A program made the translations under genes and the position numbers. Below, piece by piece: positions 1 to 64,000 of a DNA stretch of 64,000 nucleotides (position 1 is the first letter of the stretch; the number at the start of each line of letters is the position of its first letter). Source of the stretch: Allobrachymonas denitrificans DSM 15123 (GTDB taxonomy: Bacteria; Pseudomonadota; Gammaproteobacteria; Burkholderiales; Burkholderiaceae_C). The notes under the pieces are model-generated. The model made no database searches. It was not told the DNA's origin and was given only the letters and a program-made list of their open reading frames with translations. The DNA lies in NCBI RefSeq assembly GCF_900110225.1, contig NZ_FOCW01000001.1:1-64000 (forward strand), given 5' to 3'.

Positions 1-2
1 CT

Positions 3-368
3 GTCGCGCCCCGTGCGGGCGCGTGGATTGAAACGCTATCTTGTAAAGCGTCGTGCGCGAGATTGCCAGGTCGCGCCCCGTGCGGGCGCGTGGATTGAAA
101 CTGCAGCCAGGACGCTGCGCAGTCCAGCTCGTCGCCCGTCGCGCCCCGTGCGGGCGCGTGGATTGAAACTCGATGCTTTGACGAATCATCTCCAGATCGA
201 CAGCGTCGCGCCCCGTGCGGGCGCGTGGATTGAAACATCCAAGAGACCGCGATTGATACGCTGGAACACGTCGCGCCCCGTGCGGGCGCGTGGATTGAAA
301 CAACCGAAGCCGCCCTGGCAACAGAGGCGGCTTTTTGTCGCGCCCCGTGCGGGCGCGTGGATTGAAAC
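3..368 (+). CRISPR. CRISPR array, type I-C-like repeats (6 repeats, 5 spacers; left end outside window)
   Basis: Six identical 32-nt repeats lie at 3-34, 70-101, 138-169, 205-236, 270-301 and 337-368, separated by spacers of 35, 36, 35, 33 and 35 nt. Each repeat holds a 7-bp stem, CGCGCCC/GGGCGCG, around a 5-nt loop and ends in ATTGAAAC, which is the type I-C (Cas5d-processed) style. The ATTGAAAC end gives the crRNA-sense direction as plus, so the leader and newest spacers should lie left of the window and the repeat at 337-368 is the oldest, trailer-side one. No cas gene is present here. The right boundary is sharp: only a chance TTGAAAC follows, at 406-412. Confidence 0.97.
307..336 (+). 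terminator. Terminator-like hairpin inside the last CRISPR spacer
   Basis: Spacer 5 (302-336) contains AAGCCGCC (307-314) and its complement GGCGGCTT (326-333), followed directly by a T run at 332-336. This is the form of an intrinsic terminator on the plus strand, the direction in which the array should be transcribed. Whether it terminates pre-crRNA, or only records that the spacer came from a terminator in an invader, cannot be told from sequence. Confidence 0.45.
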
Positions 369-706
369 GGGAATGCGAGATCGGTACGCGTCCGGCAAAC
401 CCATCTTGAAACGGCAGCCGTAATCGAGGATCGTCCCCACGAAGGAGATCGTGGAGACGATGGAACGCTTGATCGATGGAGAGCGCCGGCTGCGGCGCGC
501 ATACGTATTGCCGAGAGAGTAGTTTTGCTGGAAAGCGAACTCAGATCGGAAGCAAGGGTAATTTTGTCACTACTTGGAAGAATAGCCACCTGAACCACTT
601 GGAAACATCCCGCTGCAGCACGACTGCTTGTAATCAACGAAAATTAGCTAGCGTAAGCAACTATCGATTTCTGTTGCCGGCTTCCACTACTCCCGATCCC
701 CCCACC
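369..706. other. Gap between CRISPR array and the ene-reductase gene
   Basis: This 338-base stretch holds no gene I recognise. A very short reading frame (ATG at 460, about 21 codons) follows an AAGGAG-like motif, but it resembles nothing known. The base composition is more AT-rich between about 520 and 670 than in the flanks, which fits a promoter region for the gene at 707 or old array-flanking sequence. No cas remnant or transposase motif was seen. Confidence 0.5.
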
Positions 707-1831
707 ATGCCCCAGCTCTTCGACTCCTACCCCCTCTCCGGCCACACCCTCGCCAACCGCACCGTCATGGCCCCCATGACACGCGCCCGCTCGCCCAGCC
801 ATGTGCCGGACGAGATGGTGGCCACCTACTACCGCCAGCGCGCCAGCGCCGGCCTGATCGTGACCGAGGGCGTGCCGGTGTCACCCGCAGCGCATGGCGT
901 GCTGTATGTGCCGGGCATCTACACGCCCGAGCAGGTGGCTGGCTGGCGCAAGGTTACGGAGGCCGTGCATGCCGAGGGCGGCGTGATCTTCGCGCAGCTC
1001 TGGCACGTGGGCCGCGCCTCGCATGCCTCGCTGCAGGCAGACGGGCAGGCGCCGGTCAGTTCCACCAGCCAGGCGTCCGACAAGATCATGGTGTTCGCGC
1101 TGGATGCCGAAGGCAAGCCCGGCTTCATCCCCGCCACACCGCCGCGCGCCATGACCACGGCCGAGGTGCAGCAGACCGTGCAGGACTTTGCCCAGGCCGC
1201 CGCCAACGCCATCGAGGCCGGCTTTGACGGCATCGAGATCCACAGCGCCAATGGCTATCTGCTGGAGCAGTTCCTCAATCCGGTGGTCAACGACCGTACC
1301 GACCAGTACGGTGCCGACACCATGGAGAACCGCTGCCGCTTCGTGCTGGAAATCGTCGATGCCGTCATCGACCGCATCGGCGCGCAGCGCACCGGCATCC
1401 GCTTCTCGCCCTGGGGCAATTTCAACGACATGCCGGCCTATGACGAAACCGCGCAGACCTACCTCTATCTGGCCGGTGAAATGGCCAACCGCGAGGTGGC
1501 CTATGTGCACCTGATGGACCAGCACGTCGGCCAGGGCCGCCCGGATGCCTCCGGCATCAACCTGGATTACCTGCAGCTGATGCGTGCCGCCTACCCGCGC
1601 GGCGCGCTGATCCTGGCCGGCAACATGACGCTGGACACCGGCAACCGCCTGCTCGAAGCCGGCGTGCTGGATCTGGTCGGTTTCGGCCAGCCCTTCATCA
1701 GCAACCCCGATCTGGTCGAGCGCCTGCGCAACGGCTGGCCGCTGGCCACGCCCAACCGCAAGACCTACTATGGAGGCGGTGCAGAAGGCTATACCGACTA
1801 CCCCGCCTACGACCCGGCCGCCGCAAGCTGA
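707..1831 (+). CDS. Old yellow enzyme family ene-reductase (NemA-like)
   Basis: The 374-residue product is an FMN-dependent oxidoreductase of the old yellow enzyme family, which reduces activated C=C bonds or nitro compounds with NAD(P)H. Visible marks are the N-terminal PMTRARS segment, QLWHVGRAS, the HSANGYLLEQFL segment carrying the substrate-binding His/Asn pair, NDRTDQYG, and the C-terminal FGQPFISNPDLVERL phosphate-binding region. The ATG at 707 was chosen because homology begins there (MPQLFDSYPLSG). The frame is open further upstream to 476, but that part has no family similarity. No strong ribosome-binding site precedes 707. The gene stands alone. The true substrate is not known. Confidence 0.9.
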   Translation: MPQLFDSYPLSGHTLANRTVMAPMTRARSPSHVPDEMVATYYRQRASAGLIVTEGVPVSPAAHGVLYVPGIYTPEQVAGWRKVTEAVHAEGGVIFAQLWHVGRASHASLQADGQAPVSSTSQASDKIMVFALDAEGKPGFIPATPPRAMTTAEVQQTVQDFAQAAANAIEAGFDGIEIHSANGYLLEQFLNPVVNDRTDQYGADTMENRCRFVLEIVDAVIDRIGAQRTGIRFSPWGNFNDMPAYDETAQTYLYLAGEMANREVAYVHLMDQHVGQGRPDASGINLDYLQLMRAAYPRGALILAGNMTLDTGNRLLEAGVLDLVGFGQPFISNPDLVERLRNGWPLATPNRKTYYGGGAEGYTDYPAYDPAAAS

Positions 1832-1964
1832 GCGGCGAAGCCAGCCGGACCGGGGCTGGCCGGGAGCGCGATGCCCGCGGCAGACTGCCGCCACGGCCCA
1901 CGCAGAGGGATTGCAGGAGCATGCGTGCAGCCTGCACCCCTCGGCAGACAGAAGGAAGAGTGCC

Positions 1965-3146
1965 ATGGATCCCCGTCACCACCGTCTGCAACGGCTTGCC
2001 ACCGGCAGTGCCCTGTTGTTCGCCTGCCTGCCGCTGACGCAGTTGCAGGCCCAGACGCATGCCCCCGTCAATCCCACGCCCGAGCCGGGTGCAGCCGTGG
2101 CCGAGACGATTGCCAAAGGGCTGGAGCATCCCTGGGCGGTCGCCTTCCTGCCCGAGGGGCGCTTTCTGGTCACCGAGCGCCCCGGCCGCATGCGCATCGT
2201 GCAGGCCAATGGCAGCGTCAACCCGCCGCTGCAAGGCGTGCCGGAGGTGGCTGCCAGCGGCCAGGGCGGTATGCTGGACGTGATCACCGACAGCGACTAC
2301 GCCCGCAACCGCACGCTCTACTTCTGCTACGCCGAGCCCGGCCCCGGCCGCACCAACAGCACGGCGCTGGCGCGGGCACGGCTGTCGGCCGACGGCCGCA
2401 GCCTGGAGCAGGTGCGCGTGCTGTTCAGCCAGAAGCCCAAATTCGCCAGCAGCGCCCATTTCGGTTGCCGCATCGTCGAGCGCAAGGTGGCGGCGGGCAA
2501 GCCCGATGGCACGCTGTTCCTCACCCTGGGCGACCGCTACAGCCGGCGTGACGATGCCCAGACGCTGGACAACCACCACGGCAAGATCGTGCGCATTGGC
2601 AAGGATGGCTCCGTGCCCAGGGACAACCCCTTTGTCGGCAAGGCAGGCGCGCTGCCCGAAATCTGGAGCTACGGCCACCGCAACGTGCAGGGCGCCACGC
2701 TGGCGCCCGATGGCACGCTCTGGGCGCACGAGCATGGCCCGCAAGGGGGTGACGAGATCAACCTGCCGCAGCCCGGCCGCAACTATGGCTGGCCGGTCAT
2801 CACCTACGGCAAGGAATACAGCGGCGCCACCATCGGCCGCGGCTTGCGCAAGCAGGATGGCATGGAGCAGCCGCTGTACTACTGGAATCCGTCCATCGCG
2901 CCTTCGGGCATGGCCTTTGTCACCAGCGAACGCTATCCGGGCTGGAAGGGCGACCTGATGGTGGCGGCGCTCAAGTTCCAGTACCTGGCGCGCCTGCAGA
3001 TCAGGGACGGCAAGGTGGTGGCCGAGCACAAGCTGCTGCCCGATGTGGGCGAGCGCCTGCGTGATGTGCGGCAGGGGCCGGATGGCTGGCTCTATCTCGT
3101 CACCGACAACAGCGACGGCAAGCTGCTGCGCGTGAAGCCGCGCTGA
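1965..3146 (+). CDS. PQQ-dependent sugar dehydrogenase family protein (YliI/Asd type)
   Basis: This 393-residue protein has an N-terminal signal peptide ending near residue 28 (LQLQAQ region) and a six-bladed beta-propeller of the soluble PQQ glucose/sorbosone dehydrogenase family. Family marks include LEHPWAVAFLPEGRFLVTER near the start, EIWSYGHRNVQGATL and EHGPQGGDEIN. Members are periplasmic aldose dehydrogenases that use PQQ and calcium. The ATG at 1965 follows a GAAGGAAG ribosome-binding site at good spacing; upstream codons in the same frame lack similarity. It ends just before the convergent antiporter gene. Its natural sugar is unknown. Confidence 0.9.
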   Translation: MDPRHHRLQRLATGSALLFACLPLTQLQAQTHAPVNPTPEPGAAVAETIAKGLEHPWAVAFLPEGRFLVTERPGRMRIVQANGSVNPPLQGVPEVAASGQGGMLDVITDSDYARNRTLYFCYAEPGPGRTNSTALARARLSADGRSLEQVRVLFSQKPKFASSAHFGCRIVERKVAAGKPDGTLFLTLGDRYSRRDDAQTLDNHHGKIVRIGKDGSVPRDNPFVGKAGALPEIWSYGHRNVQGATLAPDGTLWAHEHGPQGGDEINLPQPGRNYGWPVITYGKEYSGATIGRGLRKQDGMEQPLYYWNPSIAPSGMAFVTSERYPGWKGDLMVAALKFQYLARLQIRDGKVVAEHKLLPDVGERLRDVRQGPDGWLYLVTDNSDGKLLRVKPR

Positions 3147-3152
3147 GGCGGC

Positions 3153-4394
3153 TTACTGCAGGTGGTGCCGGTCCACCCGGGCCTTTTCTGGTGGCGGCAC
3201 GGCATCACCCAGTCGCAGGCCATAGGCCACCAGCGGCGGCCCCAGCGTTTCCAGCACGGCCACGGCGGCCAGCACGATGGCGCTGACCTGTGTGGCAATA
3301 TGCGGTGCCAGCACGTTGGTGGACTGCACCAGCCCGATGGCCAGGCCAGCCATGGGAACCAGCGTGAGGCTGATGGCAAAGGACTGGTTCCAGGGGTAGC
3401 CGAAATAGCGCGCACTCAGCACCACGCCCACGCCCTTGCTCAGGCTGCGCACCAGCACCAGTGCCAGCGCAAACGGGGCGTACTGGATCACATCGTCCAC
3501 ATTGAGCTTGGCGCCGGCGTAGACGAACAGCACGATGAAAAACAGGTCGGCCCCGCTGCCCAGATCGGTGTTGGCCAGCCGCGCCCGGCGCTGCAGGCCG
3601 CGGCAGGCAATGCCCAGCGTCAGGTTGGCAAACAGTGGCGACACCTTGAACGCGACCGACAGGCCCAGCACCAGCATCACCGCGCCCACGATCAGGGCAA
3701 AGCGGTAGTGCGCATCATCGCTCTGCGTGAAGCGGCCGATGCTGGTCACCAGCACGGCCACCAGCAGGCCCAGCACCATGGCGCCCAGCATCTGGTAGGC
3801 CGGCAGGCCGATGGCGAAGGCCCAGCTGGTTTCGTTGTTCCACAGCGCCACCGGCATGGCCAGCGAATACAGCACAAAGGCGAACACGTTATTGAGCGCC
3901 ACCAGCGCCTTGGCAGAGTCCACCACAAAGCCGCGCGCGTGCAGTTCGTGCGCCACATGGATCAGCACGGCGGGGGAGGACGACACGGCAATGGCAGCGG
4001 CAATCACCGCCGCCAGCGGGCTGGTGCCCAGCCACACCATCAGGCCGAACACGCTGGCAAAGGTGAGCAGGCTTTCGGCCAGGCTGGTGACGATCAGCTT
4101 GGGCGTGCGGATCACCATCCACGGGTGCAGGGCGGTGCCCAGCTTGAACAGGATCAGCCCCAGCGCCACGTCCACCAGCACCTGGGTCTGGATCAGCATG
4201 TCGTAGCTGAGCAGGCCCAGGCCGCTCGGGCCCATCAGCGCCCCCACCGCCATGAATCCGGTGATGGTGGGCAGCCAGCGCACGCGCTTGGCCAGCAGGC
4301 CGCCCAGCGTGCCGATCAGCAGCAACAGGCCGAACAGCGCTGCTGTGTGCAGCGGCGGCCAGTTTTCGGGCAGGAAAGGGATCACCGTGTTCAT
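3153..4394 (-). CDS. Cation:proton antiporter, CPA2 family
   Basis: The 413-residue integral membrane protein has about 11-12 hydrophobic helices and resembles the transport domain of CPA2 (KefB/RosB-like) monovalent cation/proton antiporters. It has the typical start TITGFMAVGALMGPSGLGLL and the helix with AIAVSSSPAVLIHV. It lacks the C-terminal RCK/TrkA nucleotide-binding domains found in KefB/KefC, so it would be a short form. Its last codons face the sugar dehydrogenase gene only 6 bases away, a convergent pair. The ion transported (K+ or Na+) cannot be assigned. Confidence 0.88.
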   Translation of the reverse strand: MNTVIPFLPENWPPLHTAALFGLLLLIGTLGGLLAKRVRWLPTITGFMAVGALMGPSGLGLLSYDMLIQTQVLVDVALGLILFKLGTALHPWMVIRTPKLIVTSLAESLLTFASVFGLMVWLGTSPLAAVIAAAIAVSSSPAVLIHVAHELHARGFVVDSAKALVALNNVFAFVLYSLAMPVALWNNETSWAFAIGLPAYQMLGAMVLGLLVAVLVTSIGRFTQSDDAHYRFALIVGAVMLVLGLSVAFKVSPLFANLTLGIACRGLQRRARLANTDLGSGADLFFIVLFVYAGAKLNVDDVIQYAPFALALVLVRSLSKGVGVVLSARYFGYPWNQSFAISLTLVPMAGLAIGLVQSTNVLAPHIATQVSAIVLAAVAVLETLGPPLVAYGLRLGDAVPPPEKARVDRHHLQ

Positions 4395-4456
4395 CGGTGG
4401 AGCGCTGTGCGCCTGGCGCGCCGTTCAGCCGGCGCGCGCAGGCCTTTCGGCAATGT

Positions 4457-5350
4457 TCAGCTCAGCACCACGCTGCTCAGGCGGCGGCGGTAGGTGGCGA
4501 TGACGGGGTCTTCCGGCGGGATCTGGCCTTCGGCCACGGCCACCTTGGGCGGCTCCATGATGTCCAGCACGGCGATATAGGTCTTGCGCGCCTGCTCGTC
4601 GTTCCAGTTCTTGTCGCGCATCAGGATTTCCAGCAGTTCGTCCATGGCGTCCGTCCACTGCTGCTGCGCCATCAGCGCCTGCGCGCGGGCAAAGCGGGCG
4701 GCGAAATCGCGCTTGTTGGCGGTGATGGCAGCATCAAGTGCGCCCAGGTCGGCGTTCTCGCTGGCGTCGATGGCATCCATCCAGCGCTGCAGGCTGTCCA
4801 GGCGGCGGATGGCGGCGGCCTTGGCGATGACCGGGGCAAAGGCCACCTTGGCATCGTCGCTGCGGCCCAGCTGCAGCAGCAGCTTCACGTAGTCGAAACG
4901 GGTGTCGTCATTGGCCGGGTCGGTCGCCACGGCATGCTGCAGCTTTTCCAGGGCGGTGTCGGTATCGCCGGCTTCCAGCGCCTGCTGGGCTTCGTCCTCT
5001 TCCTGCTCGGCTTCGAGCTGTTCGGGGCTGGGCAGGTTCTTGTCGAGGAAGGCGCGCACCTGGCCTTCGGGCAGGGCGCCCATGAAGCCGTCCACCGGCT
5101 GGCCGTTGACCATCAGCACGCAGGTGGGGATGCTGCGCACGCCAAACATGCCGGCAATCTGCTGCTCGTCGTCGGAGTTGATCTTGGCCAGGATGAAGCG
5201 GCCGGCGTATTCGGTTTCGAGCTTTTCCAGCACCGGGCCGAGCGACTTGCAGGGGCCGCACCAGGGGGCCCAGAAGTCCACCAGCACCGGCGTGGTGGCA
5301 GAGGCCTGGAGAACGTCGATTTCGAAATTGGCAGCGGTGATGTCGATCAT
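4457..5350 (-). CDS. cnoX: Thioredoxin-TPR co-chaperone (CnoX/YbbN-like)
   Basis: The 297-residue protein starts with a thioredoxin fold carrying the active site WCGPC (Cys31, Cys34), followed by helical TPR-like repeats from about residue 115 to the end. This layout is that of CnoX (YbbN), a holdase-type chaperone that protects substrates from oxidative damage and passes them to GroEL or DnaK. Escherichia coli YbbN has lost the redox motif, whereas this protein keeps both cysteines, so it probably also has thiol redox activity, as described for other CnoX proteins. It is transcribed divergently from purE. Confidence 0.88.
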   Translation of the reverse strand: MIDITAANFEIDVLQASATTPVLVDFWAPWCGPCKSLGPVLEKLETEYAGRFILAKINSDDEQQIAGMFGVRSIPTCVLMVNGQPVDGFMGALPEGQVRAFLDKNLPSPEQLEAEQEEDEAQQALEAGDTDTALEKLQHAVATDPANDDTRFDYVKLLLQLGRSDDAKVAFAPVIAKAAAIRRLDSLQRWMDAIDASENADLGALDAAITANKRDFAARFARAQALMAQQQWTDAMDELLEILMRDKNWNDEQARKTYIAVLDIMEPPKVAVAEGQIPPEDPVIATYRRRLSSVVLS

Positions 5351-5379
5351 GGCGTTGTGGTGCGTATTCTGTGGAACGG

Positions 5380-5408
5380 TTGGCCGCTGGCGGGCCGAAC
5401 CTTACAAT
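5380..5408 (+). promoter_or_regulatory. Probable sigma-70 promoter of purEK
   Basis: TTGGCC at 5380-5385 and TACAAT at 5403-5408 are spaced by 17 bases, upstream of purE. The predicted leader is roughly 125 nt. This is a match by eye only. Confidence 0.45.
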
Positions 5409-5540
5409 ACCAGCATTGCTGGCCTTCCATCCTTTGTTGGGCCGTAACCGGATATTTCAAGGCGGGCGCCCTGTGCTGGTGCGCGCCGGTTGCGCGTTGC
5501 CGCAACCCTTCACACACATTCAGGAAAAAGGAACACGCTC

Positions 5541-6047
5541 ATGGCAGAGGTGCAAGTCGGCGTCATCATGGGGTCGAATTCGGATTGGGACACCATGCAG
5601 CACGCGGTAGAGATCCTGCAGGGCTTTGGCGTGCGCTTCGAGGCGCGCGTGGTATCGGCCCACCGCATGCCCGACGACATGTTCGCCTACGCCGAAACGG
5701 CGGCCGAGCGCGGCCTGCAGGCCATCATCGCCGGTGCCGGCGGTGCCGCCCACCTGCCGGGCATGGTCGCGGCCAAGACGCCGGTGCCGGTGCTGGGTGT
5801 GCCGGTGGCCAGCCGCCACCTGCAGGGCGTGGATTCGCTGCACAGCATCGTGCAGATGCCCAAGGGCGTGCCGGTGGCCACCTTTGCCATCGGTGCTGCC
5901 GGTGCGGCCAACGCGGCGCTGTTTGCCGTGGCCCTGCTTTCCAACAACGATCCGGCCCTGCGCCAGAAGCTGATCGACTTCCGCGCCCGCCAGACCGAGG
6001 CCGCACGCAGCATGACGCTGCCCGTGAACGAAGCCGGAGCGGTCTGA
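5541..6047 (+). CDS. purE: 5-(carboxyamino)imidazole ribonucleotide mutase PurE
   Basis: The 168-residue enzyme rearranges N5-CAIR to CAIR in purine biosynthesis (class I PurE). The signature GSNSDWDTM lies at residues 9-17, followed by SAHRMPDD and the glycine/alanine-rich [14 protein letters not shown] segment; the length is typical. The ATG at 5541 follows an AAAAAGGAA ribosome-binding site. Its TGA overlaps the ATG of purK (TGATG-type overlap), so the two are translationally coupled. Confidence 0.97.
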
Positions 6048-7267
6048 TGCAGGATGCGGCAACTACGGCAGCCCCGGCGCTGCATACCGTCCGTTCTGCT
6101 GCGGATACCGACAGCCTGCACACCACGCTGGGCGTGCTCGGCGGCGGCCAGCTGGGCCGCATGCTGGTGCATGCCGCGCAGCGCATGGGCTATGCCACCG
6201 TGGTGCTGGATCCGGCGCCGGACAGCCCCGCCGGCCAGGCCAGCCACAACCAGATCGTGGCCGCCTACGACGACCAGACCGGCTGGGACCAGCTGGCCGA
6301 GGCCTGCGACGGCCTGACCACCGAATTCGAGAACGTGCCCGCGGCCGCGCTGGAGTATCTGGCTGCGCGCAAGCCGGTGTCGCCCCCGGCACAGGCCGTG
6401 GCCAAGGCGCAGGACCGCATCGAGGAAAAGCGCCACTTCACCGCCTGCGGCGTGCGCTGCGCGCCTTGGCTGGCGGTGCAGACCGAAGCGGATCTGGAAG
6501 CGGCCGCTGCGTTGCTGCCCGGCATCCTCAAGACCGCGCGCATGGGCTATGACGGCAAGGGCCAGGCCGTGTGCCACACTGCCGACGAACTGCGCCAGGC
6601 CTGGAGCAACATGGGCCGCGTGGCTTGCGTGCTGGAGCAGAAGCTGGCGCTGGCGCTGGAGTGCTCGGTGATCGTCGCGCGTGGCGCTGACGGCCATATC
6701 GTCAACTTCCAGCCGCAGCGCAATGTGCACCACGGCGGCATTCTGGCCACCACCTACGCGTTTGAAGGTGCCGTGCCCGTGGCGCTGTCCGACGCTCTGG
6801 TCGAGGCCACGCGTCGCATCGCCGAGGGGCTGGAATACGTGGGCGTGCTCTGCGTCGAATACTTCGTGCTGCAGGACGGCAGCTGGGTGGTGAACGAGAT
6901 GGCACCGCGCCCGCACAACAGCGGCCACTACACCATTGATGCCTGCGAGCACAGCCAGTTCGACCTGCAGGTGCGCACCACCATGAACCTGCCGCTGGTG
7001 CAGCCGCGCCACCATAGCCCCTCCATCATGCTCAACCTGCTGGGTGATGCCTGGTACCGCCATGGCGAGCGCATCATCCCGCCGTGGGAGGCGATCCAGC
7101 AACTCCCGGGCGTGCAGCTGCACCTGTACGGCAAGCAGGACGTGAAGCCGGGCCGCAAGATGGGCCATGTGACGCTGACGGCTGCTACCGTGGATGAGTT
7201 GCAGGACAAGGCAGCCCGGGTCGCCGGGCTGCTGCATCTGCCGTTCGAACGGCTGGATGTGGCGTGA
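6047..7267 (+). CDS. purK: 5-(carboxyamino)imidazole ribonucleotide synthase PurK
   Basis: The 406-residue ATP-grasp enzyme makes N5-CAIR from AIR, bicarbonate and ATP, supplying PurE. Visible motifs are LGVLGGGQLGRML near residue 28, TTEFENVP, KTARMGYDGKGQ, and VNEMAPRPHNSGHYTIDAC, all in PurK order. The N-terminus carries about 25 extra residues before the core. The ATG overlaps the purE stop codon. The reading frame is open far upstream of 6047 but without similarity, so the overlap start is preferred. Confidence 0.97.
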   Translation: MQDAATTAAPALHTVRSAADTDSLHTTLGVLGGGQLGRMLVHAAQRMGYATVVLDPAPDSPAGQASHNQIVAAYDDQTGWDQLAEACDGLTTEFENVPAAALEYLAARKPVSPPAQAVAKAQDRIEEKRHFTACGVRCAPWLAVQTEADLEAAAALLPGILKTARMGYDGKGQAVCHTADELRQAWSNMGRVACVLEQKLALALECSVIVARGADGHIVNFQPQRNVHHGGILATTYAFEGAVPVALSDALVEATRRIAEGLEYVGVLCVEYFVLQDGSWVVNEMAPRPHNSGHYTIDACEHSQFDLQVRTTMNLPLVQPRHHSPSIMLNLLGDAWYRHGERIIPPWEAIQQLPGVQLHLYGKQDVKPGRKMGHVTLTAATVDELQDKAARVAGLLHLPFERLDVA

Positions 7268-7399
7268 CGGCGCCGGCTTGTTGCTGATAATGTGAGGGTG
7301 TGGAAGCCTTGAGCCTGCCGTGAATCAGGGTAGAAGCTTTCGATGGATTCTCTCCGCATTAACGAAGGATGTGCGGAGATGCTGAAAGATGGAGTCAGG

Positions 7400-8509
7400 A
7401 TGCTGCTAGATGCCACATTGTGGGCTGCCGATGCCACGCGCGATGCCGCCATCGCCGAAGGCGCACGCCTGCTTGCGGCTGGTGAGTTGCTGGGCCTGCC
7501 TACCGAAACCGTCTATGGCCTCGCCGCCCGCGCGGATGACGATGCCGCCGTTGCCAAGATCTTTGCGGCCAAGGGCCGCCCGTCCAGTCACCCCTTGATC
7601 GTGCATGTGCCCGATCGCGCAGGGGCGGAGCAGTTTGTGGCCGAAGGCTTTCTGCAGCAGTTGCCGAACCATGCGGCGCGGCTGATGGATGCCTTCTGGC
7701 CCGGCCCGCTGACCGTGATCGTGCCGCGTCGCCCCGGGGTGGGGGCAGCTGCTGCGGGCGGGCAGGATTCGGTGGGCTTGCGTTGTCCCTCGCATCCGGT
7801 GGCCCTGTCTGTGCTGCAGGCGGCTGCGGCTCTGGGCGTTGCTGGCGTGGCGGCTCCCAGTGCCAACCCCTTCGGCCGCATCAGCCCCACCACGGCGCAG
7901 CATGTGGAACAGGAATTTGGCGACCGCCTGACCGTGCTGGATGGCGGCGCTTGCCAGGTAGGCATCGAATCCACCATCGTCGACTGCACGCGCGGCCAGC
8001 CGGTGTTGTTGCGCCCCGGCATGATCAGTATCGAGAAAATCGCCGAAGTTACGGGAATTTCCGTGCTGTTGCCGGAAGAAGTCGTCGCCCGGCAGGAGGC
8101 GCCACGTGCCTCCGGCACCCTGGAGTCACACTATGCGCCGCGGGCGCGTGTGCGGCTGATGCGTGCGCAAGCCATGCAAGAGGCGTTGCAGTCGCTTGCG
8201 GAAGGCAGCGATGCGGCTGTCGGCGGAGTCGGTGCGGGGACGTTGACCGGGGGCGCTACCGAGGCTGCGGACGTGGAATCGATCGGTCACAAGCCAATCG
8301 CGATCTGGAGCCGGACGTCCCTGCAGGGCAGTGTGCCCGGCGTGGCCCTGCACGCCATGCCCACAGATCCCGAACAGGCCGCGCAGGTGCTGTTCGCCCA
8401 ATTGCGCGAGTTTGACGACGCAGGCGCAGCGGAAATCTGGGTGGAAAGCGTGCCCGAAACAGCCGCCTGGGCCGGTGTGGCGGATCGCCTGCGCAGAGCG
8501 GCAGCCTGA
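7400..8509 (+). CDS. sua5: L-threonylcarbamoyladenylate synthase (Sua5, YrdC plus C-terminal domain)
   Basis: The 369-residue protein forms threonylcarbamoyl-AMP for the t6A37 modification of ANN-decoding tRNAs. The YrdC domain (about residues 10-200) shows GLPTETVYGLAARADD, KGRPSSHPLIVHV, VGLRCPSHP, and SANPFGRISPTTAQHV; a second, Sua5-type domain follows SGTLESHYAPRARV. TsaB, the partner of the next step, is encoded 2.5 kb downstream. ATGs at 7343, 7379 and 7400 are possible. 7400 was chosen for its upstream GGAG and because similarity begins there. Confidence 0.93.
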   Translation: MLLDATLWAADATRDAAIAEGARLLAAGELLGLPTETVYGLAARADDDAAVAKIFAAKGRPSSHPLIVHVPDRAGAEQFVAEGFLQQLPNHAARLMDAFWPGPLTVIVPRRPGVGAAAAGGQDSVGLRCPSHPVALSVLQAAAALGVAGVAAPSANPFGRISPTTAQHVEQEFGDRLTVLDGGACQVGIESTIVDCTRGQPVLLRPGMISIEKIAEVTGISVLLPEEVVARQEAPRASGTLESHYAPRARVRLMRAQAMQEALQSLAEGSDAAVGGVGAGTLTGGATEAADVESIGHKPIAIWSRTSLQGSVPGVALHAMPTDPEQAAQVLFAQLREFDDAGAAEIWVESVPETAAWAGVADRLRRAAA

Positions 8510-8540
8510 GCGTTCGACCTTGGCCTTTCGGCGTGGGCTC

Positions 8541-9179
8541 TTAGCCCCCCAGCACCGGAAAAATCTTCTTCAGCCCCTCGCTCATCACCTCGACGCCCAG
8601 CGCGGCCAGAATCAGGCCCATCAGGCGCGTCATCACGTTGATGCCGGTCTGCCCCATGGCGCGGGCAATGCGCGGCGCAGCCATGAAACTTACGTAGACG
8701 GCCAGCGCCACAATCGCGGCATAGCCGATCAATTGCGCCATTTGCACCCAGTTGGCAGTGCGTTCGGCGAAGATGACCATGGTGGACATGGTGGCGGGCC
8801 CGGTCAGCAGCGGAATGCCCAGCGGCACCACGCCGATGCTGGCCTGGCGTGCCGCATAGGAGGTTTCGCTCGCCGTGGTGCGTGCTTCGGCCGGTTGCGC
8901 GTTCAGCATCTGCAGGGCGCTGATCAGCAGCAGCATGCCGCCGCCCACCTGGAAGCTGGCCAGCGAGATGTTGAAGAAATCGAGGATCTGCATGCCCAGC
9001 AGGGCGCCGGCAACCAGCACCGTCAGCACGGTCAGCGTGGCGGCGCGGATGGTGCGCTTGCGCTGCTCGTCGCTGAAGCTCTGGGTGTAGTGGATGTAGA
9101 ACGGCAGGATGGCCAGCGGATTGACCAGCGCCAGCAGCGTGATCAGGGGCTTGAGACTGAGCAGGGTGGGGAGAGTCAT
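8541..9179 (-). CDS. MarC family integral membrane protein
   Basis: The 212-residue protein has six predicted hydrophobic helices. The N-terminal LLALVNPLAILPFYIHYTQ and central GVVPLGIPLLTGPATMSTM segments are hallmarks of the MarC/UPF0056 family. Family members sit in the inner membrane. Their function is unsettled, and an early link to multiple antibiotic resistance was not confirmed. It lies head-to-tail with the dacB-like gene but is separated from it by 83 bases. Confidence 0.92.
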   Translation of the reverse strand: MTLPTLLSLKPLITLLALVNPLAILPFYIHYTQSFSDEQRKRTIRAATLTVLTVLVAGALLGMQILDFFNISLASFQVGGGMLLLISALQMLNAQPAEARTTASETSYAARQASIGVVPLGIPLLTGPATMSTMVIFAERTANWVQMAQLIGYAAIVALAVYVSFMAAPRIARAMGQTGINVMTRLMGLILAALGVEVMSEGLKKIFPVLGG

Positions 9180-9262
9180 GATGACGGGTGAGCAGGGCAG
9201 TGCGCAGTCTAGCAGGCCGAGCCCGATCGGGGTTGGCCGTGGTGTGAAATCCTCTCAACCCG

Positions 9263-10861
9263 TCATGAATGACTGCCGCTGGAAGCCACCGGCTGCGTGA
9301 TGACCCACTCCATCAGTGCCTGAAACGCCGGCCGTGCCGACTGCGCATTGGAACCGTTGGCCATGGCCACCATCACATAGCGCCGCCCCGTTTCCGACAG
9401 CACATAGCCGGCCAGCGCAGAGGCGTCCTTCAGCGTGCCGGTCTTGAGATGGGCATTGCCCTTGAAGGCGGTGTGCGTGCGTCGCAGCGTGCCATCCACC
9501 CCGGCGATCGGCAGCGAGGCGACAAATTCCGGCATGCCCGGTGTGCGCCACACGCGCTGCAGCATGGCGCCCAGCGAGGACGCGCTGACGCGCCCTTCGC
9601 GCGACAGGCCGGAGCCGTTCTGCACATCCGGCATGGGCGTGTCTCCCAGACGGTGCTGCCACCACTGCGTGACGGCCTGCTTGCCGCTTTCCAGCGTGCC
9701 CACGCCCGAGTGCTCCATGCCCAGCGTCAGGAACACCTGCTGCGCCATCACGTTGTTGCTGAACTTGTTGATGTCGTGCACGATTTCCGAGGCCGTGGGC
9801 GAGGCGCTGTCAGCCAGCGGACGGCGGCCCCGCACGGCCTCGGGCACGGTGCCTTCGCGGATGCTGCCGGCCAGCTCGCCGCCCAGGGCCTTCCACATGC
9901 CGGCCACGGCGCGCGCGGCAAACTGCTCGGGTGCCGGATGTGCCAGCGTCAACTGCTGGATGCCGCAGCTGGCCGGGTAGGGTTCGGCCGGCACGATGAG
10001 GTTGCGGTCCTTCAGGCTGAGTGCTGCGAGCTTGTTGAGCCAGGGCGCACACTTGCCTTCCGCCAGCGGCAGGGCGGCAGGCAGCGTGACGCCTTCCAGC
10101 GGCGGCTCCAGACCGACATAGGCCTGCTTCTGTGCCTCATCTGGCGTGATTTTCAGCGTAAATGTCTTGAAATTCACCAGAAGCGCATCCGGGCGCGCGT
10201 TGTAGGGGCGCAGCGGATCACCGTCGAAACTGGCGGGATCGACGGGCGGCACGTCGAAGGCACTGTGGTCCAGCACGATATCGCCACCGATGCGGCGGAT
10301 GCCGGCGTGCTGCAGTTCGCGCATCAGCAGCCAAAGTCGCTCTACCACCAGCTTGGGATCGCCCCGGCCCTGCAGATAGACGTTGCCGTTGAGCGTACCG
10401 TCCTGCACGGTGCCGTCGGTCCAGAGGCGGGTGTGCCAGCGATAGGAGGTGCCGAGCAGGTCCAGCGCTGCCGCCGTGGTGACCAGTTTCATCACCGACG
10501 CCGGATTCATCGGCTCCGCCGTGCGGTGGTTGACCAGTGGCGGGCCGCCATCCACCGGCACCACCAGCAGCGCCACATGGTCGGGCGAGACCTTGGCCTT
10601 TTCCAGCTCCTGCAGCACGATGGGAGGGATGGTGGTGCTTGCTGCCTGTGTGGCCAGCGTCGGAGTGGGGTCACGTGGTTCGGCCAGCCAGGCCGAGGCG
10701 GCGCCGTCCGGGCTGGAGGCTGCGGCACTGGCGGCCGAAGCGGCTTCATCCGAGGTGGAGGATTTCTGGCAGGCGGTGAGGGCGAGCAGGCCGAAGGCGA
10801 GCGACAGGCCCAGGCGGCTGGTGCGCCGGGCAAGAGGGGAAGAATGGGGAGAGGCGGGCAT
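9263..10861 (-). CDS. dacB: D-alanyl-D-alanine carboxypeptidase/endopeptidase (PBP4, DacB-like), predicted lipoprotein
   Basis: The 532-residue class C penicillin-binding protein trims or cleaves peptidoglycan cross-links in the periplasm. The N-terminal sequence has a lipobox (LTAC, Cys31), so it is probably lipid-anchored, unlike soluble Escherichia coli PBP4. Catalytic motifs are SVMK (Ser122, Lys125), the SNN triad in KFSNNVMAQQ, NGSGLSR, and KTGT near residue 475. An alanine/serine-rich linker (about 32-75) separates the lipid anchor from the enzyme. It is divergent from tsaB. Confidence 0.94.
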   Translation of the reverse strand: MPASPHSSPLARRTSRLGLSLAFGLLALTACQKSSTSDEAASAASAAASSPDGAASAWLAEPRDPTPTLATQAASTTIPPIVLQELEKAKVSPDHVALLVVPVDGGPPLVNHRTAEPMNPASVMKLVTTAAALDLLGTSYRWHTRLWTDGTVQDGTLNGNVYLQGRGDPKLVVERLWLLMRELQHAGIRRIGGDIVLDHSAFDVPPVDPASFDGDPLRPYNARPDALLVNFKTFTLKITPDEAQKQAYVGLEPPLEGVTLPAALPLAEGKCAPWLNKLAALSLKDRNLIVPAEPYPASCGIQQLTLAHPAPEQFAARAVAGMWKALGGELAGSIREGTVPEAVRGRRPLADSASPTASEIVHDINKFSNNVMAQQVFLTLGMEHSGVGTLESGKQAVTQWWQHRLGDTPMPDVQNGSGLSREGRVSASSLGAMLQRVWRTPGMPEFVASLPIAGVDGTLRRTHTAFKGNAHLKTGTLKDASALAGYVLSETGRRYVMVAMANGSNAQSARPAFQALMEWVITQPVASSGSHS

Positions 10862-10960
10862 GACGGCGGAGGAAAGCAGGCAAGCAGTCTACTCCCCGCC
10901 GGGGCGTTGCCGCCTGCGGATTTGCGTCAATCGGTGAACGGCTTGTGGAACAATGCTGCC

Positions 10961-11818
10961 ATGTCCGAAAACCCGTCCGCATCCGCTCCTGTTTCTCCTT
11001 CCGTCGCCCCGGTGCCGGAGGGGGCTGCGCCGCTGCCGGCCTGGCAGCCGCAGGCGGGTCTGCAGTTGCTGGCCATGGATACCAGCACCAGTGTCATGTC
11101 GGTGGCCGTGGGGCGCTGGCCTGCCGGCGCTGCCGCCCGGGGCGAAGCGCCCGACCAATGGCAGCACACGGGAGCCGGCGCGGCACAATCCTCGGCCACA
11201 CTGATTCCCACCGTGCAGCGGCTGCTGGGCGAGGCTGGCCTGGGTCTGGCGCAGCTCGATGCCATCGTGTTCGGCGCCGGGCCGGGCTCCTTCACCGGCT
11301 TGCGCACGGCCTGTGCCGTGGCGCAGGGGCTGGCGCTGGGAACAGGGCGGCCGGTGCTGCCGGTGGATACCTTGCTCGCAGTGGCCGAAGACTGGCGCAG
11401 CCGCCAGCCGGAGCTGGCGCCCGGAACCGTGGTGTGGGCGCTGCTCGATGCCCGCATGGACGAAATCTACGTGGCCGGCTGGCGCTGGCAGCCGCGCGAC
11501 GGCATGCCTGCTTGGGAGCTGACGCAGCCGGTGCTGCTGGCACGTCCCGAAGACCTGCTGCAGGTGCCCGGCCTGAAGCCGGAGGCGATCTGCGCCGGCA
11601 ATGTGCAGCCGGTGTATGGCGAACGCCTGCCGGTGACCGTGCAGGAGGGCATGCCCACGGCTGACGCCATGCTGCGACTGGCGCCGGCACTGTTGCTGGA
11701 CGGCGGAGCCATCGACCCCGCACTGGCCCTGCCGCGCTACGTGCGCGACAAGGTGGCGCAGACCACCGCCGAACGCGAGGAGGCAAAGCTGCGCGCTGCG
11801 GGGGCACGCCACGCATGA
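10961..11818 (+). CDS. tsaB: tRNA threonylcarbamoyladenosine biosynthesis protein TsaB
   Basis: The 285-residue protein is the ASKHA-fold partner of TsaD in t6A synthesis. The core begins with LLAMDTSTSVMSVAV near residue 36 and shows FGAGPGSFTGLRTACAVAQGLALG, the best-conserved TsaB segment. The first 35 residues are a proline/alanine-rich extension; an internal start is possible, but the ATG at 10961 is the only methionine well placed upstream of the core. The stop codon overlaps the rimI start (ATGA), a common tsaB-rimI arrangement. Confidence 0.94.
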   Translation: MSENPSASAPVSPSVAPVPEGAAPLPAWQPQAGLQLLAMDTSTSVMSVAVGRWPAGAAARGEAPDQWQHTGAGAAQSSATLIPTVQRLLGEAGLGLAQLDAIVFGAGPGSFTGLRTACAVAQGLALGTGRPVLPVDTLLAVAEDWRSRQPELAPGTVVWALLDARMDEIYVAGWRWQPRDGMPAWELTQPVLLARPEDLLQVPGLKPEAICAGNVQPVYGERLPVTVQEGMPTADAMLRLAPALLLDGGAIDPALALPRYVRDKVAQTTAEREEAKLRAAGARHA

Positions 11819-12336
11819 AAGGTGCCCCGGCCCTGACGGATACCGGCGGCCCGCTGGCACGCCTGCAGCCGGCCACCCTGCCGGATGTGGATGCCATCAT
11901 GGCGCTGGAGCGGGCGGCCTACCCTCTGCCCTGGACCTCGGGCAATTTCCGCGACATCCTGCTGGACGGCACCGGCCGCTACCGCATGCTGCTGCTGCAC
12001 CTGCAGCAGGCCGACGGAAGCTGGGCGCTGGCCGGCTATTTCGTGGCGCTGCTCGGTGTGGAAGAAGCGCATCTGCTCAATGTGGCGGTCCATCCCGACC
12101 ATCAGGGCCAGGGCTGGGCGCGCCTGCTGCTGGAGCAGCTTCGCCTGTGGGCGATGGCCCAGGGCGCGGAGCAGATCTGGCTGGAAGTGCGGCTCAGCAA
12201 CCCGCATGCGCGCCAGGTGTACGAACGCTTCGGCTTTGTTTCCATGGGCGTGCGCAAGAACTACTACCCGGCCGTGGGCGGCGGCCGCGAACATGCCGAG
12301 GTGATGTGCCTGCGGCTGAAGGACGATCGGCCCTGA
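11815..12336 (+). CDS. rimI: Ribosomal protein bS18-alanine N-acetyltransferase RimI
   Basis: The 173-residue GNAT acetyltransferase should acetylate the N-terminus of ribosomal protein S18. The acetyl-CoA site is LLNVAVHPDHQGQGWARLLLEQL, followed by LEVRLSNPHARQVYERFGFVSMGVRKNYY, both typical of RimI. The ATG lies inside the tsaB stop (4-base overlap), so translation is coupled. A short gap leads to the UDG-like gene. Confidence 0.94.
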   Translation: MKGAPALTDTGGPLARLQPATLPDVDAIMALERAAYPLPWTSGNFRDILLDGTGRYRMLLLHLQQADGSWALAGYFVALLGVEEAHLLNVAVHPDHQGQGWARLLLEQLRLWAMAQGAEQIWLEVRLSNPHARQVYERFGFVSMGVRKNYYPAVGGGREHAEVMCLRLKDDRP

Positions 12337-12416
12337 TGCCCGGTTCTTTGCGACAATAAGCCCTTCATGCGATTCCGGACCCCCTCTTTCTGCCGCCCCG
12401 AGCGCGGCCTGCCGCC

Positions 12417-13394
12417 ATGACGCTGCACATCGATGCGCGCCGTCGTGCCATGCTGGCCGAAATGGGCGTGCGCGTCTGGTTGCCGATGCCCAAGGAGGCA
12501 GAGCCGGCAGCGCTTGCCGTGCCGGCTGCCCGCGAGAAAGCGGGGCACGATGCTGCCTTGCAGCCGACGCAGCCAGACCATGCTGTCGCTGCTCCGGCAC
12601 GCGAAGCAGCGACTCCGGCGCCTGTTGTCAGCGCGCCGGTCCGTCAGGGCACGCGTCCAGAACCCCCGGTTGCGCCGCCTCCTGCTTTCCTGCGGGTGCA
12701 GGCCGATCCCCCAGCATCGCTGCCTTCCGCGGCGAGTCAACCGGCAGCCGACGCGTCCAATGTCCCCGTCCTCGCAGGCCTCCCTTGGCCCGCCCTGCAG
12801 CAGGCCGCTTCCGCCTGCACGGCCTGTGCCCTGCACAGCGGCCGCCAGCACAGCGTCTGGGATGCCAGTGCCGCCAATGAACCGGACGGTCTGCCGCGCT
12901 GGCTGTTCGTGCTCGACCCGCCGGGACAGGCCGAGAACACCAGCGGCCAGCCGCTGCAGGGAGATGCCGGCAGGCTGCTGGCCAACATGGCGGCTGCCGT
13001 GCGCCTGCAACCGGCGCAGATCCTGCGCAGCCATGCCACGCGCTGTGCGCCGGCCGGCCGGGCTGCCACCCTGCCGGAAGTGGCGCAATGTGCCGCTTTC
13101 CTGCGCCACGAAATCGCGCTGCTGCGCCCGCAGGTGATCGTGGCCCTGGGCCGCAATGCCGCCTGGAGCCTGCTGCAGCGCACCGAGCCACTGGGCCAGC
13201 TGCGCGGCCAGCTGCACCGCATCGCTGTGCCGGCCGGGGAGGCTGCGCTGCAGCCGGTGTTGGCCGACATTCCGGTCATCGTCAGCTACCCGCTGGACTA
13301 CCTGCTCCGCAACGCGCCGGCCAAGGCACGCGCCTGGGAAGACCTGTGCCTGGCTGCGCTGCACGCCGCGTCAGCGCCTACAATTCGGGCATGA
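12417..13394 (+). CDS. Uracil-DNA glycosylase family 4-like protein with altered catalytic motifs
   Basis: The 325-residue protein begins with [17 protein letters not shown], then a long alanine/proline-rich linker (about 27-120), then a family 4 uracil-DNA glycosylase fold. The four cysteines expected to hold the 4Fe-4S cluster are present (Cys134, Cys137, Cys210, Cys225). However, the motif usually reading GE(A/G)PG is LDPPG (166-170), and the usual HPSYLLR is YPLDYLLR (291-298). The protein may be catalytically impaired or altered. Its TGA overlaps the pyrF ATG. The fold call is firm, the enzymatic activity is not. Confidence 0.8.
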
Positions 13395-14248
13395 CTTTCC
13401 TCGAGATGCTTGGCGCGGCGGAACAGCGCAACCAGTCCCTGCTGTGCGTGGGTCTGGATCCCGATCCGAAACGGTTTCCCGGCGCCATGCAGGGCGATGC
13501 CGGCCGCATCTTCGACTTCTGCGCGGCCATCGTCGAGGCCACGGCCGATCTGGCGCTGGCCTTCAAGCCGCAGATTGCCTATTTCGCCGCGCATCGCGCC
13601 GAAGAACAGCTCGAACGCCTGGTGCAGCACATGCGCCAGGTCGCCCCGCACGTGCCGGTGATCCTCGACAGCAAGCGTGGCGACATCGGCAGCACCGCCG
13701 AGCAGTACGCCATCGAGGCCTTCGAGCGCTATGGCTGCGATGCCGTCACGCTGTCCCCTTTCATGGGTTTCGACTCGGTCGAGCCCTACCTGCGCCGGCA
13801 CGGCAAGGGCGCCTTCCTGCTGTGCCGCACGTCCAACCCCGGCGGCAACGACCTGCAGGCGCAGCCGCTGCGCGATGTGGAAGGCCAGCCGCTGGTGTAC
13901 GAGCACATCGCCCGTCTGGCGCAAGGCCCGTGGAACCTGAATGGCCAGCTCGGCCTGGTGGTGGGCGCGACCTATCCGCAGGAACTGGCCCGCGTGCGCG
14001 AACTGGCGCCAACAGTGCCGCTGCTGATCCCCGGCGTGGGCGCCCAGGGCGGCGATGCCGCAGCCACCGTGCGTTCCGGCTGGCGCGGCACGCGCAATGC
14101 CGACGGCAAGGTGCAGAGCAGCGGCTTTGCCATCGTCAACTCCTCGCGCGCCATCCTGTACGCGTCGTCCGGCGATGACTTTGCCACCGCCGCCCGCCAG
14201 GAGGCCGAACGCACCCGCGCCACGCTGGCAGCTGCGCAGCAGGAATAA
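13391..14248 (+). CDS. pyrF: Orotidine 5'-phosphate decarboxylase (type 2)
   Basis: The 285-residue enzyme converts OMP to UMP, the last step of UMP synthesis. The length, the start [15 protein letters not shown], and the catalytic motif [16 protein letters not shown] place it in the type 2 (longer) PyrF group. Later motifs are [23 protein letters not shown], and [12 protein letters not shown]. The ATG at 13391 overlaps the upstream stop codon. A TACAAT lies at 13379-13384 but has no convincing -35 partner. Confidence 0.96.
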
Positions 14249-14789
14249 GCCGGGATTGCGCCCGGCAGACCCTCCTGCCCGCCGGGCGTCCCTTGCATCG
14301 CGATCCGGCGTAGGACCACTCCGACACGCTGATGCGGGAAAGTCCTATGCCCACGGTCCTGCAGCAGGCATACAGTGAAGTCGTGCCCTGAATGCAAGGC
14401 CGTCAAGACGGACCAACGCATGCTTGGAAAGCCAGTCATACCCTGCAATTGCAGCCAGGACCAGCAAGGCCAACGGGGACGGAGGATCGAAGCACACCAT
14501 CTTCTGAGGATTGGGACGCTGCTTCACAAGATCGGAAGTCCGGCCCACATGCTGATCGATAACGGCTGATAGCTGCAGAAGCAAGACACAGGTTTCCGAA
14601 TCATGCAAGTCGGTACCAGTTTTCTCCGCCGCATTCAGGGCATTCTCGTTTCCGCTCCCACTGTGCAGCCACGGCCGACCTGCTGAGTCGCCCCCGTCCT
14701 ACACCCGCAGATTTCCCTCCCCGCCATACTGATTCCATGCCTCGAGGCCATCGGCCCGGAGCATCCATCAACAACAACGGGAGAACGTC
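14249..14789. other. Gene-poor gap between pyrF and the GlsB-like gene
   Basis: About 540 bases hold no gene I can recognise. An 87-codon minus-strand frame (14608 to 14345) has a hydrophobic stretch but no ribosome-binding site at proper distance and no known similarity; a 64-codon plus-strand frame overlaps it. Neither is called as a gene. No RNA gene or repeat was recognised. Confidence 0.5.
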
Positions 14790-15035
14790 ATGGAACTGCT
14801 TTATTTCCTGCTGATCGGACTGATCGCTGGCTGGCTGGCCGGCCTGCTCGTCAAGGGCGGTGGCTTCGGCATCGTCGGCGACATGGTGATGGGCGTGCTG
14901 GGTGCATTCCTTGGCGGTTTCCTGTTCCGCTCGCTGGGCCTGTCGGCCGGTGGCGGCATGCTGGGCGCGATCATCGTGGCGACCATCGGCGCCATCGTGC
15001 TGATCCTGCTGCTGCGCCTGATACGACGCGCCTGA
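14790..15035 (+). CDS. GlsB/YeaQ/YmgE family small membrane protein
   Basis: The 81-residue protein is three hydrophobic, glycine-rich helices: IGLIAGWLAGLLVKGGGFGIVGDMVMGVLGAFLGGFLF and a C-terminal helix ending in RLIRRA. This is the 'transglycosylase-associated' GlsB/YeaQ family, often stress-induced, of unknown biochemical role. A GGGAG ribosome-binding site precedes the ATG. A terminator follows at 15141-15164, so it is probably a single-gene transcript. Confidence 0.93.
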   Translation: MELLYFLLIGLIAGWLAGLLVKGGGFGIVGDMVMGVLGAFLGGFLFRSLGLSAGGGMLGAIIVATIGAIVLILLLRLIRRA

Positions 15036-15140
15036 GCGCCCCTGCCACGCTGCCTGTTCCGCCGCTCCGGGTGCCGGACCAGCGGCGAGGCAGCCCCGGG
15101 TCTCCAAGGTGGTTGCAAACATCAGGGCAACCTCCGAATT

Positions 15141-15164
15141 GGCTCCGCTTGCGGGGCCTTTTTT
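15141..15164 (+). terminator. Intrinsic terminator after the GlsB-like gene
   Basis: GGCTCCGC (15141-15148) pairs with GCGGGGCC (15151-15158), with one G-T pair, followed by six T (15159-15164). It lies about 105 bases after the stop codon. Confidence 0.7.
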
Positions 15165-15288
15165 GCGCCCGGATCCCCCGCAAGCCGCGTGGCTGCGCGC
15201 TTTCCCGGGCATGGGGGGCCTTTCGGTCAGCTTACAATGCAGGATATAAGCACTGGGCCCGCCAAGGGCCGTACGGGGAGTGGAAGGC

Positions 15289-15963
15289 ATGCGGATCCTG
15301 ATCGCGGAAGATGACCATGTACTGGCCGACGGGCTGATGCGCAGCCTGCGCGCAGCCGGCGCTGCGGTCGATCATGTCAGTACCGGAAGCGAAGCCGAAG
15401 CCGCCCTGCTCACCAGCCAGGAATTCGATCTGCTCATCCTCGATCTGGGCCTGCCGCGCCTGCATGGTCTGGATGTGCTCAAGAACCTGCGCGCGCGCGG
15501 TTCCAACCTGCCGGTGCTCATTCTCACCGCTGCCGACAGCGTGGAAGAGCGCGTCAAGGGGCTGGATTACGGCGCCGACGACTACATGGCCAAGCCTTTC
15601 AGCCTGCAGGAACTTGAGGCGCGCGTGCGTGCCCTGGTGCGCCGCGGCATGGGCGCCGCCAGCACGGTGATCCGCCACGGCCCCCTGAGCTACGACCAGA
15701 CCGGCCGCGTCGCCACCATCGACGGCAAGATGGTCGACCTGTCCGCGCGCGAGCTCGGCCTCCTCGAGGTGCTGCTGCAGCGCAGCGGCCGCCTGGTCAG
15801 CAAGGACCAGCTGGTCGAGCGCCTGTGCGAGTGGGGCGAAGAGGTGAGCAACAACGCCATCGAGGTCTACATCCACCGCCTGCGCAAGAAGATCGAGAAG
15901 GGGCCGATCCGCATCGCCACCGTGCGCGGGCTGGGCTATTGCCTCGAAAAAATCCAGGGCTGA
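15289..15963 (+). CDS. OmpR-family response regulator (TctD-like)
   Basis: The 224-residue regulator has a receiver domain (1-115) with acidic pair EDD (7-9), phosphoacceptor Asp52 in LLILDLGLP, and Lys in MAKPFS, then a winged-helix DNA-binding domain (about 125-222) with NAIEVYIHRLRKKIEKG. It precedes its kinase by 18 bases. TctD-type regulators often control uptake of tricarboxylates, but no such transporter is near; kup follows the pair. The ATG at 15289 has GGGGAG upstream; an in-frame GTG at 15280 is the alternative start. Confidence 0.93.
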   Translation: MRILIAEDDHVLADGLMRSLRAAGAAVDHVSTGSEAEAALLTSQEFDLLILDLGLPRLHGLDVLKNLRARGSNLPVLILTAADSVEERVKGLDYGADDYMAKPFSLQELEARVRALVRRGMGAASTVIRHGPLSYDQTGRVATIDGKMVDLSARELGLLEVLLQRSGRLVSKDQLVERLCEWGEEVSNNAIEVYIHRLRKKIEKGPIRIATVRGLGYCLEKIQG

Positions 15964-15981
15964 GGAGGCCGGACACAGGTC

Positions 15982-17499
15982 ATGGGCATTTTCCGGCGCG
16001 AGCAACGGTCGCTGTTTGGCGAGATCCTCGACTGGATGCTCACGCCCCTGCTGCTGCTGTGGCCCATCAGTCTCGCGCTGACCTGGCTGGTGGCGCAAGG
16101 CATTGCCAACAAGCCCTTCGACCGGGCGCTGGTCTACAACGCGCAGGCGCTGGCCCAGCTGGTGCAGTTGCGCGACGGCAGGATCCAGCTCTCGCTGCCG
16201 CAGCAGGCCAGCGAGATGCTGCGCGCCGACGATACCGATCAGGTGTTCTTCCAGGTGCTGGGCCCGCGCGGCGAGCTGCTGGGCGGCGAGCGCCTGTTCC
16301 CTGCCAACCGCATCGATTACGAAGTGCCCGGAGAGCAGGGCTATGTGTTGCGCGACGATGTGCTGCGCACCGCCCAGGGCCAGACGCTGGATGTGCGCGT
16401 GGTGATGCTGCGCGTGCTGGCTGGCGAATACACGCTAGGCCCCTATGCCACGCCCGGCGAGCGCGCCGACCGCACCGTCACCATCCAGGTGGCCGAAACG
16501 CGCGAAAAGCGCTCCGTGCTGGCCACCGAGATCATCAAGGGGGTGATGCTGCCCCAGTTCATCATCCTGCCGATTACCGTGCTGCTGATCTGGCTGGCGC
16601 TGGCGCGCGGCATCCGGCCGCTCAATGATCTGGAGGAGCGCATCCGCGCCCGCAATCCGGATGACCTGAGCCCGCTCGACCAGATGGCTGTGCCGATGGA
16701 GGTGTCGCCGCTGGTGGGTTCGGTCAACGAGATGATGGAACGGCAGAAGCAGGTGGCCGAGAACCAGAAGCGCTTCCTCGCCGACGCCGCCCACCAGCTC
16801 AAGACGCCACTCGCGGGCCTGCGCATGCAGGCGGATCTGGCCCAGCGCACCGATGCCAGTGCCGATGACCTGAAGCGCTCGCTGCAGCAGATCGGCCTCT
16901 CGAGCGTGCGTGCCACGCACTCGGTGAACCAGCTGCTGGCCATGGCACGTGCCGAAGGCGGCAGCATGGTGCGCGAATACTGCAACGTGCCGCGCCTGGT
17001 GCAGGAGGTGGTGCAGGACTGCTTCCCGCGCGCGCTGGCCAAGCGGGTGGATCTGGGCTACGAGGGGGCCTATCCGCAGGACGATGGCGTGTGGGTGGAG
17101 GGCAACCCCATCCTGCTGCAGGAAATGGTGCGCAACCTGGTGGACAACGCCATCAACTACACCCCCTCCAGCCAGGACGGCATGCCGGCCATGGTCACGG
17201 TGCGCGTGCTGGTCGATGCCTACGGTCAGGTGCTGATCGTGCAGGTGGAGGATAACGGCCCCGGCATCGCCGCCAGCGAACGCGAGCAGGTATTCAAGCC
17301 CTTCTACCGCACCCTGGGCACCGATGCCGACGGTTCCGGCCTGGGCCTGCCCATCGTGCAGGAGATTGCCCGCCGGCACGACGCCGTCATCACGCTGGAG
17401 GATGCGCAGCCGCGTGCGCGCCGCAAGGGGGCGCTGTTCTCGGTGCGCTTCCACTCCGTTGCACCGCCCGAAGACTCGCAAACGGCTGCCGCGCTGTGA
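15982..17499 (+). CDS. Sensor histidine kinase (TctE-like)
   Basis: The 505-residue membrane kinase has two transmembrane helices (about 18-40 and 190-212) around a periplasmic 2CSK-type sensor region, as in TctE. A HAMP-like linker leads to the H-box DAAHQLKTPLAGLRMQ (phospho-accepting His near residue 270), then the N-box NLVDNAINYTP, DNGPGI, and GSGLGLPIVQEI. It is co-transcribed with the response regulator just upstream, its evident partner. The signal sensed is unknown. Confidence 0.93.
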   Translation: MGIFRREQRSLFGEILDWMLTPLLLLWPISLALTWLVAQGIANKPFDRALVYNAQALAQLVQLRDGRIQLSLPQQASEMLRADDTDQVFFQVLGPRGELLGGERLFPANRIDYEVPGEQGYVLRDDVLRTAQGQTLDVRVVMLRVLAGEYTLGPYATPGERADRTVTIQVAETREKRSVLATEIIKGVMLPQFIILPITVLLIWLALARGIRPLNDLEERIRARNPDDLSPLDQMAVPMEVSPLVGSVNEMMERQKQVAENQKRFLADAAHQLKTPLAGLRMQADLAQRTDASADDLKRSLQQIGLSSVRATHSVNQLLAMARAEGGSMVREYCNVPRLVQEVVQDCFPRALAKRVDLGYEGAYPQDDGVWVEGNPILLQEMVRNLVDNAINYTPSSQDGMPAMVTVRVLVDAYGQVLIVQVEDNGPGIAASEREQVFKPFYRTLGTDADGSGLGLPIVQEIARRHDAVITLEDAQPRARRKGALFSVRFHSVAPPEDSQTAAAL

Positions 17500-17685
17500 C
17501 ATATTGGCGGAGTAGACTCGCTTGCGCCCGCATTGCGCCCCGGGTGTGGCGTGGATGCACGCCCGCATCTGGACAGTGTCAAGAGACAGGCGCATAGTTC
17601 ATCCACCAAACAACGAGAAGGACGCATAGCCTGCCCTGCGCTGCCTGTGAAGCCACAGGCGGGTGGGGCAGTGTGTGCGATACAC

Positions 17686-19569
17686 ATGGACAAGCACCAT
17701 CCCCACGCCAGCAAATCCACCCTGGGAGCGCTGGTCCTCGGCGCCATCGGCGTCGTGTTCGGAGACATCGGCACCAGCGTGCTGTACTCGGTCAAGGAAG
17801 TGTTCGGTTCCGGCCATGTGCAGTTCACCATCGACAACGTCTACGGCATCCTGTCCATCTTCTTCTGGACGCTGACCATCATCGTCTCGCTCAAGTACGT
17901 GACGCTGGTGCTGCGCGCCGACAACAACGGCGAGGGCGGCCTGGTGGCCATGCTCACGCTGGCCTCGCAGGCGGTGCAGGACCGGCCCCGGCTGCGCCAT
18001 GCCATGCTGCTGGTAGGGGTGTTCGGCACCTGCCTGTTCTATGGCGATGGCGTGATCACCCCGGCCATCTCGGTGCTGTCGGCGGTCGAAGGCCTGGAGG
18101 TGGTCTCGCCCACCTTCAAGGAATACGTCATTCCCATCACCCTGTTCGTGCTGTTCCTGCTGTTCTGGGTGCAGAAGCACGGCACTCAGGGCATCGGCAA
18201 GTTCTTCGGCCCCATCATGGTGCTGTGGCTGATCGCCATTGCGTCGCTGGGGGTGCTGCACATTGCCGGCCATCCCGAAATCCTCTGGGCCATCAGTCCG
18301 CACTATGCGCTGGGCTTCATGTGGAACTATCCCGGCACCACCTTCATCATTCTCGGCGCCGTGGTGCTGTGCGTGACCGGCGGCGAGGCGCTCTATGCCG
18401 ACATGGGCCACTTCGGCAAGAAGCCGATCCGCGTCTCCTGGTTCTTCATCGTGATGCCGGCGCTGGTGCTCAACTACTTCGGCCAGGGAGCGCTGCTGCT
18501 CGAGAACCCCGAAGCCGTGAAGAACCCCTTCTTCATGCTGGCCCCCAAGTGGGCGCTGTTGCCCATGGTTGGCCTGGCCACGGCGGCCACCGTGATCGCC
18601 TCGCAGGCGCTGATTTCAGGCGCCTTCAGCGTCACCAAGCAGGTGATCCAGCTCGGCTACCTGCCGCGCCTGCAGGTGCAGCACACCAACGTGCATGAAA
18701 CCGGCCAGATCTACATCCCCTTCGTCAACTGGGGCCTGTTCGTGCTGATCGTGCTGGCCGTGGTGCTTTTCCGCTCCTCCAGCAACCTGGCGGCGGCCTA
18801 CGGCATTGCGGTGACCACCGACATGCTGATCACCACCGTGCTGACCTTCTTCGTCATCCACTACGCCTGGCGCATGCCGCTGGCGCTGGCGCTGGCTGCC
18901 ACCGGCTTCTTCTTCGTGGTGGACATCGCCTTCTGGGGCTCCAACCTGCTGAAGCTGGTGCATGGCGGCTGGTTCCCGCTGGTGATCGCCGCCTCGATCT
19001 TCCTGCTGATGGTGACCTGGCGTGATGGCCGTGCGCTGCTCAACCGCAAGCTGGTGTCCGAGGGACTGGACCTCAAGAGCTTCCTGGAGGCAGTCTTCTA
19101 CAGCCCGCCGGCACGGGTGGAAGGCACGGCAATTTTCCTGACCGCCAACGTCGACAACGTGCCGAACGCCCTGATGCACAACCTCAAGCACAACAAGGTG
19201 CTGCACAAGCAGAACGTGTTTGTCACCGTGCGCAGCCATGAAGTGCCCTGGGTCGAGCCCGAGCAGCGCCTGTCGGTCCAGCCCCTGGGCAATGACTGCT
19301 GGACGGCGGTGGTGAACTACGGCTTCATGGACGATCCCAATCTGCCGCGTGCGCTGGAGCCGCTGCAGCAGCACGGCTGCAGGCTCGATCCGATGCAGAC
19401 CAGCTACTTCCTCTCGCGCGACAGCGTGGTGCCACGGCTGGGCGACGGCATGGCGCCCTGGCGCGAAAAGCTGTTTGCGCAGATGCACCACAACGCCAGC
19501 GGCGCGGCGGACTTCCTGGGGCTGCCGAGCAACGCGGTGGTGGAGCTGGGCTCCAAGGTCGAGATCTGA
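17686..19569 (+). CDS. kup: Potassium uptake protein Kup
   Basis: The 627-residue transporter has about 12 membrane helices (to residue 450) and a cytoplasmic tail. Near the start, [18 protein letters not shown] is the Kup signature (usually GDIGTSPLY), followed by [22 protein letters not shown]. It imports K+ with protons at low external potassium or pH. The ATG at 17686 was chosen by similarity; the frame stays open upstream to 17533. The two-component pair upstream ends 187 bases earlier. Its regulation of kup is possible but not shown. Confidence 0.95.
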
Positions 19570-19682
19570 TGCGGGGCGGGGCAACTGCCCGCAAGGGAAT
19601 CCGGCCAGGAATCGCGGGCTGAGCGGGGAAACTGGCCGGCACAACCGCTGTGCCGCGACCGGTCATGGCGCTGATACGACGT

Positions 19683-20117
19683 TCAGCCTGCGTGCTGCTC
19701 GCAGTGCCGCCGCAGGGCCTGCAGCGCGATGCCCCACTGGTGGTTGCAGAAGCCCAGATAGGGGCTGGTCTCGTCCCAGCCGCTGTGGCGGAAGTCCAGC
19801 GTGGTGTCCGGCCCGCCATTGGGCGTGTGCAGCTCGAAGCGCAGCAGGGTGTCTGCCCAAGCCGATGCCGGTGAACTGGCCGCGTGGTGGCTGGTGCAGC
19901 GCCACAGCACCAGCTGTTCCGGCTGCGTCTGCAGGATCTGCATGGTGAGCACGCCATGCCCGGGGCCGGGGCGGAAGCTCCATCCGGGCGGACGGCCGTC
20001 GTGCAGTTCCAGCTGCGGGCGGTCCCACCAGCTGCCGATGCCGTCTTCCGTCGTCAGGGCCTGGTAGATCACGGCCGGTGCCGCCTTGATCTGGAGCTGG
20101 TGGTACAGGGTGGCCAT
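19683..20117 (-). CDS. SRPBCC (AHSA1-like) domain protein
   Basis: The 144-residue protein has the START/SRPBCC helix-grip fold of the Hsp90-activator-like family: IKAAPAVIYQALTTEDGIGSWW near the N-terminus and a tryptophan-rich C-terminus (GWDETSPYLGFCNHQWG). Such proteins bind hydrophobic ligands, and their role is usually unknown. The reading frame continues upstream for hundreds of codons antisense to the MFS gene; the ATG at 20117 is where similarity begins. It is convergent with kup. Confidence 0.85.
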   Translation of the reverse strand: MATLYHQLQIKAAPAVIYQALTTEDGIGSWWDRPQLELHDGRPPGWSFRPGPGHGVLTMQILQTQPEQLVLWRCTSHHAASSPASAWADTLLRFELHTPNGGPDTTLDFRHSGWDETSPYLGFCNHQWGIALQALRRHCEQHAG

Positions 20118-20303
20118 GCGTGCTCTCCTCGGGAACGTGGGGGGCGATGCCAAAAGGCGCATTATCCGGCGCGATGTTGACAGTGCCGTGTCACCTGCCA
20201 CAAACGCCGGGGCGTGCAAGGGCTTCGAATTGCCGCACAATGTCAGGTTGTGCAGCGCGGCATTGGGGTGCGCGCTGAAATCCTGCCTGTTAGGAATTGC
20301 ATA

Positions 20304-21533
20304 GTGACGCAAGCTTCCACCAAAGCGGATGCCGCAGGCACCCGCATGACGCCTTCCGAGCGCCGCTCCAGTCTGGGGCTGGCGCTGATCTTTGCCCTGC
20401 GCATGCTGGGCCTGTTCCTGGTGGTGCCGGTGTTCGAGCTGGAAGCCAGCCATTACGCGGGCGCGAATCCGGCCAGCATCGGCATGGCCATGGGCGTGTA
20501 CGGCCTGACGCAGGCCGTGCTGCAGCTGCCGCTGGGCATGGCGAGCGACCGCTGGGGCCGCAAGCGCCTGATCGCGCTGGGCCTGCTGGTGTTTGCCGTG
20601 GGCAGTGTGATCGCCGCCATGGCCACCACCATCGACGGCCTGCTGTGGGGCCGCGCCATCCAGGGCGCCGGTGCCGTGTCGGCTGCCGTGACGGCGCTGC
20701 TGGCCGACCAGACGCGCGATGTGGTGCGCACCAAGGCCATGGCCATGATTGGCGCCAGCATCGGTCTGGTGTTCTCGCTGGCCCTGATCGTGTCGCCGCT
20801 GCTGGCGGGCTGGATGGGGCTGTCGGGCATGTTCTGGCTGGTGGCCGTGCTGGCGCTGCTGGCCGTGGTGGCGATTTTCGTGATGGTGCCGCCGGAGCCG
20901 GCGCTGCATCGCGACGCCGTGGGCGGTTCGCTGGCCGAGGTGCTGGCGCATCCGGCGCTGCTGCGCCTGAACGTGGGCGTGTTCGTGCTGCATGCGGTGC
21001 AGCTGGCCATGTGGATGGTGCTGCCGCGTATGCTGGTCGAGGCCGGCCTGGTCAAGGAACACCACTGGTATGTCTATCTGCCGGCCGTGCTCGGTTCCTT
21101 CCTGGTGATGGGCGGCGTGCTGTTCCGCATGGAGCGCAAGGGCAAGCTCAAGCAGGTGTTCCTCGCCTCCATCGTGCTGGTGGGGCTGACGCAGCTGGCG
21201 CTGTGGTGGATGAGCGGCAGCAGTGCAGGCGAGCCCTCGCTGTGGACGCTGGGCCTGCTGCTGCTGGTGTTCTTCAGCGGCTTCAACATGCTGGAGGCTT
21301 CGCAGCCCAGCCTGGTGTCGCGCCAGGCGCCGCCGCAGGCACGCGGCATGGCACTCGGCGTGTACAACACGCTGCAGTCGCTCGGCCTGTTTGCCGGCGG
21401 CGCGGTGGGCGGCATTCTGATCAAGCATTCCGGCCCGCAGATGCTGTTCATGGCCAGTGGCGTGCTGATGCTGCTGTGGCTGCTGGTGGCGCTGGGCATG
21501 ACGGCGCCGGGGCGGCAGGCGGCTGCGCACTGA
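20304..21533 (+). CDS. MFS transporter (YajR-like)
   Basis: The protein of about 409 residues has 12 membrane helices and major facilitator motif A (GMASDRWGRKRLIALGLL, between helices 2 and 3), plus GRAIQGAGAVSAAVTALLAD. It is closest in style to YajR-type drug/proton antiporters but lacks the C-terminal YAM domain. The start is uncertain: GTG at 20304 has TAGGA upstream and is preferred; ATG at 20346 is the alternative. No substrate can be assigned. Confidence 0.88.
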   Translation: MTQASTKADAAGTRMTPSERRSSLGLALIFALRMLGLFLVVPVFELEASHYAGANPASIGMAMGVYGLTQAVLQLPLGMASDRWGRKRLIALGLLVFAVGSVIAAMATTIDGLLWGRAIQGAGAVSAAVTALLADQTRDVVRTKAMAMIGASIGLVFSLALIVSPLLAGWMGLSGMFWLVAVLALLAVVAIFVMVPPEPALHRDAVGGSLAEVLAHPALLRLNVGVFVLHAVQLAMWMVLPRMLVEAGLVKEHHWYVYLPAVLGSFLVMGGVLFRMERKGKLKQVFLASIVLVGLTQLALWWMSGSSAGEPSLWTLGLLLLVFFSGFNMLEASQPSLVSRQAPPQARGMALGVYNTLQSLGLFAGGAVGGILIKHSGPQMLFMASGVLMLLWLLVALGMTAPGRQAAAH

Positions 21534-21610
21534 GCGTTGCGCCTGCATGTGCATCGGCCCAGGCAGGCTGCTCCCGCATAATTTATAGATATTAAGTATT
21601 AAATTAGCAA

Positions 21611-21630
21611 CATCAGGTTTGACCCTGATG
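21611..21630. promoter_or_regulatory. Inverted repeat in the AT-rich region upstream of ssb
   Basis: CATCAGG (21611-21617) and CCTGATG (21624-21630) form an exact 7-bp inverted repeat with a 6-base centre. It follows an AT-rich tract (about 21578-21610) unlike the surrounding DNA. The place suits an operator or promoter element for ssb. It does not match a LexA box. Confidence 0.35.
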
Positions 21631-21756
21631 CAGGGGGCTGCACACGCGGTATCATTCATATCCGGTGCGGATCGTGCGTGTCTGCACCGCTTTCATCAAC
21701 CCCCTGTGCCACCGTCAGACGCAACTGGCAAGGGTCAACCAGCAAGGACTTATTCC

Positions 21757-22272
21757 ATGGCTTCCGTCAACAAGGTCATTCTCGTCGGCAACCTCGGCCG
21801 CGACCCCGAAATCCGCACCTTCCCCAGTGGCGACCAGGTCGCCAACGTCACGATCGCCACGTCCGACCGCTGGAAGGACAAGCAGAGCGGCGAAATGCGC
21901 GAGCACACCGAATGGCACCGCCTGGTGTTCAACGGCCGTCTGGCCGAAATCGCCGGCCAGTACCTGCGCAAGGGCTCCCAGATCTACGTGGAAGGCAGCA
22001 TCCGCACGCGCAAGTGGACGGACCAGGCCAGCGGCCAGGAGCGCTACGCCACCGAAATCCGCGTGGACCAGATGCAGATGCTGGGCAAGCGTGAAGGCAT
22101 GGGCGGCCCGGGCGATGACGAAGGCTACGGTGGTGGCTACGGCGCTCCCCGCAGCGCACCGGCACAACGCCCGGCAGCCCCCCAGCGTCCTCCGGCAGCT
22201 CCTGCACCGGCTCCGGTCCAGGCGCCCCACGGCGGTGGTTTCGGCGACATGGACGACGACATTCCGTTCTGA
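21757..22272 (+). CDS. ssb: Single-stranded DNA-binding protein
   Basis: The 171-residue SSB has the OB-fold domain (1-110: [41 protein letters not shown]), a glycine/proline/glutamine-rich linker and the acidic tip DMDDDIPF that recruits replication and repair partners. The length is typical for beta-proteobacteria. It follows the MFS gene after a 223-base gap with its own promoter-like DNA and ends at a terminator. Confidence 0.98.
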
Positions 22273-22315
22273 TCCGTTACGGCAGCGGAGCCATTGGCTC
22301 TCTCGCAAGCACCAG

Positions 22316-22336
22316 GCCCGGCTCGTCCGGGCTTTT
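22316..22336 (+). terminator. Intrinsic terminator after ssb
   Basis: GCCCGG (22316-22321), loop CTCGT, CCGGGC (22327-22332), then TTTT. It starts 44 bases after the ssb stop codon. Confidence 0.8.
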
Positions 22337-22546
22337 ACATGTGTTCACACACTCGTCACGGTTTTACGGGGTTTCCCTCCCCGGAATCGGATGTCCCGAC
22401 GCTAAGATGACATCAATCCGTCACACAGACGCGCTTCCCGACCACGGAAGCGGCGGCCGGACCCTCAAGGGTGCCTCCCGCGCGCAGGGCATGCTGCGGA
22501 TTCCATGCCAGCTTTTTTCAGCCGCACCATAGACAGGTGCCGCATT
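22337..22546. other. Gap between ssb and rpoN with an extra terminator-like hairpin
   Basis: No protein gene is visible here. A hairpin GGCATG (22488-22493) / CATGCC (22504-22509) is followed by AGC and six T (22513-22518), on the plus strand. Because ssb already has its own terminator at 22316, a second one 180 bases further might end a small RNA starting around 22340-22420. No clear promoter was found. Confidence 0.35.
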
Positions 22547-22582
22547 AAACCCCGGCGCGGTGTATGACCTGCCGGGGTTTTT
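22547..22582. terminator. Hairpin between converging ssb and rpoN transcripts
   Basis: AAACCCCGGC (22547-22556) and GCCGGGGTTT (22571-22580) form a 10-bp stem, with five T on the plus strand (22578-22582) and three on the minus. It lies just after the rpoN stop and probably acts mainly on plus-strand transcripts, possibly on both. Confidence 0.6.
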
Positions 22583-22588
22583 CACTTC

Positions 22589-24319
22589 TCAGTCGAGGCG
22601 CTTGCGCAGGTGCGCCGGCGGGATGCGCAGCTGTTCGCGGTACTTGGCCACGGTGCGGCGCGCGCACTGGATGCCGCGTTCCTGCAGCAGCTCGCACAGG
22701 CGGTTGTCGCTCAGGGGCTTGTGGTCGGGCTCTTCGGCAATCCATTGCGCGATCAGCGTGCGCACCGCGGTGCTGCTGGTGGCGGTGCCGTCGTCGCTGG
22801 CGAGCCCGGAGCCGAAAAAGTGTTTCAGCTCGAAGGTGCCCCAGGGGGTATGCAGGTACTTGCCGCTGCTGACACGGCTGATGGTCGATTCGTGCAGGCC
22901 CAGGGTGTCGGCAATTTCGCGCATCACCAGCGGCTGCATGGCCAGTGGGCCTTCGGCAAAGAAGCGGGCCTGGCGCTGCACGATGGCTTCGCTCACGCGC
23001 AGCAGCGTCTCCTGCCGCTGCTGCAGGCTGCGCACCAGCCAGCGCGCTTCGTTGAGCTGCTGCTGCAGCGCTTCGGCACTGTCACTGCGGTGCTGGCGCA
23101 GCAGGCTGGCATAGCGTTCCTGCACCTGCAGGCGCGGCAGGGCATCGGTGTAGAGCTGGACCTGCCATTCCGCTGCACCGTAGCGCGCCGGCATGCGCCG
23201 CACCAGCACGTCCGGCACGATGACGTCGCGCTCGGGGTTGGCGAAGCGGCGGGCCGGCTGCGGCTCCAGTGTGGCAATCAGCTGCAGGGCTGCCTTGACG
23301 GCATCGGCAGGCTGGCCGCTTTCGCGCGCCAGGGTGCGTACATCGCGGCGCGCCAGCAGCTCCAGTGGCTGATCCAGCAGGAGCCGTGCGGCGGGCGTGG
23401 CCGGATGCGTGACGAGGGTCTCCGCGTTCAGTTGCAGGCGCAGGCATTCCGCCAGATCGCGTGCGCCCACGCCTGTGGGCTCCATGGCCTGCAGCAGGCG
23501 CAGGGCCATGGTCAGCAGATGCAGCAGTTCGTCGCGCTGCTCCACCGGATCGGTGTCGTCATCGGCCAGTTGCAGCAGCAGGCTGTCGGCCAGCTCTTCC
23601 AGCGGATCGGCCAGCCAGCCGCGTTCGTCGAGCGAGTCGATCAGGCACTGCAGGGCCGCCTGCTCCTGCGGATCCAGCCGCAAGGCGCGTGCCTGCTGTT
23701 CCAGATGCCCGGCGAGGCTGGAGGCGGCCTGCAGGCTGTCCTGCCAGTCGCCATCATCGTTGCCGGCAGGGGTGGAAGGGTAGCTGCTGTCCGGCTCCCA
23801 GGCATCGTTGGAGTCAGCGGGATCGGGGGACTGGGCTTCGCCAGCATCGCTGCCGGAATCCTGCCCGTGCTGCCAGAGTGCGCTCTCGCCGTCCTCCTCC
23901 GGGCCGGCACTGCCGGGCGCGGCGTTGTCGGCCAGCACGGCGGCGGCGTCTGTCAGCGTGTGCGAGCCTTCTTCGCCAATCTCTTGCGATGGCCCGGCTT
24001 CGGTGCCGCCCACGGGGTCGGTCAGTGCAGGCTCCCCGGAAGGCAGTGCCTGCAAGCCCTCTTCGGTTCCGTCGCCCGATTCCGCCTGCTGCCAGGACAG
24101 CTCCTCTGTCTCTGCGGATGCCGTATCCGGACTGGCAGCCTCGGCATCGCCACGGTCTTCGGATTCCTCGGCCAGTTCCAGAAAGGGATTTTCGGCAAGG
24201 GCCTGCTGCAGCTCCTGCTGCAGTTCCTGCGTGGACAGCTGCAGCAGCCGGATCGACTGCTGCAGTTGGGGCGTGAGCGCCAGCCCCTGCGCCGTGCGCA
24301 GCTGAAGACCGGGCTTCAT
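22589..24319 (-). CDS. rpoN: RNA polymerase sigma-54 factor RpoN
   Basis: The 576-residue factor has the glutamine-rich N-terminal activator-response region (QLRTAQGLALTPQLQQSIRLLQLS), a core-binding region, an HTH region (LGLHESTISRVSSGKYLHTPWG), and the C-terminal RpoN box ARRTVAKYRE that reads the -24 element. It is about 100 residues longer than Escherichia coli RpoN because of a long acidic region II (roughly 50-200). It follows lptB by 5 bases, the usual lptA-lptB-rpoN order. A sigma-54 promoter and a sigma-54 activator lie elsewhere in this window (acx genes). Confidence 0.98.
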   Translation of the reverse strand: MKPGLQLRTAQGLALTPQLQQSIRLLQLSTQELQQELQQALAENPFLELAEESEDRGDAEAASPDTASAETEELSWQQAESGDGTEEGLQALPSGEPALTDPVGGTEAGPSQEIGEEGSHTLTDAAAVLADNAAPGSAGPEEDGESALWQHGQDSGSDAGEAQSPDPADSNDAWEPDSSYPSTPAGNDDGDWQDSLQAASSLAGHLEQQARALRLDPQEQAALQCLIDSLDERGWLADPLEELADSLLLQLADDDTDPVEQRDELLHLLTMALRLLQAMEPTGVGARDLAECLRLQLNAETLVTHPATPAARLLLDQPLELLARRDVRTLARESGQPADAVKAALQLIATLEPQPARRFANPERDVIVPDVLVRRMPARYGAAEWQVQLYTDALPRLQVQERYASLLRQHRSDSAEALQQQLNEARWLVRSLQQRQETLLRVSEAIVQRQARFFAEGPLAMQPLVMREIADTLGLHESTISRVSSGKYLHTPWGTFELKHFFGSGLASDDGTATSSTAVRTLIAQWIAEEPDHKPLSDNRLCELLQERGIQCARRTVAKYREQLRIPPAHLRKRLD

Positions 24320-24324
24320 GGCAC

Positions 24325-25140
24325 TTACATGCGGAAGTGCTCGCCCAGGTAGACGCGGCGCACCTCGGGGTTGGCGACGATCTCTTCGGGCGTGCCTTCC
24401 ATCAGCACGGTGCCGTCGCTGATGATGCAGGCGTGGTCACAAATGCCCAGGGTTTCGCGCACGTTGTGGTCGGTGATCAGCACGCCGATGCCGCGCTGCT
24501 TGAGGAACTGGATGATGCGCTGGATCTCGAGCACGGCAATCGGATCGATGCCGGCAAAGGGCTCGTCCAGCAGGATGAAGCGCGGTTGCGTGGCCAGCGC
24601 GCGCGCGATTTCGACGCGGCGGCGCTCACCGCCCGACAGGGCCAGCGCAGGCGATTCGCGCAGCTGGGCAATGTGCAGGTCTTCCAGCAGGGCATTGAGC
24701 TGGCTGTTGATCTGCTCGCGATTCAGCTTGCGGCCGCGCTCGTCGATCTGCAGTTCGAGCACGGCACGGATATTCTCCTCGACCGTGAGCTTGCGGAAAA
24801 TAGAGGCTTCCTGCGGCAGGTAGGACAGGCCCATGCGCGAGCGGCGGTGGATGGGCATGTCCTCGATCGGTTCGCCATCGATGGAGATGGTGCCGCCGTC
24901 GGCGCGGATCAGGCCCACGATCATGTAGAAGGAGGTGGTCTTGCCGGCACCGTTGGGGCCGAGCAGGCCGACCACTTCGCCCTTGCGCACAGTGAGCGAC
25001 ACATCCTTGACCACCTTGCGGCGGCCATAGGCCTTCTGCAGGTGGCGCACCACCAGCCGGCTGCCGGCATCCTGCGGCGCGGCAGCAGGGCCGTGACCAG
25101 CGGCCAGGGTCGGTTCTTGCAGCTCGCCGGGGGCACTCAT
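24325..25140 (-). CDS. lptB: LPS export ABC transporter ATP-binding protein LptB
   Basis: The 271-residue ATPase powers lipopolysaccharide extraction by the LptB2FGC complex at the inner membrane. Walker A is GPNGAGKTT, the signature is LSGGERRRVEIARAL, Walker B is FILLDEPFAGIDPI, and the switch His is in ITDHNVRETL. About 30 N-terminal residues before the core (RHLQKAYGRRKVV) are an extension. Its ATG overlaps the lptA stop by 4 bases. Confidence 0.97.
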   Translation of the reverse strand: MSAPGELQEPTLAAGHGPAAAPQDAGSRLVVRHLQKAYGRRKVVKDVSLTVRKGEVVGLLGPNGAGKTTSFYMIVGLIRADGGTISIDGEPIEDMPIHRRSRMGLSYLPQEASIFRKLTVEENIRAVLELQIDERGRKLNREQINSQLNALLEDLHIAQLRESPALALSGGERRRVEIARALATQPRFILLDEPFAGIDPIAVLEIQRIIQFLKQRGIGVLITDHNVRETLGICDHACIISDGTVLMEGTPEEIVANPEVRRVYLGEHFRM

Positions 25141-25799
25141 CGCGTGTTTCCAATCGCGGAGCTGGGACGCAGCGTGGTGCTGCTGCGCGGCGTGGCCGGT
25201 GCCGTGGCGGCCGGCTTGCTGCCGGGAACGACACGGGTGCCGCCAGGCCCCACCGGGACGATGATGGCGCGCACTCGGCCTGCCGGTACCGCGCCAGCGG
25301 CCGCACCGCCGGCTCCGGTCGAGGGGCCGCCCACCACGTTGTAGGTTTCGGTGACTTCGTTGTAGACGATGGTGTCGCCCACGACTTCATCGGCCAGGGT
25401 GTTGCCGACCAGACGGCGCAGCTTGGCATTGCCGATCAGGCGGGTGATCTGGGTTTTCTCGTCACGCTCGATGCGCGCGCCTTCGCCTTCGAAGAACTCG
25501 TTCAGCCCCTCGCGCTTCTGGCGCATGAAAGCGGGTTTCTTGCCGTCGGCGGTGGCCAGCGTGTGCTGGTTGCCTTCGGCGTCCTGGCGCACTTTGACCA
25601 TGCCGGCACGCAGCACGATGGTGCCCTTGGTGGCCACCACGCGACCGGTGAAGGTGCTGATCTTGTTCAGGTCGTCGTACTGCATGGCGTCCGCTTCCAC
25701 GTTCATGGGCTTGGTGCGGTCGGCCAGTTCGGCGTGCGCCGGCAGCAGCACGGCGCTGCACAGCAGGGCGGCAACGCTGGAGAGCAGGACTTTGTTCAT
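25137..25799 (-). CDS. lptA: LPS transport periplasmic protein LptA
   Basis: The 220-residue protein has a signal peptide cleaved after AHA (residue 23) and an OstA-type beta-jellyroll domain (KPMNVEADAMQYDDLNKISTFTGRVVATKGT onward) that bridges LPS across the periplasm. The last 50 residues are a low-complexity glycine/alanine/proline tail beyond the usual domain. It is the first gene of lptA-lptB-rpoN here. LptC and KdsC, often next to it, are not adjacent. Confidence 0.95.
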   Translation of the reverse strand: MNKVLLSSVAALLCSAVLLPAHAELADRTKPMNVEADAMQYDDLNKISTFTGRVVATKGTIVLRAGMVKVRQDAEGNQHTLATADGKKPAFMRQKREGLNEFFEGEGARIERDEKTQITRLIGNAKLRRLVGNTLADEVVGDTIVYNEVTETYNVVGGPSTGAGGAAAGAVPAGRVRAIIVPVGPGGTRVVPGSKPAATAPATPRSSTTLRPSSAIGNTR

Positions 25800-25885
25800 G
25801 TGGGGCGTTCGGCCGGCGCAGGGATGCCGGCAAAAGGGAATGGAGTCATTGTAGCGAAGCGGCCGCGAACGGCCGCCTGCGCCTG

Positions 25886-26548
25886 TCAGCCCTTGGCAGA
25901 CTGCACGGCCAGGGCCGTGGCAATCTGCAGGCCGCGCGTGAGGCCCTGTGCGGTTTCTGCATCGATGTAGAACTTGCCGGCCACGCCCAGCGAGGGCACG
26001 CCCTCGATGCCGTAATCCATGGCGAGCTGGTTGGCGCGGCGCAGCTTGGCATCCATGCCGAAGGACTTGTAGGCCTGCTCGAAGCGGCCCTTGAGTTCAG
26101 GCTGCTGTGCGGCCCAGGCCAGCACATTGGCATCGGTCATCAGGTTGATGCGCTGCTTGTGGATGGCATCGAACACGCGGCCGTGCATCAGGCCGACGTA
26201 GCCCAGCGTTTCCAGCGCGTAGAAGGTGCGCTGCAGCGGCGCCATTTCGGGGCGGAAGGCCACGGGGACGCGGCGCACCACCACTTCCGGCGGCACCTGC
26301 TTGAGCCAGGCGTTGAACTCGGGCTCGAAGCTGTGGCAGTGCGGGCACCAGTAGCCGAAGAATTCGAGCACTTCGCCCTTGCCCTTGGGGGCATCCGTCG
26401 CTGCCGGCTTCTTCAGCACCATGTAGTCCTTGCCGGCCACGGCCTGGGCAGGTGCCTTCTGGGCGTTGGCCTGCAGGCCCCAGCCTGCCAGCCCGGCGAC
26501 AGCAGCGGTACCGGCGGCGCCGGCGAGGGTGAATTCACGTCGTTTCAT
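25886..26548 (-). CDS. dsbA: Thiol:disulfide interchange protein DsbA
   Basis: The 220-residue periplasmic oxidase introduces disulfides into exported proteins. The active site is CPHC (Cys68, Cys71) in FFGYWCPHCHSFEP, and the cis-proline loop is GVPSLGVAGK near residue 185. The N-terminus MKRREFTLAGAAG has paired arginines resembling a Tat signal, though a Sec route is equally possible. The ATG at 26548 has CTGGAG upstream; an earlier in-frame ATG at 26581 is less likely. It sits between the SPOR gene and lptA. Confidence 0.95.
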   Translation of the reverse strand: MKRREFTLAGAAGTAAVAGLAGWGLQANAQKAPAQAVAGKDYMVLKKPAATDAPKGKGEVLEFFGYWCPHCHSFEPEFNAWLKQVPPEVVVRRVPVAFRPEMAPLQRTFYALETLGYVGLMHGRVFDAIHKQRINLMTDANVLAWAAQQPELKGRFEQAYKSFGMDAKLRRANQLAMDYGIEGVPSLGVAGKFYIDAETAQGLTRGLQIATALAVQSAKG

Positions 26549-26673
26549 TCGGGATACTCCAGGGTCGAAGAGGGACTGCATGATCGCGCAGATGGCAGTC
26601 AGACCTTGATGCTAGGGCAAAGTTGCAGGGTGGCGCTGTCTGGTTGTAACAAACAGCGCAGCCGTGCAGGGAT

Positions 26674-27573
26674 TTAGCGCTGCACGCGCACCAGCGCAGC
26701 TTCCATGCCGTTGCCTTCCACGCGGCTGCGGGCGGAATCGGCATCGGCCTTGCTGGAGAACGGGCCCAGGCGCACGCGGTAGATGGTGCGGCCGGCCTGG
26801 TCGCGCTCGGTAATGCGGGCGCTCATGCCGAGCAGGGACAGGCGGGCGCGCTGTGCATCGGCCTCGGTGCGGTTGCGGAAGGCGCCAGCCTGCACGAAAT
26901 AGACGAAGGGCTCGCTGGGGGCGGCCTGCGGCTTGGGTGCAGGAGCCGGGGCCGGCTGCTGGGTCTTGGCTGTGCGCGATTCCACCAGTGCGCCGATCGG
27001 ATCGGTGGAGGCGTTGGCGCGGTCGGCCTTGGCCTTGGCGTCCGCTTCAGCCTTGGCCTTGGCTTTCGCTTCGGCATCCGCCTTGGCCTTGGCTTCGGCG
27101 CGGGCCTTGGCACGTGCCTGCTCCTGGGCCTTCAGGTCGGCCTCGGCCTTGGCAGCGGCTTCTTCACGGGCCTTGGCCAGCTCCTGTTCGCGGTCGCCCA
27201 GCACTTCGGGGTGGTTGTCCGTCGTGTCCGGTGCCGGCTTGGCCTTGGGCTCTTCGGCCGGATCGGGCTGGGTGGCGGGTTCGTCCTTGGGCGCTTCCTG
27301 CACCGGGGGCGGGGCACTGCCCTTCTTGCCCTGCAGGCCGGCGTTGGGATCCCAGTTCTTCAGGCGCGCATCTTCCTCGGCCTGCTGCTGGGCCGTGCGG
27401 CCGACGGATTTATCGGTGAAGGGCGTGGGCACCTTGGTGACGTACACCGCCACGGCCAGCGCCACGGCCAGGCCGACCACGATGCCGACAATGAACCCGA
27501 GCAGGCCGATGCCACGCTGGCGTGCCAGCGGAGCGGAGGAAACGGGACGGGCAGGAAGACGGACTGCAGCCAT
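26674..27573 (-). CDS. SPOR-domain membrane protein (FtsN-like)
   Basis: The 299-residue protein has a short cytoplasmic N-terminus, one membrane helix (about 21-45: GLLGFIVGIVVGLAVALAVAVYV), a long Ala/Lys/Glu-rich, probably helical stretch (about 125-185, many AKAKAEAD repeats), and a C-terminal SPOR domain (about 222-297: FVYFVQAGAFRNRTEADAQRARL). SPOR domains bind denuded peptidoglycan at the septum, so a cell-division role is likely. It lies 17 bases after argS, a common order in this bacterial group. Confidence 0.93.
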   Translation of the reverse strand: MAAVRLPARPVSSAPLARQRGIGLLGFIVGIVVGLAVALAVAVYVTKVPTPFTDKSVGRTAQQQAEEDARLKNWDPNAGLQGKKGSAPPPVQEAPKDEPATQPDPAEEPKAKPAPDTTDNHPEVLGDREQELAKAREEAAAKAEADLKAQEQARAKARAEAKAKADAEAKAKAKAEADAKAKADRANASTDPIGALVESRTAKTQQPAPAPAPKPQAAPSEPFVYFVQAGAFRNRTEADAQRARLSLLGMSARITERDQAGRTIYRVRLGPFSSKADADSARSRVEGNGMEAALVRVQR

Positions 27574-27590
27574 AGGTCTCTTTGAAATCG

Positions 27591-29300
27591 TTACATTTTC
27601 TCGGGCGCAGACACGCCGAGCATGGACAGGCCGTTGGCCAGCACCTGACGGGTTGCCGCCACCAGCGCCAGACGCGCCAGACGCACGGCCGGCTCATCGA
27701 CCAGGATGCGCTCGGCATCATAGTAGCTGTGATAGCTGGCTGCCAGTTCGCGCAAGTAAAAGGTTACATCATGCGGGGCAAAGTCGGCCGCAGCACCCTG
27801 CAGCATGTCGGGGTACTGTGACAATTTCAACAGCAGGGCCTGCGCGGCGGGCGTGTCGAGGGCAGTCAGGTCGGCGCTGGCCAGATCGGCCACCTTGCCG
27901 CCATCCTTTTCCTGCCACTGCGCCAGCACCGAGCAGATGCGCGCGTGGGCGTACTGCACGTAGTAGACCGGGTTTTCGTTGTTCTTCTGCACGGCCAGGT
28001 CGACATCGAAGGTGTATTCGGTGTCGGGCTTGCGGCTGAGCAGGAAGAAGCGCACGGCATCGGCACTGGTCCACTCGATCAGGTCGCGCAGCGTGACATA
28101 GCTGCCGGCGCGCTTGCTGATCTTGACCTCTTCGCCGCCGCGCACCACGCGCACCATGGTGTGCAGCACATAGTCGGGGTAGCCCTGCGGGATGCCGACG
28201 TTGGCGGCCTGCAGGCCGGCACGCACGCGGGCGATGGTGCCGTGGTGGTCGGTGCCCTGGATGTTGATGGCGCGGGTGTAGCCGCGCTCGAACTTGGCGA
28301 TGTGGTAGGCCACATCCGGCACGAAGTAGGTATAGCCGCCATCGCTCTTGCGCATGACGCGGTCCTTGTCATCGCCGAAATCGGTCGTGCGCAGCCACAG
28401 CGCGCCATCCTGTTCGTAGGTGTGGCCGTTGGCGATCAGCTTTTGCACCGCGTTTTCCACGCGGCCGCTGGTGTACAGGCTGCTTTCGAGGTAGTAGTTG
28501 TCGAACTTCAGGCGGAAGGCCTGCAGGTCCTTGTCCTGCTCGTTGCGCAGATAGGCCACGGCGAACTGGCGCACGTTGTCGTAGTCGTCCACATCGCCGT
28601 TGGCGGTGAATTCGCGGTCATCGGCGTGGACGGACTTCTTCGCCAGAAAGTCGTTGGCGATGTCCTGGATGTAGTCGCCGTTGTAGAAGGCCTTGCTGGC
28701 GGGATTCTCAGGGTCGGTCGGCCAGCAGTCGTCGCCCGGCTTGAAGCCCCTGGCGCGCAGCTGTGTGCTCTTGGTCAGCGTGTCGATCTGCACGCCGGCG
28801 TCGTTGTAATAGAACTCGCGGTAGACCTGGATGCCCTGGGTGGCCAGCAGCTTGCAGATGGCATCGCCCAGTGCGGCCTGGCGGCCGTGGCCCACGTGCA
28901 GCGGGCCGGTGGGGTTGGCGCTGACGAACTCGACCAGCACCTTCTCGGCGCCCTGCGGCTTGCTGCCGAAGGCTTCGCCAGCGGACAGCACTTCGCGTAC
29001 CACCTGCTGCTTGGCCTCGGGCTTGAGGCGGATGTTGAGGAAGCCGGGGCCGGCAATGTCGATGGCCGACACCCATTGCTGGTAGGCCGGCTGAGCCTCG
29101 AGCGCGGCCTTGAGTTGCTCACCCAGCGCGCGCGGATTCTGCTTGAGCGGCTTGGCCAGCTGCATGGCAGCGTTGGTGGCCCAGTCGCCGTGCGCGGCCT
29201 GCTTGGGTTGTTCGAAAGCGGCCCGGGCACCGGCGCCAGGGCTGAGTTTTTCCAGCTCGGCGGCGAGGGCGGCGAGCAATTCCTGTTTGACTTGGAGCAT
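27591..29300 (-). CDS. argS: Arginyl-tRNA synthetase
   Basis: The 569-residue class I synthetase charges tRNA-Arg. The HIGH-type motif is [13 protein letters not shown] in [10 protein letters not shown]; the usual KMSKS is [15 protein letters not shown], as often seen in ArgRS. The C-terminal DALR anticodon-binding domain ends with [17 protein letters not shown]. The ATG at 29300 ([12 protein letters not shown]) is where similarity begins; the frame is open upstream without meaning. It heads the argS - SPOR - dsbA series. Confidence 0.97.
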
Positions 29301-29650
29301 GGGGGGTATTGTAAAGGCGGGCGTGCAATCGGGGGGCACCCCCTGCCGCGCCGGAGCGGGTGGCTGAAGCGCGCAGGGCATGCGCAGCGCATCGTTCGTG
29401 AATCCGTCGTTGCTGCGACGCAATAAGTGGACGATGCGTTCGATCCTGCTACGGTGGCGGAGGTTTGGAAACGCGCGGGGAGGCATTCTGGTTTTTCCCA
29501 GGTGGCCCAGTGAAATCAACGGGTTGCGAGATTTTTTCCGGCCTTTCGAGAATCTGGCACGCATCCTGCTGGATATCTGGCGAGCACATGGGGTGTTCGC
29601 GCCGGCGACGGTGAACAGGTCGCCGGTCGATAAACAGCTAGGAGACATCA
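29301..29650. other. 350-base regulatory gap between argS and acxA
   Basis: The two flanking genes diverge, so this gap should carry both promoters. A sigma-54 promoter for acxA is at 29554-29570. Upstream of it are short inverted repeats, such as GTCG-N6-CGAC around 29408-29421, that could be activator-binding sites, but none is clearly an AcxR site. No gene is visible. Confidence 0.6.
29554..29570 (+). promoter_or_regulatory. Sigma-54 (-24/-12) promoter of the acetone carboxylase operon
   Basis: CTGGCACGCATCCTGCT matches the sigma-54 consensus (YTGGCACGNNNNTTGCW) with a single mismatch in the -12 part. GG and GC are exactly 10 bases apart, as required. Transcription should begin near 29580, giving a leader of about 70 nt before acxA. 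RpoN and the activator AcxR are both encoded in this window. Confidence 0.85.
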
Positions 29651-31804
29651 ATGGAGACAGCGGTTCAAGTCATGGGCATCGATGCCGGGGGCACGATGAC
29701 CGATACCTTCTTTGTTCGTGGGGATGGGCGCTTTGTGGTGGGCAAGGCGCAAAGCAATCCGCAGGATGAATCCCTCGCCATTTTCAATTCGTCGGAAGAT
29801 GCGCTGGCGCACTGGAAGCGCACGGTGGATGACGTCTATCCGGAACTGGTGACCTGCGTGTACAGCGGCACGGCGATGCTCAACCGGGTGGTGCAGCGCA
29901 AGGGTCTGGATGTGGGCCTAATTTGCAACAAGGGATTCGAGCATGTGCATTCCATGGGCCGTGCCATCCAGAGCTACCTGGGCTACGCCCTCGAGGAGCG
30001 CATCCACCTGAACACGCACCGCTACGACGAGCCGCTGGTGCCGCTGAACCGGACCCGTGGTGTGACCGAGCGCACCGATGTGCAGGGCACCGTCGTCATT
30101 CCCGTGCGCGAGGCAGAAGTACGCAAGGCCACGCGTGAACTGCTGGACGAAGGCTCCAAGGCCATCGTGATCTGCCTGCTGCAGTCGCACAAGAATGGTG
30201 ACAGCGAGCGCCAGGTGCGGGACATCGTCCGTGACGAACTGGAAAAAGCGGGCGCTGAAGTGCCGGTGTTTGCCAGCGTGGACTACTATCCGGCGCGCAA
30301 GGAAAGCCACCGCATGAATACCACCATTCTGGAGGCCTATGCGGCAGAGCCTTCGCGCCAGACGCTCAAGAAGGTGAGCGACCGCTTCAAGAAGCATGGT
30401 GCAAAGTTCGACCTGCGCGTGATGGCCACGCACGGCGGAACGATTTCCTGGAAGGCTTCCGAGCTGGCACGCACCATTGTTTCCGGCCCCATCGGTGGCG
30501 TCATCGGATCCAAGCTGCTGGGCGAGACCCTGGGGTATGACAATATCGCCTGCTCCGACATCGGCGGCACCTCGTTCGACATGGCGCTGATCACCAAGGG
30601 CAATTTCGCGATTGCGGCCGATCCGGACATGGCGCGACTGGTGCTCTCGCTGCCGTTGGTCACGATGGATTCCGTGGGTGCCGGCGCTGGTTCCTTCGTG
30701 CGCATCGATCCCTACAGTGGCTCCATCAAGCTGGGTCCCGACTCCGCAGGCTATCGCGTAGGCACCTGCTGGCCGGAGAGCGGTCTGGATACCGTGTCGG
30801 TGTCCGATTGCCACGTCGTGCTGGGCTATCTCAACCCCGACAACTTCCTGGGCGGAGCCATCAAGCTGGACGTGGAGCGTGCGCGCCAGCACATCAAGGA
30901 GCAGATTGCAGACCCCCTGGGCCTGAAGGTGGAAGATGCGGCGGCCGGGGTGATCGAACTGCTGGATCTGCAGTTGCGCGAGTATCTGCGCTCCAACGTG
31001 GCGGCCAAGGGCTACAGCCCGACGGACTTCGTCTGCTTCAGCTACGGCGGTGCCGGCCCGGTCCATACCTATGGCTACAGCGAAGGCCTGGGCTTCAAGG
31101 ACGTGATCGTGCCGGCATGGGCGGCCGGGTTCTCCGCGTTTGGCTGCGCCTGCGCCGATTTCGAGTACCGCTATGACAAGTCGGTGGACCTTGCCGTTCC
31201 GCAGAATGGCTCGCCGGAAGACAAGCGCAATGCGGCACGCGCCATCCAGCAGGGCTGGGAAGAACTGGCTGCCAAGGTGGTCGAGGAATTCAAGATCAAC
31301 GGTTTCGACGCCAAGGACGTGATCCTGCGTCCCGGTTTCCGCATGCAGTACATGGGGCAGCTGAACGACCTGGAAATCGTGTCCCCCATTCACTCGGCGG
31401 CCAGCGAGGGCGACTGGGACAAGATGGTCGAGACCTTCGAGGAGACCTATTCGCGTGTGTACGCCAGTGCCGCACGTTCGCCGGAGCTGGGCTTCTCGGT
31501 GACGGGCGTCATCATGCGCGGCACCGTGGTCACGCAAAAGCCCGTGCTGCCGGAGGATCCGGAGGAAGGTCCCGAGCCGCCGGCCGCCGCTCGCCTGGGT
31601 ACGCGCAAGTTCTACCGTCACAAGAAGTGGGTCGATGCCACGCTGTGGAAGATGGAAGACCTGAAGCCGGGCAACGAAATCACCGGCCCCGCCATCATCG
31701 AATCGGATGCCACCACCTTCGTCGTGCCGGATGGCTTTGCCACCACGCTCGACAAGCACCGCCTGTTCCACCTGCGCGAAACCGGCAGCAAGGTCAGCCA
31801 CTGA
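29651..31804 (+). CDS. acxA: Acetone carboxylase beta subunit (hydantoinase A family)
   Basis: The 717-residue protein has the HyuA/acetone carboxylase ATP-binding fold: [14 protein letters not shown] at 9-22, the middle segment [38 protein letters not shown], and [14 protein letters not shown]. In studied acetone carboxylases this subunit uses ATP to activate acetone and bicarbonate. The length equals that of the characterised Xanthobacter-type beta subunit as I recall it. An AGGAG ribosome-binding site precedes the ATG, and the sigma-54 promoter lies about 80 bases upstream. It is first in acxA-acxB-acxC. Confidence 0.95.
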
Positions 31805-31833
31805 GACACAACGATTAACGGAGACAAACCATC

Positions 31834-34152
31834 ATGAATGCCGTACTCAAACCCCAATTCGCCGATCTGCTGGGCAATGGACAGACACTCAAGCAATTCC
31901 GTGACGACATCCTGGAGCGCACCGCCAACACCGGGCACTACGATGGCCTGACGAAGCTGGAGCTGCGCGAGAGCGATCCGATCAAGTACGAGAAGCTGTT
32001 TTCCAAGCTGCGTGGCGGCCTGGTGCATGCACGGGAAACGGCCAAGAAGATTGCTGCCAGCCCGATCGTGGAGCAGGAAGGCGAGCTGTGCTTCACGCTG
32101 TACAACGCGGCGGGCGATTGCGTGCTCACGTCCACCGGCATCATCATCCACGTCGGCACCATGGGCGCAGCGATCAAGTACATGATCGAGAACGACTGGG
32201 AGACCAACCCTGGTATCAACCCCGGTGACATGTTCACCAACAACGACTGCGCCATCGGCAACGTGCACCCCTGCGACATTGCCACCATCGTGCCGATCTT
32301 TGTGCAGGACAAGCTGATCGGCTGGGTTGGCGGGGTGACGCACGTGATCGACACCGGGGCCGTCACGCCGGGCTCCATGTCGACCGGCCAGGCACAGCGC
32401 TTTGGTGATGGCTACATGATTACCTGCCGCAAGACGGGTGCGAATGACCAGCCGTTCCGCGACTGGCTGCACGAATCGCAACGTTCCGTGCGGACGCCCA
32501 AATACTGGATTCTCGACGAGAAAACCCGTATTGCCGGCTGCCACATGGTGCGCGACCTGATTGAGGAGGTGGTGGCCGAGGAGGGTCTGGAAAACTACCT
32601 GAAGTTCAGCCACGAGGTCATCGAGGAAGGCCGTCGCGGTCTGGGAACGCGCATCAAGGCGATGACCCTGCCGGGCAAGTATCGCAAGGTGTCGTTCGTG
32701 GACGTGCCCTACAAGCATGAGGACGTGCAGACCTCCAACGCCTTTGCCAAGCTGGACTCCATCATGCACTCGCCCTGCGAGATGACCATCAAGAGCGATG
32801 GCCGCTGGCGCCTGGATTTCGAAGGCGCCAACCGCTGGGGCTGGCACACCTTCAATGCCCACCAGGTGGCCTTCACCTCGGGCATCTGGGTGATGATGTG
32901 CCAGACGCTGGTGCCGACGCAGCGCATCAACGATGGCGCCTACTATGGCACCGAATTCCACCTGCCCAAGGGGGCCTGGTGCAACCCGGATGACCGGCGA
33001 ACCGGTCACGCCTATGCCTGGCACTTCCTGGTTTCGGGCTGGTCCGCGCTGTGGCGTGGCCTGGGGCAGGCCTACTTCAGCCGGGGCTATCTGGAGGAGG
33101 TCAACGCCGGCAATGCCAACACCTCCAACTGGCTGCAGGGGGGCGGCATCAACCAGGAGGGCGAGATCCATGCGGTCAACAGCTTCGAGGCATCCAGCTG
33201 TGGCACCGGGGCCTGCGCCATCAAGGATGGCCTGAACCACGCGGCGGCCATCTGGAACCCCGAAGGGGACATGGGTGACATCGAGATCTGGGAAATGGCG
33301 GAGCCCCTGCTTTACCTGGGCCGCAACATCAAGACCAACTCGGGGGGCTATGGCAAGTACCGTGGCGGCAACGGTTTCGAGACGCTGCGCATGGTGTGGA
33401 ACGCCCAGGACTGGACCATGTTCTTCATGGGCAATGGCTACATGAATAGCGACTGGGGAATGATGGGGGGCTACCCGTCTGCCACCGGCTATCGTTTCGA
33501 GGCCCACAAGACCGGGCTGAAGGACCGCATTGCCAAGGGCCTGAGCCTGCCGCTGGGTGGCGACAGCAATCCGGACGACGGCGAGTACGAGAAGCACCTG
33601 TCCCGCGGTGCCACCGTCAAGCGCGACAACCAGTGCATGACCACCGAGGACTGCTACGACAACTACGACCTGTACCTCAACTACCTGCGTGGCGGCCCCG
33701 GTTTTGGTGACCCGATCGATCGCGAGGTGGCTGCGATCGAGAAGGATCTGAACGGCCAGTGCCTGCTGCCGGAATATGCAGAGAAGGTCTATGGCGCCGC
33801 GTGCAGCCAGGATGCCAAGGGCGTGTGGCATGTGGATGCTGCGGCAACCGAGGCCCGTCGTGCCGAGATGCGCAAGGAGCGCGTGGCCCGCTCCAAGCCC
33901 GTCAAGGAGTGGATGAAGGAGGAGCGCGAGCGCATTCTGCGCAAGGATGCGTCCACCCCCGTGCAGCACATGTATGCCACCAGCTTCGGTCTGTCCGGCA
34001 AGTTCCTGGACGAGTTCCGCAGCTTCTGGACGCTGCCGCCGGAGTGGGTGATCGACGAGAACGAGCTCGGCGTTCCGAGCTACGGCTCGAAGTTCCGCAT
34101 GGATCTCAGCAAGATGCCTGATGTGACCGTCGTCACGCTGGTGGAGGAGTAA
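31834..34152 (+). CDS. acxB: Acetone carboxylase alpha subunit (hydantoinase B family)
   Basis: The 772-residue protein is HyuB-like, with the early segment ARETAKKIAASPIVEQEGELCFTLYNAAGDCV, the motif MFTNNDCAIGNVHPCDIATIVPIF and the late region GGNGFETLRMVWNAQDW. In known acetone carboxylases this subunit binds Mn and joins acetone and CO2 to give acetoacetate within an alpha2-beta2-gamma2 complex. It starts 29 bases after acxA with GGAGA upstream. Confidence 0.95.
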   Translation: MNAVLKPQFADLLGNGQTLKQFRDDILERTANTGHYDGLTKLELRESDPIKYEKLFSKLRGGLVHARETAKKIAASPIVEQEGELCFTLYNAAGDCVLTSTGIIIHVGTMGAAIKYMIENDWETNPGINPGDMFTNNDCAIGNVHPCDIATIVPIFVQDKLIGWVGGVTHVIDTGAVTPGSMSTGQAQRFGDGYMITCRKTGANDQPFRDWLHESQRSVRTPKYWILDEKTRIAGCHMVRDLIEEVVAEEGLENYLKFSHEVIEEGRRGLGTRIKAMTLPGKYRKVSFVDVPYKHEDVQTSNAFAKLDSIMHSPCEMTIKSDGRWRLDFEGANRWGWHTFNAHQVAFTSGIWVMMCQTLVPTQRINDGAYYGTEFHLPKGAWCNPDDRRTGHAYAWHFLVSGWSALWRGLGQAYFSRGYLEEVNAGNANTSNWLQGGGINQEGEIHAVNSFEASSCGTGACAIKDGLNHAAAIWNPEGDMGDIEIWEMAEPLLYLGRNIKTNSGGYGKYRGGNGFETLRMVWNAQDWTMFFMGNGYMNSDWGMMGGYPSATGYRFEAHKTGLKDRIAKGLSLPLGGDSNPDDGEYEKHLSRGATVKRDNQCMTTEDCYDNYDLYLNYLRGGPGFGDPIDREVAAIEKDLNGQCLLPEYAEKVYGAACSQDAKGVWHVDAAATEARRAEMRKERVARSKPVKEWMKEERERILRKDASTPVQHMYATSFGLSGKFLDEFRSFWTLPPEWVIDENELGVPSYGSKFRMDLSKMPDVTVVTLVEE

Positions 34153-34277
34153 GCCGGCATTGCATGCGTGACATTTGCCCCGGCGACCTTGCGGCCTTCT
34201 ACGGTCCGGTTTGGCGAAGCGTCGGGTCCCGGGGCCCCCATTCACTTGAAATTGAGCCTATTTTCTGGAGACAAATC

Positions 34278-34781
34278 ATGAGTCATTACACACAGGAACA
34301 AATCAGCAACATGGTCGACGGTCGCCTGGACTGGGACACCACGCTGCGCATGCTGTCCATGCCCAAGGATGGAGAGCGCTTTCAGATGTACGTGCAGGCC
34401 TTGCAGGAAAAGACCGGCATGAAGGACCAGATCGTGCTGCCGCTGGGTCCGCACCTGTATATCGTGAGCGATGCGAAGACGAAGAAGTGGGAAACCAAGT
34501 GCGACTGCGGCCACAGCTTCGGTGACTATCGCGAAAACTGGAAGCTGCAGGCCAACATCTATGTGCGGGATACCAAGGACGCCATGGGCGAGATCTACCC
34601 CGAGCTGATGTCGCCGGATACGCGCTGGCAGGTCTATCGCGAGTACTACTGTCCCGAGTGTGGCACCATGCATGATGTGGAAGCGCCGACGCCCTGGTAC
34701 CCGGTCATCCATGACTTCGAGCCGGACATCGAGACCTTCTACAAGGAGTGGGTGAATCTGCCATTGCCGGCGCGCGCCTGA
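34278..34781 (+). CDS. acxC: Acetone carboxylase gamma subunit
   Basis: The 167-residue small subunit has the expected length and cysteine pattern: CDCGHSFGDYRENWK and YYCPECGTMHDVEAPTPWYP, the latter a probable zinc site. It completes the acetone carboxylase complex. A 125-base gap separates it from acxB, longer than the acxA-acxB gap, but it has its own GGAGA site and no promoter is evident. A strong terminator follows at 34805. Confidence 0.95.
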   Translation: MSHYTQEQISNMVDGRLDWDTTLRMLSMPKDGERFQMYVQALQEKTGMKDQIVLPLGPHLYIVSDAKTKKWETKCDCGHSFGDYRENWKLQANIYVRDTKDAMGEIYPELMSPDTRWQVYREYYCPECGTMHDVEAPTPWYPVIHDFEPDIETFYKEWVNLPLPARA

Positions 34782-34804
34782 CCATCTCCGTCGTTCTCTT
34801 CCTG

Positions 34805-34829
34805 CCGCCCGAAGTTCGGGCGGTTTTTT
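34805..34829 (+). terminator. Intrinsic terminator after acxC
   Basis: CCGCCCGAA (34805-34813) and TTCGGGCGG (34815-34823) pair perfectly; in practice the closing bases form the loop. Six T follow (34824-34829). It ends the acxABC transcript before acxR, so acxR should have its own promoter. Confidence 0.9.
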
Positions 34830-35044
34830 CGTGAGGCGTACGAAAATCGAACGCCGAGGGCATGGGTCATGGCTGTAAAGTAGCGCCAAACCCGCGTCAA
34901 ATAAGGGAAAGTTTGCATTGATGAGTCTGTCTGTTCACTGAAGAATCGGCGATCTGGGGATTCGTTGTCGATCCTTGTGTCAGCTCCGGGACACCCTTGA
35001 CAGCAGGAGGTTGCATCCAGGTCCGATGCCGGTGGAGAGAAAAG

Positions 35045-37090
35045 ATGGTGATCCAGTTCGAACAGTTGTTGGCAGATCCGCGGCATGAGACGGTGGTGCG
35101 GAGCGCCTGGGAATCCTTTGTACGCGGGGATGCGGGAAGCCGCGGGAGCTTGCGCAGTCTGGTCGACATGTCCTGGCAGCGCTGCCGCAAGGCCAATGTG
35201 GATCCGCGCCGCCTCTGTGGCCCCTCGCCGGTCTCGAGCGACGACTTTGTTTCGCTGCGAACCAACCGGGGGGACATGCTCGAAGCAAGCGCGCCCATCA
35301 TGGCGCAGGCGCGCGAAATCCTGTCGGAAACCGGCTCGCTGATGTTGCTGGCGGATGCCACCGGCACCATTCTCAATTCCGAGGGTGACTGGCGCACCCA
35401 GGACGAGGCGCAATCCATTCACCTGATGCCCGGAGTGAACTGGAGCGAGAAGCTGTGTGGCACCAACGCCATCGGGACTGCACTGGCCGTGGGACAGCCC
35501 GTGCAGATTCATTCTTCCGAACATTTTTGCGAAGGCATCAAGCGCTGGACCTGCTCGGCGACGGTGGTCCGGCATCCGCTGGATGGCGGCGTTGTGGGTG
35601 TGGTGGATGTGTCCGGCCTGTCGGGCAGCTACAGCCCGCAGAGTCTGGCCCTGGCTGTCTCCACTGCCAGCCGCATCGAGAGCCGGATGCGGCTGGATGA
35701 GCTGGAGCGCCGCTATCGGCTGCTGGAGCAGGTCATGGGCCGCTGGGATGCGCATGGCCGGGCGGCCATGGCCCTGTTCGATCGGCGCGGCAGTCTGGTG
35801 AAAGCCAACGAACTGGCGCAGTCTGTCGTGATGGCGGGCGGGCGGGTGCTGGACCTGACCGCCATTCGTCGCGTGCCGGGGCTGGCTGCGGGGCAGAGAG
35901 GTTTCGAACCACTGCCGGCGCTGCCCGACTGGCTCCATGCCGAGTGGCTGGAGCCCCTCATGGTGCACGGCGAGCATGTGGGTACCCTGATCGTCATCCC
36001 GCAAAGCCGCCTGATGCCATCATTGCGGAGCATGCCGGCCAGCTTGCCGGAGACGGCCTCTGTTGCGGATGCCGCACCGGCCATAGCGCCGGCGCCCGTG
36101 ACTTCCAGCACCAGCGAAAATTTTGCCCATATCCTGACGGAAGACCCCGGCATGCTGCAGGTGATCGAGCGGGCAGAGCTGCTTGCCCGGTCGAGGGCTG
36201 CAGTCCTCTTGCTGGGGGAGACAGGCGTTGGCAAGGAGGAGTTTGCCCGAGGCATCCATGCCAATCAGGGGCCTTATGTGGCGCTCAACTGCGGAGGCTT
36301 GTCGCGCGAGCTGCTTGTCAGCGAGCTCTTTGGTTACGGAGAGGGCGCGTTTACCGGAGCGCGCAAGGGCGGGATGCACGGAAAGGTCGAAGCGGCCGCA
36401 GGAGGCACCCTGTTCCTCGACGAGATCGGCGAAATGCCGCTGGACCTGCAGCCCCAGTTGCTGCGCCTGCTGGAGCAGGGCGAATACTATCGGCTGGGAG
36501 AAACCACCCCGCGCAAGGCAAATTTCCGCCTGATTGCCGCCACGCACCGCGACTTGCGCCAGGAAGTGGCCAACGGCCGTTTCCGCATGGACCTGTACTA
36601 CCGTATTGCCGTGACGACCCTGCGCATTCCTCCGCTGAGAACGCGTCCCGGAGACATTGCCCTGCTGGCCGAACGCTTTCTGCAACGCAGCCTGGAACTG
36701 CATGGAAAGCCGCCTTCCCGGCTGTCTGCACGCGCGGTGCAGGCGCTGCAGGCCTATTCCTGGCCGGGCAATGTCCGGGAACTGCGCAACGTGATCGATG
36801 GCAGCGTCCTGATGAATCTGCGCGATGCGCAAGGTCGCCATGAAGTCGACATCGAACCCCATTTCACCGAGGGTGCAGCGGATACATCGGTGCCCGAGAT
36901 GGCCGCGGGCAACCATCATGAAGTGCCGAGCATGGCAGAAGGCGAAGAAGTGCTGATTGGCCGCGCAGTGCGTGCCAGCCAGGGAAACCTCACCGAGGCC
37001 GCGCGCCGGCTGGGAATTGCCAAGAGCACGCTGTATGCCAAGATGGAGCGCTATGGCCTCTCCCGCCATGGCATCCTGAGCGGCGGGTAG
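35045..37090 (+). CDS. acxR: Sigma-54-dependent activator, AcxR/AcoR type
   Basis: The 681-residue regulator has an N-terminal GAF-type sensory region (about 60-300, with [24 protein letters not shown] as in AcoR-like proteins), a sigma-54 AAA+ domain with Walker A GETGVGKE near 390, the sigma-54 contact motif GAFTGA near 434, and [20 protein letters not shown], and a C-terminal Fis-type HTH (about 645-675: [24 protein letters not shown]). Its place next to acxABC, and the sigma-54 promoter there, make it the likely acetone- or alcohol-responsive activator. The ATG at 35045 has GGAGAG upstream. Confidence 0.92.
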
Positions 37091-37229
37091 GGGACGGCCG
37101 CCTCCTTGGCGGCTCGACGCGGCGGTGTCTGACACGAAGGCGTCTGCCACCCGTGCTACAACAGCTGTTCCTGTTCTCCGGAGGCTTGTCTGTGGCTCCG
37201 GGGCGGCCAACGCACAAGGGGGAGGCACA

Positions 37230-39053
37230 GTGGAGACTCCGTGGAGAGCGCAGGCGCAGCAGCGCTGTCTGCAGCGGACGCTGGTCGCCATGATGCGCGA
37301 AGCGCTGCTGCCACAAATCCGCACCATGCAGGAGGGTGGAGCCTCGTGGCCGCTGGATGGACAACGCACCCTGCTGCTGGAGTGTCAGGGGGGCGAACCC
37401 GTCTGTGACAACCTGTGGCAAGACATGGGGGAATTGCGCTGTCGCGGGCTTGGTACAGAAATTGTGATCATCGAGACTGCGCCCCAGTTGCTGCGCCTGA
37501 TTGCACTGACCCATGCGGCTATCGATGCGCCGGCCGTGGAGCGCCTCGTGCGGGAACTCGAAAACAGTGTGGCCAATGATGCGCTTGCCATGGCCTACCG
37601 CGAAGCCTGGGGGCGGCAACTGAAGCTGGAACATGCAGCAGGTTCGCCAGAGGGCTTTCTTGGTGTGGTGCGCGGGATGGCGCCGGCAGCCGGCCTGCTG
37701 TTGCTCGAGCAGTGGGGAGCCCAAGGCCATCCCACGCACCCGACGCACAAGGCCAAGCTGGGCATGAGCGAGGCCGAGGTCGTGGCCTACTCCCCGGAGT
37801 TCGGTGCCCGTCTGCGTCTCGTGCTGGCAGCGATCCGCCGTGACTGCCTCAACGTGTCGCTGGGGCTCAGTATTCCCGATTACGTGGACTGGTTTGCCGA
37901 GCAATGGCCGCAGATCGCCCGCGACTGGCGGGCGGCGCTGGTCTTGCGCGGCATGGAGGATTCCGACTGGCTGCCCTTGCCGCTGCACCCCTGGCAGGCG
38001 GCCAACAGCCTGCCCCTGCGCTTCGCCAGCCTGCTGGAGCAGGGCGCACTGGTGCTGCTGGACGAGGTGCAGTGGCCGGCCGCGCCAACCATGTCGTTCC
38101 GCACCATGAGCTGCGAGCAGGGGGAGACCCTGCCCCACATCAAGCTGCCGGTGTCGCTGTGGCTGACCTCCGCCGAACGCACGGTGTCACCCAAATCCAC
38201 CGTGATGGGGCCGCGCCTGACCGCACTGCTGCGCGAGGTGCTGGCGCGGGAGGCCGGATTACGGCAGAAGCTGGACATCGTGGACGAACTGGTGGGGCTG
38301 CATTACCGCCATCCTGAAGGGGATGACGACATCGCGAGGCATCTCAGCGTGCTGTTTCGCCGCCATCCCGCTTCGCTTGTGCAGGCAGGCGAACTGGCAG
38401 TGCCGGTTGGGGCCCTGTTCGCCCCATCACCCTTCCATGGCCGGCTGCTGGTGACGGATGCGGTGGCGCAGGCCTTTGGCGACCACGGCGAGGGGGCGCT
38501 CGCGTTCTATGCCGGCTATCTGGACATGGCACTGCAGGCGGTGCTGCAACCCTATCTCCAGTACGGCATCGCGCTGGAAGCGCATCAACAGAACAGTTTC
38601 GTCGTCCTCGATGCAATGTACCGGCCGGTGCGGCTGCTGGTACGGGATTTTGGCGATGTGCGTGTGCATGCGCCCACCTTGCAGGCGCAGGGCCTCACGC
38701 TGCAGCCCTATCGCCAAGGACTCACCCTGTACGAGGACAACGCGCCCGTGCGTGACAAGGTGATGCATGCCTTCCTGCTGTGCCACATGATCGAACTGGG
38801 GCTGGCGCTGGCGCACACTTATGGACAGCCTTCCCGACCCTATGTGGCGCTGTTGCGCAAGGGGCTGGAGAACCTGTTTGCGCAGTTGCAGCCAGAGGTT
38901 GATGCAGAGCGCTGGCAGGCCGAGCGCCAGGCCTTGCTGGAAGATCCCTGGCCGGCGAAATCCTTTCTGCGCATGCGGCTGAACAACAGCTCGGAGGATG
39001 TGGTGCTGCGCATGCCGAATCCGCTGCGGCTCACCGCCAGCGCTACCGCGTAG
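37230..39053 (+). CDS. IucA/IucC family NIS siderophore synthetase
   Basis: This protein of about 607 residues belongs to the NRPS-independent siderophore synthetases, which use ATP to join carboxylates with amines or alcohols. Visible marks are GHPTHPTHKAKLGM, LPLPLHPWQ, SFRTMS, LPHIKLPVSLWLTSAERTVSPKS and LEAHQQNSFVVL, then RDFGDVRVH in the ferric-siderophore-reductase-like C-terminal part. No other siderophore gene is nearby. The GTG at 37230 follows GGGGGAGG; the frame is open from a GTG at 37125. It is convergent with dnaA. Confidence 0.88.
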   Translation: METPWRAQAQQRCLQRTLVAMMREALLPQIRTMQEGGASWPLDGQRTLLLECQGGEPVCDNLWQDMGELRCRGLGTEIVIIETAPQLLRLIALTHAAIDAPAVERLVRELENSVANDALAMAYREAWGRQLKLEHAAGSPEGFLGVVRGMAPAAGLLLLEQWGAQGHPTHPTHKAKLGMSEAEVVAYSPEFGARLRLVLAAIRRDCLNVSLGLSIPDYVDWFAEQWPQIARDWRAALVLRGMEDSDWLPLPLHPWQAANSLPLRFASLLEQGALVLLDEVQWPAAPTMSFRTMSCEQGETLPHIKLPVSLWLTSAERTVSPKSTVMGPRLTALLREVLAREAGLRQKLDIVDELVGLHYRHPEGDDDIARHLSVLFRRHPASLVQAGELAVPVGALFAPSPFHGRLLVTDAVAQAFGDHGEGALAFYAGYLDMALQAVLQPYLQYGIALEAHQQNSFVVLDAMYRPVRLLVRDFGDVRVHAPTLQAQGLTLQPYRQGLTLYEDNAPVRDKVMHAFLLCHMIELGLALAHTYGQPSRPYVALLRKGLENLFAQLQPEVDAERWQAERQALLEDPWPAKSFLRMRLNNSSEDVVLRMPNPLRLTASATA

Positions 39054-39118
39054 CGGCTGGAAACACCGTCTGCTTCGGGATGAGCCCGGATGCCTTGCGG
39101 GCGCGGGACTGTGCTGCG

Positions 39119-40600
39119 TCAGCCCTTGATGGTCTGCTCCAGCACGTGCAACTGCTGGTTCAGGTCCGGATCGTTGGCGCGTTCACCGCCGATCTTGCGT
39201 ACCGCATGCAGCACCGTGGTGTGATCGCGCCCGCCGAACATCTCGCCGATCTCGGGCAGGCTCTTCTGCGTCATTTCCTTGGCCAGATACATGGCGATCT
39301 GGCGCGGACGGGCGATGTTGGCCGGGCGCTTCTTGCTGTGCATGTCGGCGACCTTGATCTTGTAAAAATCCGCCACCGTCTTCTGGATGTTTTCCACGCT
39401 GATCTGGCGGTTCTTGATCGACAGCAGGTCGCGCAGCGCCTCGCGCACCAGCTGGATGTCGATCGGGCGGCCGCTGAAGCGCGAATAGGCCAGGATGTTC
39501 TGCAACGCGCCTTCCAGTTCACGCACGTTGGCGCGCACGTTCTTGGCGACGAAAAAGGCCACGTCCTCGGGCAGCTCGCGGCCTTCGGCCTGCGCCTTGT
39601 TCATCAGGATGGCCACGCGCATTTCCAGCTCGGGCGGCTCGATCGCTACCGTCAGGCCGGAGTCGAAGCGCGACACCAGACGTTCGGTGATGTTGGCCAG
39701 CCCCTTGGGATAGGTGTCGCTGGTCATCACGATATGGCTGCGCTTGGACAGCAGCGCCTCGAAGGCGTTGAAGAATTCTTCCTGCGTCTTGTCCTTGCCG
39801 GCGAAGAACTGCACGTCGTCGATCATCAGCAGGTCGAGCGAGTGGTAGCGCGACTTGAATTCGTCGAAAGTCTTGCGCTGGTAGGACTTGACCACGTCCG
39901 ACACGAACTGTTCGGCATGGGTGTAGAGCACGCGGGCGTTGGGCTTGAGCTCGAGCAGCTTGTTGCCCACGGCCTGCAGCAGGTGCGTCTTGCCCAGGCC
40001 GACGCCGCCGTAGATGAACAGCGGGTTGTAGAGCTGACCCGGTGTGCTGGCCACATGCATGGCCGCGGCGCGCGCCATGCGGTTGGCGCTACCCTCCACC
40101 AGATTCTCGAAGGTGCGGGCCGGATCGAGCCGGGTGGCCTGCGGCTGCGGTTGTGCCGCGGCGACCGGATCGACGCTCTGCCAGATGTCGTGCTGGTAGG
40201 CGTTGCCGCCGTGAACGCCCTGGGGCGCAGCATGGAGGTTGCCATGGCGCGGATCGGACACGGAAGCGGGCGCTGCGGCCATCGCGGCGGCGCGCAGTGC
40301 GGTACGTGCCACGGCCGGGCGCGCCTGGCGCGCGGCAATCGTCAGCTCCAGCGTCACCGGCTGGTCGGCCAGCTGGTCGAGGATCTGCTGGATGCGCGGC
40401 AGGTATTGCGCGCGGATCCAGTCCAGCTTGAAGCGGTTCGCCACTTCCACCACCAGAGCCTCGCCCTGGGCGCGCGCCTGCAGCGGGCGGATCCAGGTGT
40501 TGAACTGCTGGGCAGGAACATCCTGGGCCAGCACATCCATGCAGGCCTGCCACAAGGCCGTATCGGGCACGCTGGCGGGTTGAAGGGCTTCGGCAGACAT
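39119..40600 (-). CDS. dnaA: Chromosomal replication initiator protein DnaA
   Basis: The 493-residue initiator has domain I ([26 protein letters not shown]), a variable proline/alanine-rich domain II (about 80-160), the AAA+ domain with Walker [14 protein letters not shown] and sensor [22 protein letters not shown], and domain IV with [15 protein letters not shown], which reads DnaA boxes. The ATG at 40600 (MSAEAL) begins family similarity. Unusually, dnaN does not follow; the siderophore synthetase is convergent instead. rpmH is divergent. Confidence 0.97.
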
Positions 40601-40779
40601 CAGAGGCAATGGGGGCGCAGAAAGGCGGAAAACAGGGGGAATCGGGGCGCTGCAGGCCGCCGGGCACGCAGCCGGCAGGCACGCTTGAACAGAATTGGCA
40701 GCGCGACCTTCCATTCTAGGCCAGGCGGCCCGATGGGTGGTATTTTTGCAGCCACATACGCGACTGGGGCAGTAAGTGA
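40601..40779. other. dnaA side of the dnaA-rpmH divergent gap
   Basis: In many bacteria this region carries the origin. Reading both strands from 40601 to 40955, I find no TTATNCACA-type DnaA box and no AT-rich 13-mer array. It is GC-rich, with no recognisable origin. It should hold the dnaA promoter, but no convincing -35/-10 pair was found on the minus strand. Confidence 0.5.
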
Positions 40780-40808
40780 TTGATCAAGCGCGAAATTTTT
40801 GTGATAAT
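40780..40808 (+). promoter_or_regulatory. Sigma-70 promoter of the rpmH operon
   Basis: TTGATC (40780-40785) and GATAAT (40803-40808) are spaced by exactly 17 bases. The predicted leader to the rpmH start is about 140 nt and contains a small inverted repeat (CCCG/CGGG) near 40819-40834. Confidence 0.7.
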
Positions 40809-40955
40809 CACGAGCTTTCCCGAAATTTTACGGGAGAACAGGGGCTGGGCAGGCTGCGCAAGCAGGGCTGCTGCGGGCTCGCCATGCACGATGTACGTGC
40901 CCGGCAGTGCTGCCACGCAGCCCCGACATAACAACACGACTCGAGGATTTTTCCC

Positions 40956-41090
40956 ATGAAACGCACCTACCAGCCTTCCAAAACCCGCCGCGCCCGTACC
41001 CACGGTTTCCTGGTCCGCATGAAGACCAAGGGCGGCCGCGCCGTCATCAACGCACGCCGCGCCAAGGGCCGCAAGCGTCTGGCTGTCTGA
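40956..41090 (+). CDS. rpmH: 50S ribosomal protein bL34
   Basis: The 44-residue protein [19 protein letters not shown]... is the complete, highly conserved and very basic bL34. It begins the rpmH-rnpA-yidD-yidC series and lies divergent from dnaA, as in most bacteria. Confidence 0.98.
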
Positions 41091-41163
41091 GCGCAGCCGG
41101 CCGGATTGCCGCCTTTCGGGGTTGCGTGATCCATTCGCCCGCCACGCCGCTGCGCCGCCGTTG

Positions 41164-41685
41164 ATGCAACGTCTGCAGAACAGCGCCCAGTTCCAGGCCG
41201 TGATGCAGGGCAGCATCGTGGGGCGTACGCCCCATTTTGTTTTGCATGCCCTGCACTGGCTGCCGACTCCGGATGACCATGCCGGCGCCGGCTTTGCCGC
41301 GTCCGGACAGCGCCCGCTGTTTCGTGCCGGCCGCCACTGCGGCGTGCTGGTGCCCAAGCGCTGGGCGCGCCGCGCGGTCACGCGCAGCACCATCAAGCGC
41401 CAGATGCGCGCCGTGGCCGCTGCGCACGCCGGGCAGATTCCGGAGCAGACCGCCGTGGTGATCCGCCTGCGCAGTGCCTTCGACCGCAAGCGTTTCATCA
41501 GCGCCACATCCGACGCCCTGCGCGTGGCGGTGCGTACCGAGCTGGAACAGCTGTTCTCCCGCGCCTGCTGGCAGGACCTGCGCCCTGTGGCCGGCGTGCC
41601 GCTGCACCCGGCGGGAGCCCGTGCCGCAAGCACGCCAAACCCGCCTGCCGCAACGCCTTCTGGCACAATGCGCGCTGCACCATGA
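41164..41685 (+). CDS. rnpA: Ribonuclease P protein component
   Basis: The 173-residue basic protein assists RNase P RNA in trimming tRNA 5' ends. The start MQRLQNSAQFQAVMQG is typical for this bacterial group. The arginine-rich helix reads KRWARRAVTRSTIKRQMRA, where the usual RNxxKR core has Ser in place of Asn. The C-terminal 30 residues are a low-complexity tail. An in-frame TTG at 41122 is an alternative start. Its TGA overlaps the yidD ATG. Confidence 0.93.
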   Translation: MQRLQNSAQFQAVMQGSIVGRTPHFVLHALHWLPTPDDHAGAGFAASGQRPLFRAGRHCGVLVPKRWARRAVTRSTIKRQMRAVAAAHAGQIPEQTAVVIRLRSAFDRKRFISATSDALRVAVRTELEQLFSRACWQDLRPVAGVPLHPAGARAASTPNPPAATPSGTMRAAP

Positions 41686-41990
41686 AACAGTTCCTCATCT
41701 CCGGCGTCAAGGCCTACCGACTGTTGCTCAGCCCCTGGCTGGGTTCGTCGTGCCGTTTCGAGCCGACCTGTTCCGCCTACGCGCTGCAGGCACTGGAACA
41801 GCATGGTGCGCTGGCGGGCAGCTACCTGATGGTGTCGCGCATCGCGCGCTGCCATCCCTGGTGCCAGGGCGGCTGTGACCCCGTCCCCGCCGAAAAACCG
41901 CGCCTGTTCAGCAGCCTGCTGACCAAGTCCGCGCCAAGGGACGCCGTCCCTTCCGACGACTCCCTGCCTTCAACCAAGCATTCTTCATGA
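41682..41990 (+). CDS. yidD: Membrane protein insertion efficiency factor YidD
   Basis: The 102-residue protein carries the YidD signature LSPWLGSSCRFEPTCSAYALQALEQHG and the cysteine-rich CHPWCQGGCDPVP. It is a small membrane-associated protein helping YidC-dependent insertion. It overlaps rnpA upstream and yidC downstream by 4 bases each, so the three are translated in series. Confidence 0.96.
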   Translation: MKQFLISGVKAYRLLLSPWLGSSCRFEPTCSAYALQALEQHGALAGSYLMVSRIARCHPWCQGGCDPVPAEKPRLFSSLLTKSAPRDAVPSDDSLPSTKHSS

Positions 41991-43633
41991 ACGATATCCG
42001 TCGCTCCATCCTGTGGGTCATCTTTGGCTTTGCGCTGATCCTGCTGTGGGACCAGTGGCAGGTCCATAACGGCCGTCCCGCCACCTTCTTCCCGAGCCAG
42101 GCGCCCGTGGTTGCCGCTTCCGGCGCTGCCAGCGGCGGGGTTCCCGCTGCCACGGCGGCGGCCAACGGCGCTTCTGCCGCTACAGCCAGCCCGGCCGCCG
42201 GCACGGTGCCGGCTGGCCAGCGCACCGAAGTCACCACCGACGTCTACAAGCTGACCTTCGACAGCAATGGCGGCTCGCTGGTGGGTGCGCAACTGCTCAA
42301 GTATCCGGAAGATTCCAAGAACGCCAAGAGCCAGCCTATCGTGCTGATGCAGGACACGCCCAGCCACCAGTATCTGGCACAGACCGGTCTGGCAGGTGGC
42401 AACCTGCCCAGCCATCTGACGCCCATGGCTCTGGTGACACCCGAGCGCACCCTGGCTGACGGTCAGAAGAGCATGCAGGTGCGCTTCGAATCCGAGCCCG
42501 TGGGTGGCGTGAAACTGGTCAAGACCTACACGCTGACGCGCGGCAGCTACGCCATCGGCGTGCAGCATGACGTGGTCAACACCGGCAGCGCCGCCGTGAC
42601 GCCGCAGCTGTACCAGCAGTTCGTGCGCGACGGCAGCAAGCAGGCCGGCAGCATGTTCTACTCCACCTTCACCGGCCCCGCTTTCTACAGTGAAGAAGGC
42701 AAGTACCAGAAGGTCGAATTCAGCGACGTGGACAAGGGCAAGGAACTGAAGTTCCAGCGCAATGCGCCGGACGGCTACGTGGCCATGGCCCAGCACTACT
42801 TCACCAGCGCCTGGCTGCCGCCGGAAGGCATGGCGCGCGAGAACTACGTGCGCAAGGTGGATCATCTGTACGCCGCCGGTCAGGTGTTCAACCTGGGCAG
42901 CATCGCTCCCGGTGCCACCAAGACCTTCACCAGCACGCTGTTCGTCGGCCCGCAGGACGAGAAGCTGATGAACGCCACCGCGCCCAACCTGGACCTGGTC
43001 AAGGACTACGGCTGGCTCACCATCCTGGCGCGTCCGCTGTACTGGCTACTGACCTTCCTGCACGGCTTCCTGCACAACTGGGGCTGGGCCATCGTCGGTC
43101 TGGTGGTGCTGCTCAAGGCTGCCTTCTACTGGCTGAACCACAAGGCCTACGCCAGCATGGCCAAGATGAAGGCCGTCAACCCCAAGGTGCAGGCCCTGCG
43201 CGAGCGCTACAAGGAAGAGCCGCAGAAGATGCAGCAGGAGATGATGCGCATCTACCGCGAGGAAAAGGTCAACCCGCTGGGCGGCTGCCTGCCGATTCTG
43301 GTGCAGATTCCGGTGTTCATTGCGCTGTACTGGGTGCTGCTGTCTAGCGTCGAGATGCGCGGCGCGCCGTGGATCCTGTGGGTGAAGGATCTGTCCACGC
43401 CCGACCCCTACTTCATCCTGCCGATCCTGATGACGGCATCCAGCCTGTTGCAGGTGTGGCTCAACCCCACGCCGCCGGACCCGATGCAGGCCAAGATGAT
43501 GTGGATCATGCCGCTGATGTTCAGCGTGATGTTCTTCTTCTTCCCGGCCGGCCTGGTGCTGTACTGGCTGACGAACAACATCCTGTCGATTGCACAGCAG
43601 TGGTTCATCAACAAGCGCCTCGGTGTGAACTGA
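41987..43633 (+). CDS. yidC: Membrane protein insertase YidC
   Basis: The 548-residue insertase has an N-terminal membrane helix, a large periplasmic beta-sandwich domain after a short Ala-rich linker, and a five-helix core. Core signatures are WGWAIVGLVVLLKAAFYWLNHKAYASMAKMKAVNPKV, the cytoplasmic hairpin KMQQEMMRIYREEKVNPLGGCLPILVQIPVFIALYWVL, and LVLYWLTNNILSIAQQW. mnmE, often next, lies 6.4 kb away behind a block on the opposite strand. Confidence 0.98.
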   Translation: MNDIRRSILWVIFGFALILLWDQWQVHNGRPATFFPSQAPVVAASGAASGGVPAATAAANGASAATASPAAGTVPAGQRTEVTTDVYKLTFDSNGGSLVGAQLLKYPEDSKNAKSQPIVLMQDTPSHQYLAQTGLAGGNLPSHLTPMALVTPERTLADGQKSMQVRFESEPVGGVKLVKTYTLTRGSYAIGVQHDVVNTGSAAVTPQLYQQFVRDGSKQAGSMFYSTFTGPAFYSEEGKYQKVEFSDVDKGKELKFQRNAPDGYVAMAQHYFTSAWLPPEGMARENYVRKVDHLYAAGQVFNLGSIAPGATKTFTSTLFVGPQDEKLMNATAPNLDLVKDYGWLTILARPLYWLLTFLHGFLHNWGWAIVGLVVLLKAAFYWLNHKAYASMAKMKAVNPKVQALRERYKEEPQKMQQEMMRIYREEKVNPLGGCLPILVQIPVFIALYWVLLSSVEMRGAPWILWVKDLSTPDPYFILPILMTASSLLQVWLNPTPPDPMQAKMMWIMPLMFSVMFFFFPAGLVLYWLTNNILSIAQQWFINKRLGVN

Positions 43634-43657
43634 TCGGGCTTGTGGCTTGAATGCGGA

Positions 43658-43682
43658 AAGGGCGCCTTGGGGCGCCCTTTTT
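43658..43682 (+). terminator. Intrinsic terminator after yidC
   Basis: AAGGGCGCC (43658-43666), loop TTGG, GGCGCCCTT (43671-43679), then further T to 43682. It closes the rpmH-yidC transcript and lies just before the convergent DUF938 gene. Confidence 0.9.
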
Positions 43683-43703
43683 GCTGTGGGGTGGCAGCGG
43701 GTT

Positions 43704-44405
43704 TCAGCGTGTCTGCAGGGCTGGTGTTTTGCGGCCGAATGCCAACAGCAGGTTGTTGGCCGGCATGGTCACGCGTTGAACCAGTTGCAGGCCGGCGGCT
43801 TCGGCCTCGGCGCAGACATCGTTGAGATGACGGATGCCCCAGGCCGGGTCGCGCTGGCGCAGGTCGGCGTCGAAGGCGAGGTTGCTGGGGGCGGGGGGAA
43901 CCGCATCTTCCAGATAGGGGCCGTAGGTGACCAGCAGGCCCTCTTCGGTGAGATGGCGTGAAGCGCCCTGCATCAGGCCGGCACAGCATTCCCACGGCGC
44001 GATGTGCAGCATGTTGGCGCAGTAGATCAGGTCGAAGCGGGGGTGTTTTCCATTGGCGCCGTTCGCTTCGGCGCTGAGGGTGTTGGCGCTGGAAGGGACG
44101 GCGGTGTTGCTGCTCGGCAGTGGCCACTGCGGTGCACGAACATCCAGCAGGATGGGCGGCTGCACGTTGGAGAGTCCGGCTTGCTGGCAGCGTTGCAAGA
44201 TGGCCTTGAACAGGGCGTCGTCCAGATCGCTGGGCTGCCAGTGCCAGGCGGGTAGCGCCGCTGCAAAGCAGGCCACATGCTGGCCGGTTCCGCTGGCGAT
44301 TTCCAGCGCGTTGCCGGCATGGCCGATCCAGCTTTGCAGCACTTCGAGAATCGGGAGCTTGTTGCGTTCGCTGGCGGCACTGGTGGGGAGTTGGAGGTGC
44401 ATCAT
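43704..44405 (-). CDS. DUF938 family SAM-dependent methyltransferase-like protein
   Basis: The 233-residue protein has a Rossmann methyltransferase core typical of DUF938: RNKLPILEVLQSW, LEIASGTGQHVACFAAALP (SAM site), WQPSDLD, and DLIYCANMLHIAPWECCAGLM. Its substrate is unknown. An insertion rich in Ser/Ala/Asn (about residues 100-120) interrupts the usual core. The start is ATG at 44405 or 44402. A 151-base gap separates it from the SDR gene, so membership of the upstream operon is uncertain. Confidence 0.88.
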   Translation of the reverse strand: MMHLQLPTSAASERNKLPILEVLQSWIGHAGNALEIASGTGQHVACFAAALPAWHWQPSDLDDALFKAILQRCQQAGLSNVQPPILLDVRAPQWPLPSSNTAVPSSANTLSAEANGANGKHPRFDLIYCANMLHIAPWECCAGLMQGASRHLTEEGLLVTYGPYLEDAVPPAPSNLAFDADLRQRDPAWGIRHLNDVCAEAEAAGLQLVQRVTMPANNLLLAFGRKTPALQTR

Positions 44406-44556
44406 GCCGCCATTGTGTCCGAGTTGCCTAGGCGGCGTGCTGGCCGGAATTACATCAGCACCCTGATCGCGCTGCCTCGGGAGTGGAGGGCGATAGTTGC
44501 AGGTGCTCAGAGTTGGGGTGTCGGTCGTTTTGGTGGAGTGACCCGCGAGCAAAGCA

Positions 44557-45342
44557 TCACACCGCAATGCGCCGAGCCACCAACCGGTTCAGCCAGTCCG
44601 GGGTGACTGCCGTCAGCTTGTACAGGATCGAGGCCTGTGCGCCCACCGGCCAGTGCACCTTGCCCCAGCCGGGGTGCTGCGAGGCCTTCCAGATCACGGC
44701 GGCCACGTCTTCGGGCGTGAGATGCACACCGAGGCGGCGGATGCTCTGGGCGTTCATGCCGTCCACCAGGGCGGTGCGCACGAACAGCGGCATGATGTCG
44801 CGCACGCGGATGTCGTGGTCCTGCCATTCGATGTTGAGGGCTTCGGTCAGCCCGCGTACGTAGAACTTGGTGGCCGAGTAGTTGGCCAGCGAGGCCTGTC
44901 CGTAGAAGGCGGCGCTGGAGGCGAGGTTGATGGCCTGGGCTCCGGGGGTGGCTGCCAGGTAGGCAAAACCGGCATGGCAGCCATAGAGTACGCCCTTGAC
45001 ATTGATGTCGATCTGGGCGTTGTGGCGGTTCAGGGTGTTGTCCTGCAGCGGGCCGGAGATCAGGATGCCGGCGTTGTTCACCAGCAGGTCGAGCCGGCCG
45101 GTGCGGGTGTGGAAGGCGGCCAGTGCCGCATGCCAGTCGTCGGGGCTGCGCACGTCCAGCGGGACGGCCATGGCGTTCTCCGGGCCGAGTTCGGTCACCA
45201 GTTCGGCCATGCCGGCCTCGTCGATGTCGCCCATGCCGATGTACCAGCCGCGCGCGGCAAACAGGCGCGCGGTGGCCCGCCCGATGCCGACGGCGGCGCC
45301 GGAAATGAACATGCAGGGACGGGATTCGCGGGGCGATGACAT
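44557..45342 (-). CDS. Short-chain dehydrogenase/reductase
   Basis: The 261-residue SDR has the cofactor motif SGAAVGIGRA near residue 13, NNAG in LLVNNAGILISGP, a catalytic Ser in NLASSAAFYG, and YSATK. It resembles the SDRs found beside Baeyer-Villiger monooxygenases in mymA-type operons, which could oxidise alcohols to the ketone or handle products. The ATG at 45342 has GGAG 6 bases upstream. It lies 46 bases after the fusion gene on the same strand. Confidence 0.92.
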   Translation of the reverse strand: MSSPRESRPCMFISGAAVGIGRATARLFAARGWYIGMGDIDEAGMAELVTELGPENAMAVPLDVRSPDDWHAALAAFHTRTGRLDLLVNNAGILISGPLQDNTLNRHNAQIDINVKGVLYGCHAGFAYLAATPGAQAINLASSAAFYGQASLANYSATKFYVRGLTEALNIEWQDHDIRVRDIMPLFVRTALVDGMNAQSIRRLGVHLTPEDVAAVIWKASQHPGWGKVHWPVGAQASILYKLTAVTPDWLNRLVARRIAV

Positions 45343-45388
45343 GGCTATCTCCGGATGAGGTGCCGGGGAGGCGGAGCCCGATTGGGCT

Positions 45389-48061
45389 TCATGGTGGCGG
45401 AGCGGCACGGGATGCTGGGGGTGGCTGGTCGGCACTGGCATGGGGCGCTCCGGGTATGGGGTTGAGAGGATCGGTCGCGGTTGCAGGCGTGCTTCCGGCA
45501 GTGGTGGTGCCTGAAGCTTCTGGCTGGGACGGATGGTGCGATGCTTCCGATGGCGATGGCGATGGCGATGGCGATGGCGATGGCGATGGCGATGGCGATG
45601 GCACTTGTACCTGCGCCTCCACGACAGCTCTGGCAAAGGCGCCCAGGCGTCTCACGGCCTGCCGTGCCGACGCCAGCTGGAAGGCCTGCAACTGGAACAC
45701 GTGCCAACGATTGGCGTACTGTTCATACTGGCACGGTACGCCATCGCGCTGTGCCTGCTGCGCCAGCCGCTGGGCATCGGAGAGCAGCAATTCGTCTTCG
45801 CCGACTTGCAGACAGATCGGCGGAAAACCCTGCAGTCCGGCTTCCAGCGGGCGGTGATCCAGCGCATCGGCCGGGCAGGCATACCAGCGCACGGCCTGCT
45901 CCAGCCAGCCGGGGCGCAGCATCGGGTCACGCGCGACGTGGGTCTGCATGCTGGCGCCAGACAGCGCAGGATCGACCACCGGCGACAGCAGCATCAGGCC
46001 GGCAGGCAGGGCATCGCCCCGGGCGCGCAGGCGCAACAGCAGGGCGAGGGCCAGCATGCCGCCGGCAGAGTCACCGGCCACCACGATTTGCTGTGCAGGC
46101 AGTCCCTGGGCACGCAGGGCATCCCAGGCAGCGAGCGCATCCTCCAGCGCGGCGGGATAGGGGTGCTCCGGAGCCAGGCGGTAATCCAGCATCCAGGTCG
46201 CCAGGCCGGAATGGGCGGCGAGGCGGCTGCCGATGCTGCGGTGCGAGTCGGGGCCGCCCAGGCAGAAGGCGCCGCCGTGCAGATAGAGCAGCGCTCCCGG
46301 AACGGCATTGCGGCGCGGTGTCAGGCATTCGGCTGGCACGTTGCCCAAGGTTGTCCGGGTGCGCGTGTTGCCGCGCACGCCGGGCGTGAGCGGGCCCATC
46401 AGGGCGACGACGCGCCGCTGAAAACCGATGTCGTGCGGCGGGCCGATCAGCTGGCGGAAAGCCAGGCGCAGAAACCCGCGCAGAAAGCGCGCATGCAGGG
46501 TCTCAAACGGGATGCCGGGCTGCAGCACCCGCTCCGCGTGGGGAAGGCCGGCGAGCGGCTCGGTGAAGCGGTAGGCCTGCAGGCCGGACCAGCGCGTGCG
46601 CCAGCGATAGCTCAGGGTGAAGCCGGGCCAGTTGCTGCTGTTGCGGCCCTTGGCATCCAGATACCAGCTCTGGCAGCCCTGCCAGACGGTGTGCTGCAGG
46701 GCCTGCTGCACCTGCCGGTCCTGCTGGCGATAGGGGTGCGGATCGACTTCCACGCTGCTGGCGCCGCTGCGCCGCAAGGCTGCCAGACAGCGCATCACAT
46801 GCGCGATCTGGCTTTCCAGCATGTAGACGATGGAGTTGTGACCCAGATTGGTGTTGGGGCCATACAGCATGAAGAAGTTGGGAAAACCCGGCACGGTCAT
46901 GCCGAGATAGGCGCTGGCCCCTTCGCGCCAGACGGCGTCGAGGTCGATGCCATCGCGTCCGGTAATGCGCATCGGCGCCAGAAACTCGGTGGCGGCAAAG
47001 CCGGTGCCGTACACCAGCACATCGGCGGGGTGCAGCGTGCCGTCTTCGGTTTCCACACCGTCCGGATGGATGCGGCGGATCGGTGTGGTGACCAGCGCGA
47101 CGTTGGGCCGCGCCATGGTGGCCAGGTAGTCACTGGAGAGCAGGATGCGCTTGCAGCCGATCGGATAGTCCGGCGTGAGCCGGGCACGCAGGGCGGGATC
47201 GGCCACCTGTTTGCGCAGCATGTGCCGGAACGGGCGTCCCACCGCAGGCTGCATCAGGCCCTTGAAGCGGGTAAAGGCGAGCGCGCGGGCCTCGTACTGC
47301 AGGTAGATTTTCAGGCGGTGCAGCCGCATGCGCCAGGGCTGACTGGCAAAGCGTGTCTGCTCGTCGGCGCTGTAGGCGCGATCGGGGCGCGGCAGGATGT
47401 AGGCGGGGGAACGCTGGAATACGCTCAGGTGCGCCACTTGCGGAGCGATTGCCGGCACGAACTGGATGGCAGAAGCGCCGGTGCCGATCACGGCCACGCG
47501 CTTGCCCTGCAGATCGCAGCCGTGATCCCAGCGTGCGGAATGGAAGGCGGGGCCGCGGAAACTCTCCAGGCCGTCGATGCGTGGCAGGGCGGGGCGGCTG
47601 AGCTGGCCGGTGGCGGTGATCAGGATGCGGGTGGTCAGCGCCTCTCCGCTGACCAGGGTGACCTGCCACAGCTGGGCGGCATCGTCGAAGCGGGCTTCGC
47701 GCACTTCGGCGCCAAACCGGATGTGCGGCAACAACTGGTACTTGCGGGCGCAGTGCTGCAGGTAGGCGAGGATTTCGTCCTGCCGGGCAAAGCTGCGCGA
47801 CCAGTTCGGGTTGGGCTCGAACGAGAAGGAGTACAGGTGCGAGGGCACGTCGCAGGCGGCACCGGGGTAGCTGTTGTCGCGCCAGACGCCGCCCACGTCG
47901 TTTGCCTTTTCCAGCAGCAGGAAGTCGGTGATGCCCTGTTTGCGCAGTGCGATCGCCATGCCCAGGCCGCCGAAGCCGCTGCCGATGATGAGGGCGGAGA
48001 GCGGGGGCGCTTTCTTCCCCGCCATGGGCGGCAGCGGGGTGAGCTCAGGCGGTGTCGGCAT
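45389..48061 (-). CDS. Fusion: Baeyer-Villiger-type flavin monooxygenase + HSL-family esterase
   Basis: The 890-residue protein joins two enzymes. Residues about 20-520 form a flavin monooxygenase with GSGFGG (27-32), the Baeyer-Villiger-type fingerprint FRGPAFHSARW (168-178), and a second GTGASA (193-198). Residues about 560-815 form an alpha/beta hydrolase of the hormone-sensitive-lipase family: oxyanion motif HGGA (595-598), nucleophile GDSAG (Ser665), likely Asp756 and His787. A ketone could thus be turned to an ester and split on one polypeptide. A Pro-Ser tail (821-838) comes from a hexanucleotide repeat, followed by about 50 low-complexity residues. It overlaps the GMC gene by 17 bases. 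The substrate is unknown. Confidence 0.9.
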   Translation of the reverse strand: MPTPPELTPLPPMAGKKAPPLSALIIGSGFGGLGMAIALRKQGITDFLLLEKANDVGGVWRDNSYPGAACDVPSHLYSFSFEPNPNWSRSFARQDEILAYLQHCARKYQLLPHIRFGAEVREARFDDAAQLWQVTLVSGEALTTRILITATGQLSRPALPRIDGLESFRGPAFHSARWDHGCDLQGKRVAVIGTGASAIQFVPAIAPQVAHLSVFQRSPAYILPRPDRAYSADEQTRFASQPWRMRLHRLKIYLQYEARALAFTRFKGLMQPAVGRPFRHMLRKQVADPALRARLTPDYPIGCKRILLSSDYLATMARPNVALVTTPIRRIHPDGVETEDGTLHPADVLVYGTGFAATEFLAPMRITGRDGIDLDAVWREGASAYLGMTVPGFPNFFMLYGPNTNLGHNSIVYMLESQIAHVMRCLAALRRSGASSVEVDPHPYRQQDRQVQQALQHTVWQGCQSWYLDAKGRNSSNWPGFTLSYRWRTRWSGLQAYRFTEPLAGLPHAERVLQPGIPFETLHARFLRGFLRLAFRQLIGPPHDIGFQRRVVALMGPLTPGVRGNTRTRTTLGNVPAECLTPRRNAVPGALLYLHGGAFCLGGPDSHRSIGSRLAAHSGLATWMLDYRLAPEHPYPAALEDALAAWDALRAQGLPAQQIVVAGDSAGGMLALALLLRLRARGDALPAGLMLLSPVVDPALSGASMQTHVARDPMLRPGWLEQAVRWYACPADALDHRPLEAGLQGFPPICLQVGEDELLLSDAQRLAQQAQRDGVPCQYEQYANRWHVFQLQAFQLASARQAVRRLGAFARAVVEAQVQVPSPSPSPSPSPSPSPSPSEASHHPSQPEASGTTTAGSTPATATDPLNPIPGAPHASADQPPPASRAAPPP
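45549..45602. repeat. Hexanucleotide tandem repeat (GATGGC)9 in the fusion gene
   Basis: Nine perfect copies of GATGGC run from 45549 to 45602 and encode nine Pro-Ser pairs on the minus strand. Since the unit is two codons, copy changes would lengthen or shorten the tail without breaking the frame. Confidence 0.97.
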
Positions 48062-49688
48062 GAGCCACCTCCTCCGTAACCGTGTGCGACACGCGCGAGC
48101 GCCCGCGGATCAGGTCCACCGCCTTTTCGGCAATCATGATGGTGGGCGCGTTGGTGTTGCCGCCAATCAGTGTCGGCATGATGGAGGCGTCGACCACGCG
48201 CAGGCCCTGCACGCCGTGCACGCGCAATTCCGGGTCGACCACGGCCTGGGCGTCTGTGCCCATGCGGCAGGTGCCGACCGGGTGGTAAATGGTTTCGGCG
48301 CGCTGGCGGATGATGGCGCGGATGCCGTCATCGTCGCGCACGTCGGGTGTGAACATGTCGCGCGTGTAGAGCTCGGCCAGCGCGGGGGCCTGCATCAGCT
48401 GGTGCGTGATGCGGTAGCCGGCCACCATGTCCTCCAGATCCTGGGGATGCGACAGGTAGGCGGGATCGATGCGCGGCGGCAGGGCCGGATCCGCGCCTTG
48501 CAGGCCCACGGTACCACGGCTTTGCGGCCGCAGCAGGCAGACGTGGCAGGACAGGCCGTGGCCCCAGTGGAGCTTGCGCGCGTGGCTGTCCACCAGCGCG
48601 ACCACGAAGTGCAGCTGCAGGTCGGGAATGGCCAGCTCCGGACGCGACTTGAGAAAGCCGCCGCCTTCGGCAAAGTTGGTGGTGAGCATGCCACGCCGCG
48701 CCCTGCGGAACTGCAGCATCTCGCGCAGCATGCGCCAGCTGCCCCGCGTGGAAAAGCCGAAGCTGTCCACGCCGCGCACGTTGTAGCCGAAGGTGAAATC
48801 AAGATGATCCTGCAGGTTGCTGCCCACGCCGGGCAGATGCTGCACACAGGCGATGCCGTGCTGTTGCACTGCCGTACCGTCGCCCACGCCAGACAGCATC
48901 AGCAACTGCGGCGATTGCAGCGCGCCGGCGCTCAGCAGCACCTCGCGGCGGGCGCGCAGCACCTGACGCTGTCCCTGCAGCAGCACTTCCACCCCCACGG
49001 CGCGCTTTCCTTCGAACACGATGCGCTGCACGGCGGCCTTGGTATGCACGCTGAGGTTGTCGCGCTGGCCGATATGCGGCAACAAATAGGCGCGTGCGGC
49101 ACTCCAGCGCTCGCCCTGATACTGCGTGACCTGGTACAGGCCCACGCCTTCCTGGTCCTCGCCATTGAAATCGCCGGCAATCGGCAGCCCGGCTTGCCGC
49201 GCCGCTTCCAGATAGCGTGCATGGAAGGGGCTGTCACTGCGCAGGTCGCTCACATGCAGCGGCCCGTGGTTGCCATGCCAGCGGTCACGGTAGCGCTCGT
49301 TGTTTTCGCTGAGGATGAAATAGGGCAGCACCTCGTCATACGACCAGCCGGGGTTGCCGAGCGCCGCCCAGTGGTTGTAATCGTGGCGGTGGCCGCGGAT
49401 GTAGATCATCGCGTTGATGGCCGAGGAGCCGCCCAGACACTTGCCGCGTGGCTGGTAGGCGCGCCGCCCGTTCAGGCCGGGTTGCGGCACGCTCTCGAAG
49501 GCCCAGTTGTTGTAGCGGGTGGGCAGCATGGCGACTGCACCGCAGGGGATGTTCACCGCCGGCCCGCCGCCGCCACCGCCGGCCTCCAGCAGGCAGACGC
49601 GGGTGGCTTCGTCCTCGCTCAGACGTCCGGCCAGCACCGAGCCGGCTGAGCCGCCGCCGACCACGATGTAGTCAAATTCCATGCCCAT
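48045..49688 (-). CDS. GMC family FAD-dependent oxidoreductase (alcohol/choline dehydrogenase-like)
   Basis: The 547-residue flavoenzyme has the FAD motif DYIVVGGGSAGSVLAGRLSED at the N-terminus, GMC signature 1 GKCLGGSSAINAMIYIRG, signature 2 GALQSPQLLMLSGVG, and the catalytic region YHPVGTCRMG with a late Asn in GGNTNAPTIMIAEK. It probably oxidises an alcohol to aldehyde or ketone. The start is ATG at 49688 or 49682; 49718 is possible. It opens the minus-strand block; its last 17 bases overlap the fusion gene. Confidence 0.92.
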   Translation of the reverse strand: MGMEFDYIVVGGGSAGSVLAGRLSEDEATRVCLLEAGGGGGGPAVNIPCGAVAMLPTRYNNWAFESVPQPGLNGRRAYQPRGKCLGGSSAINAMIYIRGHRHDYNHWAALGNPGWSYDEVLPYFILSENNERYRDRWHGNHGPLHVSDLRSDSPFHARYLEAARQAGLPIAGDFNGEDQEGVGLYQVTQYQGERWSAARAYLLPHIGQRDNLSVHTKAAVQRIVFEGKRAVGVEVLLQGQRQVLRARREVLLSAGALQSPQLLMLSGVGDGTAVQQHGIACVQHLPGVGSNLQDHLDFTFGYNVRGVDSFGFSTRGSWRMLREMLQFRRARRGMLTTNFAEGGGFLKSRPELAIPDLQLHFVVALVDSHARKLHWGHGLSCHVCLLRPQSRGTVGLQGADPALPPRIDPAYLSHPQDLEDMVAGYRITHQLMQAPALAELYTRDMFTPDVRDDDGIRAIIRQRAETIYHPVGTCRMGTDAQAVVDPELRVHGVQGLRVVDASIMPTLIGGNTNAPTIMIAEKAVDLIRGRSRVSHTVTEEVAHADTA

Positions 49689-49995
49689 GCGTGTTCTTGT
49701 CTCCGCTGTGGTGGGCATTCATCCCGATGGAATCGCACGCCCGTTCGCTTGCTGTGAGCATGCTACCGTGCCCTTGCACCAGATGGTTGGCGGGAACTGC
49801 GATTTGAGGGAAAGTCCTCAGGCCGGCGGCATATATTCCGTGCGGGATAGCCGCGTTTGATGCTGATTGGCAAGCGGTCCGCGAACATGCTTGCTGGCCA
49901 CCTGTGGTGCGTCCACAGGCTGGTTGGTGGGCGGGCCAGCCGCGTGGGCGGCAACATACAATGCCCTGAGTCCTCCTCCTTTCCCGGAATTCGCC
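49689..49995. other. Divergent gap between the GMC operon and mnmE
   Basis: This 307-base stretch must contain promoters in both directions. A TACAAT at 49957-49962 is a possible -10 for mnmE but lacks a good -35. No gene, repeat or insertion-sequence end was recognised, so the right border of the inserted block cannot be defined. Confidence 0.5.
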
Positions 49996-51390
49996 ATGTT
50001 GACCCAGCACGCCCAGCCCATCGCCGCCATCGCCACCGCTCCTGGACGTGGCGCTGTCGGCATCGTGCGCCTGAGCGGCAAGGGGCTGGCGCCGTTGGTG
50101 GAACAGCTGCTCGGCAAGCTGCCGGCAGCGCGCATGGCGACCTACATGCCATTCCCGGACGCCGACGGCCAGCCCATCGACCATGGCCTGGCCTTGTGGT
50201 TCCCGGCGCCGCACAGCTATACCGGCGAGGACGTGCTGGAACTGCAGGCACACGGCGGCAGCGTGGTGCTGCAGATGCTGCTGGCGCATTGCCTGCAGCA
50301 GGGCGAATCGCTGGGCCTGCGCGTGGCGCGGCCGGGCGAATTCACCGAGCGCGCCTTCCTCAACGGCAAGCTGGACCTGGCCCAGGCCGAAGCCGTGGCC
50401 GACCTGATCGACGCCAGCACCGAAACCGCCGCCCGCAGCGCCAGCCGCTCGCTCAGCGGCGCCTTCAGCGAGCAGGTGCATGGCCTGCGCGATGCGCTGG
50501 TGCATCTGCGCATGCTGGTCGAGGCCACGCTGGATTTTCCTGAGGAAGACATCGATTTCCTGCAGCACGCCGATGCCGCCGGCCAGCTGGCGCGCATCGA
50601 GGCGCAGCTGCAGGGCATCCAGCAGCAGGCGCAGCAGGGCGCCTTGCTGCGCGAAGGCATCAAGGTGGTGATTGCCGGCCAGCCCAATGCGGGCAAGAGT
50701 TCGCTGCTCAATGCGCTGGCGGGGGCGGAGCTGGCCATCGTCACGCCGATTGCCGGCACCACGCGCGACAAGGTGACGCAGACCATCCAGATCGAAGGCG
50801 TGCCGCTGCACGTGATCGACACCGCCGGCCTGCGCGACACCACGCTGGCCGAAGTGGACGAGGTGGAGAAGATCGGCATCCACCGCGCCTGGGACGAGAT
50901 TGGCCAGGCCGATGCCGTGCTGTTCCTGCACGACCTCACGCGCGTGGGCGATGCGGATTACGACGCTGCCGACGCCCTGATTGCCGAGCGCCTGAAGGCT
51001 CAGCTGCCGCCTGCCGTGCCGGTACTGCACATCGCCAACAAGGCCGATGCCGTGGGGCCGCTGCTGGAAGGTGATGACACCCATCTGGCGCTGTCTGCCA
51101 AGACTGGTGCCGGTCTGGATGCGCTGCGCCAGCGCTTATTGCAGATTGTCGGCTGGCAGTCTGCGCCCGAAGGCGTGTTCATTGCGCGCGAACGCCATGT
51201 GCACGCACTGCGTCGCGTGGCTGGACATGTGGAGCTGGCCAGTGCCCATCTCAACACCCCTGCGCCCGCGCTCGACATTCTGGCCGAAGAGCTGCGACTG
51301 GCGCAAAACGCACTCAACGAGATCACCGGAGAGTTCACGCCGGATGACTTGCTGGGGGAGATTTTTGGGAAGTTTTGTATTGGGAAGTGA
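49996..51390 (+). CDS. mnmE: tRNA uridine-5-carboxymethylaminomethyl modification GTPase MnmE
   Basis: The 464-residue GTPase works with MnmG on U34 of several tRNAs. It has the N-terminal formyl-THF-binding domain ([49 protein letters not shown]), a GTPase domain with [22 protein letters not shown] and NKAD, and the invariant C-terminal CIGK. It normally neighbours yidC; here the two are 6.4 kb apart. Confidence 0.98.
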
Positions 51391-51452
51391 GAGAGACAGG
51401 TGCTTCTGCAGGCTGAATCACTGTCGAACGCTTGCTCGAAGAGGGGGGTGTG

Positions 51453-52487
51453 ATGAACAGCAAAAAACTGATCCGCAACAGCACAGCCGAATTCCTGATC
51501 TTCACTGGCCAGGCCGGCGAACAAAGCATTGAGGCCCGCTATGAGGACGAAACGCTGTGGCTTTCGCAGAAGCTGATGGCCGAACTGTTCGGGGTAGATG
51601 TGCGCACCGTCAGCGAGCACCTGAAGAACATCTTTGCCAGTCAGGAGTTGGCGGCAGAAGCAGTTATCCGGAAATTCCGGATAACTGCAAGCGACGGCAA
51701 GAACTACCAGACCCAGTTCTACAACCTCGATGCCATCATTTCCGTCGGCTATCGGGTTAACTCCATTCGCGCAACGCAGTTTCGCCAGTGGGCAACCGGC
51801 GTCCTGCGTGAGTTCGCCATCAAGGGCTATGTGCTGGATCGCCAGCGCATGGAAAACGGCAGCTTCCTGGGCGAGGACTACTTCGAGCGGCTGCTGGCGG
51901 AAATCCGCGAGATCCGCCTCAGCGAGCGACGGTTCTACCAGAAGGTCACCGATATCTACGCCACCAGCGTGGACTACAACAACGACGCACCGACCACCAA
52001 GACCTTCTTCGCCAAAGTACAGAATAAACTGCACTACGCCATCCACGGCCATACTGCTGCAGAGTTGGTCCACAAACGGGCCGATAGCAGCAAGCCACAT
52101 ATGGGGTTGACTTCCTGGGCGAACGCGCCCGAAGGCAAGATCCTGAAAACCGATGTGGCCGTGGCCAAGAACTACTTGACCAGGGACGAGTTGGATTCCT
52201 TGGGTCGTATCGTCAACGCCTATCTGGAACTGGCCGAGGATCGTGCTCGCCGCAAGATACCCATGAGCATGGAAGATTGGTCCAAGCGGCTGGACGCCTT
52301 CCTCGAATTTGATGAACGGGAGGTGCTACAGAGCAGCGGCAAGTTTTCTGCAAAACTTGCCCAGACGCATGCGGAAAGCGAATTTGAGAAATACAGAATT
52401 GTGCAGGATCGCTTATTTGAAAGCGATTTCGACAAAGCCGTCAAAAAGTTGGTGGCCAGTGAGCCGAACACCAAAGATGACGGATAA
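51453..52487 (+). CDS. RhuM family protein
   Basis: The 344-residue protein matches the RhuM ('virulence RhuM') family: an N-terminal winged-helix-like part (LWLSQKLMAELFGVDVRTVSEHLKNIF), then RKFRITASDGKNYQTQFYNLDAIISVGYRVNS and FRQWATGVLREFAIKGYVLD. The family is scattered among mobile and pathogenicity islands, and its function is unknown. The base composition is visibly more AT-rich than in neighbours and it is less GC-biased at third codon positions, suggesting transfer. A perfect inverted repeat lies inside. GGGG precedes the ATG at 51453. It sits alone downstream of mnmE. Confidence 0.88.
   Translation: MNSKKLIRNSTAEFLIFTGQAGEQSIEARYEDETLWLSQKLMAELFGVDVRTVSEHLKNIFASQELAAEAVIRKFRITASDGKNYQTQFYNLDAIISVGYRVNSIRATQFRQWATGVLREFAIKGYVLDRQRMENGSFLGEDYFERLLAEIREIRLSERRFYQKVTDIYATSVDYNNDAPTTKTFFAKVQNKLHYAIHGHTAAELVHKRADSSKPHMGLTSWANAPEGKILKTDVAVAKNYLTRDELDSLGRIVNAYLELAEDRARRKIPMSMEDWSKRLDAFLEFDEREVLQSSGKFSAKLAQTHAESEFEKYRIVQDRLFESDFDKAVKKLVASEPNTKDDG
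51660..51688. repeat. 12-bp perfect inverted repeat within rhuM
   Basis: GCAGTTATCCGG (51660-51671) and CCGGATAACTGC (51677-51688) are exact complements around AAATT. It spans the codons for the IRKFRIT region of RhuM. Confidence 0.95.
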
Positions 52488-52507
52488 GCTGTAAAAGTGC
52501 GCACACG

Positions 52508-53515
52508 TTATCCCTGCCCCTTTCGATACGCCCCCGGCGCACTTCCCGTCCACTGCCGGAACGCCCGCTGAAAGCAGGTCGCATCCTCAAACCCCACCCG
52601 CAGCCCGATCTGCGCCACCGCCAGCCGGCTCTGCGTCAGCAACTGGATCGCCACGTCACGCCGCAATTCGTCCTTGATCGCCTGAAAACTGGTTCCCTCC
52701 GCCTGTAGCTTCCGCGCCAGCGTGCGCACGGAAAAATGCAGCGCATTGGCCACCTCGGCAATGCTGGCGGATTGCTCCAGCCGCTGCTGCAGGTGCTCGC
52801 GCACGCGGTGGCTGACGATGCGCTCGGCAAACGAGACAAACATCCAGTCCGCCGGTGCGCGCGCCAGAAACGCGGACACCGATTGCTGTCCCTGCCGGAT
52901 CGGCGTCTGCAGCTGTTCCAGATCGAACCAGAGCGCCATTTCCGGCTGGTCGAAGCGCTGCGGCCCCGGATAGAGAAACACGTATTCCGAGCCCTGTTCC
53001 GGCCGCGCGTGGGTGAAGTCCACCTGCGCCAGCGGAATCTTGTGCCCCGCGAGCCAGGAGGCAACACCGTGCACCAGCTTGAGCATCATCTTCTGCGCAA
53101 AGGTGTTCTGTCGCACCGCCGCGCTGCGCGGCAGCAGGGCGACCTGCACACGTGAACCCTGCGTGCGCAGCACGAAATGCAGATCGTCCAGCAGCAGCCG
53201 GAAATACTGCGTGAAGCGGTACAGCGCCGTCACCAGGCTGGGCGAGCCGATCAGGCTCAGGCACAGGAACTTGAGTGTGCCGCCGCGCAGCGGGCGCGCA
53301 AACATTCCGGGCGTTTCGTCATCGCACTGCTGTGCCAGCAGGCGATACAGCCCGGCAAACTGCTGGTTGGTCACGCGCGCCCCTGCCTGCTGCAGCAAGG
53401 CCGGCGCAATGCCCGCGTGCAGCACGCAGGCCGCCTGCAGGTGCGGGTCCAGCGCTGCGCCTTGCAGCAGATCGTGCACGAAATCGATGGGAATGGTGGG
53501 AAGGGAATTTTGCAT
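52508..53515 (-). CDS. AraC family transcriptional regulator
   Basis: The 335-residue regulator has the N-terminal Arabinose_bd-like domain common in OruR/ArgR-type AraC proteins and a C-terminal two-HTH domain (IAEVANALHFSVRTLARKLQAEGTSFQAIKDELR and QIGLRVGFEDATCFQRAFRQWTGSAPGAYRKG). It is divergent from the acyl-CoA dehydrogenase operon across 209 bases, so it probably controls that operon and itself. The ATG at 53515 is chosen by similarity; the frame runs open upstream. Confidence 0.93.
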   Translation of the reverse strand: MQNSLPTIPIDFVHDLLQGAALDPHLQAACVLHAGIAPALLQQAGARVTNQQFAGLYRLLAQQCDDETPGMFARPLRGGTLKFLCLSLIGSPSLVTALYRFTQYFRLLLDDLHFVLRTQGSRVQVALLPRSAAVRQNTFAQKMMLKLVHGVASWLAGHKIPLAQVDFTHARPEQGSEYVFLYPGPQRFDQPEMALWFDLEQLQTPIRQGQQSVSAFLARAPADWMFVSFAERIVSHRVREHLQQRLEQSASIAEVANALHFSVRTLARKLQAEGTSFQAIKDELRRDVAIQLLTQSRLAVAQIGLRVGFEDATCFQRAFRQWTGSAPGAYRKGQG

Positions 53516-53724
53516 GGCGTTTGGCTGATTATGCAAACTTTTCGGCCAGAGAGGCCACTGCCATGCAGACACTGCGTGCCTAGAATTGATCCGGTTTCCT
53601 GAAGAAAAACAGGCATTAGTGAAAACCCTAGCCCACGCCTTCGTGCAGAAATAGTGCCAACTCTGTATGGCGCACATTGCCAATATCAACCCCCATGAGA
53701 AGCAGCCTAGGCTGCCCCAGACCG

Positions 53725-54876
53725 ATGCATTTCGCCCTTACCGAAGAACAGCGCATGATCCAGCAACTCGCCCGTGAGTTTGCCCAGCAGGAGATCGCGC
53801 CCCTGTCCGCGCAGCACGACCGTGAGCAGAGCTTTCCGCTGCCGGTCCACGCCAAGGCGCTGGAGCTGGGCCTGCTCAACATCGCCATGCCGGCAGAGTT
53901 CGGCGGCGCCGGCCTGGGCGCGCTGGAAGTGGCGCTGGTCACCGAGCAGCTCTGCCGTGCCTGCCTCGGCATCGGCACGGCGCTGTGCGTGAACGCGCTG
54001 GCGGCCGAGCCGATCCTGCTGGCCGGTACGTCGGAGCAGAAACAGGCCTGGTTGCCGCGCCTGGCCGCCGGCGAATTTGCCAGCTTTGCCCTGACCGAAC
54101 CGGGCGCCGGTTCCGACGCCGCCGGCATCCGCAGCACCGCTGTGCGCGAAGGGGATGACTACGTCCTCAACGGCAGCAAGATGTGGATTTCCAATGCCTC
54201 GCTGGCGAGCTTCTTCGTGGTGTTTGCCAAGACCGATCCGGCGGCCGGCCACAAGGGCATCAGCGCCTTCGTCGTCGAGCGCAACTCCCCCGGCCTGACC
54301 GTGGGCGAACCGCTGGGCAAGCTCGGCCAGCGCGCCGCGCCCACCTGCGAGGTGTTCTTCGACGGCGTGCGTGTGCCGGCGCAGCAGCGTCTGGGTGCCG
54401 AGGGCGAGGGTTTCGCCATCGCCATGCGCACTTTTGACCAGTCGCGCCCCATGGTGGCCGCTTTCGGCCTGGGGCTGGTGCAGTGCTGCATCGACGAGGC
54501 ACTGCCCTATGCCACCGAGCGCAAGTCCATGGGCCAGCGCCTGATCGACCACCAGGCCGTTGCCCACCATCTGGCCGAAATGCAGATCCGCCTCGAAGCC
54601 TCGCGCCTGCTCACCTACCAGTCCGCCTGGCTGGCCGACCAGGGCCAGCGCAACACCCTGCAGGCTTCGGTCGCCAAGGCCTACAGCTCCGATGCCGCCA
54701 TGTGGGCTGCCACGCAGGCGATTCAGGTGCTGGGTGGCATGGGCTACAGCACCGAATACCCCGTCGAAAAGCTGTTCCGCGATGCCAAGGTGCTGCAGAT
54801 CTACGAAGGCACCAGCGAGATCCAGCGCAGCATCATCGCGCGCGAGATGGAGCGCGGCATGGCCAGCGGCGCCTGA
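53725..54876 (+). CDS. Acyl-CoA dehydrogenase
   Basis: The 383-residue FAD enzyme oxidises an acyl-CoA at the alpha-beta bond. Motifs are [21 protein letters not shown] at the start, [19 protein letters not shown], and [35 protein letters not shown], in which the Glu of YEGTSE is the usual catalytic base. It begins a three-gene operon with thiolase (32 bases later) and ligase. The start is uncertain: no strong ribosome-binding site precedes ATG 53725 or the earlier ATG 53695. Confidence 0.94.
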
Positions 54877-54907
54877 GCGCCCGCATAAGCATCACCAAGG
54901 AATTCCC

Positions 54908-56101
54908 ATGACTCTCAACACCAACGATCCCGTCATCCTCTCCGCCGTGCGCACGCCCTTCGGCAAGCGCAAGGGCGCCCTGCGCGAGACGCGCCCCGAT
55001 GCCCTGCTGGCCGGCATCCTGCAGCAGGCGCTCACGCGCTCCGCTGTGCCTGCCGGCCAGATCGGCGATGTGATTGCCGGCTGTGTCAGCCAGGCCGGTG
55101 AGCAGGGCGCCAACATCGCGCGCCAGGCGGTGCTGCTGGCCGGCCTGCCCGAAACCGTACCGGGCGTGAGCCTGAACCGCATGTGCGGATCCAGCCAGTA
55201 TGCGGTGCATGCGGCAGCACAGGCCATTGCTGCGGGCGATCTGGACTTTGCCATCGGCTGCGGCGTTGAAAGCATGAGCCGTGTGCCCATGTTCCTCGAC
55301 CTGACGCTGGGCCGGCACGATTTCACCGGATTCGACAACCTGCACCCGCGCATCCTCGAGCGCTTCGCCATTCCGCATCAGGTGGAAAGTGCGGAACTGA
55401 TTGCCGAGCGCTGGCAGCTCAGCCGCGCCGATTGCGATGCCTTCGCCATCGAAAGCCACCGCCGCGCCCATGCCGCGCGCGAGGCGGGCCTGCATCAGGA
55501 AATCGCTGCAGTGCCAGGCGTGGACAAGGACGGCAACCCCCTGCAGCTTGACCACGACGAAGGCGTGCGTGCCGTGATCGACCAGGAACGCATGGCTGGC
55601 ATGCAGCCGGTGTTCCGCAGCATGGAGCAGGGCGTGGTGACGGCAGCCAATGCCAGCCAGATGTCCGACGGTGCTTCTGCCGTGGTGCTGGCCAGCAGCG
55701 CGGCCGCCGCCGCGAACGGCCTCAAGCCCCGCGCCTGCTTCCGTGCCCGCGTGGTGGTCGGCTCCGATCCCGTACTGCAACTGACCGGCGTGATCCCGGC
55801 CACCCATGCGGCGCTGAAGCAGGCCGGACTCAGTCTGGCCGACATGGACTGGATCGAGGTGAACGAGGCCTTTGCCAGCGTGGCGCTGGCCTGGGCGCGC
55901 GAATTCAAGGCCGACATGGACAAGCTCAACCCCTGGGGCGGCGCCATCGCCCATGGCCATCCGTTGGGCGGCACCGGCGCCGGCCTGCTGGCCAAGATGC
56001 TGTCCGGGCTGGAGCATGTGGACGGCCGCTTTGGCCTGCAGGTCATGTGCATCGGCCACGGCATGGCCACCGCCACCATCCTGGAGCGCCTGCCCGCCTG
56101 A
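54908..56101 (+). CDS. Thiolase family acetyl-CoA C-acyltransferase
   Basis: The 397-residue thiolase cleaves 3-ketoacyl-CoA or joins acetyl-CoA units. The nucleophile is Cys93 in NRMCGSSQ, the late motifs are [24 protein letters not shown] and CIGHGMA. It lies in the acyl-CoA dehydrogenase operon, suggesting beta-oxidation of a particular acid. It could in principle also cleave acetoacetyl-CoA derived from acetone carboxylation, but that link is only a guess. A 184-base gap with repeats separates it from the ligase. Confidence 0.94.
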
Positions 56102-56182
56102 GCGCCAGCGCCTGAGTGAGCCGCTCCGCCACACCGCCACTATCCGACCAAACGTCCAAAGCCCAAAGCCCAAAGCCCAAAA

Positions 56183-56262
56183 CCACAGAGCCACAGAGCC
56201 ACAGAGCCACAGAGCCACAGAGCCACAGAGCCACAGAGCCACAGAGCCACAGAGCCACAGAG
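56183..56262. repeat. Octanucleotide tandem repeat (CCACAGAG)10
   Basis: Ten copies of CCACAGAG run from 56183 to 56262, ending 23 bases before the ligase GTG start. They are preceded at about 56156-56180 by three to four copies of a related CAAAGCC 7-mer. The tract lies between thiolase and ligase, outside both coding sequences. Confidence 0.97.
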
Positions 56263-56285
56263 CCAAAACTAGCCAGGAGACACCC

Positions 56286-57842
56286 GTGACCCACACCCTT
56301 TCCCCCGCCATCCGCCGCACCATCCGCAACACCCTGGGCGATGCCCTGCAGCGCGCCGTGCGCCGCTCCCCGAACAAGGACGCGCTGGTCTTCGGCGACC
56401 GCCGCTGGACCTACCAGGCGCTGAACCAGGCCGTCAACCGCGTCGCCAACGCCCTGCTGGCGCAGGGCCTGCAACAAGGCGATCGCGTGGCCGCCTACGG
56501 CAAGAACTCCGATGCCTACGTGCTGCTCTGGCTGGCCTGCAACCGTGCCGGACTGGTGCATGTGCCGGTCAACTTCGCCCTCACCGAGGGGGAACTGCGC
56601 TACATCGTCGAGCAATCCGGCGCCCGCGCGCTGATCCACGACATCAGCATGCAGGCCCATGTGGACCAGGTGCGCGCCAGCCTGAACTGCTCTGTCCATG
56701 GCACCTTCTACGGTGGCGAAGGTCTGGATGTGCTGGCCCTGGCGCAAGGCAACGGCCCCGCCGATGCCCCCGAACTGGATATCGACGAGAACGCCGTCTG
56801 CCAGATCCTCTACACCTCCGGCACCACGGCGGCCCCCAAGGGCGCGATGATGACGCACCGCTCGCTGCAGGCCGAATACGCCAGCTGCATTGCCGCGCTG
56901 GAACTGAACGCGAATGACCGCTCGCTGGCCTCGCTGCCGCTCTATCACTCGGCGCAGATGCATGTGTTCCTGATGCCGCACCTGCTGGTGGGCGCCACCA
57001 CCTTCCTGATTCCCGCGCCCACGCCCGATGCCTGCTTCGATGCCATCGCGCAGCACGGCATCACCTCCTTCTTCGCTCCGCCCACGGTCTGGATCGCGCT
57101 GCTGCGCCATCCCGGCTTTGCCGCGCACGACCTGTCCAGCCTGCACAAGGGCTACTACGGCGCGTCCATCATGCCGGTTCCGGTGCTGGAGGAACTGCGC
57201 CAGCGCATGCCGCGTGTGCGCCTGTTCAACTGCTATGGCCAGAGTGAAATCGCGCCGCTGGCCACGGTGCTGTCACCCGAGGAGCACGCCATCCAGCCCG
57301 CCTCCGCCGGCCGGCCGGTGCTCAACGTGGAAACCCGCGTGGTGGATGACCAGATGCAGGACATGCCGCTCGGCGAAATGGGCGAGATCGTGCACCGCTC
57401 CCCGCAGACCATGATCGGCTACTGGGACAAGCCCGAGCAGACCGAGGAGGCCTTCGAAGGCGGCTGGTTCCATTCCGGCGACATGGGCTATTTCGACCAG
57501 GACGGCTTTCTGTTCGTGGTTGATCGCGTCAAGGACATCATCAACACCGGCGGCGTGGTCGTCTCCAGCCGCGAGGTGGAAGAATGCCTGTTCACCCATC
57601 CAGCCGTGTCCGAAGTGGCGGTGATCGCGCTACCGGATGAGCGCTGGATCGAGGCGGTGACGGCGGTGGTGTGCCTGAAAGACGGTTTCAGTGCTAGCGA
57701 GGAGGAGCTGATTGCCTATGCCAAGGAGCGTATGGCGCACTTCAAGGTGCCCAAGAGCGTGCACTTCGTGGATGACCTGCCGCGCAGCACGGCGGGCAAG
57801 CTGCTCAAGCGGGAACTTCGCAAGCAGTTTGCGGAGGCCTGA
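56286..57842 (+). CDS. AMP-forming acyl-CoA synthetase
   Basis: The 518-residue ligase activates a carboxylic acid to its CoA ester. Motifs are YTSGTTAAPKGAMMTH, NCYGQSEIAPLA, GWFHSGDMGYFDQDGF, and the catalytic Lys in PRSTAGKLLKREL. It ends the ACAD-thiolase operon. The GTG start at 56286 follows AGGAG at proper spacing, though the frame is open far upstream through the repeat tract. The acid used is unknown; fatty acids are likely given the context. Confidence 0.94.
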   Translation: MTHTLSPAIRRTIRNTLGDALQRAVRRSPNKDALVFGDRRWTYQALNQAVNRVANALLAQGLQQGDRVAAYGKNSDAYVLLWLACNRAGLVHVPVNFALTEGELRYIVEQSGARALIHDISMQAHVDQVRASLNCSVHGTFYGGEGLDVLALAQGNGPADAPELDIDENAVCQILYTSGTTAAPKGAMMTHRSLQAEYASCIAALELNANDRSLASLPLYHSAQMHVFLMPHLLVGATTFLIPAPTPDACFDAIAQHGITSFFAPPTVWIALLRHPGFAAHDLSSLHKGYYGASIMPVPVLEELRQRMPRVRLFNCYGQSEIAPLATVLSPEEHAIQPASAGRPVLNVETRVVDDQMQDMPLGEMGEIVHRSPQTMIGYWDKPEQTEEAFEGGWFHSGDMGYFDQDGFLFVVDRVKDIINTGGVVVSSREVEECLFTHPAVSEVAVIALPDERWIEAVTAVVCLKDGFSASEEELIAYAKERMAHFKVPKSVHFVDDLPRSTAGKLLKRELRKQFAEA

Positions 57843-57934
57843 AATCAACCTGTGAGCGCGCCTGCCTGTGGGCGCGATGATGCAGGGACATGGCGAGGCG
57901 GGCGCTCCGCGTACCAGCCCTCGCCTCAGGCCCA

Positions 57935-57969
57935 CGGCTTAGGTTCCCGGCTTAGGCCCCCGGCTTAGG
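57935..57969. repeat. Three 13-bp tandem repeats (CGGCTTAGG core)
   Basis: CGGCTTAGG occurs at 57935-57943, 57948-57956 and 57961-57969, with a 13-base period. A second direct repeat, CCCGCGCACCGG, occurs just after it and again over the end of the YdhR-like gene. No function is evident. Confidence 0.8.
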
Positions 57970-58004
57970 TCCCGCGCACCGGCACCGACTCAGCAGGCGC
58001 CGCC

Positions 58005-58316
58005 TCAAGCCCCGCGCACCGGCCCCCTGTCAATGCCGGACAGACCGGTATTCACCGAGAACAGCTTGGCGTTCACGTGTGGAACGCCAAAGCTCTTGAG
58101 CCGCGCCGTGTGCATGGCCAGATAGGCTTCCGCGCTTTCGCGGTCGGCAAACAGGTAGATGCCGCCGGCTTCCTGCGTCTGCTGGTTTTCGGTCCAGATC
58201 TTCCAGATCAGCCCGGCTTCCTGGGCGATGGATTCGGCCAGGCCGCGCATGGCGGTGTGCATTTCCTCGCCCCACGGCCCCTGATAGGGGAAATCGACTT
58301 GCAGCAGGGTGGGCAT
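58005..58316 (-). CDS. YdhR-like putative monooxygenase (dimeric alpha-beta barrel)
   Basis: The 103-residue protein matches the YdhR family: [54 protein letters not shown]. Members form small ferredoxin-like dimers and are called monooxygenases by similarity only. Its ATG overlaps the minE stop (TGATG type), so it is translated from the min operon transcript. Any link to division is unknown. Confidence 0.9.
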   Translation of the reverse strand: MPTLLQVDFPYQGPWGEEMHTAMRGLAESIAQEAGLIWKIWTENQQTQEAGGIYLFADRESAEAYLAMHTARLKSFGVPHVNAKLFSVNTGLSGIDRGPVRGA

Positions 58317-58579
58317 CAGCGCTCGTCCGGCAGTTCGATCTTCACTTCCAGCACTTCCAGGTTGTCCTGGCGATCCAGCTGCACCTTCAGGTCGTCCGGA
58401 TTGATCTTCACGTACTTGGAGATCACTTCCACCAGCTCGCGCTGCAGGGCCGGCAGATAATCCGGTTCGGCGGCGCTGCGGCCGCTGCGTTCGTGGGCGA
58501 GGATGATCTGCAGACGCTCCTTGGCCACACTGGCCGTCTTCTTCTTTTCGCCGAGCAGGAAGGACAGGAAAGATGCCAT
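58316..58579 (-). CDS. minE: Cell division topological specificity factor MinE
   Basis: The 87-residue protein has the membrane-targeting N-terminus ([32 protein letters not shown]) and the C-terminal dimer domain with [15 protein letters not shown]. It drives MinD oscillation so that division occurs at mid-cell. It follows minD by 3 bases. Confidence 0.98.
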
Positions 58580-58582
58580 GAC

Positions 58583-59398
58583 TTAGCGACCTCCGAACAG
58601 GCGTTTGAAGAAGCCCGGTTTTTCGGCGTCGGTAAAGCGCATCGGCTTGTCCTGGCCCAGGAAACGGTCGATCACGTCCGAGTAGGCCTCGGCCACATCG
58701 GTGCCCTTGGAGTGGATCGCGGGCAGGCCCTGGTTGGACGCCTGCAGTACGGCCTCGGACTCGGGAATCACGCCGATCAGCTTGATGCGCAGGATGTCCT
58801 GGATGTCTTCCAGGCTCAGCATCTGGCCGTCGGCCACGCGGTTCGGGTTGTAGCGGGTGATGAGCAGGTGCTCCTTGATCGGCTCGGCACCGTCGATGGC
58901 ACGGCGCGTCTTGCTGCCCAGCATGCCCAGGATGCGGTCGGAGTCGCGCACGGAGGACACTTCAGGGTTGGTCACCACCAGCGCCTCGTCGGCAAAGTGC
59001 ATGGCCATCATGGCGCCGCCCTCGATACCGGCGGGCGAGTCGCACACGATGTACTCGAAGCCCATGCCGTCCAGGTCCTTCAGCACCTTCTCCACGCCCT
59101 CGAGTTTCAGCGCATCCTTGTCGCGCGTCTGGCTGGCGGCCAGCACGTACAGGTTGTCGCACTGCTTGTCCTTGATCAGCGCCTGTGTCAGGTTGGCTTC
59201 GCCCTGGATCACGTTGATCAGGTCGTACACCACGCGGCGTTCGCAGCCCATGATCAGGTCCAGGTTGCGCAGACCGACGTCGAAGTCGATCACGGCGGTC
59301 TTGTGGCCGCGCAGGGCGAGGCCGGCAGCGAAGCTGGCACTGGTGGTGGTCTTGCCCACGCCACCCTTGCCGGAAGTCACGACGACGATTTTGGCCAT
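58583..59398 (-). CDS. minD: Septum site-determining ATPase MinD
   Basis: The 271-residue ATPase has the deviant Walker A GKGGVGKTT at residues 10-18, VIDFDVGLRNLDLIMGCE, CDSPAGIEGGAM, and an amphipathic C-terminal membrane helix (FFKRLFGGR). It recruits MinC and oscillates with MinE. It lies in the order minC-minD-minE. Confidence 0.98.
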   Translation of the reverse strand: MAKIVVVTSGKGGVGKTTTSASFAAGLALRGHKTAVIDFDVGLRNLDLIMGCERRVVYDLINVIQGEANLTQALIKDKQCDNLYVLAASQTRDKDALKLEGVEKVLKDLDGMGFEYIVCDSPAGIEGGAMMAMHFADEALVVTNPEVSSVRDSDRILGMLGSKTRRAIDGAEPIKEHLLITRYNPNRVADGQMLSLEDIQDILRIKLIGVIPESEAVLQASNQGLPAIHSKGTDVAEAYSDVIDRFLGQDKPMRFTDAEKPGFFKRLFGGR

Positions 59399-59440
59399 GT
59401 TTGCAGTTTCCTCTGTGTGTATGCGTTCGGGTTGCTTGTG

Positions 59441-60205
59441 TCAGGCGAGGGGCTCGATGATCAGCTTTTCGCCGTCGAGCCAGACCTGCGCCGGCTTGCC
59501 TGCCACGTCGGCGGGCAGCTCGGTTTCGGTCGTACGGTAGATGCCTGCGATGGAAACCAGTTGCGGCTCCAGGCAGGTACTGAAAATGCGGGCCTCGGTG
59601 TTGCCGCGGGCGCCGGCAATGGCGCGTCCGCGCAGCGGGGCATAGACGTGGATGTTGCCGTCGGCAATCACTTCCGCGCCAAAGCTTACCACGGCCATCA
59701 CCACCAGATCGCCGCCGCGCGCGTACACCTGCTGGCCGGAACGCAGCGGCTTGTCGATCACGATGGTGCCGGGTGCAGGGGCTGGTACTTCGCTCACCAC
59801 TTCCACCTCGCGCACCACTTCACGCACCTCGGGGACGGGCGCTGCAGCCACCGGGGCGGCAGCGCGTACGGGCAGCTCTTCGGGAGCTGCGGCCAGTCCG
59901 GCCGCCAGTGCCGCCGCCATCTGCGACTCGCTGCCGCCGCGCACCGCCACCGGCAGCGTGCGGTACTGGCGCAGCAAGGCCACGATGGCCGGGAAATCGA
60001 TGTCTGCATCGCTTTCGCGTACGGCAGCCAGATCGATCAGCAGGGCATCGTTGTCGAAGAAGTCGGGGTCGTTGGCCAGCTGGGTGGCCAGATCGCTGGC
60101 AAGCGCGCCGGTGTCGGCGGTCTTGAGCGCGAGGGCCACCACGGACAGGAAGGCGCTCTTGAATTCAAAGCTGGTGCGGCTCTGGGCCGGCGTTTCGACG
60201 GTCAT
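59441..60205 (-). CDS. minC: Septum site-determining protein MinC
   Basis: The 254-residue FtsZ inhibitor has an N-terminal domain (SFEFKSAFLSVVALALKTAD), an Ala/Pro/Val/Glu linker (about 105-140), and a C-terminal beta-helix domain (IVIDKPLRSGQQVYARGGDLVVMAVVSFGAEVIADGNIHVYAPLRGRAIAG). The ATG at 60205 is chosen by similarity. Confidence 0.97.
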   Translation of the reverse strand: MTVETPAQSRTSFEFKSAFLSVVALALKTADTGALASDLATQLANDPDFFDNDALLIDLAAVRESDADIDFPAIVALLRQYRTLPVAVRGGSESQMAAALAAGLAAAPEELPVRAAAPVAAAPVPEVREVVREVEVVSEVPAPAPGTIVIDKPLRSGQQVYARGGDLVVMAVVSFGAEVIADGNIHVYAPLRGRAIAGARGNTEARIFSTCLEPQLVSIAGIYRTTETELPADVAGKPAQVWLDGEKLIIEPLA

Positions 60206-60533
60206 GGGTGGCGAATGGACAATCAACAGTGGCAGGCAGTCTTGCCTGCAAATGCCAAAGTGTACCGTGTGTAACGCAACGTCTTGTATCAGCGCGTATC
60301 GGAGCAGTGCAGGCGGCACAATCAGGGGCGACATTTCCCCGTAGATGGTGCTTCGTCATGTCCGCATGGAACAATGCAGCAGGCAGCTGCTGTCCGGTAT
60401 CGGCGCTGCCGTGCGGGCTATCCGGGAACTTCCCGCCCTGCCACGGGTCAGCAAGAAAGGCGCGCACATGCGCCGCGCTCCCCGCAGCGACAGTTGCTGG
60501 CCCATCCGACTCGAACAACACACGCTCAACAAC
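60206..60533. other. Divergent gap between minC and macA
   Basis: The 328 bases between the diverging genes hold no gene I recognise and must include both promoters. The macA frame is open upstream of 60534 to 60345, but these codons do not look like a MacA N-terminus. Confidence 0.5.
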
Positions 60534-61739
60534 ATGTGGAAAAAAATCAAGGCTCATCCCTGGTGGACGCTGCTGGCACTGGTGCTGCTGGCGCTGGCAG
60601 GCTGGTTTGTTTATACGCAATGGTTTGCCAAGCCGCCCGCACCCACGCTCATCACCGCGCCGGTGGAGCGTGGCGACATCGAGGATGCGGTACTCGCCTC
60701 CGGCACCATCCAGGCCGCCCGTCTGGTGAACGTGGGCTCGCAGGCGTCCGGCCAGGTCAAGAAGCTGCACGTCAAGCTGGGTGACGTGGTGCAGGTGGGG
60801 CAGCACATTGCCGATATCGACGCCACCACGCAGCAGAACAACCTGAAGGACGCCCAGGCAGCGCTGACGTCTGCCCGTGCCCAGCGCGGTGCGCGCGAGG
60901 CGGCGCTGGTCAAGGCGCGTGCCGAGTTCACGCGCCAGAAGTACATGTATGAGCGCGACGCCGCCAGCAAGGCCGACTACCAGGCAGCCCAGCAGACCCT
61001 GGCCGTGGCCCAGGCCGACCTGAAGGCCGCCGATGCCCAGATCGCCCAGTACGCGGTGCGTGCCCAGACGGCCCAGGCCAACGTGGGCTACACCCGCATC
61101 ACCTCGCCCACCACGGGCACGGTGGTGGCCATCGTCACCGAAGAAGGCCAGACGGTGAACGCCAACCAGACTGCGCCCACCATCGTCAAGGTGGCCCAGC
61201 TCGACACCATGACCATCCAGGCGCAGATCTCCGAGGCCGATGTGCCGCGCGTCAAGCCCGGCATGAGCGCCTACTTCACCATCCTCGGCGAGCCGGAACA
61301 CAACTACCCGGCCACGCTGCGCAGCGTCGAGCCCGGCCCGATCGACATGACCAGCTACGAAGGCAAGGCCACCGCCAGCACCAGCAGCAATGCGGTGTAC
61401 TACAACGGTCTGCTCGATGCCCCCAACGCCGACGGCAAGCTGCGCATCCAGATGACGGCACAGGTCACCATCGTGCTACAGCAAGCCAAGAACGTGCTGG
61501 CGATTCCGGCTGGCGCACTGGGCAAGCGCGTCAAGGGCCAGGAGCGCACCTACACCGTGCGCGTGGCGACGGGCGCCAAGGGCGAGCAGACCGTGGCAGA
61601 GCGCCAGGTGAAGATCGGCCTGAACAACCGCGTGCAGGCCGAAGTGGTCTCCGGTCTGAAGGAAGGCGAACAGGTAGTGGTGGGTGATGCCAGCGGCGGC
61701 AAGGCCAGCGGCCAGCTGCGCGGCCCGAGGATGTTCTGA
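60534..61739 (+). CDS. macA: MacA-type efflux periplasmic adaptor
   Basis: The 401-residue membrane fusion protein has one N-terminal membrane helix ([21 protein letters not shown]), a lipoyl domain ([29 protein letters not shown]), a coiled-coil hairpin (about 95-180), then beta-barrel and membrane-proximal domains. It links the MacB ABC transporter to an outer-membrane channel. The stop overlaps the macB start. Substrates in the family include macrolides and lipopeptides; none can be named here. Confidence 0.93.
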
Positions 61740-63829
61740 TGATGGCACCGGCTGACGCACCGCAACCCGCCTCCCCGGAAAACCTGGAAGGCCATCCGCT
61801 GCTGACGCGCGACGTGGAGCCGACCACGGCACAGGGCGCGGAGGAGGCGCACATGCCGCCGCCCGTCCGCACGGGCGAGCCGCTGATGCGCGTACGCAAT
61901 GTGGTGCGCGAATATCCGGCAGGCGATGACGTGGTCGCCGTGCTGCAGGACGTGAACCTCGACATCCATGCCGGCGAGATGGTTGCCATCATCGGCGCCT
62001 CCGGTTCCGGCAAGTCCACGCTGATGAACATCCTGGGCTGTCTGGACCGCCCCACGCGCGGCAGCTACCAGGTGGAGGGCAAGGAAACCGGCAAGATGGA
62101 CCCGGACGAACTGGCCCGCCTGCGGCGCGAGCACTTCGGCTTCATCTTCCAGCGTTACCACCTGATGGGCGACCTGCATGCCGTCGGCAACGTGGAGATC
62201 CCGGCCATCTACGCCGGTGTGCCGCCAGCCGAGCGTCACGAACGTGCGCGCCGGCTGCTGACCCGGCTCGGCCTGGCCGAGCGCCTGGGCAACAAGCCGG
62301 GGCAGCTCTCCGGCGGCCAGCAGCAGCGTGTCTCCATCGCGCGTGCGCTGATGAACGGTGGCGACGTCATCCTGGCCGACGAACCGACCGGCGCCCTCGA
62401 CCAGGCCAGCGGCCACGAGGTGATGAACATCCTGAAGGAGCTGCACGCCGACGGCCACACCGTCATTCTGGTCACGCACGATGCCGGCGTGGCCGCACAC
62501 GCCCAGCGCATCGTCGAGCTCAGCGACGGCCGCATCGTGTCGGACCGCATCAACCCAGGCGCCAACACGGAGCTGGCCGTCAAGGACGACACCGACGTGC
62601 CACACCAGAAGAACAGCTGGGCCGCCGCCTGGGGCCGTTTCGGCGAGGCGGCGCAGATGGCCGTGCGTGCCATGATCGGCCACAAGATGCGCACGCTGCT
62701 GACCATGCTCGGCATCATCATCGGCATTGCCTCGGTGGTGTCGGTGGTGGCGCTGGGCGAGGGCTCGCGCCAGAAGATCCTGAGCGACATCAGCGGCATG
62801 GGCACCAACACCATCGACATCATGCCGGGCTCGGGCTTTGGCGACCGCACCTCCGGCCGCATCCGCACCCTGGTGCCCTCCGATGCGCAGGCCTTGCTGC
62901 GGCTGCGCTATGTGGACAGCGTCTCGCCCAACGTCAGCACCACGCGCACGCTGCGGCGCGGCAACGTGGACAAGACGGCCACCATCAACGGCGTGGGGGA
63001 ACAGTTCTTCCGCGTGCGCGGTTACTCCGTGGCCGATGGAGCACTGTTCGACGAGGACAGCGTCCGGCGCCAGACGCAGGATGCGGTGATCGACCCCAAC
63101 ACCTACGACGCCTTCTTCCAGCCGGGCGAGCATGCCGTGGGCAAGGTGCTGCTGATCGGCACCGTACCGGTTCGCGTGATCGGCGTGACGGAGAAGAAGG
63201 AAAGCCCCTTCGGCAACCCCGATGCGCTCAACGTCTGGCTGCCCTACACCACGGTGATGGGTCGCCTGATGGGCACCAGCCATCTGCGCTCCATCACGGT
63301 GCGCGTGCGTGACGATGCCGACAGCGCCGCCGCCGAATCCGGCATCACCCAGATGCTGACGCAGCGCCATGGCAAGCAGGACTTCTTCACCATGAACTCC
63401 GACAGCATCCGGCAGACCGTGGAAAAGACCACGGCCACCATGACGCTGCTGGTCTCCGCCATCGCGCTGATCTCGCTGGTGGTTGGCGGCATCGGGGTGA
63501 TGAACATCATGCTGGTGTCGGTCACCGAGCGCACGCAGGAAATCGGCGTGCGCATGGCGGTGGGCGCGCGCCAGGGCGATATCCTCAAGCAGTTCCTGAT
63601 CGAGGCGGTGCTGGTCTGCCTGATCGGCGGCGTGCTCGGCATTGCGCTGGCGCTGCTGATCGGCTGGCTCTTCGACTCCGTCAGCGGCGGCAACTTCAGC
63701 ATGGTGTTCTCGGTCGCCTCCATCATCGCTGCCTTCTCCTGTTCCACCCTGATCGGCGTGCTGTTCGGCTATCTGCCGGCCAAGCGCGCGGCCCAGCTCG
63801 ATCCGGTGGATGCCCTGACCCGACAATGA
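61739..63829 (+). CDS. macB: MacB-type ABC transporter (ATPase-permease fusion)
   Basis: The 696-residue protein starts with a 50-residue extension, then an ABC ATPase (Walker [10 protein letters not shown], signature [15 protein letters not shown], Walker [13 protein letters not shown]), then a MacB permease: a first membrane helix near residue 325 ([20 protein letters not shown]), a large periplasmic domain, and three C-terminal helices ([37 protein letters not shown]). It works with MacA as a mechanotransmission pump. Its stop overlaps the next gene by 4 bases. Confidence 0.95.
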
Positions 63830-64000
63830 GCACTCGCATGGCCTCTCTTCGTCCTGTTTCCGTTTCCCGTCCGGCATGGCAGCGCAGTCTGGCGGCTCTG
63901 GCCGCCGTCAGCGTGCTGGCCGGCTGTGCCAGCACCGCCACGCCCACACCGGCGGTGCAGGTGCCGACCCAGTGGCAGCATGCCCGCAGCACCACGCCCG
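63826..64000 (+). CDS. Outer-membrane efflux lipoprotein (NodT/OMF family), 5' end only
   Basis: Only the first 58 codons are in the window. They show a signal peptide with lipobox LAGC (around residue 34), followed by [10 protein letters not shown], typical of NodT-family outer-membrane factors. The ATG overlaps the macB stop. With macA-macB it would complete a tripartite efflux system. The gene continues beyond the right edge. Confidence 0.8.

Follow-up and report, generated by a model that had tools for sequence, protein, structure and literature searches.

Comparisons within Allobrachymonas indicate with high confidence that the replication origin of this genus no longer lies beside dnaA. 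A single DnaA-dependent module on the 5' side of mnmG is very probably its oriC, displaced from the gap between dnaA and dnaN, and under the same joint reading the region analysed here would be the remnant of the ancestral origin cluster from which the origin moved away. The window, by which we mean the whole stretch of DNA analysed, is the first 64 kb (64,000 bp) of contig C12 of A. denitrificans DSM 15123 (G000), a 2.71-Mb draft genome in 21 contigs. It was compared with a genus set of nine genomes, a family set of 36 (G000-G035) and an order-level set of 24, with 51 of these genomes lying outside the genus. G003, another species of the genus, is near-complete with a main contig of 2.71 Mb; G008 is 71% complete, and dnaA and dnaN are both absent from its assembly.

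The dnaA region and the break-up of its gene cluster

The dnaA product in the window is full-length (TIGR00362, 557.9 bits against a cut-off of 343.9). Translation probably starts at MSAEAL, near 40600, since within the long frame DnaA_N does not begin until residue 53. The only other PF00308 match in G000 is weak (E 7.5e-5) and falls within a 237-aa frame. The features of the region are:

37125-39053, plus strand: IucA/IucC siderophore synthetase (PF04183, PF06276), convergent with dnaA and occupying the place of dnaN
39054-39118: short gap past the 3' end of dnaA, the place of the dnaA-dnaN gap in other genera; no DnaA box
39119-40600, minus strand (open frame to 40714): dnaA, chromosomal replication initiator (TIGR00362, PF00308, PF08299, PF11638)
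40601-40955: dnaA-rpmH gap, 355 bp, AT content 0.40; no DnaA box at up to two mismatches and no oriC profile match
40780-40808, plus strand: sigma-70-like promoter (TTGATC, 17 nt, GATAAT), a consensus match only
40956-41090, plus strand: rpmH, ribosomal protein L34 (PF00468, 81.9 bits), divergent from dnaA
41122-41685 (frame), plus strand: rnpA (PF00825)
41682-41990, plus strand: yidD (PF01809)
41987-43633, plus strand: yidC (PF14849 and PF02096)
43634-64000: remaining stretch, now between dnaA and dnaN, with dnaN itself outside the window

The usual neighbours on the rpmH side (rnpA, yidD and yidC) are kept, and the promoter-like sequence may drive rpmH. The first-pass annotation, made from the letters of the window, had described dnaA as lacking an adjacent dnaN, as followed by a convergent siderophore synthetase and as flanked by DNA free of DnaA boxes, and all three descriptions hold: dnaN is 25 kb away, 1.5 kb past the window end, the convergent gene is of the IucA/IucC type, and TTATCCACA has no match at up to two mismatches on either strand of 40560-41100 or 38901-39200. 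A degenerate box cluster at 40601-40955 was also sought and none is there, and the oriC profile R1 (see below) has no match in the whole window at E values up to 10. Scans of the whole window for tRNAs and Rfam families likewise gave no matches.

Zero boxes at dnaA are unremarkable when taken alone, since only about 0.7 matches at this threshold are expected by chance per 541 bp (the window rate is 84 per 64 kb); it is the comparison with relatives that is remarkable. Stretches around dnaA were taken from 13 of the 51 outside genomes, and in all 11 that extend upstream of the gene (not G012 and G023) a box pair, minus then plus and 49-61 bp apart, is present near the dnaA start. This pair is found in none of eight genus genomes.

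The genes are dispersed as well. dnaA and dnaN are neighbours in all 51 genomes of other genera, on the same strand and with 554-1034 bp between the domains, and they are apart in every one of the eight genus genomes having both. The distance is 25 kb in G003, as in G000, and 116 kb in G002, and in the five other genomes the two genes are on different contigs, with no dnaN motif in the 0.9 to 2.0 kb read after dnaA. rpmH is beside dnaA in the 11 outside genomes that reach upstream and in four of eight genus genomes (G000, G002, G003 and G006), and was not found near dnaA with two motifs in G001, G004, G005 and G007. The first of these motifs overlooked rpmH in G013 and G015; the second recovered both and upheld the four genus negatives. 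The uneven retention of rpmH and of dnaN-gyrB within the genus suggests that the cluster probably dissolved stepwise. We note that contig C77 of G004 keeps dnaN near gyrB while dnaA and the oriC module are on other contigs, and G004 is a possible intermediate of this break-up.

A candidate origin on the 5' side of mnmG

The proposed origin lies outside the window on contig C15, beside an mnmG identified by TIGR00136. Its components, and the present positions of dnaN and gyrB, are:

C15:40277-40480: candidate displaced oriC module, ~200 bp, 5' side of mnmG
C15:40277, minus strand: DnaA box CTATCCACA
C15:40305, plus strand: DnaA box TTATCCACA
C15:40424, plus strand: proximal DnaA box TTGTCCACA
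C15:59138, minus strand: gyrB, on a contig other than that of dnaA and ~19 kb from the proposed new origin
C12:65516-66709, plus strand: dnaN, outside the window

Box spacing in G000, start to start, is minus box, 28 bp, plus box, 119 bp, plus box, and beyond TTGTCCACA there is a 15-nt spacer followed by CTACTATCTACTACTA and then TTTATATATA. CTACTATCTACTACTA represents CTA-type DnaA-trios, read on the complementary strand, with an AT-rich stretch adjoining; the AT-rich 40-mer of the module is in the top 0.02% of C15. The 119-bp spacing is seen again in the dnaA-dnaN gaps of G010 and G025, two genomes of the family set.

A whole-genome search with the box consensus TTWTNCACA gives 36 matches compared with 30 in a control, and box clusters were used instead because the consensus carries no signal alone. 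The module has three boxes (at up to one mismatch) within 156 bp, and nowhere else on C15, which has 21 boxes in 143.5 kb, do three boxes fall within 500 bp; its counterpart in G003 is the sole such cluster within 380 kb, among 33 boxes. The complete box-spacer-trio pattern, composed post hoc after the module had been seen, occurs once on C15, at the module, and has no match in the window and the C12 samples scanned.

This location is conserved. All eight genus genomes with a profile match have it on the 5' side of mnmG, at a distance of 0.1-1.5 kb from where the mnmG match starts. Individual boxes vary between the genomes; the proximal box of G004 is degenerate (TTGTAAACA), and that of G007 is outside the stretch fetched. 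Between mnmG and the module G000 has a short cysteine-rich frame (L007:5926 to 6246), and the frame there (L007:5815-6246) gave no Pfam match. The gene to the right of the module encodes a membrane protein with a Gly_transporter match (PF03458).

Partitioning genes are close by, with parB 2.4 kb and a ParA-type ATPase gene 1.0 kb from the mnmG frame. At up to two mismatches there are four parS sites on C15 (37169, 38073, 38274 and 51056), four at matching places in G003, and none in the window and C12 stretches scanned.

Homology to the dnaA-dnaN gap of relatives

Alignment of the genus module with the dnaA-dnaN gaps of six relatives shows that both boxes are common and equally spaced, and that AGTTGTT, CTTGAT and AAAA blocks and the trios are also shared. 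Profile R1 was built from this alignment. Its training sequences include the genus, such that R1 matches inside the genus are partly circular, and a second profile, R2, was therefore trained solely on 16 dnaA-dnaN gaps from outside the genus, although 10 of the 16 had originally been recovered using R1. R2 has exactly one match (E up to 0.1) in eight of the nine genus genomes, and it is always the mnmG-side module (E values: G002, 9e-23; G006, 3e-19; G000, 6e-18; G003, 1e-17; G007, 3.5e-15; G004, 3e-12; G001, 3e-9; G005, 1.4e-6); there is no R2 match in G008. Because a profile made from gaps outside the genus finds this module, and it alone, in eight of nine genomes, the module is most likely the same oriC in a displaced position.

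Beyond the family, R1 has no match in 15 of the 24 order-level genomes. The best match lies in the dnaA-dnaN gap in six of the nine that have one (G038, G048, G049, G051, G052 and G056), most of these matches being partial and weak, with E from 5e-8 to 1e-3; it lies elsewhere in G039, G042 and G054. The six gap matches point to the dnaA-dnaN gap as the ancestral place, but are no proof of it.

GC skew and distances

Contigs C15 and C12 are collinear with G003 and only ~6.5 kb apart there, which gives a distance of ~150 kb between the module and dnaA. The first-pass suggestion of a split or displaced standard origin region is thus supported on both counts, with the cluster dispersed (dnaN on C12, gyrB on C15) and the module far from dnaA.

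The GC skew is weak; it disfavours dnaA and allows the mnmG module, and does not of itself pick the module. In a contiguous 380-kb stretch of G003 the cumulative skew has its minimum at 2.294 Mb, with a flat basin extending to ~2.345 Mb that includes the module (2.309 Mb) and excludes dnaA (2.158 Mb), which is on the slope. The first-pass annotation had named GC skew and marker frequency placing oriC at 40601-40955 as an outcome against its reading, and the G003 basin is not at dnaA. A two-mean fit puts the switch at 2.363 Mb, 54 kb from the module, with a 95% block-bootstrap interval of 2.293-2.404 Mb, near the lower edge of which the module falls. Sampling along the G003 contig, assumed to be circular, gives negative or near-zero skew between 0.9 and 2.34 Mb, with clearly negative values at 1.2-1.95 and 2.2 Mb; between 2.42 Mb and, beyond the contig end, 0.77 Mb the samples are positive, the one exception being -0.010 at 2.65 Mb. 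In G000 the minimum on C15 is at 46.6 kb, not at 40.4 kb, and is shallow (-316 compared with -256 at the module). Samples of C12 have positive or near-zero skew as far as 1.17 Mb and negative skew at 1.25 and 1.35 Mb, placing the terminus at about half a genome's distance from C15:40 kb. The dif pattern, that of E. coli, is absent at up to three mismatches from G000 and G003, such that it does not anchor the terminus; G002 has one match, at three mismatches.

Origin modules across the family

R1 matches 34 of the 36 family genomes, the two lacking a match (G008 and G016) both being under 75% complete. The match is in the dnaA-dnaN gap in nine genomes (G009, G010, G013, G014, G019, G022, G025, G027 and G034), near mnmG in eight, all of this genus, and elsewhere in 17. 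An unexpected result is that 11 of the 34, all among these 17, contain two or three strong, diverged modules (G011, G012, G015, G018, G020, G021, G024, G026, G028, G030 and G035). Copies that share a contig are on one strand and 0.3-29 kb apart, and within-genome copies are only 53-68% identical. The anatomy is nonetheless largely kept: with 32 full-length matches aligned, the first box is present in 31 and the second in 26 (at up to one mismatch), and at least three CTA/CCA trios in 31; the corresponding numbers, taken over the 24 copies in the eleven multi-copy genomes, are 23, 20 and 23. The multi-module loci of other Comamonadaceae genomes are L215, L216, L217, L218, L219, L220 and L221, with further ones at L222, L223, L224, L225, L226 and L227. 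G012 is the sole multi-module genome tested for skew; over the 400 kb looked at, its cumulative minimum, at 39.9 kb, falls at the first module (40.07 kb), away from dnaA (0.35 kb), and is shallow (-1506 compared with about -1315 at about -100 and -20 kb).

In a set of 80 named dnaA loci, R1 has a strong match after dnaA in 24 and a weak partial one in a further locus. Those with a match include nine of ten Polaromonas, both Limnohabitans, both Ramlibacter, Rubrivivax pictus and Caldimonas mangrovi, and no match follows dnaA in the loci named Comamonas, Delftia, Acidovorax and Diaphorobacter. Behind its dnaA, one Aquabacterium MAG carries two oriC modules in tandem (L060:6240-6426 and 6606-6801), possibly an early step of duplication.

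Mapped on a DnaA tree with long branches and unsettled bootstrap values, the place of the origin changes a minimum of 10 times, as a rough count over 100 rows of which 31 are in the gap. L049 was dropped from this count for too little sequence after dnaA, and L070 (a cut match) and L053 (weak and partial, E 0.0016) were scored as gap. Among named sequences the best match to the G000 DnaA, at 75%, is that of a Brachymonas sp. MAG, which falls inside the genus clade with support of 100/100 and makes this genus name likely, though not proven, for G000. Brachymonas has reportedly been called an illegitimate name recently, with Allobrachymonas proposed (PMC12882080).

Taken together, these distributions allow a broader scenario, which we put forward tentatively, as a whole and as less likely than not. 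The Comamonadaceae oriC may be a mobile module that has left the dnaA-dnaN gap several times and multiplied locally, many chromosomes may run on two or three diverged same-strand modules 0.3-29 kb apart, and the genus of the window may be an end state with one module near mnmG and dnaA-dnaN-gyrB dissolved.

Alternative explanations

One alternative is that oriC is still at dnaA, with boxes too degenerate for a consensus search. The adjacency of rpmH and dnaA in four of eight genus genomes would fit, but its failure to appear around dnaA in the other four shows that the dnaA neighbourhood is not even constant, there is neither a box nor a profile match at this place at the thresholds given above, and only 0.4% of the bootstrap draws put the G003 skew switch at or below 2.20 Mb; we regard this explanation as very unlikely. 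An origin at the C12 box array (417.2-418.9 kb) or at the box pair at 537.3 kb is more improbable still. The boxes of the array are perfect, and G002 (C11), G003 (1.789 Mb) and G006 (C278) have arrays like it, but the stretches around the two sites (L006 and L005) contain neither the box-spacer-trio pattern nor a parS, and the profile match is partial and weak (11.1 bits, E 0.022). Three samples of negative skew (1.65, 1.80 and 1.95 Mb) also indicate that there is no switch in the region of the array in G003, and both sites were rejected as origins. The array is more likely a datA/DARS-like site of DnaA titration about half a megabase from the origin. It consists of four double DnaA-box units of the TGTGGAYAACTTTGTGSR type (C12:417222-418858; L006:6222-7858), the last three ~360-390 bp apart, and the similar arrays in G002, G003 and G006, judged by pattern and not by synteny, have three units. 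The site at C12:537324 (L005:7324) is a single double-box unit with possible counterparts, by pattern only, in G003, G002 and G006. A separation of dnaA and dnaN that is only apparent, through faulty assembly of a 21-contig draft, can be practically dismissed: the two genes share contig C12, G003 has the same 25-kb spacing with collinear flanks, dnaA is well inside its contig and without a dnaN motif after it in G004, G005 and G006, and the collinearity of both C15 and C12 with G003 speaks against misassembly.

A different route to the same arrangement has a better claim, although we consider it rather unlikely. The mnmG module could be an old extra copy of an origin that was once multi-copy, the genus having lost the dnaA-dnaN copy without anything being moved. 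The two or three modules of eleven family genomes agree with this, as does the low identity of their copies, which are probably old, and G056, of another family, has one weak match within the dnaA-dnaN gap (E 1.2e-7) and a second match on a different contig (E 1.5e-5). However, no family genome pairs a gap copy with another, all nine gap genomes having one match, and none of the 17 genomes with modules elsewhere uses the place seen in this genus, the nearest being 4.3 kb from mnmG (G017). This explanation departs from displacement of the module only in the route, such that the confidences attached to the two overlap.

A scenario for origin function and relocation

If the displaced module is the origin, its anatomy suggests how it would work. 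Descended from the dnaA-dnaN module of many relatives, it would act as a single oriC. DnaA would bind there to the box pair and to the proximal box TTGTCCACA, extend over the 15-nt spacer onto the trios of CTACTATCTACTACTA and melt the adjoining AT-rich stretch. Segregation of the new origins would then fall to ParA and ParB, acting with parS on either side. dnaA, whose promoter box pair is also lost, would act purely in trans, and box-based feedback on its transcription is probably gone. The move itself probably began with a local duplication, after which the old copy was lost, since two or three diverged copies persist in other genera of the family.

Relation to known origins

Origins away from dnaA are already known. 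The E. coli type of oriC, between gidA (mnmG) and mioC, is likewise near mnmG and apart from dnaA. Unlike it, the genus module has sequence and box spacing of the Comamonadaceae family type, and the position near mnmG looks convergent. Both genes are named for the E. coli and Yersinia oriC in PMC10225481. The dnaA-dnaN oriC of relatives is homologous to the genus module and has the same order of box, ~110 bp, box, spacer, CTA trios and AT-rich stretch; the genus differs in having the module at mnmG, ~150 kb from dnaA, with dnaN and gyrB dispersed too. Within the same order, chromosome 1 of Cupriavidus metallidurans CH34 is reported to have a GC-skew switch ~90 kb from dnaA-dnaN-gyrB, adjoining a 213-nt region with three perfect boxes (PMC2864759). 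CH34 keeps dnaA-dnaN-gyrB intact with boxes upstream of dnaA, whereas this genus has lost both the cluster and the boxes at dnaA. For the basal unwinding system a spacer peak around 10-13 is reported, from a search that allowed up to 16 (PMC8287927); the module has the same order of elements (TTGTCCACA, 15-nt spacer, trios, AT-rich stretch), with no difference in kind.

Several oriC-like modules per chromosome, as in published putative double origins, are matched only by the relatives and not by the genus itself. Ralstonia pickettii, one of those published examples, presumably belongs to the same order. The four examples in Table 1 of Gao 2015 include no member of the Comamonadaceae (PMC4403523), and compared with the double origins of that table the copies in the relatives are homologous and, where they share a contig, 0.3-29 kb apart. 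Searches among openly licensed PMC papers for Brachymonas or Comamonadaceae with oriC and dnaA gave no account of this relocation, which does not establish that it is unpublished. The present comparisons add a single homologous module whose move can be followed inside one family, a cluster broken up throughout a genus, and many relatives with several modules.

They suggest that bacterial replication origins can be relocated as whole units. The old and the new place of one module are both open to alignment in a single family, some of whose arrangements look intermediate, and this provides a natural series in which to ask what usually keeps dnaA, dnaN and oriC together and what follows once dnaA loses its own boxes. 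In practical terms, taking dnaA as the origin in this genus would introduce an error of ~150 kb. The multi-module relatives would test whether bacteria use several origins simultaneously.

Other features of the window

Among the other features of the window, we note a perfect 8-bp tandem repeat (CCACAGAG, 10.4 copies) at 56183-56265, just before the AMP-binding domain of the ORF at 55872-57842; the repeat unit is not divisible by three, and the ORF could therefore be phase-variable. The leftwards ORF at 45389-48061 fuses a flavin-binding monooxygenase part to an alpha/beta-hydrolase part, and near its end has an SPSPSP stretch coded by 9.2 copies of the tandem repeat CGATGG (45548-45602).
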